Shown here piece by piece: positions 1 through 33,966 of a DNA stretch of 33,966 bases (position 1 is the stretch's first letter; each line of letters starts with the position of its first letter). Origin of the DNA: Clostridia bacterium (GTDB lineage: Bacteria > Bacillota_A > Clostridia > Christensenellales > Aristaeellaceae). Location: the NCBI GenBank assembly GCA_017430945.1, contig JAFRMB010000044.1:1-33966 (forward strand), read 5' to 3'. The position numbers and the translations under genes were made by a program. The notes beneath the pieces were generated by a model, which ran no database searches, was not told the origin of the DNA, and was given only the letters and a program-made list of their open reading frames with translations.

Positions 1-1
1 C

Positions 2-766
2 GGCATCGTGATGGCAGAGGCCGTCGGCGCTGCCACCACCGGCCTGGGCTTCACCCAGCTGATGCCCATCTCCGGGGTGGATAACGGCAACCTTGCCTTC
101 GGCGGCGGCAACTACGCATGCTGGATCAACCCCACCACCGGCCACCGCTTCGTGGACGAGGGCTCTGAGCGCGACGTGCTGTCCCTGGCCGAGTTCAAGA
201 ACGGCATGGAAGTCAACGGCACCAAGGGCGTGTTCCTGGAGTTCTACAACAAGGAGCAGATGATGCCCGCCCCGATGCAGCTGGCCGAGGGCGACTTCCC
301 GGGCCGCTACTATCGCCGCACCATCGCCGAGCTGCCTGAGCTGTTCGCCGAGCTGGGTGTGACCGCCGATCCCGAGGTCGTCATCCAGACCATCCGCGAT
401 TACGACATGGCCGTCATGGGCCAGGGCGAGTATCCCGACTTCGGCAAGGCCATCGCCTCCCGCACCGTGGGCAACGTCGAGATGAACGAAGACGGCAGCT
501 ACAACGTAGAGTCTTACGATCTGGACAACGCGCTGCTGACCATCCGCCTGATGGCCCCCTCCACCCATCACACCATGGGCGGCGTGGTCGTCGACACCGA
601 CCGTCACGTGCTCAACGCCGACGGCGAGGCCATCCCCGGCCTGTACGCAGCTGGCGAGGTCACCGGCGGCATCCACGGCGGCAACCGTCTGGGCGGCAAT
701 GCCATCGTCGAGATCTTCGTCTCCGGCCGCACCGCCGCCAAGGCTGTGACCGCTGACAATCAGTGA
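2..766 (+). CDS. FAD-dependent fumarate reductase/flavocytochrome c-type flavoprotein, C-terminal part (5' truncated)
   Basis: Reading frame open from the window edge, so only the last ~254 residues are present and the true start lies outside. Seen: the family's substrate-site motif HHTMGGVVVDT near the C-terminus, followed by the FAD-contacting block GLYAAGEVTGGIHGGNRLGGNA and a short Ala-rich end. In the flavocytochrome c/fumarate reductase/urocanate reductase family the His in HHTMGG and the Arg in NRLGGNA belong to the active site, and both are present. The enzyme would reduce an alpha,beta-unsaturated acid such as fumarate using FAD; the exact substrate cannot be read from this fragment. 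Codon use is strongly biased to C/G third positions compared with downstream genes, suggesting high expression. A hairpin terminator follows at 841-868. Family call firm; substrate open. Confidence 0.9.
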   Translation, partial: GIVMAEAVGAATTGLGFTQLMPISGVDNGNLAFGGGNYACWINPTTGHRFVDEGSERDVLSLAEFKNGMEVNGTKGVFLEFYNKEQMMPAPMQLAEGDFPGRYYRRTIAELPELFAELGVTADPEVVIQTIRDYDMAVMGQGEYPDFGKAIASRTVGNVEMNEDGSYNVESYDLDNALLTIRLMAPSTHHTMGGVVVDTDRHVLNADGEAIPGLYAAGEVTGGIHGGNRLGGNAIVEIFVSGRTAAKAVTADNQ

Positions 767-840
767 TCTGAGGTGCAGCGTGACAGCTGCCGCAACATGA
801 CGGTGTTATCGATATTCGCGACAGTCGCACGCAGCAGAAG

Positions 841-872
841 CCGGTCACCTTCATCCGAAGGTGACCGGTTTT
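841..872 (+). terminator. Rho-independent terminator after the flavoprotein gene
   Basis: Perfect 12-bp stem CCGGTCACCTTC / GAAGGTGACCGG (841-852 and 857-868) with a 4-base loop ATCC, followed by TTTTCT. The flanking AGAAG upstream can extend pairing with the T-tract. Correct place and polarity for the gene ending at 766. Confidence 0.88.
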
Positions 873-1117
873 CTGATGCATACCAGTTTGATGCAAGCGG
901 TATGTGCCGCGGCCCGGCATCCCGGATACGGGTCAAAAGCCCGGCAGATGTTGATATGCGTTGTGTCCATATCCGTTCAGCAACGGGATGATCACTCCCT
1001 GCCATGTACGCGCCGCAGGTATGGTCAATTGCATCTATTTGCGGGATCGGCTGCACAGCTGCGCCTGTCAGGGGAAAAGCCAGACATGGAGATGTTGGGG
1101 GATCCTGTGCTGAATAC

Positions 1118-1146
1118 AAAGGGCGGACACGAGATCGTGTCCGCCC
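1118..1146 (-). terminator. Rho-independent terminator of the zinc-ribbon protein gene
   Basis: Perfect 10-bp stem GGGCGGACAC / GTGTCCGCCC (1121-1130 and 1137-1146) with a 6-base loop. Read on the minus strand it is followed by TTTGTATT, a short T-run. It sits 26 bases past the stop codon at 1172. Confidence 0.8.
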
Positions 1147-1171
1147 AAACCGGAACATAACAGGTGCATCA

Positions 1172-2545
1172 TTACTCCAGATCCATGTAGCGCGCGAGCA
1201 GCAGCGGATAATACTTCGCACGATACATGTACTGACCGGCGACATCGGCATAGGCCACATACCTTCGGCCCAGCGTGGGCGACTTGACACTGGATCTGTT
1301 TTCAAGCGCCACAAGCTGCTGCTCCTGGCTGCCACCGACATCCATGATGAGATAGGTGGTATCGCCGTCGTGTACGGCGTCGATCAGTTCGCCCTTGCAC
1401 TGGAATACGCGGCCTGTCCATTGCGCGAACAGGGATTTGAGCTGCGGATAGTCCATCGCCCAGGCCTTGGCAGAGTACTCTGCAAGGGACGGCAGATAAT
1501 CGACCGTGAAGCTGATGGTCGCATCCGATTTTCCGGGACGCGTCGCGCGGAAGCGCACGACATTTTCGCCGATGGTGCTGAACTTTGCGATGAATGAGAA
1601 CCGGCCGGTCTCCATGTCGACATTGACGCTCTCTTCCATGTGATCCGTATCGACAGAGATGGACGCGCCGGGTTCGGTCTTGCCCGTGACGGCCATGGTG
1701 CGGGCAGAGCTCTTGTCGCTGACGGTAGTATCCAGCTCCAGTTCGATATCATAGTGCTGGCGGAAGATGTCGACTTCCTTGCGCGTCTCACGATGCTTGG
1801 GTGTGCGCACGATCAGCGTGATGATGTTGTCGCCGATGGGCTCCACCGATACATTTGTGTTGAGCAGTCCGCTTCGGTCGACGGAATTCGTCACATCCTC
1901 ACCATTGACGTATACGGTGCTGCCAGGGACGACATTGAGGATAAGCGGATAGACGGACGTTACGACGGTGATGCGGTCAGACGCGGGGCTGGTCACGGTG
2001 AGCGGCGATTCAGGCACGTCGATCTTGAAATTCATCTTCGGAAGGACGGTCTTTTTGCCGGTCTCGGAGATCAGCAGCGGGCTGAGCGTGATATCGGCAT
2101 AGTCGACATCGCTGACGCTGAGGTCGAACCAGTCAGAGTCCGCGATCTCCATGCGCGCGACGCCGCCGGATATGCTCAGCGAGCGATTCATTTCCGGCAG
2201 GAAGATCTGATCACCATCTTTCCCATAAAACACCACGGAGTGCCCGTTGCGCATATCCGGCATCGTGACGTTGTGGACGGTGGGGGTATAGGCGCCGCGG
2301 GTGTACAGCCGCGTCAGCTGATAGTCGGTGATCAGCGTATAGAGTTTGTAGACGCCCACGAAAAACGCGATCACGGAAAGGACGGCCACAACGCTCACCA
2401 GCGTCCGCCGGAGCGGGCGAGGCAGGCTCTGCGCCGCCGGTTCATCTTCGCTGCGTATGGGTCGCACGGTGGGCAGAGGCTGTTTGCAGTTGGGACAATA
2501 GAGCGTGTTGTCCGCGCAAACGCTGCCGCAATAGGGACACTTCAA
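1172..2545 (-). CDS. Zinc-ribbon, single-pass membrane protein with extracytoplasmic Ig-like and OB-like regions (TcaA-like architecture)
   Basis: 457 residues. Seen: an N-terminal zinc ribbon (C3-x2-C6 and C17-x2-C20), a Pro/Arg linker, and one hydrophobic helix at about 48-68. A long region outside the membrane follows, rich in beta-type sequence: repeats like PGSTVYVNGEDV and GKTEPGASISVDTD resemble Ig-like/PEGA-like modules. The C-terminal ~100 residues (WTGRVFQCKGELIDA, then RRYVAYADVAGQYMY) suggest a small OB-like domain. This layout resembles TcaA-type envelope proteins of Gram-positives, so a role in cell-envelope sensing is inferred, not shown. The start is TTG at 2545, chosen because AAAGGAGGA lies at 2551-2559 on the minus strand and the zinc ribbon begins at once; no ATG fits. 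Monocistronic, with its own promoter and terminator. Confidence 0.82.
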   Translation of the reverse strand: MKCPYCGSVCADNTLYCPNCKQPLPTVRPIRSEDEPAAQSLPRPLRRTLVSVVAVLSVIAFFVGVYKLYTLITDYQLTRLYTRGAYTPTVHNVTMPDMRNGHSVVFYGKDGDQIFLPEMNRSLSISGGVARMEIADSDWFDLSVSDVDYADITLSPLLISETGKKTVLPKMNFKIDVPESPLTVTSPASDRITVVTSVYPLILNVVPGSTVYVNGEDVTNSVDRSGLLNTNVSVEPIGDNIITLIVRTPKHRETRKEVDIFRQHYDIELELDTTVSDKSSARTMAVTGKTEPGASISVDTDHMEESVNVDMETGRFSFIAKFSTIGENVVRFRATRPGKSDATISFTVDYLPSLAEYSAKAWAMDYPQLKSLFAQWTGRVFQCKGELIDAVHDGDTTYLIMDVGGSQEQQLVALENRSSVKSPTLGRRYVAYADVAGQYMYRAKYYPLLLARYMDLE

Positions 2546-2607
2546 CTTTATCCTCCTTTGGCACTGTTCAAGAAAGCGCCTGAAAGCACGGTCGTTCGTG
2601 TTGTGCT

Positions 2608-2637
2608 ATTATATATCATATCACAGGCTTTTGTCAA
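2608..2637 (-). promoter_or_regulatory. SigA-type promoter for the zinc-ribbon protein gene
   Basis: Minus strand: TTGACA (2637-2632), 18-base spacer, TATAAT (2613-2608). Both hexamers match consensus. Transcription would begin near 2600, leaving a leader of about 55 bases to the TTG start at 2545. The region up to 2712 is a divergent promoter pair. Confidence 0.75.
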
Positions 2638-2684
2638 AGCAAAGATGCGACTGTTCATTTTCATTCAAATTTGGATCCGAAGTA

Positions 2685-2712
2685 TCGACATTTGCAAAAA
2701 GTATGGTATAAT
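2685..2712 (+). promoter_or_regulatory. Extended -10 promoter for the DUF6106-like / cysteine desulfurase / thiI unit
   Basis: TCGACA (2685-2690), 16-base spacer, TATAAT (2707-2712) preceded by TGG, giving an extended -10. It lies about 90 bases upstream of the start at 2800 on the + strand. Confidence 0.65.
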
Positions 2713-2799
2713 GATCGGGTAGTGGATGCGTCTATGTCTGAAAAGACATATGCCTGCATTCCTGTGCGCATGGTGCTCGTCCTGATGGGAGGTCTTTGC

Positions 2800-3396
2800 A
2801 TGGATGATTATCTGGAGCAAACGGTGTCGAAGCACGGAGGAGACGCCACATCGATCCTCTATTATGCCGCTTGGCTCATCGTAGCGGTCTTCGCGGTCAT
2901 CGCACTTTTCGCCCTGAGCAATGTGGTGGGCCTCGACCCTCAGACAGGCAGGATGGCCTTTAGCCCGGTCTCGCTCGTGCTCGCATTGGCGGCGGGCGGC
3001 GTGGCCTATTTGGGCTACCGCAAGAAGGACAACCTGCGCGTGGAGTATGATTACGTGTTTACGAACGGCACGCTCGACATATCCAGTGTGCTCAACAACA
3101 AGCGTCGCAGGTATCTTTGCGAGCTCGAGATGAAAGACGTGATCCGCTGCGGACCTGCGGCCGGCCCGGCATTCGATCGAAGCCTAAAGGAGCCGAACGT
3201 CAGGCGGCACAACTGGTTCGTCAACCGCGGCGCGAAGCTGTATCACTTTTACTTTCAGAAGAACGGCGTCAAGCATCTGGCCGTCATGGAGCTGAACGAT
3301 GAAATGATCAGAATGATACGCTCCAAACAGTACCTTCAGATCGGTACCTGGTACGATGCAGACGGAAGGCAGACCTATGGCAGCAGCTTATCTTGA
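2800..3396 (+). CDS. Two-TM membrane protein, DUF6106-like
   Basis: 198 residues from ATG 2800, chosen because GGGAGG sits at 2788-2793 with good spacing; upstream in-frame starts (2671, 2734) lack a site and would place the start in or near the promoter. Seen: a short N-terminal segment, two hydrophobic helices (about 18-40 and 55-73), then a soluble part beginning VEYDYVFTNGTLDI and containing the basic cluster NKRRRY. From memory this resembles the clostridial family DUF6106; no molecular function is known to me. It overlaps the cysteine desulfurase start by 20 bases, so the two are probably translated together, hinting at a link to sulfur transfer or simply shared control. Real gene: confident. 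Family name: moderate. Confidence 0.8.
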   Translation: MDDYLEQTVSKHGGDATSILYYAAWLIVAVFAVIALFALSNVVGLDPQTGRMAFSPVSLVLALAAGGVAYLGYRKKDNLRVEYDYVFTNGTLDISSVLNNKRRRYLCELEMKDVIRCGPAAGPAFDRSLKEPNVRRHNWFVNRGAKLYHFYFQKNGVKHLAVMELNDEMIRMIRSKQYLQIGTWYDADGRQTYGSSLS

Positions 3397-4519
3397 CAAC
3401 AGTGCGACGACGCGGCCCTGCGAGGCTGCCATCGAAGCCATGACGGAATGCATGAGGGATGGCTACTTCAACCCCTCTTCGGTTTACAAGCCCTCTGTCG
3501 ATGTGTTTCGCCGCCTTCGCGCGGCGAGAGAGCGCATTTTGGACACCGTCCGCGGTGAAGGCTGTGATCTGTACTATACCTCAGGCGGAACGGAAGCCAA
3601 CAATCTGGCGATCATCGGCACCGTGACGCGCATGCGCGGGCCTCAGCTGGCAGCGGTCAGCGCGGTGGAACACCCTTCTGTACTGGCGGCCTTTGACGAG
3701 TTGAAGCGGTTGGGCCATGAGGTTCGCGTGATCGGCGTGGATGCAAAAGGAGCGCTGGACTGGTCGGCGCTCGAAGAGGCGCTGGATGATGGCGCTTCCT
3801 TTGTAAGCTGCATGCAGGTAAACAACGAGACGGGTGCTCTGCTGGACGTGAAGCGGCTTCGTGATACGGTCAATGGCCGCGCGATCATCCATGTGGATGG
3901 CGTACAGGGCTATATGCGCGTGCCGTTCGACATGCACCTGGCGGATCTCTACACCGTTTCGGGCCACAAGATCCACGGGCCGAAGGGCATCGGAGCGCTC
4001 ATCGTCAAGAAGAACGTGAAGCTCAATCCACGCCAGCTGGGCGGCGGACAGGAGAGCGGCATTCGCTCCGGCACGGAGAATACGCCGGGCATCGCGGGCA
4101 TGACCGCAGCGATCGCTGAGATGGCAGCCATGGGTCCGGATATGCCGGCCCGGCTGATGGATAATAAGCTGCGGCTGATCAGGGGCATCAAAAGTACCGT
4201 GCCTGAGATGATCGTCAACGGCCCTGACCCGGAAGCGGCGGCGCCGCACATCGTGAACATCGGCTTTCCGAATGTGCGCGGCGAAGTCATGCTGCACGCG
4301 CTGGAGTGGGAAGGCATCTATGTGTCCACGGGTTCGGCATGTTCATCCAAAAAGCTGAAGGTCTCCGCAGTGCTGACAGCCATGGGCATCAAGCCCAGCG
4401 TTGCGGAGTGGGCTGTCAGGTTCAGCCTGAGTCCGCACACCACAGAAGAAGAGATCGATTACGCCGTGGAAAAGATCGGCATCCTGTACGATCAGCTCAA
4501 GCGGTTCCAAAGGAGATAA
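3377..4519 (+). CDS. Cysteine desulfurase (NifS/IscS-type, class V aminotransferase fold)
   Basis: 380 residues from ATG 3377, preferred over 3356 because GGAAGG at 3364-3369 gives normal spacing and the family begins with M-x-YLDNSATT. Uses PLP to remove sulfur from cysteine, forming a persulfide for tRNA thiolation, thiazole synthesis or Fe-S clusters. Seen: SGGTEANN at about 69-76, His99 (VEHPS), PLP-binding Lys198 in SGHKIHGPKG, RSGTENTPG at about 230-238, and catalytic Cys322 in STGSACSSK. Length is typical. Seven bases separate its stop from thiI; this pairing is common in Gram-positives, where the desulfurase feeds ThiI, so a dedicated ThiI partner (as B. subtilis NifZ) is the likely role. 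No Fe-S scaffold gene is adjacent, which argues against a main Fe-S assembly role. Confidence 0.94.
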   Translation: MAAAYLDNSATTRPCEAAIEAMTECMRDGYFNPSSVYKPSVDVFRRLRAARERILDTVRGEGCDLYYTSGGTEANNLAIIGTVTRMRGPQLAAVSAVEHPSVLAAFDELKRLGHEVRVIGVDAKGALDWSALEEALDDGASFVSCMQVNNETGALLDVKRLRDTVNGRAIIHVDGVQGYMRVPFDMHLADLYTVSGHKIHGPKGIGALIVKKNVKLNPRQLGGGQESGIRSGTENTPGIAGMTAAIAEMAAMGPDMPARLMDNKLRLIRGIKSTVPEMIVNGPDPEAAAPHIVNIGFPNVRGEVMLHALEWEGIYVSTGSACSSKKLKVSAVLTAMGIKPSVAEWAVRFSLSPHTTEEEIDYAVEKIGILYDQLKRFQRR

Positions 4520-4526
4520 ATGACCC

Positions 4527-5687
4527 ATGCAAAACGTACTGCTCGTCCGCTATGGCGAGGTATTCCTGAAAGGCGCGAACCGACCGCATTTTTTGAAAGT
4601 ATTGACCGACAACGTAAAGCGCGCCGTAAAACCGTTGGGCGGCCATGTGTGGCTGTCCGATTCCCGCATCTATGTATCCGGCTTTTCTGATCTGCAGGCT
4701 TGTATCAATCGGGTGACGCACGTGTTCGGCATCTATTCCGTGAGCCCGGCAGTCGAGCTGGACAAGGATCTTGAGCAGATCGCCGCCGCCGCTGTCGAAA
4801 TGATGAAGCCGCTGTCCGGGACGTTCAAGGTACAGGGCAAGCGTTCGGATAAGAAGTTTCCGATGAATTCCATGGAGATCGCCATGGAGCTCGGCGGCCG
4901 TATACTCGAATCCAATCCGCATCTCAGGGTCGATGTGCACACGCCTGAGCACAGGCTGATGGTGGAGATCCGCGACAAGGCTTATATCTGCGTCGAAGAG
5001 ATCAAAGCTGTCGGCGGCATGCCAATGGGCACCGGTGGGAAAGCAGCGCTGCTGCTCTCGGGCGGCATCGATTCGCCTGTGGCCGGATATCAGCTGATGA
5101 AGCGCGGCGTGAAGCTTTGTGCCATCCACTTTCAGAGTCCGCCGTATACCGGCGAGCTTGCGAAGGACAAGGTGCTTCAGCTGGCGAAGAAGCTGTCCGG
5201 TTACTCAAACGGCATGCGGGTCTATCTGGTGCCGTTCACGAAATGCCAGCTCGAGATCCATGAGAAGTGCCCGGAAGAGCTCGGCACGCTGATCACACGG
5301 CGGTTTATGATGCGCATCGCCGAACGCCTTGCAAAGGACTACGGCGCGCTTGCGTTGATCACGGGTGAAAGCCTTGGACAGGTGGCTTCCCAGACGATGG
5401 AGGCGCTGACCTGCACAGACGCGGTCGTGGATATGCCCGTGTTCAGACCGCTGATCGGGCTTGACAAGACAGAGATCATGGAGATCGCGGAGAAGATCGA
5501 CACCTACGAGACGTCGATCCTGCCTTATGAAGACTGCTGCACCGTATTCACGCCGCGCCATCCCGTGACGAAGCCCAAAGTGGAGACGATGCCGACGGTC
5601 GAGTCGAAACTCGATGTAGAGGCGCTGGTCAGTGAAGCCGTCGAACAAACAGAGATGCTGATCGTCGGCCCCGACGATGGCGAGTGA
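4527..5687 (+). CDS. thiI: tRNA 4-thiouridine synthase ThiI (no rhodanese domain)
   Basis: 386 residues. Adenylates U8 of tRNA and inserts sulfur to form 4-thiouridine; it may also supply sulfur for thiamin thiazole. Seen: N-terminal ferredoxin-like part starting LLVRYGEVFLKGANRP, a THUMP domain (about 60-165), then the PP-loop ATP-pyrophosphatase motif LLLSGGIDSPVAGYQL (SGGIDS at 178-183), the conserved TGESLGQVASQT block, and LPYEDCCTVFTPRHP, which carries the reactive Cys of the PP-loop domain. It ends there, without the C-terminal rhodanese domain of E. coli ThiI, as usual in Firmicutes, so the upstream desulfurase is probably the direct sulfur donor. Start 4527 is supported by AAAGGAGA about 10 bases upstream. 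Confidence 0.96.
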   Translation: MQNVLLVRYGEVFLKGANRPHFLKVLTDNVKRAVKPLGGHVWLSDSRIYVSGFSDLQACINRVTHVFGIYSVSPAVELDKDLEQIAAAAVEMMKPLSGTFKVQGKRSDKKFPMNSMEIAMELGGRILESNPHLRVDVHTPEHRLMVEIRDKAYICVEEIKAVGGMPMGTGGKAALLLSGGIDSPVAGYQLMKRGVKLCAIHFQSPPYTGELAKDKVLQLAKKLSGYSNGMRVYLVPFTKCQLEIHEKCPEELGTLITRRFMMRIAERLAKDYGALALITGESLGQVASQTMEALTCTDAVVDMPVFRPLIGLDKTEIMEIAEKIDTYETSILPYEDCCTVFTPRHPVTKPKVETMPTVESKLDVEALVSEAVEQTEMLIVGPDDGE

Positions 5688-5768
5688 CATGCATGGACGG
5701 ACATTCATAACGGCCGTTGTTCTCGTACAGGGCCAGCAATACGCCTTTGAGGTGACAGGGCAAAACAC

Positions 5769-8060
<2,292 letters not shown>

Positions 8061-8132
8061 TCTGTATAACTCACGATCATATCATTGAAAACAGACCGAA
8101 TTCTGGACCGACCTAAAAGAGGAGGCAGCAAC

Positions 8133-8456
8133 ATGGCAGAGAATGTACGTATCTACAACGCTGATGACATGGCATTTGAGAAGCTGAGCGCTAATCCGTT
8201 GACGCTCGTCGACTTTTGGGCGACCTGGTGCGGGCCGTGCCGCATGATGGCGCCGATCATCGAATCCCTGGCCGCAAAGATGCCGAACGTCGTTTTTGCG
8301 AAGCTGGATGTCGATCAGAACCCAGAGGTGGCCATGGGCCTGAACATCGCCAGCATTCCGACGCTGATGCTGTTCAAGAATGGACAGATGGTCGAACGCG
8401 TCATCGGCGTGACCCCGGAAGACGAGCTCAAAAAGCTCATCGAAAAGCACATCTGA
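8133..8456 (+). CDS. trxA: Thioredoxin
   Basis: 107 residues, the standard length. General protein disulfide reductase of the cytoplasm, recharged by thioredoxin reductase (not in the window). Seen: active site WCGPC with Cys33 and Cys36, preceded by LVDFWATW, the buried Asp in LDVDQNP, and the cis-proline loop ASIPTLMLF. Start ATG 8133 is chosen over the in-frame start at 8085 because AGAGGAGG lies just upstream and the thioredoxin fold begins here. It stands 72 bases after the helicase gene, possibly in the same transcript. The weak 7-bp inverted repeat AGGTCTT/AAGACCT just after it (8456-8462 and 8487-8493) lacks a T-tract. Confidence 0.96.
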   Translation: MAENVRIYNADDMAFEKLSANPLTLVDFWATWCGPCRMMAPIIESLAAKMPNVVFAKLDVDQNPEVAMGLNIASIPTLMLFKNGQMVERVIGVTPEDELKKLIEKHI

Positions 8457-8813
8457 GGTCTTTCGGTCGAATCATCGGCATATCGGAAGACCTGGCAACC
8501 GCGAACAACATGGGGCGGATCCCTGCGTCGTACACGTATCTGGCGGATAGTTCGGCATCATTCATCCGGACTGACACGCGTACCGCATGGTTGATCCGTC
8601 CCTTGTATTACGTCAATACGGGTCGTCCCGGGCAAAGCGTGGCAAAGATTTGGCCATTTCGGTAAAATCGCTTCGATTCATTGTGATTTTAACAGTGGTT
8701 GTGGTATACTTATTGTGGTATGGCCTGTCATATGAACTGCTCATACTTTAAAACCAAAATCGATAGACCGCGGTCGAAGTGGTATTGAGAATAAAGCCAG
8801 GGGGTAACGCCTT
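8457..8813 (+). other. 357-base intergenic leader of the RNase J gene
   Basis: Holds the promoter at 8681-8710 and the RNase J ribosome site AGGGGG at about 8799-8804. A small inverted repeat GTATT-ACGTC-AATAC lies at 8605-8619. No credible small gene seen. The transcript leader of the RNase J gene would be about 95-100 bases. Confidence 0.55.
8681..8710 (+). promoter_or_regulatory. Promoter upstream of the RNase J gene
   Basis: TTGTGA (8681-8686), 18-base spacer, TATACT (8705-8710). Placed about 100 bases upstream of the TTG start at 8814. Locally AT-rich in an otherwise GC-rich region. Confidence 0.6.
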
Positions 8814-10487
8814 TTGAAAAAAAATGTAAAAGAAGCAAGACTCAAGATAATCCCGTTGGGGGGACTTGGCGAGATCGGAAAGAACATGACCGTACTTGAG
8901 TACCAGTCCGATATCATCGTCATAGATATAGGAGCGATCTTCCCGACAGAGGATATGCCCGGTGTCGATCTTGTGATCCCAGACACCACCTATCTTGAAC
9001 AAAACCGGGAAAAGATCCGGGGCTATTTCATCACGCATGGGCATGAGGACCATATCGGCGCGGTGCCCTATGTGCTGCAGAAACTGCCGGCGCCTGTATA
9101 CGGCACAAGGCTCACCCTTGCGCTTTGCGAGCATAAGCTGAAGGAGCACCGACTCACGGGTATTGCGCCGCTCAATATGGTCTCCGCAGGCGATGTCGTG
9201 AAGGCCGGCTGCTTTTCCGTGGAATTCATACACGTGAACCACTCCATCGCCGATGCCTGCGCGCTGGCGATCAGGACCCCGGTCGGGACCATCGTGCATA
9301 CCGGCGACTTCAAAGTGGACTATACGCCGTTGGACGATGTGTCCATCGATCTGGGACGCCTTGCGGCGATCGGGAACGAGGGCGTACTGGCCCTGCTGGC
9401 CGAATCCACGAACGTGGAACGCGTCGGCTATACGATGTCCGAAAAAAAGGTCGCGGAGACCTTCGAGGAATTGTTCCAGAAGGCGACGGGCCGTGTGATC
9501 ATCGCCATGTTCGCGTCGAACGTCAAACGCATACAGGCGGTGGCTGATTCGTCAGTACGTGCCGGACGGAGGATATGCCTGATCGGCCGCAGCATGGTGA
9601 ACGTCTCGAGGATCGCTAGTCAACTGGGTTATCTGAAGATCCCGGAGGATATGCTCATCACGACCGAGGAGCTGGACCGCTTTCAGGACAGCGAGATCAC
9701 GGTGATCACCACCGGCAGCCAGGGCGAGCCCATGAGCGGCCTTTCCCGCATGGCGTTTGCGGAGCATCGCAAGCTTGAGATCCGCGAAAGCGACATGGTC
9801 ATCATCTCCGCTACGCCCATCCCCGGCAACGAGAAGTCCGTTTCGCGCGTGATCAACCAGCTGATTCGCATCGGCGCCAATGTCATTTACGAGTCTTTGG
9901 CAGAGGTGCACGTCTCCGGCCATGCCTGCCAGGAAGAACTGAAGCTCATGCATTCGCTGATCAGGCCGAAGTTCTTTATCCCCGTGCACGGTGAATACCG
10001 GCATCTGCATCATCACTACAACCTGGCCCGTTCACTCGGGATGCCGGACGACAACATCGTCATGGCGGAGATCGGAGATGTGATCGAACTGGCGCCGGAC
10101 CAGATAGACGTCACGGGCGTCGTGCCGAACGGCAGCGTGCTGATCGACGGTCTGGGCATCGGAGACGTCGGCGCCGTTGTACTGCGCGACCGCAAGCATC
10201 TGTCGGAAGACGGCCTGCTGATCGTCGTCATGGGACTTGACCATGATCTGGGCACCGTCGTGTCGGGACCGGATATCATAAGCCGCGGCTTCGTGTATGT
10301 GCGCGAATCCGACGCGCTCGTCGAGGGCGCGCGCGAGGCGGCCATGCGCGCGATCGACGCCTTTGGCCCCATCGACTCCACCGATTGGAACCGCCTGAAG
10401 AACGATGTTCGCGATTCTGTACAGCGCTATATCTACGATACCATCAAGAGAAACCCGATGATCCTTCCCATCATCGTGGAGATCTGA
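8814..10487 (+). CDS. rnjA: Ribonuclease J
   Basis: 557 residues. Metallo-beta-lactamase/beta-CASP RNase with 5'-3' exonuclease and endonuclease activity, central to mRNA decay and rRNA maturation in Gram-positives. Seen: KIIPLGGLGEIGKNM at the N-terminus, metal motif HGHEDH (H75, H77, D79, H80), later ligands in HTGDF, the beta-CASP region with TTGSQGEPMSGLSRM, and HVSGHACQEELK and PVHGEYRHL blocks. The C-terminal ~100 residues form the usual RNase J tail. The start is TTG at 8814: AGGGGG lies 9 bases upstream and the only nearby ATG (8824) is out of frame. The YlbF-family gene follows after 12 bases, so they are co-transcribed. J1 versus J2 cannot be decided without the rest of the genome. 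Confidence 0.95.
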   Translation: MKKNVKEARLKIIPLGGLGEIGKNMTVLEYQSDIIVIDIGAIFPTEDMPGVDLVIPDTTYLEQNREKIRGYFITHGHEDHIGAVPYVLQKLPAPVYGTRLTLALCEHKLKEHRLTGIAPLNMVSAGDVVKAGCFSVEFIHVNHSIADACALAIRTPVGTIVHTGDFKVDYTPLDDVSIDLGRLAAIGNEGVLALLAESTNVERVGYTMSEKKVAETFEELFQKATGRVIIAMFASNVKRIQAVADSSVRAGRRICLIGRSMVNVSRIASQLGYLKIPEDMLITTEELDRFQDSEITVITTGSQGEPMSGLSRMAFAEHRKLEIRESDMVIISATPIPGNEKSVSRVINQLIRIGANVIYESLAEVHVSGHACQEELKLMHSLIRPKFFIPVHGEYRHLHHHYNLARSLGMPDDNIVMAEIGDVIELAPDQIDVTGVVPNGSVLIDGLGIGDVGAVVLRDRKHLSEDGLLIVVMGLDHDLGTVVSGPDIISRGFVYVRESDALVEGAREAAMRAIDAFGPIDSTDWNRLKNDVRDSVQRYIYDTIKRNPMILPIIVEI

Positions 10488-10499
10488 CAGGAGGAGACC

Positions 10500-10850
10500 A
10501 TGAACCCCTATGACCAGGCGCACACGCTTGCCCGGGCGCTCAGGGAGAGCGACGAATATCGCGAGTACATGCGATTGAAGGAGGCCGCCTATGAAGACGG
10601 CACGAATCGCGCGCTTCTGGATGAATACAAGCGGCTGCAATTCCAGCTCCAGGCCCGGATCGCAGCCGGAGAGAACCTTCCCGACGAGGACATGCAGCGG
10701 CTGACGCAGATCGGTACGATTTTGCAATTCAACCCCGATGTCAGCGCGTTCCTGATGGCGGAATTCCGCTTTCAGCGCATGTTGTCGGATATCTTCAAAA
10801 TCCTCGCTGATGTTGCCGGTGTCGATTTGGACATGCTCGCTCAGCGATAA
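10500..10850 (+). CDS. YlbF/YmcA-family protein
   Basis: 116 residues, almost wholly helical, with no membrane segment. Seen: N-terminal helix MNPYDQAHTLARALRESDEY, then a charged helical pair ending DVAGVDLDMLAQR, typical of the Com_YlbF family. In B. subtilis, YlbF, YmcA and YaaT form a complex that modulates RNase Y and thereby mRNA maturation, competence and sporulation. Here it lies 12 bases after the RNase J gene, with ribosome site CAGGAGGAG, so it may belong to RNA-decay control; that link is inference. Which paralogue (YlbF or YmcA) cannot be settled by eye. Confidence 0.85.
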   Translation: MNPYDQAHTLARALRESDEYREYMRLKEAAYEDGTNRALLDEYKRLQFQLQARIAAGENLPDEDMQRLTQIGTILQFNPDVSAFLMAEFRFQRMLSDIFKILADVAGVDLDMLAQR

Positions 10851-10870
10851 AGCAATGGTTGGAGGTCCAG

Positions 10871-12181
10871 ATGGCTCAGAAGAAAAGACGCGCGCGCGGC
10901 GATGAAAAGCGCCGGATCAATTTCATATCCGAACGCTATAACATACGCTCGCTGCACGAGGACAGGGAATACGGAATGTATTGGTATGCGTGGCTGTGGA
11001 AGCTGCTGCGGCCGCTTTTGATCTTCCTCTGCAGCGCACTGATCGTCGTGGGCGTCGTATCGGTCGCCTATGACAGGGTATACGAGGCCTTGCTGGCCCC
11101 GATGAGCCAGAGCGGTGAGGTGGTGACGTTCGAGGTCCAGCAGGGCGACTCCGCCTCCACGATCGGGCGAAAGCTGGAAGCGAGCAAGCTCCTGAGGAAC
11201 CACAGCGTATTCCGCTACCTCGTCCAGTTCAGAGGTTTGACCAACAAACTCAGTTACGGCCGGTTCAAGCTCTCGCCGAGTATGAGCGTCTCCCAGCTGA
11301 TCGACGAGCTCACGTCCGGCAGCCAGACCAATGAGCGCGTGATCACCATCGTGCCGGGCTGGACTTGCGAGGAGATCGCCGACTATCTCATGAGCATCGG
11401 CGCGCTGGAGAACCGCCAGGCATTCCTGGATCTGTGCAACAATGTGGACCTGTTTGTCGGCAGCTCCTATGCTCTGCGGGACGCTCAGAACCACAATACG
11501 CTCGAAGGTCGCAAGTACGCGCTGGAGGGATACCTCGCGCCGGATACCTACCGCGTCTTTGCATCTGCATCGCCTGAGAGCATCATCCGCACGCTGCTCA
11601 ACCAGCACAACAAGATCGTCGATGACGTGTATTACGCCGACCACGACGAATACTACGCGGATCAGGAGGGCAACTACCACGAGGTCGAGCGCTACAAGAC
11701 CGATCTTACGATCGATCAGATCGTCACGATGGCGTCCATGATCGAGCGCGAAGCCGCCGGCCGCGAGGACTATGGCAGGGTCGCCGCGGTATTCTATAAC
11801 CGCCTGCGGGCCGGTATGAAGCTCGAGAGCGATCCCACGGCGACCTATGTTGCCGGTGTCAAAAAGCTGGCGCTGAGCGAACAGGATATCAGCGATCCCA
11901 ATCTCTACAACACCTACTACGTCATCGGCCTTCCGGTCGGCCCGATCTGCAATCCATCGCAAGCGGCGATGGAAGCGGCCATGTCGCCGGATATGACGTA
12001 CATCAACGAAAACTATCTGTACTTCTGCGCCATGGAGCCCACCTCCGGCAAACTCGCATTCTCCAAGACCAAGGAAGAGCACGACGCCAACGTCGCGCTT
12101 TACCGCCCGCTTTGGGAGGAGTACGACCGCAAGCGCGAGGCAGAGCGCATCGCCGCCGTCGAAAAGGAGTCGGAGGATTGA
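10871..12181 (+). CDS. mltG: Endolytic murein transglycosylase MltG
   Basis: 436 residues from ATG 10871, chosen because GGAGG at 10861-10865 sits just before it; the in-frame TTG at 10859 overlaps that site. Cleaves nascent peptidoglycan strands at the membrane, setting glycan length. Seen: a basic cytoplasmic tail, one TM helix at about 48-68, a LysM-like segment VTFEVQQGDSASTIGRKL, then the YceG fold with LEGYLAPDTY and catalytic Glu292 in SMIEREAA, followed by VFYNRL and SDPTATY. Between LEGYLAPDTY and the catalytic helix is an acidic, Tyr-rich stretch (about 252-278) that looks like a local insertion. It lies 20 bases after the YlbF-family gene in the same operon and is closed by the hairpin at 12210. 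Confidence 0.94.
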   Translation: MAQKKRRARGDEKRRINFISERYNIRSLHEDREYGMYWYAWLWKLLRPLLIFLCSALIVVGVVSVAYDRVYEALLAPMSQSGEVVTFEVQQGDSASTIGRKLEASKLLRNHSVFRYLVQFRGLTNKLSYGRFKLSPSMSVSQLIDELTSGSQTNERVITIVPGWTCEEIADYLMSIGALENRQAFLDLCNNVDLFVGSSYALRDAQNHNTLEGRKYALEGYLAPDTYRVFASASPESIIRTLLNQHNKIVDDVYYADHDEYYADQEGNYHEVERYKTDLTIDQIVTMASMIEREAAGREDYGRVAAVFYNRLRAGMKLESDPTATYVAGVKKLALSEQDISDPNLYNTYYVIGLPVGPICNPSQAAMEAAMSPDMTYINENYLYFCAMEPTSGKLAFSKTKEEHDANVALYRPLWEEYDRKREAERIAAVEKESED

Positions 12182-12209
12182 GCCTGCCGTTCCCGAAATA
12201 CAGATAGAC

Positions 12210-12243
12210 AACGGGCGATCCCTCTTCGTCGGGATCGCCCGTT
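12210..12243 (+). terminator. Hairpin terminator after mltG
   Basis: Perfect 13-bp stem AACGGGCGATCCC / GGGATCGCCCGTT (12210-12222 and 12231-12243) with an 8-base loop. The tail (TCAATGTG) is poor in T, so termination may be weaker than the stem suggests. Confidence 0.7.
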
Positions 12244-12339
12244 CAATGTGGAAATGTATAAGGCCGTTGCAAACCGGCGACCGCATGCCGCATGACTGCG
12301 CACCAAATCGCGCAAAGCCGCGATCGGCGATGCATTGAT

Positions 12340-12368
12340 TTGACATCGACCATGCGAATTGCTATAAT
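12340..12368 (+). promoter_or_regulatory. Consensus SigA promoter of the DprA-like gene
   Basis: TTGACA (12340-12345), exactly 17 bases, TATAAT (12363-12368): both hexamers and spacing are ideal. The start codon at 12407 is about 32 bases beyond the expected transcription start, so the gene has an independent, probably strong constitutive promoter. Confidence 0.9.
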
Positions 12369-12406
12369 GCTGTTGAAAAGAGAAACCTGCGACGGGAGTG
12401 TGGGCT

Positions 12407-13369
12407 GTGAACTATACCGACAACAGCTATGTGACGATGCTGCTCACGATGGCACTTTCGCCGGATCGCGAAGAGTATGCCAGGCCGTACAGCGTCTCGG
12501 AGTATCGCGTGCTTGAAGCGAAAGTCCGGAAGTCGCAGAAGGTCAAGTCCCTGGGGGCAATGCTGGGCATGGACATCAGCGGCATGATGATGTATCTGGA
12601 CATGCAGGAAGACGAGGCTTACAGGGTATATACGCTGCTCAATCGCGGTGTCCAGCTGTCGTATGCCATGGACGGTTTCATGCGTCAGGGCATCGATGTG
12701 GTCACCTGCTGTGACGATGAGTATCCTCAGCGTCTGCGCAGCAAGTTGTTGGACGCCGCACCGCCCGCATTCTATCGCTGCGGCAACGCGGCGCTGCTGG
12801 ACGGCCCGGCGATCGCGATATTGGGGACGGGTGGTACCAGGACCGGTAACGACGTGCGAGAAGCCATCGGGATACTGGTCGACGGCGCTGTCAGGCACGG
12901 CTACACGGTCATCACCGGGGGCGAGCCCGGCGTGTGCCGATACGCGGAAGGAAAGACTGCGCAGGCCGGCGGAAAGCTGGTCGACGTGCTGGGGGGTGGA
13001 TTCAGCGAACACATCCACTCAGATGAGATCGCAGCCATGATCGCATCGGATCGAGCCGCGACGCTTTGCCTTGAACACCCGGAAGCGATGTTCACCACGA
13101 CACATGCCATCGCAAGAAGCCGATTGCTGTTTGCGCTCGCCGACGCGGCGTTCGTGTTCAACACCGATGGCCGCCGCGGTGAGCTTGAGGCGATCCAAAG
13201 CAGGACATGCGACTGGATATATGCATGGCCCGGCTGTGACGGCTGTCGCACGCTGATCTCGCGCGGCGCGATCCCTATGAATGATCTGAGCCATCAGGAC
13301 TTCGATGATCTGAGCCGGCATTGGAGCACATCCCGTGCCGAACAGCTGAACATGTTCGATCTGTTTTGA
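12407..13369 (+). CDS. Divergent DprA/Smf-like Rossmann-fold protein
   Basis: 320 residues from GTG 12407, preferred over GTG 12398 because GGGAG (12394-12398) then has an 8-base spacing. DprA loads RecA on incoming single-stranded DNA. Seen: an N-terminal helical part, then a recognisable DprA entry DVVTCCDDEYPQRLR with PPAFYRCGN (about 98-127) and a Rossmann core AIAILGTGG. The usual signatures are altered: GSR becomes GTG, SGLARGID becomes TGGEPGVCR (about 171-178), and the RSGSL region reads GRRGEL. No C-terminal winged helix follows; the end is NMFDLF. It may therefore be a DprA relative with a changed ligand or role, for example a LOG/YpsA-type nucleotide-binding protein. It is monocistronic between two hairpins. 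Confidence 0.72.
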   Translation: MNYTDNSYVTMLLTMALSPDREEYARPYSVSEYRVLEAKVRKSQKVKSLGAMLGMDISGMMMYLDMQEDEAYRVYTLLNRGVQLSYAMDGFMRQGIDVVTCCDDEYPQRLRSKLLDAAPPAFYRCGNAALLDGPAIAILGTGGTRTGNDVREAIGILVDGAVRHGYTVITGGEPGVCRYAEGKTAQAGGKLVDVLGGGFSEHIHSDEIAAMIASDRAATLCLEHPEAMFTTTHAIARSRLLFALADAAFVFNTDGRRGELEAIQSRTCDWIYAWPGCDGCRTLISRGAIPMNDLSHQDFDDLSRHWSTSRAEQLNMFDLF

Positions 13370-13423
13370 ACCCACGGACGGCACAAAAGAAGCGATGCCG
13401 CCGATGATTCGATGTAGACAGAC

Positions 13424-13458
13424 ACTTCGCCGCGATCCTGACCGGATCGCGGCGAAGT
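13424..13458. terminator. Bidirectional hairpin terminator between convergent genes
   Basis: Perfect 15-bp stem ACTTCGCCGCGATCC / GGATCGCGGCGAAGT (13424-13438 and 13444-13458) with a 5-base loop. It lies between the DprA-like gene (+) and the GNAT gene (-). No strong T-tract on either side, so it may also act as a 3' stabiliser. Confidence 0.7.
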
Positions 13459-13497
13459 CGTCAAGGAAGGACCGTGAAGCGCGTTCCTGCGTGCACA

Positions 13498-14310
13498 TCA
13501 GGTGCCGGGATTGACATCCACGCCCGGGTAGCGCATCAGAAGTTCTGCCTGAGAGAAACCCATCTTCTCCATCATGCGCAGCACATGGGGGATGCGTGCG
13601 CGCACATTGCCCTCAGCGACGACGAGGTGGTTCTTTTCAAACTCCTCGCACGCGAGGCCCAACATACAACTGCCGACACCCATCCTGCGCCAGCGCTTCG
13701 CGGTCTGGATATAACCGATGACGCCGCAATAATCCTCGTTCCAGATCAGTATCTCGCCGGCCATCCCGGTGGGAGATACCGTCAATATGCGCATGAAACC
13801 CTTGCGGCTTATGAAGGACTGGAGCCATTCAAAGTCGTGTGCGGTGTTATAAAGCTCGTTATACCGTTCAAGGAAATACTTCTGTTCCATGGGATCGCTC
13901 AGGTCATCACGCACGATCACACATCCCGGGGGCAGCCGATAGTCGGCTGCACAGGGCAGTCTGAGCTGCATCTTCACCAGGCCGTCGTTGTCTCTGAAGC
14001 CCATGGGCATGAGTGCATCGAGCATCTGCGTGTCGTCAGGGTCACAGCGGGTATACACGCGGGCAAACTTGCCGCTTTTCGCGCAGATCTCACGCGCGCG
14101 CGCCACGGAGGCGCCCAGCAGCTTGTCCGGCAGATCGGTCCCCTCAAGCTGCAGGCGGACCTGGAACGGGCGAGCCGGGTAGAGCGAAGGGTTGTCGTCA
14201 CAGTATATGACGCACGAACCCAGTTCGTTGCCGCTGACCTCATCGATGGCGACGAAGGTGTTCTCGACGGGCTGTCCGTCGATGGGCTCACGTGCGTGTC
14301 TGAGCAGCAT
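13498..14310 (-). CDS. GNAT-family N-acetyltransferase, probably tandem GNAT
   Basis: 270 residues. Transfers an acyl group from acyl-CoA to an amine; substrate unknown. Seen: the C-terminal half has motif A in IQTAKRWRRMGVGSCML (RRMGVG at 208-213) and ends MEKMGFSQAELLMRYPG, the usual GNAT tail. The N-terminal half contains TQMLDALMPMGFRDNDGLVKM, itself like the end of a GNAT domain, so the protein looks like two GNAT folds with a degenerate first one, as in MshD-type enzymes. Start 14310 has GAGGTGA on the minus strand about 6 bases upstream. It is the last gene of the MazG-like / GuaA-like / GNAT unit, 38 bases after the GuaA-like stop. Confidence 0.85.
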   Translation of the reverse strand: MLLRHAREPIDGQPVENTFVAIDEVSGNELGSCVIYCDDNPSLYPARPFQVRLQLEGTDLPDKLLGASVARAREICAKSGKFARVYTRCDPDDTQMLDALMPMGFRDNDGLVKMQLRLPCAADYRLPPGCVIVRDDLSDPMEQKYFLERYNELYNTAHDFEWLQSFISRKGFMRILTVSPTGMAGEILIWNEDYCGVIGYIQTAKRWRRMGVGSCMLGLACEEFEKNHLVVAEGNVRARIPHVLRMMEKMGFSQAELLMRYPGVDVNPGT

Positions 14311-14348
14311 GTATGCTCACCTCACTGTTATGTTGAATGGGGATAGGG

Positions 14349-15827
14349 CTACGCCCATTCGATCGCGGTGCAGAGATCGGGCGAGAGGTCGTACGTGACG
14401 CGGTTGATGCCGGGCACCTCCGCGATGATCCGGCTGGCGATGCGTTCCAAAAGGTCATAGGGGAGACGCGCCACCGTATACCCGAACATGCTTTGCGCGT
14501 TGATGGCTCTGATCGAGCAGGCGTGTTCAAACCCGATCCGCCCGCCGCGGTATCCCAGACTCGTTCCTTCCAACAGCACGGCAAAGTACTGTGTGATGCG
14601 CTTGTCCTGACCGGTTTCGCGGATCTCTTCCTGAAGGATCGCGTCGGCGCTGCGTAGCATCGACAGCTTCTCCGCCGAGACCTCGCCCATACACCGAAGT
14701 GCAAGCCCCGGGGCAGGGAAGTGCTGCCGTGTGGTGATCGATTGAGGGATCCCGAGCCGTTCGCCCAGGCTTCTGATCTCTTCCTTGAAGAGCATGCGAA
14801 CAGGCTCCAACAGGTTGCCGGGCTCGGATCGCAGTGCGTAGATCTCGTCGGCTGCGCCGCGCACGAGCAGATCGGGATAGATCGTGCCCTGAACGAAACA
14901 GTCAGGCTCGCCGTTGGCATGGCCGTATTCCTGGAGGATCCGCTGGAATTCATCGTGTGCCGCCGTGCGCTTGTCGAGTGGATCGGAAAGACCGCGGAGC
15001 CTCTCAAGGAAACGGTCGACTGCGTCGATACATACGACATTCAGGCCGAGCTCACACAGCTCATTCGGCACCTGTTCCGGCTCGTCTTCGCGCAGGAGCC
15101 CCGTGTCGATGAACAGACAGGTCAGGCGGTCGCCGATGGCGCGCTTCATCAGCATGGCGCAGGCGGTGGAATCGATGCCGCCGGACACCGCCATCAATGC
15201 CCGGCCGGCGCCGACCCGTTCGCGGATGAAGCGGACTTCCTCATCGATATAATCATCGATGTTCCACTTTGGGGTACAGCCGCATATTTTCTCCGCAAAA
15301 TTCGAAAGTATCACAGCGCCATCGGGATCGTTGGATTCCGCGTAGAACTGAAGGCCGTACAGATCGCGATCCAGGTCGCCGAAAGCGGGGACGATGCCGT
15401 CGATGTTCGTGGCGATCGCCCTGAAACCGTCGGGCAGGTCATAACTGTCGACACGCGTGAAGTATCGATCGCTCTCGGTGAGCTGATCGAACAGAAGGCA
15501 AGGCTGGAAAGTGATCTGTGTCGCCTGATTTGCCAGCACGGTGCCGAGCGAGGCGGAACCGCAAGCCTCGATCATCATGCGCGCCGCACCGCCCAGGGCC
15601 AGCACGGGCACACCCAGGTCCAGTACGTCCCTGGGGAAGCCGCGAGTGTCGCTCGCGTCATCGCCGCCTACGATCAGTATCCCCATCGGCGCCTTGCGGC
15701 GGAAAAGCTCGATATCGGCGCGCCGCGACATGATCTCGGTATAGTAGTGCTGGTATCGCAGCTTGCGCGCCATTTCGATGGCTTCGGGGCCGCCAAGGTC
15801 CAGCACCAATATGAAATCATTGGCCAT
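14349..15827 (-). CDS. GuaA-like protein: degenerate glutaminase domain plus GMP synthase-type ATP-pyrophosphatase
   Basis: 492 residues from ATG 15827 (GGAGGA at 15835-15840); GuaA is usually ~510-525. Domain order matches GMP synthase: class I glutaminase (1-~185), PP-loop ATPase (SGGIDS at 215-220, FIDTGLLR, QGTIYPDLL), and the C-terminal dimerisation domain (RLPYDLLERIASRII). Seen departures: the nucleophile loop GVCYGMQ reads ALGGAAR, so Cys becomes Gly79; FHPE reads FYAE, so His becomes Tyr162. The usual KSHHNVGGLPE region reads YALRSEPGNLLEP, RHPFPGPGLA reads RQHFPAPGLA, and the C-terminal GKPPATIEWE reads SPDLCTAIEWA. The frame is intact, so it is kept by selection. Glutamine hydrolysis is very unlikely, and ordinary XMP amination is doubtful. 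It could be an ammonia-using GMP synthase or a paralogue acting on another nucleotide or acid. It lies between a MazG-like and a GNAT gene. Confidence 0.88.
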   Translation of the reverse strand: MANDFILVLDLGGPEAIEMARKLRYQHYYTEIMSRRADIELFRRKAPMGILIVGGDDASDTRGFPRDVLDLGVPVLALGGAARMMIEACGSASLGTVLANQATQITFQPCLLFDQLTESDRYFTRVDSYDLPDGFRAIATNIDGIVPAFGDLDRDLYGLQFYAESNDPDGAVILSNFAEKICGCTPKWNIDDYIDEEVRFIRERVGAGRALMAVSGGIDSTACAMLMKRAIGDRLTCLFIDTGLLREDEPEQVPNELCELGLNVVCIDAVDRFLERLRGLSDPLDKRTAAHDEFQRILQEYGHANGEPDCFVQGTIYPDLLVRGAADEIYALRSEPGNLLEPVRMLFKEEIRSLGERLGIPQSITTRQHFPAPGLALRCMGEVSAEKLSMLRSADAILQEEIRETGQDKRITQYFAVLLEGTSLGYRGGRIGFEHACSIRAINAQSMFGYTVARLPYDLLERIASRIIAEVPGINRVTYDLSPDLCTAIEWA

Positions 15828-15843
15828 AGATCGTTCCTCCGTA

Positions 15844-16200
15844 TCATCGTTCAGGGTCATAGGATCTGGGCGGACGATGGTCGACGATGTCGATCTTTCG
15901 CAGGACCTGTTCAGTGATATCGATGCCAAGGGTCCGTGTGAGCTGGAGGCCGTACATCATCACGTCGGCGAATTCTTCCGCGATCAACGCCACGCGCTCA
16001 GGGTCGCGCCCATCCATCAGTGCGTGAACATCGTCTGTATTTAGCCACTGAAAGTGTTCGAGGAGCTCGCTCATCTCGACCGTCATGGCCATCGCGACGT
16101 GCTGCGGATCCTGAACACCATCCACGCCCCAGCCCTTGCGAAGGCAGAGCCTGTGAACCTGCTCCTTCAATGTGCCGATCGTCGTATTGTCATCGTTCAT
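15844..16200 (-). CDS. MazG-like nucleotide pyrophosphohydrolase
   Basis: 118 residues from ATG 16200, chosen over 16230 because GGAGGT lies just upstream (minus strand, 16208-16213). All-alpha NTP pyrophosphatase that splits (d)NTP to (d)NMP and PPi. Seen: the ExxE...ExxD metal motif, with E42/E45 in VEMSELLEHFQW and E76/D79 in EEFADVMMYGLQL, as in the short dCTPase/RS21-C6 type. The C-terminal N-x-x-R/K-Y/F-P signature is not intact (DIVDHRPPRSYDPE). It is first in an operon with the GuaA-like and GNAT genes; 16 bases separate its stop from the GuaA-like start. It could be general nucleotide-pool cleaning or supply a monophosphate to the next enzyme; the second is inference. Confidence 0.88.
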   Translation of the reverse strand: MNDDNTTIGTLKEQVHRLCLRKGWGVDGVQDPQHVAMAMTVEMSELLEHFQWLNTDDVHALMDGRDPERVALIAEEFADVMMYGLQLTRTLGIDITEQVLRKIDIVDHRPPRSYDPER

Positions 16201-16228
16201 GTACAGACCTCCGAATGATACTGCGATC

Positions 16229-16257
16229 ATTATAGCATATATTCACAGAATATGCAA
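16229..16257 (-). promoter_or_regulatory. Promoter of the MazG-like / GuaA-like / GNAT operon, with internal palindrome
   Basis: Minus strand: TTGCAT (16257-16252), 17-base spacer, TATAAT (16234-16229) with TGC before it (extended -10). Inside the spacer lies the inverted repeat ATATTC-ACA-GAATAT (16239-16253), a possible operator. Transcription would start about 20 bases before the MazG-like start. Confidence 0.75.
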
Positions 16258-16393
16258 ATGTAGCGGGACCTTCCGGCACGGATCGGTGCGCGGCGTATCA
16301 AAAGACGGGCCTTGAACGGATGAAGCACCGACAGATGCAGTCGCACGCAGACAAGATATATCGGAGGAAGCGTCATCGAATCACCTGAAGTGC

Positions 16394-16422
16394 CTGCAGA
16401 ATTAACCTTTGCATTGTATAAT
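16394..16422 (+). promoter_or_regulatory. Probable promoter of topoisomerase subunit B gene
   Basis: A perfect TATAAT at 16417-16422, 42 bases before the start codon. The -35 match at 17-base spacing (CTGCAG, 16394-16399) is poor, so the -35 assignment is uncertain. Confidence 0.5.
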
Positions 16423-16464
16423 AGACAGGGTACATTTGGACCAGTATGCATTTTGGAGGCACAC

Positions 16465-18426
16465 ATGGCGGATAAATATACAGCCAGAGACATACAGGTG
16501 CTGGAAGGGTTGGATGCGGTGCGCATGCGGCCGGGCATGTACATCGGCTCTACGGGCTCCCGAGGTCTGCATCACATGATCTGGGAGATCGTCGACAATG
16601 CCATCGACGAGGCATCCAACGGCTATGCGTCAGAGATCACGGTCACGTTGAAAAAGGACGGCTCGTGCGAGGTCACGGACAACGGCCGGGGCATCCCCGT
16701 GGACATACACCCCAAGCTGGGCGTCTCTGCGGTCGAAGTCGTGTATACACAGCTTCACGCGGGCGGCAAGTTCAACGACAAGAACTATGCCTATTCCGGT
16801 GGCCTGCACGGCGTGGGCGCATCAGTGGTGAATGCGCTGTCCGAATGGGTGACCGTCGACGTTTACAAGGATTACAGCCACTATTTCGTGCGCTTCGAAT
16901 CCATCACGGACCGGAAGACCGGCAAGATCATCAGCGGGCACACCATGGCGCCGCTCGAGAAGGTCGGCAATACCCGCAAGCGCGGCACCCAGGTCTGCTT
17001 TATGCCGGACCGGCGGGTGTTTGAGGACGTGCGCTTCAACGGCGACATCGTGCGGCGGCGTGTGCAGGAACTGGCCTATCTCAATAAGGGCGTGCGCTTC
17101 GTGTTCACCGATGAGCGCGTGAAGGATCCGGAAGCGCGCACCCAGGAGTTCTGCTACGAGGGTGGCATGGCCGATTTTGTTCGCTTCCTGAACGCCGATA
17201 AGAACGCCATCACCGAACCCATCGTGTTTGAAGCGGTGAAGGACGGCACGCTGGTGCGCGTGGCGATACAGTATACCGACAGCTACACTGACAACATCTA
17301 TTCATACGTCAATAATGTGCCGACACCTGAGGGCGGCACCCATGAGATCGGCTTCAAGGCCGCCGTCACCAAGGCGTTCAACGACTACGCCAGGCGCGCC
17401 GGCCTGCTCAAGGAAAAGGACAACAACCTGGCCGGCGATGACTTCCGAGAGGGCATGACCGCGGTGGTGTATGCAGGTGTAAAGAACCCCCAGTTCGAGG
17501 GCCAGACCAAGGGGCGGCTTGGCAATACAGAGGTGCGGCCGGTTTATGAGGCAGTATGCCTTGAGCAGCTGTCCATATACCTCGACGATCTGAAGAGCCA
17601 GGACTTCGCACAGGCCATCGTACAAAAGGCCATGAAGGCTGCCAAGGTGCGCGAAGCGGCCCGAAAGGCCCGGGACATCGCCCGGCAGGCAGGTCAGCTA
17701 GAGGCCGCGCCGCTGGTAGGAAAGCTGTCCAGCTGTACCGGGCGCAAGGCTGAGGAGAACGAGCTGTTCATCGTGGAGGGCGACTCTGCAGGCGGCAGCG
17801 CCAAGCAGGGCCGCGACCGCCGGTTCCAGGCGATCCTGCCGCTGCGCGGCAAGCCCCTGAACGTGGAAAAGAAAAAGCTGGATCAGGTGCTGCAGAACGA
17901 AGAGTTCCGCTCGATCATCACTGCGCTGGGCACGGGCATCGGCGAGGAGTTCAACATCGCGAAGCTCAAGTACAACAAGGTCATCATCCTCTCGGATGCC
18001 GACCAGGACGGTGCGCACATCCGCGCGATCCTGTTGACGTTCTTCTACCGTCACATGCGAGAGCTCATCACCGACGGGCACGTCTACATCGGCATGCCGC
18101 CGCTTTACAAGGTACAGAAGGGCTCAAAGACCGTCTACTGCTACGACGACAACGCCCTGCCGCCCGCCATCAAGGAGGTGGGCAAGGGCTACACCCTGCA
18201 GCGCTACAAGGGTCTGGGTGAGATGAACCCGGAGCAGTTGTGGGAGACCACGTTGAATCCCGACGGGCGAAAGCTCATGCGCGTAGGCATCGAAGACCTC
18301 ATGGAGGTAGAGCGCAAGGTGACCGTGCTCATGGGCGACAAGGTCGAGCCCCGGCGCGAGTACATCAGTCGCTACGCCAATTTCAACAAGGAAGACAACT
18401 TCGTGCCGGTCACAGGGGAGCAGTGA
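16465..18426 (+). CDS. Type IIA DNA topoisomerase subunit B (ParE/GyrB)
   Basis: 653 residues from ATG 16465 with TTGGAGG 8-9 bases upstream. ATPase subunit of a gyrase or topoisomerase IV. Seen: IQVLEGLDAVRMRPGMYIGST, the GHKL ATP site (EIVDNAIDEA, DNGRGIPVD, GGLHGVGAS), transducer region, then TOPRIM with EGDSAGGSAKQGR, ILPLRGKPLNVEK and DADQDGAHI, and a C-terminal YKGLGEMNPEQLWETT block. Length fits Gram-positive ParE (~650) and is close to GyrB of the same phylum. The pairing with subunit A and the ParC-like N-terminus of that protein favour topoisomerase IV, but gyrase is not excluded, so no symbol is given. A 213-base gap separates it from subunit A. Confidence 0.95.
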   Translation: MADKYTARDIQVLEGLDAVRMRPGMYIGSTGSRGLHHMIWEIVDNAIDEASNGYASEITVTLKKDGSCEVTDNGRGIPVDIHPKLGVSAVEVVYTQLHAGGKFNDKNYAYSGGLHGVGASVVNALSEWVTVDVYKDYSHYFVRFESITDRKTGKIISGHTMAPLEKVGNTRKRGTQVCFMPDRRVFEDVRFNGDIVRRRVQELAYLNKGVRFVFTDERVKDPEARTQEFCYEGGMADFVRFLNADKNAITEPIVFEAVKDGTLVRVAIQYTDSYTDNIYSYVNNVPTPEGGTHEIGFKAAVTKAFNDYARRAGLLKEKDNNLAGDDFREGMTAVVYAGVKNPQFEGQTKGRLGNTEVRPVYEAVCLEQLSIYLDDLKSQDFAQAIVQKAMKAAKVREAARKARDIARQAGQLEAAPLVGKLSSCTGRKAEENELFIVEGDSAGGSAKQGRDRRFQAILPLRGKPLNVEKKKLDQVLQNEEFRSIITALGTGIGEEFNIAKLKYNKVIILSDADQDGAHIRAILLTFFYRHMRELITDGHVYIGMPPLYKVQKGSKTVYCYDDNALPPAIKEVGKGYTLQRYKGLGEMNPEQLWETTLNPDGRKLMRVGIEDLMEVERKVTVLMGDKVEPRREYISRYANFNKEDNFVPVTGEQ

Positions 18427-18639
18427 CGCCATGAACGGGTCACAGGTCGTGGTTTGATGCGTCCATCTGCTGAGAACTTACTTTTGAGACCGTGCGGGAC
18501 ATCGCTACGGCATACGGGCTTTTCGTCGAACCGAGGGATCACGGTGCCTGCATGGGATCGGGCATAGGATCTGACAAAGGATCGGCCGGTGCGAAATGCA
18601 CTGCCGGGATAGAATAGAACATCGTTTGGGGAGTATCCA

Positions 18640-21072
18640 ATGGCACGCAAAAAGAATGCAGATCTGCCGCCGCGCAAGCCGGAGGAGATCATCGAGAAGA
18701 ACATGGAGGACGTGATGCACGATTCCATGATGCCGTATTCTGAATACGTCATCCTGGAGCGCGCGCTGCCGCGGGTTGAGGACGGCCTGAAGCCCGTCCA
18801 GCGGCGCATCCTCTACACGATGCACGAACTCGGCAATACGTCCGACAAGCCGCACAGAAAGTGCGCGCGCATCGTCGGCGACTGTCTGGGCAAGTTCCAT
18901 CCCCACGGCGACACTTCCGTATACGATGCTCTGGCCCGCATGGCGCAGGACTTCGTGATGCGCACGCGTCTGGTGGACGGCCACGGCAATTTCGGCTCGA
19001 TCGACGGCGACAGCCCCGCCGCCATGCGATACACGGAGGCGCGCATGACCGAGCAGGCCGAGGTCATGCTGCGCGACATCGAAAAGGACACGGTCGGTTT
19101 TCATCTGAACTTTGACGATACGATCCGCGAACCGGACGTGCTTCCCGCGCGCTTTCCAAATCTGCTGGTGAACGGCTCCAGCGGCATCGCCGTCGGTCTG
19201 GCGACGAATATCCCGCCGCACAATCTCGGAGAGGCCGTGGATGCTGTGATCGCTCAGATCGACGATCCCAACATCACGACAGCCGGTCTCATGCGGATCA
19301 TGCCCGCGCCGGACTTCCCGACAGGCGGTCTGCTCGCGCGGGATGAAGAGTTGGTACAGGCATACGAGACGGGCAGGGGCAAGCTCAAGGTGCGCGCCAG
19401 GGTGCACATAGAGGACGGCCCTGCCGGTCGCAAGCTCATCGTGATCGACGAGATCCCTTACCAGGTCAACAAAGCTGCGATGCTTGAAAAGATCCTGCGC
19501 GTGTCTGAGGAGAAAAAGGGTGTGCTGTCCAACATCCATGACATACGCGACGAATCAGACCGCATGGGTATGCGCGCCGTGATCGAGGTCAAGAAGGACT
19601 GTGACCCGGACAAGGTGCTGAACGCACTGTACAAGTACACCGATCTTCAGACGACCTTTGGCGTCAATATGGTGGCCATCGCGGACGGCAAGCCGGTCCA
19701 GATGGGCATCGGGCAGATGATCGGCTATTATATCAAGCATCAAAAGGATGTCGTGACCCGCCGCACGAGATACGAGCTCGCTCAGGCCGAGGCCCGCGCC
19801 CACATCCTGGAAGGCCTGATCATCGCGGTGGACAACCTTGACGAGGTGATCCGCATCATCCGCTCCAGCAAGACCCCGAAGGAAGCAAGGGAGCGGCTGA
19901 TGGAGCGCTTCGAGCTGACGCAGATCCAGGCTCAGGCGATACTGGACATGCGCCTGCAGCGTTTGACCAATCTCGAGGTCCTTTCCCTTCGCCAGGAGTA
20001 CGCAGAGATCACGAAACTCATCGCGCGCCTCAAGGGCATACTCGCCAGTGAAAAGAAACTGATGGCCGTCATTAAAAAGGAGCTCGTCGAGATCCGAGAC
20101 AAGTATGCCGACCACAGGCGTACGGAGCTGGTCGACTCCTTTGATGAGATCGTGGTGGAGGACGAGAAGCCCGTCGCCGACGAGACGGTCGTCATGCTCA
20201 CGCAAGCCGGATTCATCAAGCGCATGGCGCCGAAGCTGTTCGAGAAGGGACTGGCTTCCGGCGATTTTGCGGATCCGCCGCGTCTGACCATCCGAACGAT
20301 GACAGATCGAAAGCTGATGTTCTTCACCAACACCGGCAACTGCTATCTGTTGCCGGCCGAGCAGCTGGCGGAGACCGCCAAGGCTAAGGATCGCGGTCTG
20401 CCGCTGGGGGGCGTACTGGCGGGGCTTGAAAGCGATGAAAAGCTCGTGGCGCTCATCGATTCCGGCGATTGGTCAGGTGAGTTGATGTTCTTCACGGAGA
20501 AGGGTCTGTGCAAGCGGACCTTGATGGAGGAGTACAACATCCGGAAGAACCGATTTGCCGCCATCAATCTGAGAAACGGCGACCACCTGCTCTGCGTACA
20601 AAAGCCGGAGGGCTTTGAAAGCGCGCTGCTCATATCGCGAAACGGTCAGGCGATCCACTTCGCCGTAGAAGAAGTATCCATCATCGGCCGCAACGCTGCC
20701 GGCGTCAAGGCCATGACTTTGAGCGAAGATGACGCCGTTGCCTCTGCGTTCCTGCACAACAGCGAAGGCGAGATCATCCTGATCTCTGAAATGGGATGCA
20801 TGAAGCGCTGCCTGCTGATCGACTTCGAACGTCAGGCCAGGGGTGGCAAGGGCGTCAAAGCGTTCAGCTTTTTGAAGAACGGTCAAAACGGCAGCTATGT
20901 AGCCGGCGCACTGATCGTCCGGGAGGCCTATGATTTCCGGATCGTACAGAAAAACGGCACGGTGACCCAATTCAACACAGAAGACGTTGCCATAGAGACC
21001 AGAAATGGGCGAGGACAGCCCTATGTAGTGGTCGTGATGGACAACGTTGTGACTGAACTCGTCAAAGCATGA
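18640..21072 (+). CDS. Type IIA DNA topoisomerase subunit A (ParC/GyrA)
   Basis: 810 residues. DNA-cleaving subunit. Seen: ERALPRVEDGLKPVQRRILY near the N-terminus (ParC-like wording), the quinolone-determining stretch KFHPHGDTSVYDAL with Thr92 at the position of E. coli GyrA Ser83 and Asp96 at Asp87, and catalytic Tyr131 in AMRYTEARM. A long coiled coil is followed by a C-terminal beta-pinwheel containing QARGGKG at about 732-738, which matches the GyrA-box pattern Q-x-R-G-G-K-G normally tied to DNA wrapping and negative supercoiling. It thus mixes ParC-like and GyrA-like traits, and gyrase versus topo IV is left open. Start ATG 18640 follows GGGGAG at 18628-18633. Ends 54 bases before a strong terminator. 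Confidence 0.94.
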   Translation: MARKKNADLPPRKPEEIIEKNMEDVMHDSMMPYSEYVILERALPRVEDGLKPVQRRILYTMHELGNTSDKPHRKCARIVGDCLGKFHPHGDTSVYDALARMAQDFVMRTRLVDGHGNFGSIDGDSPAAMRYTEARMTEQAEVMLRDIEKDTVGFHLNFDDTIREPDVLPARFPNLLVNGSSGIAVGLATNIPPHNLGEAVDAVIAQIDDPNITTAGLMRIMPAPDFPTGGLLARDEELVQAYETGRGKLKVRARVHIEDGPAGRKLIVIDEIPYQVNKAAMLEKILRVSEEKKGVLSNIHDIRDESDRMGMRAVIEVKKDCDPDKVLNALYKYTDLQTTFGVNMVAIADGKPVQMGIGQMIGYYIKHQKDVVTRRTRYELAQAEARAHILEGLIIAVDNLDEVIRIIRSSKTPKEARERLMERFELTQIQAQAILDMRLQRLTNLEVLSLRQEYAEITKLIARLKGILASEKKLMAVIKKELVEIRDKYADHRRTELVDSFDEIVVEDEKPVADETVVMLTQAGFIKRMAPKLFEKGLASGDFADPPRLTIRTMTDRKLMFFTNTGNCYLLPAEQLAETAKAKDRGLPLGGVLAGLESDEKLVALIDSGDWSGELMFFTEKGLCKRTLMEEYNIRKNRFAAINLRNGDHLLCVQKPEGFESALLISRNGQAIHFAVEEVSIIGRNAAGVKAMTLSEDDAVASAFLHNSEGEIILISEMGCMKRCLLIDFERQARGGKGVKAFSFLKNGQNGSYVAGALIVREAYDFRIVQKNGTVTQFNTEDVAIETRNGRGQPYVVVVMDNVVTELVKA

Positions 21073-21125
21073 ACAGGGTCCCTATCGCAGGGGCTCACAA
21101 CCTGAAGTCATTTCAGCCACAGAAA

Positions 21126-21169
21126 GAGCACCCGTCCGCGCGATGCGCGCTGACGGGTGCTCCTTCTTT
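21126..21169. terminator. Bidirectional terminator between topoisomerase subunit A and rodA
   Basis: 11-bp perfect stem GAGCACCCGTC / GACGGGTGCTC (21126-21136 and 21152-21162) with an internal GC-rich hairpin loop, followed on the + strand by CTTCTTTTTG. The minus side continues TTTCTG. It serves the convergent subunit A (+) and rodA (-) genes. Confidence 0.88.
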
Positions 21170-21173
21170 TTGA

Positions 21174-22415
21174 TCAGATCTGTACGACCCTGCTCGTGCT
21201 GACGCGCTGCTGCAGTTCTCTTTGCCGCGAGCGCATGACCACGTTTTGCACAAGTCCAAGGCCCATCATATTGGTCAGCATGTTGGAGCCTCCGTAACTG
21301 ACGAACGGCAGCGGGATGCCCGTGACAGGCAGGAGGCCGATGACCATGCCGACGTTTTCCACCACGTGGAACAGCAGCATGGCCGTTACGCCGACGATCA
21401 CATAGGAGCCGAAGGGATCCTTGACCCGAATGGACAGCCAGATCAGCCTGGCGATCATCAGCATATAGGAAATGATCAGCACGCTGCCGCCGACGAGTCC
21501 GAAGGATTCGCACACGATGGCGAAGATGAAGTCGGTGTGGTCGTCCGAGATGTAGCCGAGCGAGGCAAAGCTGCCGGGGGAGATGATGCCCTTGCCGAAC
21601 AATCCGCCGGAGCCGATCGCGATCTGTCCGTTGATGACCTGACGCGCTTCGTCGGGGTAGGATTCCGGATCCAGCCAGATCAGGATGCGGGTGAATCGAA
21701 AGTTGCCGGTCGCAGAGTTGTTCATGAAATACCACAGCGGAACGAGCAGTATGGCAAAGGCGATGATGACGCCCCATATGAGCTTTGAACTGGTGCCGGA
21801 GACGAACACCATGACTGCGAAAACGGCGATATACACAAGTGCCGTGCCGACGTCAGGCTGTGCGATGATCAAAACGAGCGGTATCCCCATGTAGATGGCC
21901 AGCGGAATGATGTCCGAGAATTTCATGATGGGCTTCATGCGGACGGAAAAGGCTTTGGCGAAGGCGACGATGATGGCCACCTTGCCGACCTCCGAGGTCT
22001 GGAAACCACGGTCGCCGCCGCCCCAGGCCAGAAACGCGGTCATGCCGCCGCGGCCGGCCTGTGCGATCAATAGCGTGAACAACAGAAGAACGATGTTCCC
22101 CGCGTAAATGACGTTCGCATACTGGCCGTACAGGTCGAACGGAAAGAATATGATGATGGCCATCGCGACCAGTCCGGCGCCGATCCACATGAGCTGAAGC
22201 CTGGGGTAGAGTATGGACTGGGTCTGAAGCATCTCCACGATGTTCGAAGGATACTCCGTGACCTGGCTGGATGTGGCTGAGAATATGCACACGACGCCGA
22301 ATACCGAAATGGCCATGACGATCAGGAACAGGGGCCAATCGAAATACTTCATCAGGCTCCTGTCGAACTTATTGTCGCGAATATATTTGAAGAATGCCCG
22401 GATCCTTTGGAACAT
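21174..22415 (-). CDS. rodA: Rod-shape SEDS peptidoglycan glycosyltransferase RodA
   Basis: 413 residues, about ten hydrophobic segments. Polymerises lipid II during side-wall growth, paired with the PBP2 encoded just upstream. Seen: IFSATSS at the end of TM1, WGGGDRGFQTSEVGKVAIIV, the catalytic Asp188 in IIAQPDVGTALVY, RILIWLDPESYPDEARQVINGQIAIGSGG (as two adjoining segments of the SEDS extracellular loop), and GIPLPFVSYGGSNM near the end. RodA is preferred over FtsW because of the mre-PBP2 context. Start 22415 has AAGGAGAG on the minus strand; 18 bases follow the PBP2 stop. Last gene of the six-gene operon. Confidence 0.95.
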   Translation of the reverse strand: MFQRIRAFFKYIRDNKFDRSLMKYFDWPLFLIVMAISVFGVVCIFSATSSQVTEYPSNIVEMLQTQSILYPRLQLMWIGAGLVAMAIIIFFPFDLYGQYANVIYAGNIVLLLFTLLIAQAGRGGMTAFLAWGGGDRGFQTSEVGKVAIIVAFAKAFSVRMKPIMKFSDIIPLAIYMGIPLVLIIAQPDVGTALVYIAVFAVMVFVSGTSSKLIWGVIIAFAILLVPLWYFMNNSATGNFRFTRILIWLDPESYPDEARQVINGQIAIGSGGLFGKGIISPGSFASLGYISDDHTDFIFAIVCESFGLVGGSVLIISYMLMIARLIWLSIRVKDPFGSYVIVGVTAMLLFHVVENVGMVIGLLPVTGIPLPFVSYGGSNMLTNMMGLGLVQNVVMRSRQRELQQRVSTSRVVQI

Positions 22416-22433
22416 GGCGTCTCTCCTTGATGA

Positions 22434-24911
22434 TCAGCTTGCCATCGTGAACTCGCTGTCCACAGTGGTGCTCTCCTTGTACTTCAGATTGTCGAGATAG
22501 TATTCGATGGTCTTGATGCACGCGGGAGAGGAATAAGCACCCGAATAGCCGTTCTGTATATAGCAGATGACGACGATCTTGGGGTCTTCAGCCGGGGCAT
22601 AGGTCACGATCCAGCTGTTGTTCTCGACGTCGAGCTCGGTCCTCTGGGAGGTACCGGTCTTGGCGGCGATGTCGTACTTGGCGTCGCGGAAGTACTTGGA
22701 AGCAGTACCGCCGGCGACCTCGTCCGTAACCTCCTCCATGCCCTTGCGTATGGCTGCGAAGTAGGCGCCGTCGGAGTAGATCTGATTTGCGATGATCGGC
22801 TGCTTTTCGATCACGATGCTGCCGTCCGGCGCGATGATCTTGTCTACGATCTGAGCGTCATACACCGTGCCGCCATTGACGATGGCGCTGACATATCTGG
22901 CGACAGCCACGGGTGTGACCATCGTGACCGACTGACCGATGCCGACCATGATGGTCTCGTTGGGCGTCCAAAACAGGTCTGCGAGGTAGGTGACGTAGGT
23001 GTTGACCATGTAGTGGCTCGAGATGTATTCCGCCGGCAGACCGATATCGTATTGCAGGATCTCGCGGATCGGGCGGTACCAGTCCGTCTTTACGTCATAG
23101 CTCACGGCGATGCGCATGAGGTCATTGATGGCCTTTTCGAGCACCTCGTTGGAAATGTTCATCCGCCGCTCGGCGATGGTGTTCGTAAGAGACTCCTTGA
23201 TGGCCTCGTAGGTCAACAGAGGCTTGGCCGTATTCTGCCATGTGGGTGTGTTTTCCGGGTCGTAAAGCATGTGCTGGTTGCCGACGATACTGGTGGCTTC
23301 ACCCGGGAGCTCGATGTTCGTCTTGCTGGTGAGACCGAGCGCGGCGGCCCAGCTGTACAGCTTGTCGATGCCGAGGCGATAGCTGACCTCATAAAAGAAG
23401 TAGTTGCAGGAGTTCTTGAGGCCCTCGACGACGGTCTGATTCTGATGGAGCATCGGATCGGATGTCCAGCATTTTGCGGGATTGGACTGGTTGGTCTTGT
23501 AGAAACCTCCCATGTCGCTGATGCGGGTCTCGAGGGTGATCGCGCCTTCAGACAGACCGGCGAGAGCTGTACACAGCTTGAATATGGAGCCGGGAGCGTC
23601 TTTTGTGGATATCGCGCGGTTGTACAGCGGGTCGTTGCCCTCCATGGCTTCTGACCAAAGGGAGGAATCGACTTTTCCGTCGTTGAAGATGCTCAGATCG
23701 TAGTCCGGATAGCTGACCATGCCGAGCACCTTGCCGGTATACGGATCCATGGCGACCATGGCTCCCGACTCGGCCAGGTCGATGTCCCAGCCGTTCTTCG
23801 CATAGTTCTTCAGAATGTCCTTGTTCTCGCGCTGCCAGTGGTCACGGCGCATGGTCTTTTCCTGCTGCTCGTGGATCTCGTCTATGGTCGACTTCAGCGC
23901 ATCGGACATCACCTTTTCAAGGTCGACGTCTATGGTCAGCATCACGGAATTGCCGTCGACAGGCGCCTGATAGGACAGCTCGCGCACGGCTTTGCCGCGC
24001 GTATCTACCTCCACCACGCGCTGTCCCTGACGGTACTGTATGTAAGGCGTCAGCTGGTCCTCAAGAGAACGCTCGATGCCGTCGGAGCCAATATATGCAT
24101 CGTTGGGATACCCCTGGCTTTGGTAGGTCTCCAGCGTGTTGCGGGAGATCTTGCTGATGTAACCGGTGACGTGGCAGGCGGTCCGGCCCTGGGGGTAGAC
24201 GCGCGATGAGCTCTCCTCGACGTCGATGCCGAGCAGGTCGAGCGAGCGCACCTGGATCTCGGATACGGTCTCATAGCCGACATCGTATGCGATGGTGACG
24301 GGCGTGGAGTTGAAGGCGTTCATGCGCGATTCCTGCCAAAGCGCGAGCACCTTTACGATCAGGTCTTCGTCGCGAACAGGGTCGAGTTCGCCATTCTTGA
24401 TGAGTTCGGTGATGCAGTACTTTTCAAGCAGCAGCGGATAGAGCTCCTCTTCTTCGGCCCGGCTCAGGTAGAAATTCGAGCGCCACTGCCTCTCCCGCGT
24501 CGATTCGACGGTGGGAGAGTCTGAGCCGGAATCGAAACGCCAGATCCCGTCCTCATCCTTCTTGAGCCAGAAGTCATTCACGCAGGCTTTTCCGTTGGAC
24601 TCCACCAGTTTGATGACGTTGATGAGCGTCTGCGTATAGGCGAGGCGGTCCGCATCGCTGTTGCGCGTGGGGTCGCGATAAAAGGTGACGTTGTAGCTGT
24701 TTCGGTCGTAGGCGAGAGGGACCATGTTCGTATCGAAGATCGTGCCGCGGCGGCCATACATCGTGATGGCCTTGGTGGAACGCGACTCCGCCCTGGAGGA
24801 ATAGTTGTCGCCGACCACCCGGATCATATAGTTGAGCCGCACGAAGAAGGCCATGAACACGAAGACCAGGATGCCGGACAGCAGAAGCATGCGTTTAAAA
24901 TAGGGTTTCAA
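22434..24911 (-). CDS. mrdA: Penicillin-binding protein 2 (elongation transpeptidase)
   Basis: 825 residues, longer than E. coli PBP2 (633). Cross-links side-wall peptidoglycan together with RodA. Seen: N-terminal TM helix (about 8-25), pedestal starting RRGTIFDTN, and the transpeptidase motifs S442-x-x-K445 (APGSIFKL), S501-C-N503 and K751-T-G753 (KTGTSQRT). Between PGEA (about 536-539) and GIGQSVTMVTP (about 657) is a ~95-residue helical insertion. The start is TTG at 24911, overlapping the mreD stop as TTGA, with GGGAGGTG at 24927-24920; the next ATG (24890) would cut into the cytoplasmic tail. The overlap implies translational coupling with mreD. Confidence 0.95.
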   Translation of the reverse strand: MKPYFKRMLLLSGILVFVFMAFFVRLNYMIRVVGDNYSSRAESRSTKAITMYGRRGTIFDTNMVPLAYDRNSYNVTFYRDPTRNSDADRLAYTQTLINVIKLVESNGKACVNDFWLKKDEDGIWRFDSGSDSPTVESTRERQWRSNFYLSRAEEEELYPLLLEKYCITELIKNGELDPVRDEDLIVKVLALWQESRMNAFNSTPVTIAYDVGYETVSEIQVRSLDLLGIDVEESSSRVYPQGRTACHVTGYISKISRNTLETYQSQGYPNDAYIGSDGIERSLEDQLTPYIQYRQGQRVVEVDTRGKAVRELSYQAPVDGNSVMLTIDVDLEKVMSDALKSTIDEIHEQQEKTMRRDHWQRENKDILKNYAKNGWDIDLAESGAMVAMDPYTGKVLGMVSYPDYDLSIFNDGKVDSSLWSEAMEGNDPLYNRAISTKDAPGSIFKLCTALAGLSEGAITLETRISDMGGFYKTNQSNPAKCWTSDPMLHQNQTVVEGLKNSCNYFFYEVSYRLGIDKLYSWAAALGLTSKTNIELPGEATSIVGNQHMLYDPENTPTWQNTAKPLLTYEAIKESLTNTIAERRMNISNEVLEKAINDLMRIAVSYDVKTDWYRPIREILQYDIGLPAEYISSHYMVNTYVTYLADLFWTPNETIMVGIGQSVTMVTPVAVARYVSAIVNGGTVYDAQIVDKIIAPDGSIVIEKQPIIANQIYSDGAYFAAIRKGMEEVTDEVAGGTASKYFRDAKYDIAAKTGTSQRTELDVENNSWIVTYAPAEDPKIVVICYIQNGYSGAYSSPACIKTIEYYLDNLKYKESTTVDSEFTMAS

Positions 24912-25456
24912 AAGCTTTTCACCTCCCGATTGCGGGGCGTTGCGCGGTCATTGCCGCGACCGACCAGCAGGCGCTGCATGAGTGGATTCAGAAGCATCGT
25001 GAGCGCGGTGCAGATCGCCGCGCGCACGAGGATGTTAAACAAATAGATGAATTCAAACGATGCCGTGTTGAAATACTGTATGAGGAACAGGGCGACCTCG
25101 CCAAGTGCATAGAGCGAGAAGACCCATGAGGCGCGCCAGATGACGCGGCGACGGCGTTTACGGCGGGAAGCCAGGATGCGTTCACCCGGCGCATAGACGA
25201 TCAGGCCGATCATGAAGCCGGACCACATGAAAAAGAAGGTCATCATGCCGAGCGTCCCGGATGTGATGTCCATGAGAAGTCCGCCAAACGTGCCGAAGAG
25301 CAATCCGCTCATCCTGCCCAGGATCATGCCGATGGACAGCACCGCGATGATGGTCAGCGGCACTACATAAACGCCCCGGTAAACCGCGGGGATCAGCGCG
25401 GTATCCATCAGGAAACAGAACAGGATCACCAGCGCCGGCGTGATTCGACGTAACAT
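24908..25456 (-). CDS. mreD: Rod-shape-determining membrane protein MreD
   Basis: 182 residues, with about five hydrophobic segments and a basic loop RRKRRRR near 98-104. Part of the elongasome that couples MreB/MreC to wall synthesis. Sequence is poorly conserved in this family, so the call rests on MLRRITPALVILF, the FGTFGGLLMDITSGTLG block typical of MreD, and position between mreC and the PBP2 gene. The C-terminus is basic and its stop overlaps the next start (TTGA). Start 25456 has CGGAGG just upstream on the minus strand. Confidence 0.9.
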   Translation of the reverse strand: MLRRITPALVILFCFLMDTALIPAVYRGVYVVPLTIIAVLSIGMILGRMSGLLFGTFGGLLMDITSGTLGMMTFFFMWSGFMIGLIVYAPGERILASRRKRRRRVIWRASWVFSLYALGEVALFLIQYFNTASFEFIYLFNILVRAAICTALTMLLNPLMQRLLVGRGNDRATPRNREVKSF

Positions 25457-25482
25457 ACAGCCTCCGGTCTATCGTATCGCCC

Positions 25483-25505
25483 ATGCCCGGCCGATGGCCG
25501 GGCAT
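25483..25505 (-). other. Intercistronic hairpin between mreC and mreD
   Basis: Perfect 10-bp GC-rich inverted repeat ATGCCCGGCC-GAT-GGCCGGGCAT, starting 11 bases past the mreC stop and 27 before the mreD start. No T-run follows on the minus strand, so it is not a good terminator; it may protect or space the operon mRNA. Confidence 0.6.
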
Positions 25506-25515
25506 ACGCGTCATA

Positions 25516-26613
25516 TCAGGAGTTTCTCACCCATTCATCCTCAGGCAGGGTCTCGAGGACTGCACCGCCGGTATCAGCGGACGGATAGCTCCAGGTGGCC
25601 TCGTCCGGTGTCGGAGAAGGAGTGGGCGTCGTGTTGGGATCCGGCGTAGGCGTACTGCCGATATTGGGCCGGGAGGTCGTGCTCACCGTGGGCAGCTGTT
25701 CGTCTGTATCCTTCTCGACGACCTCGCGCAGTACGAAGACCTCTTCGATATGCCTGAAGTCGACAGCGGGTGCTACGACCGCATAGCTGCCTTCGCTGCC
25801 GGCATCCATCGATACGGCCGTGACGGTACCGATATGGAGCCCCTTGGGATAGAGCGAATCCGTACCGGATGTGATCACGGCGTCGCCGGGCACGACGTTG
25901 TTCAGGCTGGGCAGGTAGTAAACATAGCATTCCGAGCGCGATGCGGACTGCGAGATCTCGCCGCGCATGATGCCGTTGTCACGCGTCGCCTGTACCATGC
26001 AGGCCACGGCGGAGCGCGTGTCGACGATGCATATCACCTTCGCGTAATTGATGCCCGCTTCATAGACGCGGCCGATCAGGCCGTCACCATTGACGACCGC
26101 CATCCCCGCAACGACGCCATCGTTTTTGCCACGGTTGATCGAGAACGTTTCGAACCATTGGCCGGGAGCTCGGGCAATGACCTTCGCGTAGATGGGATCA
26201 AGCGATTCATATCTTCCCTGCGCGTCCAGCAGCGATTGGAGCCTTTCGTTTTCAAGTTCGGCTTCCTTTGCGGCGTTGTACTGGAGCGAAAGCTGCTGAT
26301 AGTCCCTTGAGAGCTCGTCGAATTCAGCTTCCAGTTTCTCGTAATTGTGCCAGCGCTCTGTAAAGCGCCGCACGCCGTTCGTCGCGTTGGTGAACACGAG
26401 CTGTATGCGGCTGAACAGCGAGCCGATGCCGTTTTCGGCAAGGGAGATGTCGTTGGAATTGCGCAGCACAAGAAAGAATACGACGGCGGCAACGACCAAT
26501 ACGACCAGTATCGAGAATATGATGCTGCGTCGGCGTATGCGCCTCAACCGTATTTCCTGTGGTGAACGGCTCTTTCCGTATCTCTTGTTTTTTGTCTTCT
26601 TTTTGCCAGGCAT
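25516..26613 (-). CDS. mreC: Rod-shape-determining protein MreC
   Basis: 365 residues. Bitopic scaffold that activates PBP2-RodA. Seen: a very basic cytoplasmic start (KKKTKNKRYGKSR), one TM helix at about 33-52, a coiled coil (about 82-112, ELSRDYQQLSLQYNAAKEAE), then the beta-rich MreC domain with APGQWFETFSINRGKNDGV and VVNGDGLIGRVYE. The last ~65 residues form a low-complexity Pro/Thr tail with PTPDPNTTPTPSPTPDE, not part of the conserved fold. Start 26613 has only a weak ribosome site (AAGAGAG), so expression may depend on coupling to mreB, whose stop is 34 bases upstream. Confidence 0.93.
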   Translation of the reverse strand: MPGKKKTKNKRYGKSRSPQEIRLRRIRRRSIIFSILVVLVVAAVVFFLVLRNSNDISLAENGIGSLFSRIQLVFTNATNGVRRFTERWHNYEKLEAEFDELSRDYQQLSLQYNAAKEAELENERLQSLLDAQGRYESLDPIYAKVIARAPGQWFETFSINRGKNDGVVAGMAVVNGDGLIGRVYEAGINYAKVICIVDTRSAVACMVQATRDNGIMRGEISQSASRSECYVYYLPSLNNVVPGDAVITSGTDSLYPKGLHIGTVTAVSMDAGSEGSYAVVAPAVDFRHIEEVFVLREVVEKDTDEQLPTVSTTSRPNIGSTPTPDPNTTPTPSPTPDEATWSYPSADTGGAVLETLPEDEWVRNS

Positions 26614-26647
26614 ATCGCTGTCTCTCTTCGGTATGGTATGAGGACTA

Positions 26648-27688
26648 TCAGATCTCGATCAGGCAGCCGCTGAGTTCGATCTTCTGCGCCAGCCGTTCGT
26701 TCGAGGCGGCCAGACAGGCACCGAGGGCCACATCGTCCTGAGGATGATCGTCGACCATGACGTTCAACTTGAGCATTTCGCCCAGCCGCTCTGGCAGACC
26801 TTCAAGCAGCGCGCCACCGCCGGAAAGATAGATCCCGTTGGGAAGGATATCCTCTGATAGCTCCGCCGGAAGGTTGTCAAAGGCATCCTGGATGCTCTCG
26901 ACCAGCAGATCCACCTGAGGGGTGATGGCTTTATGGACGTCCTCTGCGGTGATCTCGACCGTCGCGGGCTTTCCGGATATGGCATCGCGCCCTCTCAGGC
27001 TGACCTTGTTCCTCGGAAGGCTGGGGTTGTGCAGCGCTGTGCCCAGATCGATCTTGAGATCCTCTGCCGTGCGCTGCCCGATGATCAGCTTTTTCTCGCG
27101 TCGGACATATCGTATGATGGCGTCGTCCAGTGAAAGCGAGCCCGTGCGCATCGTACGCGCGGCAACGACGCCATTCATGGACATGGCGGTGACTTCGGTG
27201 GTGCTTCCGCCGATCGACACCAGGAGGAAGCCGCGCGGCTCATCGATCGGGATGCCTGCGCCGAGCGCGGCTGCAACGGATGTGCGGATCAGCGAAGAGC
27301 GCTTCGCACCGGCAGCGCGCACGGCCTCTTCGAGTGCGCTGCGCTCTACGCGGGTCGTGCCCTGCGACATGGATACCACGAGGCGGTTGCGCTCCAACGC
27401 TCTGCGCTTGCCGAGAGCCTTCTCCGAGAGGCGCTGTATGAGTGCCGTCGTGAGTTCGATCTCGCTGACGGCACCGCTCATGACAGGAGAGACGAGGACA
27501 CAGTCGCGCGGCGTCCGGCCGAGCATCTGGCGGGCGTCACGACCGGCTGCGATGACTTCGTCGACTTCCTCGCGAAGTGTCAGCACGTAGCTCGGCTCGC
27601 GAAGCACGATGCCTTCGTTTTCAAGACAGATGGTGACGTTTGCAGATCCGAGGTCTATGCCTACGCCGCCGTTTGAAAAAACACCCAT
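26648..27688 (-). CDS. mreB: Actin-like rod-shape protein MreB
   Basis: 346 residues from ATG 27688, preferred over 27742 because TTGGAGGAAG lies just upstream and MGVFSNGGVGIDLGSANV matches the family start. Forms ATP-dependent filaments under the membrane that direct the elongasome. Seen: phosphate-1 loop GIDLGSANVTI, phosphate-2 SIGGSTTEV, connecting RTSVAAALGAGIPIDEPRG, and adenosine motif LSGGGALLEGLPERL. First cell-shape gene after maf, 16 bases after its stop. Slightly unusual wording (GSAN for GTAN) is compatible with MreB or the Mbl paralogue; operon context favours MreB. Confidence 0.95.
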   Translation of the reverse strand: MGVFSNGGVGIDLGSANVTICLENEGIVLREPSYVLTLREEVDEVIAAGRDARQMLGRTPRDCVLVSPVMSGAVSEIELTTALIQRLSEKALGKRRALERNRLVVSMSQGTTRVERSALEEAVRAAGAKRSSLIRTSVAAALGAGIPIDEPRGFLLVSIGGSTTEVTAMSMNGVVAARTMRTGSLSLDDAIIRYVRREKKLIIGQRTAEDLKIDLGTALHNPSLPRNKVSLRGRDAISGKPATVEITAEDVHKAITPQVDLLVESIQDAFDNLPAELSEDILPNGIYLSGGGALLEGLPERLGEMLKLNVMVDDHPQDDVALGACLAASNERLAQKIELSGCLIEI

Positions 27689-27704
27689 ATTCTTCCTCCA
27701 ATAA

Positions 27705-28286
27705 TCAGAAACCGAATCGGTGAAGCATGTCCCGCACTTCATCTACGGGCAGCCCCATCACATTTTCGAATGAACCGTCTAGGCCGGCTACGAATGCGCC
27801 CGCGCCGCCCTGGATCGCATATGCCCCGGCCTTGTCCATCGGTTCGCCGGTGGCAATGTATGCGTCGATCTCAGCGTCACTGATCGCGCGGAAACGAACG
27901 CCGGTACAGACGGCTTGTACCTCACAGTGCCCTGTGCACGCGTCGAGCGCGCAAATGCCGGAGTATACCTCATGTGTGCGGCCGGACAGCGCGCGGAGCA
28001 TGTGTCTGGCATCGGATGCGTCCGATGGCTTCCCAAGCGGGATGCCGTCAAGAGAGACGAGCGTATCGGACGCCAGTATCACGCCATGGCGGATGCGTTC
28101 AGCTGCGGCACGCGCCTTGCGCTCTGCGAGGACGCGAACGACGTCCCTCGGATGCCCGGATACATGTTCGTCCACCTCAGGCACACACACTTCATAGGTG
28201 TAGCCCATCTTCGAGAGGAGCTCCTTGCGCCTTGGAGAACCCGAGGCAAGGACCAACGGCTTCCCGCCGCCAGATAAATCCATCAT
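27705..28286 (-). CDS. maf: Maf-family nucleotide pyrophosphatase
   Basis: 193 residues. Hydrolyses dTTP/UTP or modified nucleotides to monophosphates, a house-cleaning enzyme also linked to septation arrest in B. subtilis. Seen: ASGSPRRKELL, KARAAAERI, the catalytic ASDTLVSLDGIPLGKP, DKAGAYAIQGGAGAFV and the C-terminal ENVMGLPVDEVRDML. Two adjacent ATGs (28286 and 28283) follow AAGGTGATGAT on the minus strand; either may be used. First gene of the operon leading into mreB, as in many Firmicutes. Confidence 0.94.
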   Translation of the reverse strand: MMDLSGGGKPLVLASGSPRRKELLSKMGYTYEVCVPEVDEHVSGHPRDVVRVLAERKARAAAERIRHGVILASDTLVSLDGIPLGKPSDASDARHMLRALSGRTHEVYSGICALDACTGHCEVQAVCTGVRFRAISDAEIDAYIATGEPMDKAGAYAIQGGAGAFVAGLDGSFENVMGLPVDEVRDMLHRFGF

Positions 28287-28294
28287 ATCATCAC

Positions 28295-28314
28295 CTTATG
28301 ATAAGTCAACTTAT
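28295..28314 (-). promoter_or_regulatory. Overlapping palindromes in the maf-mre leader
   Basis: Two overlapping inverted repeats: CTTATGATAAG (28295-28305) and ATAAGT-CA-ACTTAT (28301-28314). They lie between the -10 and the ribosome site of maf, and one arm includes the AAGG of that site on the minus strand. They could be an operator or an RNA hairpin controlling the cell-shape operon. Confidence 0.5.
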
Positions 28315-28342
28315 ATTATACCACGCAAAACCGATAAATCAA
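28315..28342 (-). promoter_or_regulatory. Promoter of the maf-mreBCD-mrdA-rodA operon
   Basis: Minus strand: TTGATT (28342-28337), 16-base spacer, TATAAT (28320-28315). Divergent from the Nudix-gene promoter at 28446-28474. Confidence 0.7.
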
Positions 28343-28445
28343 AGTAAAATGTCCGGGCAAACACGTTTTGTCACACATATATTACATTCGCGAAATACTA
28401 GTGCGCTGCATTGGACGCGTCGTGCGCCCGACCCGATGATAGTAT

Positions 28446-28474
28446 TTGCAATTTGTAACGGTTTGTGGTATTAT
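28446..28474 (+). promoter_or_regulatory. Extended -10 promoter of the Nudix-like / sirtuin gene run
   Basis: TTGCAA (28446-28451), 17-base spacer, TATTAT (28469-28474), with TGG just before the -10. The first start codon (28503) lies about 22 bases after the expected transcription start. Confidence 0.7.
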
Positions 28475-28502
28475 GTGTGCATTCGGAAGGATGGTGATTG
28501 CT

Positions 28503-28934
28503 ATGGCAGGAGCTATTCGCAGCTGCGCCGGTGGCGTCGTATTCTGCGGTGACGAAGTCTTTCTGTTGATGAGCGACAGGGGAGAGTGGGTGATGCCGAA
28601 GGGCGTCATACGCAATCAAAACCGCTCCAATGACGTAGCGCTCTGGCGCGTCGAAGACGAGGCCGGCATACACGCCGAGATCATCGGCATCGCCGGCAAT
28701 ACGCGATACGATTTCTTCTCGGAGAGCCGTGGGCGCGAGATCAGCAATCGCATCCAGTGGTTTGTGATGCGCGCGGACGATCCTTCTTTCCATGTGGCCT
28801 ACGAGCAGGGTTTTCTAAACGGGAAATACTATCCCGTGGATCAGGCGAGGGCACTTTTGACGTACGAGGGCGACAAACCGATCCTGGACAACGCATACAG
28901 GATCTACAAGCAAAGCCAGCGGTGCGGAGCATAG
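28503..28934 (+). CDS. Nudix-fold protein with degenerate Nudix box
   Basis: 143 residues. Fold recognised by SCAGGVVF, EWVMPKGVI and the spacing of the Nudix box. In the pattern G-x5-E-x7-R-E-U-x-E-E-x-G-U (positions 34-56) the first Glu is Asn40, and the R-E pair is Trp48-Arg49. The E-E pair is kept as Asp52-Glu53. Two acidic metal ligands thus remain, but the catalytic/structural R-E pair is lost, so normal nucleoside-diphosphate-X hydrolysis is uncertain; it may bind a ligand or use another chemistry. Start ATG 28503 follows GGAAGG at 28485-28490 with rather long spacing. First gene of a + strand run; the sirtuin gene follows after 48 bases. Confidence 0.8.
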   Translation: MAGAIRSCAGGVVFCGDEVFLLMSDRGEWVMPKGVIRNQNRSNDVALWRVEDEAGIHAEIIGIAGNTRYDFFSESRGREISNRIQWFVMRADDPSFHVAYEQGFLNGKYYPVDQARALLTYEGDKPILDNAYRIYKQSQRCGA

Positions 28935-28982
28935 CGCCCATCGCGATCCTTAACGATGCACAGATGATAAGGAAGTGATCTC

Positions 28983-29693
28983 ATGCACGAGCAGCTCTCC
29001 AAGTGGGTCCGCGAATCCAAACGCATCGTGTTCTTTGGCGGAGCCGGCGTATCTACCGAAAGCGGCATCCCGGATTTCAGATCCGTGGACGGTCTGTACA
29101 ATCAGCAGTACGACTATCCGCCAGAGACGATCCTCAGCCATGGTTTCTTCATGAGGAATACCGAGGAATTCTACCGGTTCTACAGGAACAAGATGCTGTT
29201 CCTGGATGCCGAACCCAATGCTGCGCACAGGAAACTGGCCGAATGGGAAGCCGAAGGCAAGCTTTCCGGCGTCGTCACGCAGAACATAGATGGGCTTCAT
29301 CAAAAGGCGGGTTCGAAAAAAGTCTTCGAACTGCATGGCAGCGTGCTTCGCAATTACTGTATGCGCTGCGGAAAGCCTTATGATGTAGCGGATATCAAGG
29401 ACGGGACGGGCATACCAAGATGTGATTGCGGCGGCGTCATCAAGCCGGATGTCGTGCTGTATGGCGAATCGCTCAACGATGACGTGGTCGCGGGCGCCTG
29501 CGACGCCATCGAGCGTGCGGACATGCTCATCATCGGCGGCACATCGCTTGCCGTCTATCCGGCAGCGGGACTGGTCGACCTGTATCGCGGCGACCGCCTG
29601 GTGCTCGTCAATCTTTCGGCAACGCCGCAGGACAGGCGGGCAGACCTGGTGATCCACGAGCCGATCGGCAAGGTGTTCGCGGAGCTTCCCTGA
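28983..29693 (+). CDS. NAD-dependent protein deacylase (Sir2/CobB family)
   Basis: 236 residues. Removes acetyl/acyl groups from lysines using NAD+, releasing nicotinamide. Seen: GAGVSTESGIPDFRS (NAD loop, about 21-34), TQNIDGLHQKAG (99-110), catalytic His118 in ELHGS, a zinc site C126-x2-C129 and C147-x-C149, and IIGGTSLAVYPAAGL near the C-terminus. The Cys-x-Cys second half differs slightly from the usual C-x2-C. Start ATG 28983 follows AAGGAAGTGATCTC. The next gene begins one base after its stop, so they are one transcript. Confidence 0.94.
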   Translation: MHEQLSKWVRESKRIVFFGGAGVSTESGIPDFRSVDGLYNQQYDYPPETILSHGFFMRNTEEFYRFYRNKMLFLDAEPNAAHRKLAEWEAEGKLSGVVTQNIDGLHQKAGSKKVFELHGSVLRNYCMRCGKPYDVADIKDGTGIPRCDCGGVIKPDVVLYGESLNDDVVAGACDAIERADMLIIGGTSLAVYPAAGLVDLYRGDRLVLVNLSATPQDRRADLVIHEPIGKVFAELP

Positions 29694-29694
29694 C

Positions 29695-30198
29695 GTGACC
29701 GGCCGGATACAGGCGTTCGCACCGGTCGCAGGCGAGGATGCGCGCGTGTTGATCCTGGGCTCCATGCCAAGCGTCGCGTCGCTTCAGCAGGGCTTCTATT
29801 ATGGGCATCCCCGCAACGCGTTCTGGCGTATACTGTCAGATGTATACGGCGTTTCGGTCCCTGCGACGATCGATGATAAAAAGGCGATGCTGATCGAACA
29901 CCGCATCGCACTTTGGGATGTCCTGGAGAGCTGTGAGCGCGAGGGATCGCTGGACAGCGCCATCCGATCCCCAAGACTGAACGATTTCAATGCGCTGTTC
30001 AAACGCTGCCGAAGCATCGAGCGCGTTTTGTTGAACGGCGGAACGGCCTGGCGGCTGTTTGAAGCCAATGGTTTGGCCGCATCCTGCGGGCGAAGGTGTA
30101 TGAGAATGCCTTCAACAAGTCCCGCATATACGATCCAGTATGAAAGGAAGCTGGCGCTTTGGCGCCACGCGTTGTTGGAAAGCCATGAATCCGTGTGA
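29695..30198 (+). CDS. DNA-deoxyinosine glycosylase (UDG superfamily)
   Basis: 167 residues. Excises hypoxanthine from DNA after adenine deamination, the first step of base excision repair. Seen: LILGSMPSVASLQQGFYYG near the N-terminus, HPRNAFWRIL, a central DVLESCEREGSLDSAI and the C-terminal MPSTSPAYTIQY, together the pattern of the short clostridial deoxyinosine/mismatch-type glycosylases. Start is GTG 29695 directly after the sirtuin stop, with GGAG about 12 bases upstream, so translation is probably coupled. Its end overlaps the pyrimidine phosphorylase start by 14 bases. Confidence 0.87.
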   Translation: MTGRIQAFAPVAGEDARVLILGSMPSVASLQQGFYYGHPRNAFWRILSDVYGVSVPATIDDKKAMLIEHRIALWDVLESCEREGSLDSAIRSPRLNDFNALFKRCRSIERVLLNGGTAWRLFEANGLAASCGRRCMRMPSTSPAYTIQYERKLALWRHALLESHESV

Positions 30199-31489
30199 TA
30201 TCATTCGAAAGAAGCGCTTTGGCGAGGAGCTGAGCGAAAAAGAGATACGGGCGTTCGTCAGCGGCGTGGTCGATGGCACCTTTGCAGATTATCAGGCATC
30301 GGCCTTGCTCATGGCCATCTGCATAAACGGCATGTCCGATCGTGAGACCCTCGCGCTCACCCTGGCGATGGCGAGATCCGGGGACACGCTGGATCTATCA
30401 GATGTGCCGGGTGTGAAGGCAGACAAGCATTCCACCGGCGGCGTCGGGGATACGACGTCGCTCATACTGGTGCCTTTGGTGGCGTGCTGCGGTGTGAAGA
30501 TGGCAAAGATGTCCGGCCGGGGCCTAGGATTTACCGGCGGCACCCTCGACAAGCTGGAGTCGATCCCGGGATTGTCCATCGAGAAAGATATCCGGGACTT
30601 CAAACAGCAGGTACGCGATACAGGCTGCGCCATCATCGGCCAAACGGCCGAGCTCGCGCCGGCAGACAAGGTCCTCTACGCACTGCGCGATGTCACGGCC
30701 ACGGTGGATTGCCTGCCGCTGGTCGTATCCTCCATACTGTCAAAGAAGCTTGCTGCGGGCTGTGATGTGGTCGTGCTGGACGTGAAGACGGGTTCCGGCG
30801 CGATCATGGATACGCTTGAAAAGTCCCGCAAGCTGGCAGAGACGATGGTGCGCATCGGCAATATGAGCGGCAAGCGCTTTTCTGCGCTGATCACGGATAT
30901 GGATCAGCCGCTCGGCAATTATATCGGCAATGCGCTCGAGGTGGAGGAAGCCATAGAAGTTCTGGCCGGACGCGTGCGCGGTCCGCTGCGCACGGTGTCA
31001 CTTACACTCGGCGCGCACATTTTGAGAAATGCCGGCATCGCGGCCTCCGTTGAAGACGGTATCGCCATGCTCGAGCAAAAGATCGACAGCGGCGAAGGGC
31101 TTGCCAAGTTCAGCGAGATGATCGCCGCACAGGGCGGAGACGCGCGCGTCGCATTCGACACGTCACTTCTGCCCAAGGCAAAATACAGGATCGATGTCAC
31201 CGCCGACCGCGACGGCTATATCGCGGGTATGTGCACCAGTGACATCGGCAATGCAGCAAAGCTCCTGGGGGCGGGCCGGGAACACAAGACAGACGTCCTC
31301 GATCTGTCGGTCGGGATCGTTATGAAGGTGCGCTTGGGCGATCGCGTCAAGAAGGGCGATGTGCTCGCAGTGATGCACGCCGGCGACCGCTCTGATCGCA
31401 CGGGAGCTTACAACCTGCTGCGCAGATCCATCGCCATCGGCCCGGATCGGCCCGGGCAGAAGCCGCTCATCGTCGCGGTCGTCGAATAA
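30185..31489 (+). CDS. pdp: Pyrimidine-nucleoside phosphorylase
   Basis: 434 residues from ATG 30185, the family's usual length; the in-frame start at 30140 adds a tail with no counterpart. Splits uridine, thymidine or deoxyuridine with phosphate to base and (deoxy)ribose-1-phosphate. Seen: N-terminal helical domain NPCDIIRKKRFGEELSEKEI, phosphate loop KHSTGGVGD, KMSGRGLGFTGGTLDKLESI (two signature blocks), DVKTGSGA, and a C-terminal biotinyl-like domain with YIAGMCTSDIG and RLGDRVKKGDVL. Overlaps the glycosylase gene by 14 bases and abuts the CPBP gene as TAAATG. deoA-type thymidine phosphorylase is the alternative name. Confidence 0.95.
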   Translation: MNPCDIIRKKRFGEELSEKEIRAFVSGVVDGTFADYQASALLMAICINGMSDRETLALTLAMARSGDTLDLSDVPGVKADKHSTGGVGDTTSLILVPLVACCGVKMAKMSGRGLGFTGGTLDKLESIPGLSIEKDIRDFKQQVRDTGCAIIGQTAELAPADKVLYALRDVTATVDCLPLVVSSILSKKLAAGCDVVVLDVKTGSGAIMDTLEKSRKLAETMVRIGNMSGKRFSALITDMDQPLGNYIGNALEVEEAIEVLAGRVRGPLRTVSLTLGAHILRNAGIAASVEDGIAMLEQKIDSGEGLAKFSEMIAAQGGDARVAFDTSLLPKAKYRIDVTADRDGYIAGMCTSDIGNAAKLLGAGREHKTDVLDLSVGIVMKVRLGDRVKKGDVLAVMHAGDRSDRTGAYNLLRRSIAIGPDRPGQKPLIVAVVE

Positions 31490-32434
31490 ATGAGCAGGAG
31501 CAAAAGGCCGGCCAGTCCGGTCGTCCAAGATGCTACAGCGCGCCGGGACGGCGTTTTCATGGGAAATGACGGTTCGATGCGCGCGCCATGGCGACTTGTG
31601 CTCGCTCTGGTGTCATATGGCGGCGTTTCGGTCCTGGTGCGTGTAATGGCAAGCCGCGGTACGACCGCCTTGTTTTCCGCATGGAATCTGCGGGCGGACA
31701 ACGTATGGCGAGCACCCCGGTGGGCGCAGTTTCTGTATGCGTGGCGAGGCAGCCTGATCACGCTCATCGTCAGTGCGGTGTTGATCCTGTTGTCACAGGC
31801 GCTCAGACACCGGTGGCCGGATCTGCTCGTGGATCGAAAAGCGTTTCAAGCGAAAAGTTCGACGTGCAGCGCGCTGTGCGGGGCGCTCGCGGCACTGGTG
31901 TCCGCTGCGGTCTTTCTGGCAGTCGACAGCTTAAGGCCTGCGTGGCCGCTCACAGAGCCAAGGTGGTCCTTTGGATCGATCACCCTGGGCGTCATCGCGC
32001 TGATCGCGACGTTGTCGGAGGAACTGTTTACCCGGGCAGTCATCTATGAGATCGTGAATCAATGGTTGGGGCACTTGCCGGCAGCGCTGATCTCTGCGGC
32101 TGTGTTTTTCCTTTTGAACGGCGGTTATGCCGGCAACGGCATATCGGCGTTGAATGTCGCGCTCATGGGCCTTTTGTGCTGCAGTGTTTATGAAAAACGG
32201 GGCCTGTCATCATCTGTCGGGCTGCGTTGGGGATGGAGCTTTGCAACGGTATTCCTGCTTGGCTTTGGCGGGGGAGAGCACGCTGTCTATCAGCTCTATT
32301 CCGTGTCAGAGGCTTTCTTGACAGGCGGCGACGCCGGACTCATCTACGGGCTGTGGACCACGATCCTGCTCCTGACGGCCCTGTTGTTGCCGGCGGTCGG
32401 TTTTCTTCGGGGAAAGCGTCGCGCAGACCCATGA
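31490..32434 (+). CDS. CPBP-family (CAAX-type) intramembrane protein, catalytic His residues replaced
   Basis: 314 residues from ATG 31490, which follows the previous stop directly; there is no ribosome site there, so ATG 31559 (residue 24) is a possible real start. Seven or eight hydrophobic segments. Seen: motif 1 EELFTR (E177, E178, R182) of CPBP/Abi proteases is intact, but motif 2 F-x3-H reads FFLLN (Asn210) and motif 3 H-x3-N reads RWGWS (Arg246, Ser250). The family's zinc/water-activating His residues are thus lost, suggesting a non-peptidase membrane protein or an altered mechanism. Last gene of the Nudix-sirtuin run, closed by a strong terminator. Confidence 0.82.
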   Translation: MSRSKRPASPVVQDATARRDGVFMGNDGSMRAPWRLVLALVSYGGVSVLVRVMASRGTTALFSAWNLRADNVWRAPRWAQFLYAWRGSLITLIVSAVLILLSQALRHRWPDLLVDRKAFQAKSSTCSALCGALAALVSAAVFLAVDSLRPAWPLTEPRWSFGSITLGVIALIATLSEELFTRAVIYEIVNQWLGHLPAALISAAVFFLLNGGYAGNGISALNVALMGLLCCSVYEKRGLSSSVGLRWGWSFATVFLLGFGGGEHAVYQLYSVSEAFLTGGDAGLIYGLWTTILLLTALLLPAVGFLRGKRRADP

Positions 32435-32474
32435 AAAAACGGAGAATGAAGAAGAGGGTTCATTCTCCGTTTTT
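32434..32474. terminator. Bidirectional terminator between CPBP and lipid kinase genes
   Basis: Stem AAAAACGGAGAATGAA / TTCATTCTCCGTTTTT (32435-32450 and 32459-32474), 16 bp, 8-base loop, with A-run upstream and T-run downstream, so it works on both strands. It begins at the CPBP stop codon. Confidence 0.93.
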
Positions 32475-32501
32475 CATTTATGGATGGACCGGGCATGGCG
32501 A

Positions 32502-33377
32502 TCAGGGCCTGAACATCCCAAGTCCGCCGCGGACGATGTGGACATCGAAGGGCAGGTCTTCGTAGATCTCGCCGTCGATCTGGATCGGCATGCGGCTCGT
32601 ACTGCGCAAGGTCAGGCTTTGCTGTTGAGCAAAATGGGTGGCTTTCAGCTCAAGCACGCGGCGCTTCATAAGCTGGACAAACGCGTTAGGGATGGCCGGC
32701 CTGGCGATGTTATCCACGATGACGACATCCATGAGGCCGTCGTCGATGACGGCCTTCGGGCAGATCGGTATGCCGCCGCCGAAGCACACGCCGTTGCCGG
32801 CGCAGGCGATGAACGCACTGTGGTGGCGCAGACTGCCGTCCGGCAGGACTTCATCGAATGTGTAGGGCTTGTATGAAAAGAGCGTGATCACCAGCGAAGC
32901 CAGATACGCTGCGGAGCCTTTGAGCAGCTTCATCCGCGCATAGCGTCGCAAAATGTCCACATCGATCCCCGTCCCGATGGCATTGATGCCGCGGATGCCG
33001 CTGCAGATCAGGTAATCCGTTGGCTTTGCCTCACCGGACAGGATCACTTCGAGCGCCCGTATGGGATCCTCAGGGATGCCTGCTGCCGCGGCAAAATCGT
33101 TTCCGCTGCCCAGAGGGATGATGCCCAGCCGCACGCGCGAAGGATCGCGGACGCCGTTGAGCACTTCGTGAAGCGTCCCGTCACCTCCGATGGCGACGAT
33201 GTCCCTGGCCGCATCATCTCCGGTCAGCTCGCGGGCGATGCGGGCCGCATCTCCGTGCATGTGGGTCAGGTGGATGTCATACGCGACATCGCGCGATTTG
33301 AGCGCGCCCTCCAGCTCGGCCAGTCTGCGGCCGGCGCGGCCGCTGCCGGAGGCGGGATTGCAGATCAAATGAAGCAT
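32502..33377 (-). CDS. Diacylglycerol kinase-family lipid kinase (DagK/YegS-like)
   Basis: 291 residues, usual length. Phosphorylates a lipid such as diacylglycerol with ATP, recycling it to phosphatidic acid. Seen: HLICNPASGSGRAG at the N-terminus, nucleotide motif GGDGTLHEVLNG (GGDGT 64-68), LGSGNDFAAAAGI, and the C-terminal beta-rich half with AGNGVCFGGGIPICPKAVIDDG and QIDGEIYE. No membrane segment, as expected for DagB/YegS-type enzymes. Start 33377 follows GGAG on the minus strand at about 33388-33391. Monocistronic; the likely promoter is ~270 bases upstream. The exact lipid substrate is not readable. Confidence 0.92.
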   Translation of the reverse strand: MLHLICNPASGSGRAGRRLAELEGALKSRDVAYDIHLTHMHGDAARIARELTGDDAARDIVAIGGDGTLHEVLNGVRDPSRVRLGIIPLGSGNDFAAAAGIPEDPIRALEVILSGEAKPTDYLICSGIRGINAIGTGIDVDILRRYARMKLLKGSAAYLASLVITLFSYKPYTFDEVLPDGSLRHHSAFIACAGNGVCFGGGIPICPKAVIDDGLMDVVIVDNIARPAIPNAFVQLMKRRVLELKATHFAQQQSLTLRSTSRMPIQIDGEIYEDLPFDVHIVRGGLGMFRP

Positions 33378-33503
33378 GGTACTCTACTCCGTGCAGTTTG
33401 TTGGCTGTGTTGAAAAAGACATCGAACCGTTGCGGTCTTCAACGCCGATACGGAAAGACGCCCCGTGCAGCGCCGTCCGCCGTCGAGCGACGGAATACTG
33501 AAA

Positions 33504-33567
33504 GCGGGATCCTGACAGGGCAGATCAAAGTGCCGCCTGACGGATCGTCCCGACACTGTGATCCCGC
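33504..33567 (-). other. Structured element in the lipid-kinase leader
   Basis: 8-bp perfect closing stem GCGGGATC / GATCCCGC (33504-33511 and 33560-33567) around a 48-base interior with further GC-rich pairing options. It sits within the predicted 5' leader. It may be a regulatory RNA fold or chance pairing in GC-rich sequence. Confidence 0.4.
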
Positions 33568-33648
33568 ATGAACGAGCGGCGGCAGCACAGACAGGCACTC
33601 GTTCCGACCCCGGTCTGTATCGATTAAACCACCGACCCGGTCATATCG

Positions 33649-33678
33649 ATTATACCACGTATCATGAGCATTTTTCAA
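33649..33678 (-). promoter_or_regulatory. Extended -10 promoter, probably of the lipid kinase gene
   Basis: Minus strand: TTGAAA (33678-33673), 18-base spacer, TATAAT (33654-33649) preceded by TGG. It is the only strong promoter seen upstream of the lipid kinase start at 33377. Confidence 0.68.
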
Positions 33679-33798
33679 CCGCTGATACGACCATATTCGG
33701 ATCTCGGCCGTGCGCCATGTCGTTTTGTCCGGCTTATCTCTTTCGGAGACGGAACGCAGTTATCGAGGTCATGATCGGTCGCTGCTCGGTTGAGTGTG

Positions 33799-33840
33799 AA
33801 ATGTGCTTTGACCACATTTAAAACACTGTTTTGGTACAAT
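33799..33840 (+). promoter_or_regulatory. Promoter-like site and inverted repeat before the transposase-like gene
   Basis: TACAAT (33835-33840) preceded by TGG (extended -10), with TTGACC at 33808-33813 at an overlong 21-base spacing. The -35-like element lies in the inverted repeat AAATGTG-CTTTGAC-CACATTT (33799-33819). The base composition drops in GC here, consistent with the edge of a mobile element. Confidence 0.45.
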
Positions 33841-33868
33841 AGAAAGGTAACAGAGAGTAGAAGCAAAA

Positions 33869-33929
33869 CAGAGAGCCAAGTGATAGAATAAAGTCACCAC
33901 ACCCAAACTATCACGAAGGGAGCTCTCTG
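33869..33929 (+). promoter_or_regulatory. Nested hairpin covering the ribosome site of the transposase-like gene
   Basis: Outer 8-bp stem CAGAGAGC / GCTCTCTG (33869-33876 and 33922-33929), inner 7-bp stem GTGATAG / CTATCAC (33880-33886 and 33908-33914). The ribosome site GAAGGGAG (33915-33922) lies between the two right arms, partly hidden. A second CAGAGAG copy at 33851-33857 could pair alternatively. Confidence 0.6.
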
Positions 33930-33930
33930 C

Positions 33931-33966
33931 ATGAACAGGATAGCACAGGAAGCACATGCACGTCAA
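33931..33966 (+). CDS. Start of a probable transposase/integrase-type gene (3' truncated by window end)
   Basis: Only twelve codons are visible: MNRIAQEAHARQ. GGGAG eight bases upstream supports the start. From memory this wording resembles the N-terminal helix of helix-turn-helix DDE transposases of the IS3/IS481 type common in gut Clostridia, but twelve residues are too few for a firm family call. The hairpin before it and the lower-GC flank fit a mobile element whose left end lies within about 150 bases upstream. Confidence 0.45.
   Translation, partial: MNRIAQEAHARQ

Follow-up and report, generated by a model that had tools for sequence, protein, structure and literature searches.

A lidless GMP synthase-like paralogue of Clostridia with an altered glutaminase pocket and recurring gene neighbours is probably repurposed

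In canonical GMP synthases (GuaA) the glutaminase triad is Cys-His-Glu, and in the synthetase site a catalytic Asp and Glu (Pf Asp371 and Glu374) stand before a lid with the motif IK(T/S)HHN. A review of GMP synthetase (PMC10526850) reports that adenyl-XMP or GMP formation is impaired or abolished in Plasmodium lid-residue mutants, that archaeal GuaAb has a lid, that GuaA dimers have cross-subunit contacts and that, in published structures, the XMP-side contacts are a Lys and the Glu of IEWE, the last residue acting via its alpha-carboxylate. The Thermus GMP synthase XMP complex (PMC11448925) is one source of residue roles, and the residues with known roles in both papers were mapped by alignment to E. 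coli GuaA. Filtering by shared 5-mers and a minimum length of 300 aa brought the alignment from 272 sequences down to 183. Residues were counted in 128 proteins classed as lidless and in 39 canonical proteins, the latter without a duplicate E. coli row; the 128 include fragment P0117, whose sequence stops short of the lid, and counts out of 127 omit it. Labels such as L001 denote relatives' loci, G002 genomes and P0052 listed homologous proteins.

The window, which is the whole stretch of 33,966 nucleotides that was analysed, carries a GMP synthase-like gene, GuaA-L, with the following features.

14349..15827, minus strand: GuaA-L, GMP-synthase-like, 492 aa, without the glutaminase dyad and without the catalytic lid
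15591..15593, minus strand: codon of Gly79, at the glutaminase Cys position (Gly in 127/128 lidless, Cys in 39/39 canonical proteins)
15465..15467, minus strand: codon of Arg121, clade-specific, in the former glutaminase domain (127/127 lidless proteins, 39/40 distant members)
15318..15350, minus strand: QFYAESNDPDG, in place of canonical QFHPEVxHT (Tyr162, Glu164, Asn166-Asp167-Pro168-Asp169)
15168..15185, minus strand: ATP P-loop SGGIDS, residues 215-220, intact in the window
14808..14864, minus strand: shortened segment replacing the loop of the catalytic lid, without KxHHN; the model is least confident here
14352..14384, minus strand: C-terminal segment SPDLCTAIEWA, with the XMP-phosphate Lys changed to Asp, the IEW Glu kept and Ala as the last residue

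The frame is uninterrupted from 15827 to 14349: a ribosome-binding-like GGAGG is followed after 8 nt by ATG, and TAG ends the 492-residue protein. Pfam matched GMP_synt_C and NAD_synthase, and found no glutaminase domain at E values up to 1. With 378.8 bits GuaA-L stays under the cut-off of 400 of the NCBIfam GMP-synthase equivalog, and it is also under the cut-offs of two NCBIfam domain models (293.1 vs 338.75; 59.1 vs 172.15), the cut-off of the C-terminal model being passed by some lidless relatives. The closest solved structures by sequence are GMP synthases. A structure model from 71 aligned sequences (mean pLDDT 90.7, pTM 0.86) matches the GMP synthases 7sbc, 9kpv and 1gpm over the whole length at 32-34% identity, and a GMP-synthase fold is predicted; the complete architecture in an intact frame, as claimed in the preliminary description, is borne out. 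A search with the GuaA-L protein gave 3952 matches; 120 were listed, and in these the aligned nucleophile position never holds Cys. Of the 127 positions conserved to 95% or more among 99 close members (the window copy being one of them), GuaA-L matches at 126, and its dN/dS relative to L001 is near 0.16 (0.23/1.43, with dS near saturation). Given these three observations, GuaA-L is not the product of chance or error. No internal stops were seen among the clade's matches listed.

At the former glutaminase site Gly79 aligns with E. coli Cys86 and Tyr162 with E. coli His181. Both replacements had been proposed for this gene and are confirmed by the alignment with canonical GuaA, so that the triad reads Gly79, Tyr162, Glu164. 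Tyr occupies the catalytic His position in 113/128 lidless proteins and the triad Glu is kept in all 128. A Cys lies somewhere at positions 77-83 in 26/127 lidless proteins, in 21 of the 26 at position 81, two residues beyond the nucleophile position; the window copy has no Cys at 77-83. Conservation of at least 90% in the clade together with less than 20% in canonical GuaA marks sixteen columns, and the strongest of them lie in the former glutaminase domain: Gly79, Arg121, Arg125, Gly144, Asn166, Asp167, Pro168 and Asp169. Arg125 is fixed only near the window (3/40 distant members). Glu164 and Asp167 are present in 127/127 lidless proteins, 40/40 distant members and 4/4 further proteins of the same type (C-type) fetched as a counter-check. 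Those same four lack Arg121, which was on that ground rejected as an absolute invariant.

On the ATP side between 126 and 128 of the 128 lidless proteins retain the P-loop residues, 127 the ATP-side Lys and 125 the catalytic Asp; the window copy has its P-loop, as first described, together with Asp319 (the catalytic Asp before the lid), Lys348 and Arg287 (the xanthine-contact position). The catalytic Glu before the lid (E. coli Glu343) is gone, being Val322 in the window and present in 7/127 lidless proteins. The stretch KSHHNVGG is deleted, E. coli columns 357-363 being gaps, and with it the lid motif; in the model, confidence falls below 50 at residues 331-336. In the lid columns of the 128 lidless proteins Lys is found in 4, the first His in 3 and Asn in 5, and the residues shown at the second His column include no His. 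Among the 120 of 3952 matches listed only P0120 retains the lid (fragment P0117 ends before it). At the C-terminus the window reads SPDLCTAIEWA for canonical GKPPATIEWE, and the earlier observation that both the KSHHNVGGLPE and GKPPATIEWE regions are altered, with Ala as the last residue, stands. The XMP-phosphate Lys (Mj Lys302) is Asp in the window and kept in 38/128 lidless proteins, and a second phosphate Arg is kept in about 5%. The position that contacts xanthine O6 (Mj Arg102) is Arg in the window, and Arg in 78 and His in 39 of the 128. The preliminary description had both C-terminal XMP contacts lost, a Lys and the terminal Glu. The loss of the Lys holds; however, the contacting Glu is that of IEWE, which is kept in the window and in 123/128 lidless proteins. 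The terminal Ala was rejected as a key change, given that in PMC10526850 the last residue acts via its alpha-carboxylate, and that 9/128 members end in Ala (100/128 in Glu). Judged by the residue counts in 128 lidless vs 39 canonical proteins, this set has retained its ATP side but appears to have lost both glutamine hydrolysis and the XMP chemistry known from the literature. ATP chemistry may persist in lidless proteins, with P-loop, Asp319, Lys348 and Arg287 intact in the window.

GuaA-L is a member of a large, conserved clade of paralogues that has fixed residues of its own and neighbours that recur, and so is probably repurposed. In a quick maximum-likelihood tree built from 95 rows of the reduced alignment, a branch with SH-aLRT 99 sets the 49 lidless rows apart, and L047, a GuaA of the Candidatus Ornithocaccomicrobium type that resembles P0120, sits beside this branch among the lid-bearing rows. 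The residues of L047 at the positions of the clade pocket are G, R, R, E, N, D, P and D; its lid is intact, the catalytic Asp and Glu and the XMP-end motifs are kept, and a MazG-like gene lies upstream. L047 is predicted to be a GMP synthase that depends on ammonia. This type looks like an intermediate in which the glutaminase pocket is already changed and the lid still present. Given that L047 combines the clade's altered pocket with an intact lid, its sequence suggests that the pocket was altered first and the lid lost later. A single lid loss in the clade is likely and favoured by the quick tree. However, in a larger, fast and cruder tree (a further selection and 40 new rows) L047 falls narrowly within the lidless group (2 changes, at forks weakly supported with 83 and 53), so that the single loss is not settled. 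Two further GuaA proteins, at L026 and L034, have the Cys replaced and the lid intact; because they group among canonical GuaAs, glutaminase loss has probably happened more than once.

The distant members indicate which residues stay. Forty lower-ranked members, hand-chosen and non-random, were taken from one list and come from 40 genomes; in this sample, collected with an N-terminal-domain model that favours members keeping that domain, all 40 have Gly for Cys, lack the lid and keep Glu164 and Asp167, Asn or His stands at 166 in 39, and Pro168 is present in 34. In the same 40, (S/T)GGxD(S/T) is intact in 27 and not intact in 13, the catalytic Asp is present in 26, and both in 19. In an 85-member set Gly79, Arg121, Glu164 and Asp167 occur together in 83, the P-loop in 71 and the Asp in 70, with about 9 changes each for P-loop and Asp on the fast tree of this set. 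P-loop and Asp change repeatedly and the ex-glutaminase motif E-x-(N/H)-D does not, which speaks against amination as the function that the clade has conserved. As a counter-check, a search with the full-length protein covered 28 genomes without a clear C-type copy in the N-terminal-model list, and five odd copies were fetched: four are C-type (lidless, with Gly79, Glu164 and Asp167), with the P-loop intact in 3/4, and the fifth, L214, is lid-bearing. Domain identity does not support the N-terminal domain as the functional core, since it is the least conserved domain of the clade overall (mean identity 0.35 vs 0.40 and 0.44, the dimerisation part being highest at 0.44) and only its pocket motif is fixed. 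The corresponding means for canonical GuaA, N-terminal domain first, are 0.51, 0.63 and 0.59.

To date the clade has turned up chiefly in a single GTDB family of Clostridia. In a sample of 200 genomes from the GTDB family to which G002 belongs, the lidless type was read in at least 80 (36 from neighbour and alignment loci, 40 distant members and four from the counter-search, G331, G144, G427 and G436), and G435 has the bridging type; 187 genomes of the family match the N-terminal model, which canonical GuaA matches too, and further lidless copies may exist. Among 391 genomes of the class, 16 match this model at E 1e-46 or better, a threshold that would miss distant members: G002 and G005 are lidless, and the other 14 are lid-bearing GuaA, 13 of them with the Cys motif and one (L199) in which G.CYG is not matched and lid and QFHPE are kept. 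L019/L040 (G138, from the order sample and outside the 200) are lidless without MazG or GNAT neighbours, and L003 is a short weak match. In 31 genomes, 30 with the lidless and one with the bridging type, 28 have another lid-bearing GuaA; 23 carry a canonical-type GuaA, in 5 the sole other copy bears the lid but has no intact glutaminase, and 3 have neither, counts in which genomes may be incomplete (in G446 the contig starts after the Cys of the canonical-type GuaA). A second GuaA paralogue was also seen, with frames of 433-470 aa, a shortened and Cys-less glutaminase domain, and lid and XMP motif intact (L006, L114, L116, L118, L119, L121-L123, L133-L137, L140); by its residues it is likely an ammonia-fed XMP aminase. 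ATPPase-only GuaA of 333-345 aa occurs in bacteria at L125, L141:4268-5266 and L142, the L141 copy lying downstream of, and on the same strand as, a canonical guaA, an arrangement that recalls the split enzyme of archaea.

The neighbours of GuaA-L in the window are the following.

15844..16200, minus strand: MazG-like nucleotide pyrophosphohydrolase (PF12643), ending 16 nt before the GuaA-L start
13498..14310, minus strand: tandem GNAT acetyltransferase, 270 aa, starting 38 nt after the GuaA-L stop
16229..16258, minus strand: sigma-70-like promoter just upstream of the MazG-like gene, second hexamer TATAAT, 10/12 matches

The order MazG-like, GuaA-L, GNAT on one strand constitutes a putative operon; the promoter is a consensus match only, with 4 found in the region vs 1.6 expected. 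The MazG-like protein scores 40.8 bits against PF12643 (cut-off 27) and has EMSE and EFAD, corresponding to the MazG-like motif EXXE...EXXD. The GNAT neighbour is below the cut-off of its best Pfam GNAT model (22.3 vs 25.4); its structure model has pLDDT 94.7, and its best fold matches are tandem GNATs (E 1.8e-14). Counted with one locus per genome in 78 lidless loci, GNAT adjoins GuaA-L downstream in 42 of the 73 loci with room (not found in 31), and a MazG-like gene lies upstream on the same strand in 22 of 76 (not found in 54); L001 has MazG by tblastn and was missed by the neighbour-count rule. At canonical guaA loci with room GNAT was found in 0/45 and MazG in 0/60 (distinct proteins 0/43 and 0/58). 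Lid-bearing copies without the Cys motif gave GNAT in 0/15 and MazG in 3/26, all three being the bridging protein fetched thrice. The GuaA-L-GNAT linkage looks old, given that identity of the window GNAT to those of distant members falls to 21-26%. The GNAT neighbour is also kept in distant members that have lost P-loop and/or Asp (e.g. L167, L173, L177). Mere gyrB/gyrA synteny was rejected as the reason for this order for two reasons: it persists at L038 and L078 with no gyrB found in 17 kb, and GNAT is retained in distant members. Between the window and L001, identity is 68% for GuaA-L, 84% for the MazG-like protein and 85% for GNAT, and between L002 and L042 dN/dS is about 0.48, 0.25 and 0.29 respectively. 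At L039:3144-3761 two tandem MazG-like copies precede GuaA-L, and GNAT was not found there. At L090, L092, L094 and L096, one subclade, GuaA-L is followed by a gene other than GNAT, which by its start presumably resembles ribose-5-phosphate isomerase B. Elsewhere in the window (12398-13369, plus strand) lies a DprA-like gene, above the cut-off for Pfam DNA_processg_A and at 55 vs a cut-off of 191 for NCBIfam dprA, whose product is fast evolving (62% identity to L001).

Judged by its residues of known role, GuaA-L is not expected to function as a GMP synthase, whether normal or fed with ammonia. The favoured reading is a pseudoenzyme or re-tooled protein with a conserved function in the ex-glutaminase pocket that involves GNAT. 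Stated in full, GuaA-L would be a retired GMP synthase that keeps the fold, has its glutaminase pocket re-tooled, has GNAT as a partner and makes no GMP, to which we give a probability of roughly 0.45. By sequence the glutaminase nucleophile and His have been lost and the lid for adenyl-XMP formation deleted, and the ATP-site residues are dispensable in distant members. The residues that are fixed across the clade in the ex-glutaminase site (Gly79, Glu164, Asp167, nearly always Asn or His at 166, and mostly both Pro168 and Arg121) would then mark an old glutaminase pocket that now binds a different, possibly anionic ligand, and GuaA-L may act as a ligand-responsive partner or regulator, or as a new catalyst, linked to the tandem GNAT. 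Given the MazG-like NTP pyrophosphohydrolase in the same putative operon, the role in the window lineage may be nucleotide-pool control. The more specific proposal, that the pocket is a new ligand site and the protein a sensor of nucleotide or nitrogen state that switches GNAT, together with the MazG-like protein in the window lineage, is tentative, with the odds against it. The dimerisation part is the best conserved in the clade (0.44), a canonical-type GuaA exists in 23/31 genomes, and GuaA dimers share residues across the interface, as the cross-subunit contacts described in PMC10526850 illustrate; GuaA-L could accordingly be imagined as a dimerisation partner regulating the canonical GuaA of the same cell. 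However, the sole other copy in 5/31 genomes bears the lid and lacks an intact glutaminase, 3/31 (possibly incomplete) have no other GuaA, and the GNAT link and the fixed ex-glutaminase residues are left unexplained, which makes such a partner improbable.

Given that the window copy keeps its ATP site, the main rival to a retired synthase is a new ATP-dependent ligase or aminase, which would activate a carbonyl of an acceptor other than XMP and take ammonia from solution or from another protein; in one scheme the MazG-like protein supplies a nucleoside monophosphate, GuaA-L aminates it and GNAT acetylates the amine. P-loop, catalytic Asp and ATP-side Lys, each kept in at least 125/128, the intact predicted fold (pLDDT 90.7), purifying selection and the putative operon order are consistent with it. 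However, Glu343 (E. coli) is found in only 7/127, the lid is gone, and P-loop and/or Asp are lost in distant members with a GNAT neighbour (L167, L173, L177), so that this rival is possible and somewhat doubtful. The acceptor other than XMP that had been suggested for this gene is conceivable in the window's subclade, where the P-loop is intact, and sits poorly with the roughly 9 changes each of P-loop and Asp across the clade. An ammonia-dependent GMP synthase tolerating lid loss would account for the xanthine-contact Arg in the window and 78/128 and for the IEW Glu in 123/128, and L047 keeps lid, catalytic Asp and Glu and XMP-end motifs; yet the lid Lys, His and Asn and the catalytic Glu are absent, the phosphate Lys is Asp in the window (kept in 38/128), the second phosphate Arg remains in about 5%, and 28/31 genomes have another lid-bearing GuaA. 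Because the lid residues needed for adenyl-XMP or GMP formation, according to PMC10526850, are gone, ammonia-fed GMP synthesis is not supported and this alternative is very improbable. The suggestion of a changed reaction consequently survives in part: both sites are altered and an extra paralogue exists in relatives (28/31), and its ammonia-fed GMP variant falls with the lid. Decay of a functionless duplicate is the poorest candidate. GuaA-L does evolve faster than its neighbours (68% vs 84% and 85%; dN/dS about 0.48 vs 0.25 and 0.29), but decay is contradicted by the lack of internal stops among the clade matches listed, the 126/127 conserved positions kept, dN/dS below 1, the recurring neighbours and the clade-specific fixed residues.

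P0052, the sole source-named lidless protein among the 120 of 3952 matches listed, and the bridging P0120 are recorded as GMP synthase, a label that on lidless or bridging proteins would lead metabolic models of gut Clostridia astray. The clade provides an apparent stepwise record, with a surviving intermediate, of a bifunctional amidotransferase that loses one active site and then the other and acquires new fixed residues and partners, so that what becomes of a retired glutaminase pocket can be tested directly. If the sensor reading is true, a purine enzyme has become the centre of a regulatory or metabolic module not yet described, with one Clostridia family as its focus. No title or abstract describing a GuaA-L clade was found in the open-licence PMC literature searched.

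Compared with known systems, GuaA-L shares with GuaA (NF000848 / TIGR00884; 1gpm, 7sbc, 2ywc) the fold, domain order, P-loop and ATP-side residues, with TM by query of 0.78-0.86 and 32-34% identity to these three structures. In contrast to GuaA, it lacks the Cys and His and the lid, has an altered XMP-phosphate site, scores below the equivalog cut-off and has GNAT and MazG neighbours. The ATPPase and dimerisation domains of archaeal GuaAb (6jp9, 2dpl) align with GuaA-L over nearly their whole chain at 36-38% identity; unlike that enzyme, GuaA-L has lost the lid and still carries a remodelled glutaminase domain fused to it. An ammonia-dependent GMP synthase without glutaminase needs a synthetase site with a lid, which GuaA-L does not have. 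The shortened Cys-less paralogue (B-type GuaA, e.g. L006, L116, L121) is likewise an extra GuaA without an intact glutaminase, but its lid and C-terminal XMP motif are intact, its glutaminase domain is shortened and it lies outside the C clade. Of the neighbours, the window's GNAT resembles in fold the tandem GNAT MAB_4324 (7q3a), at an identity of 14% at which the substrate is not transferable.
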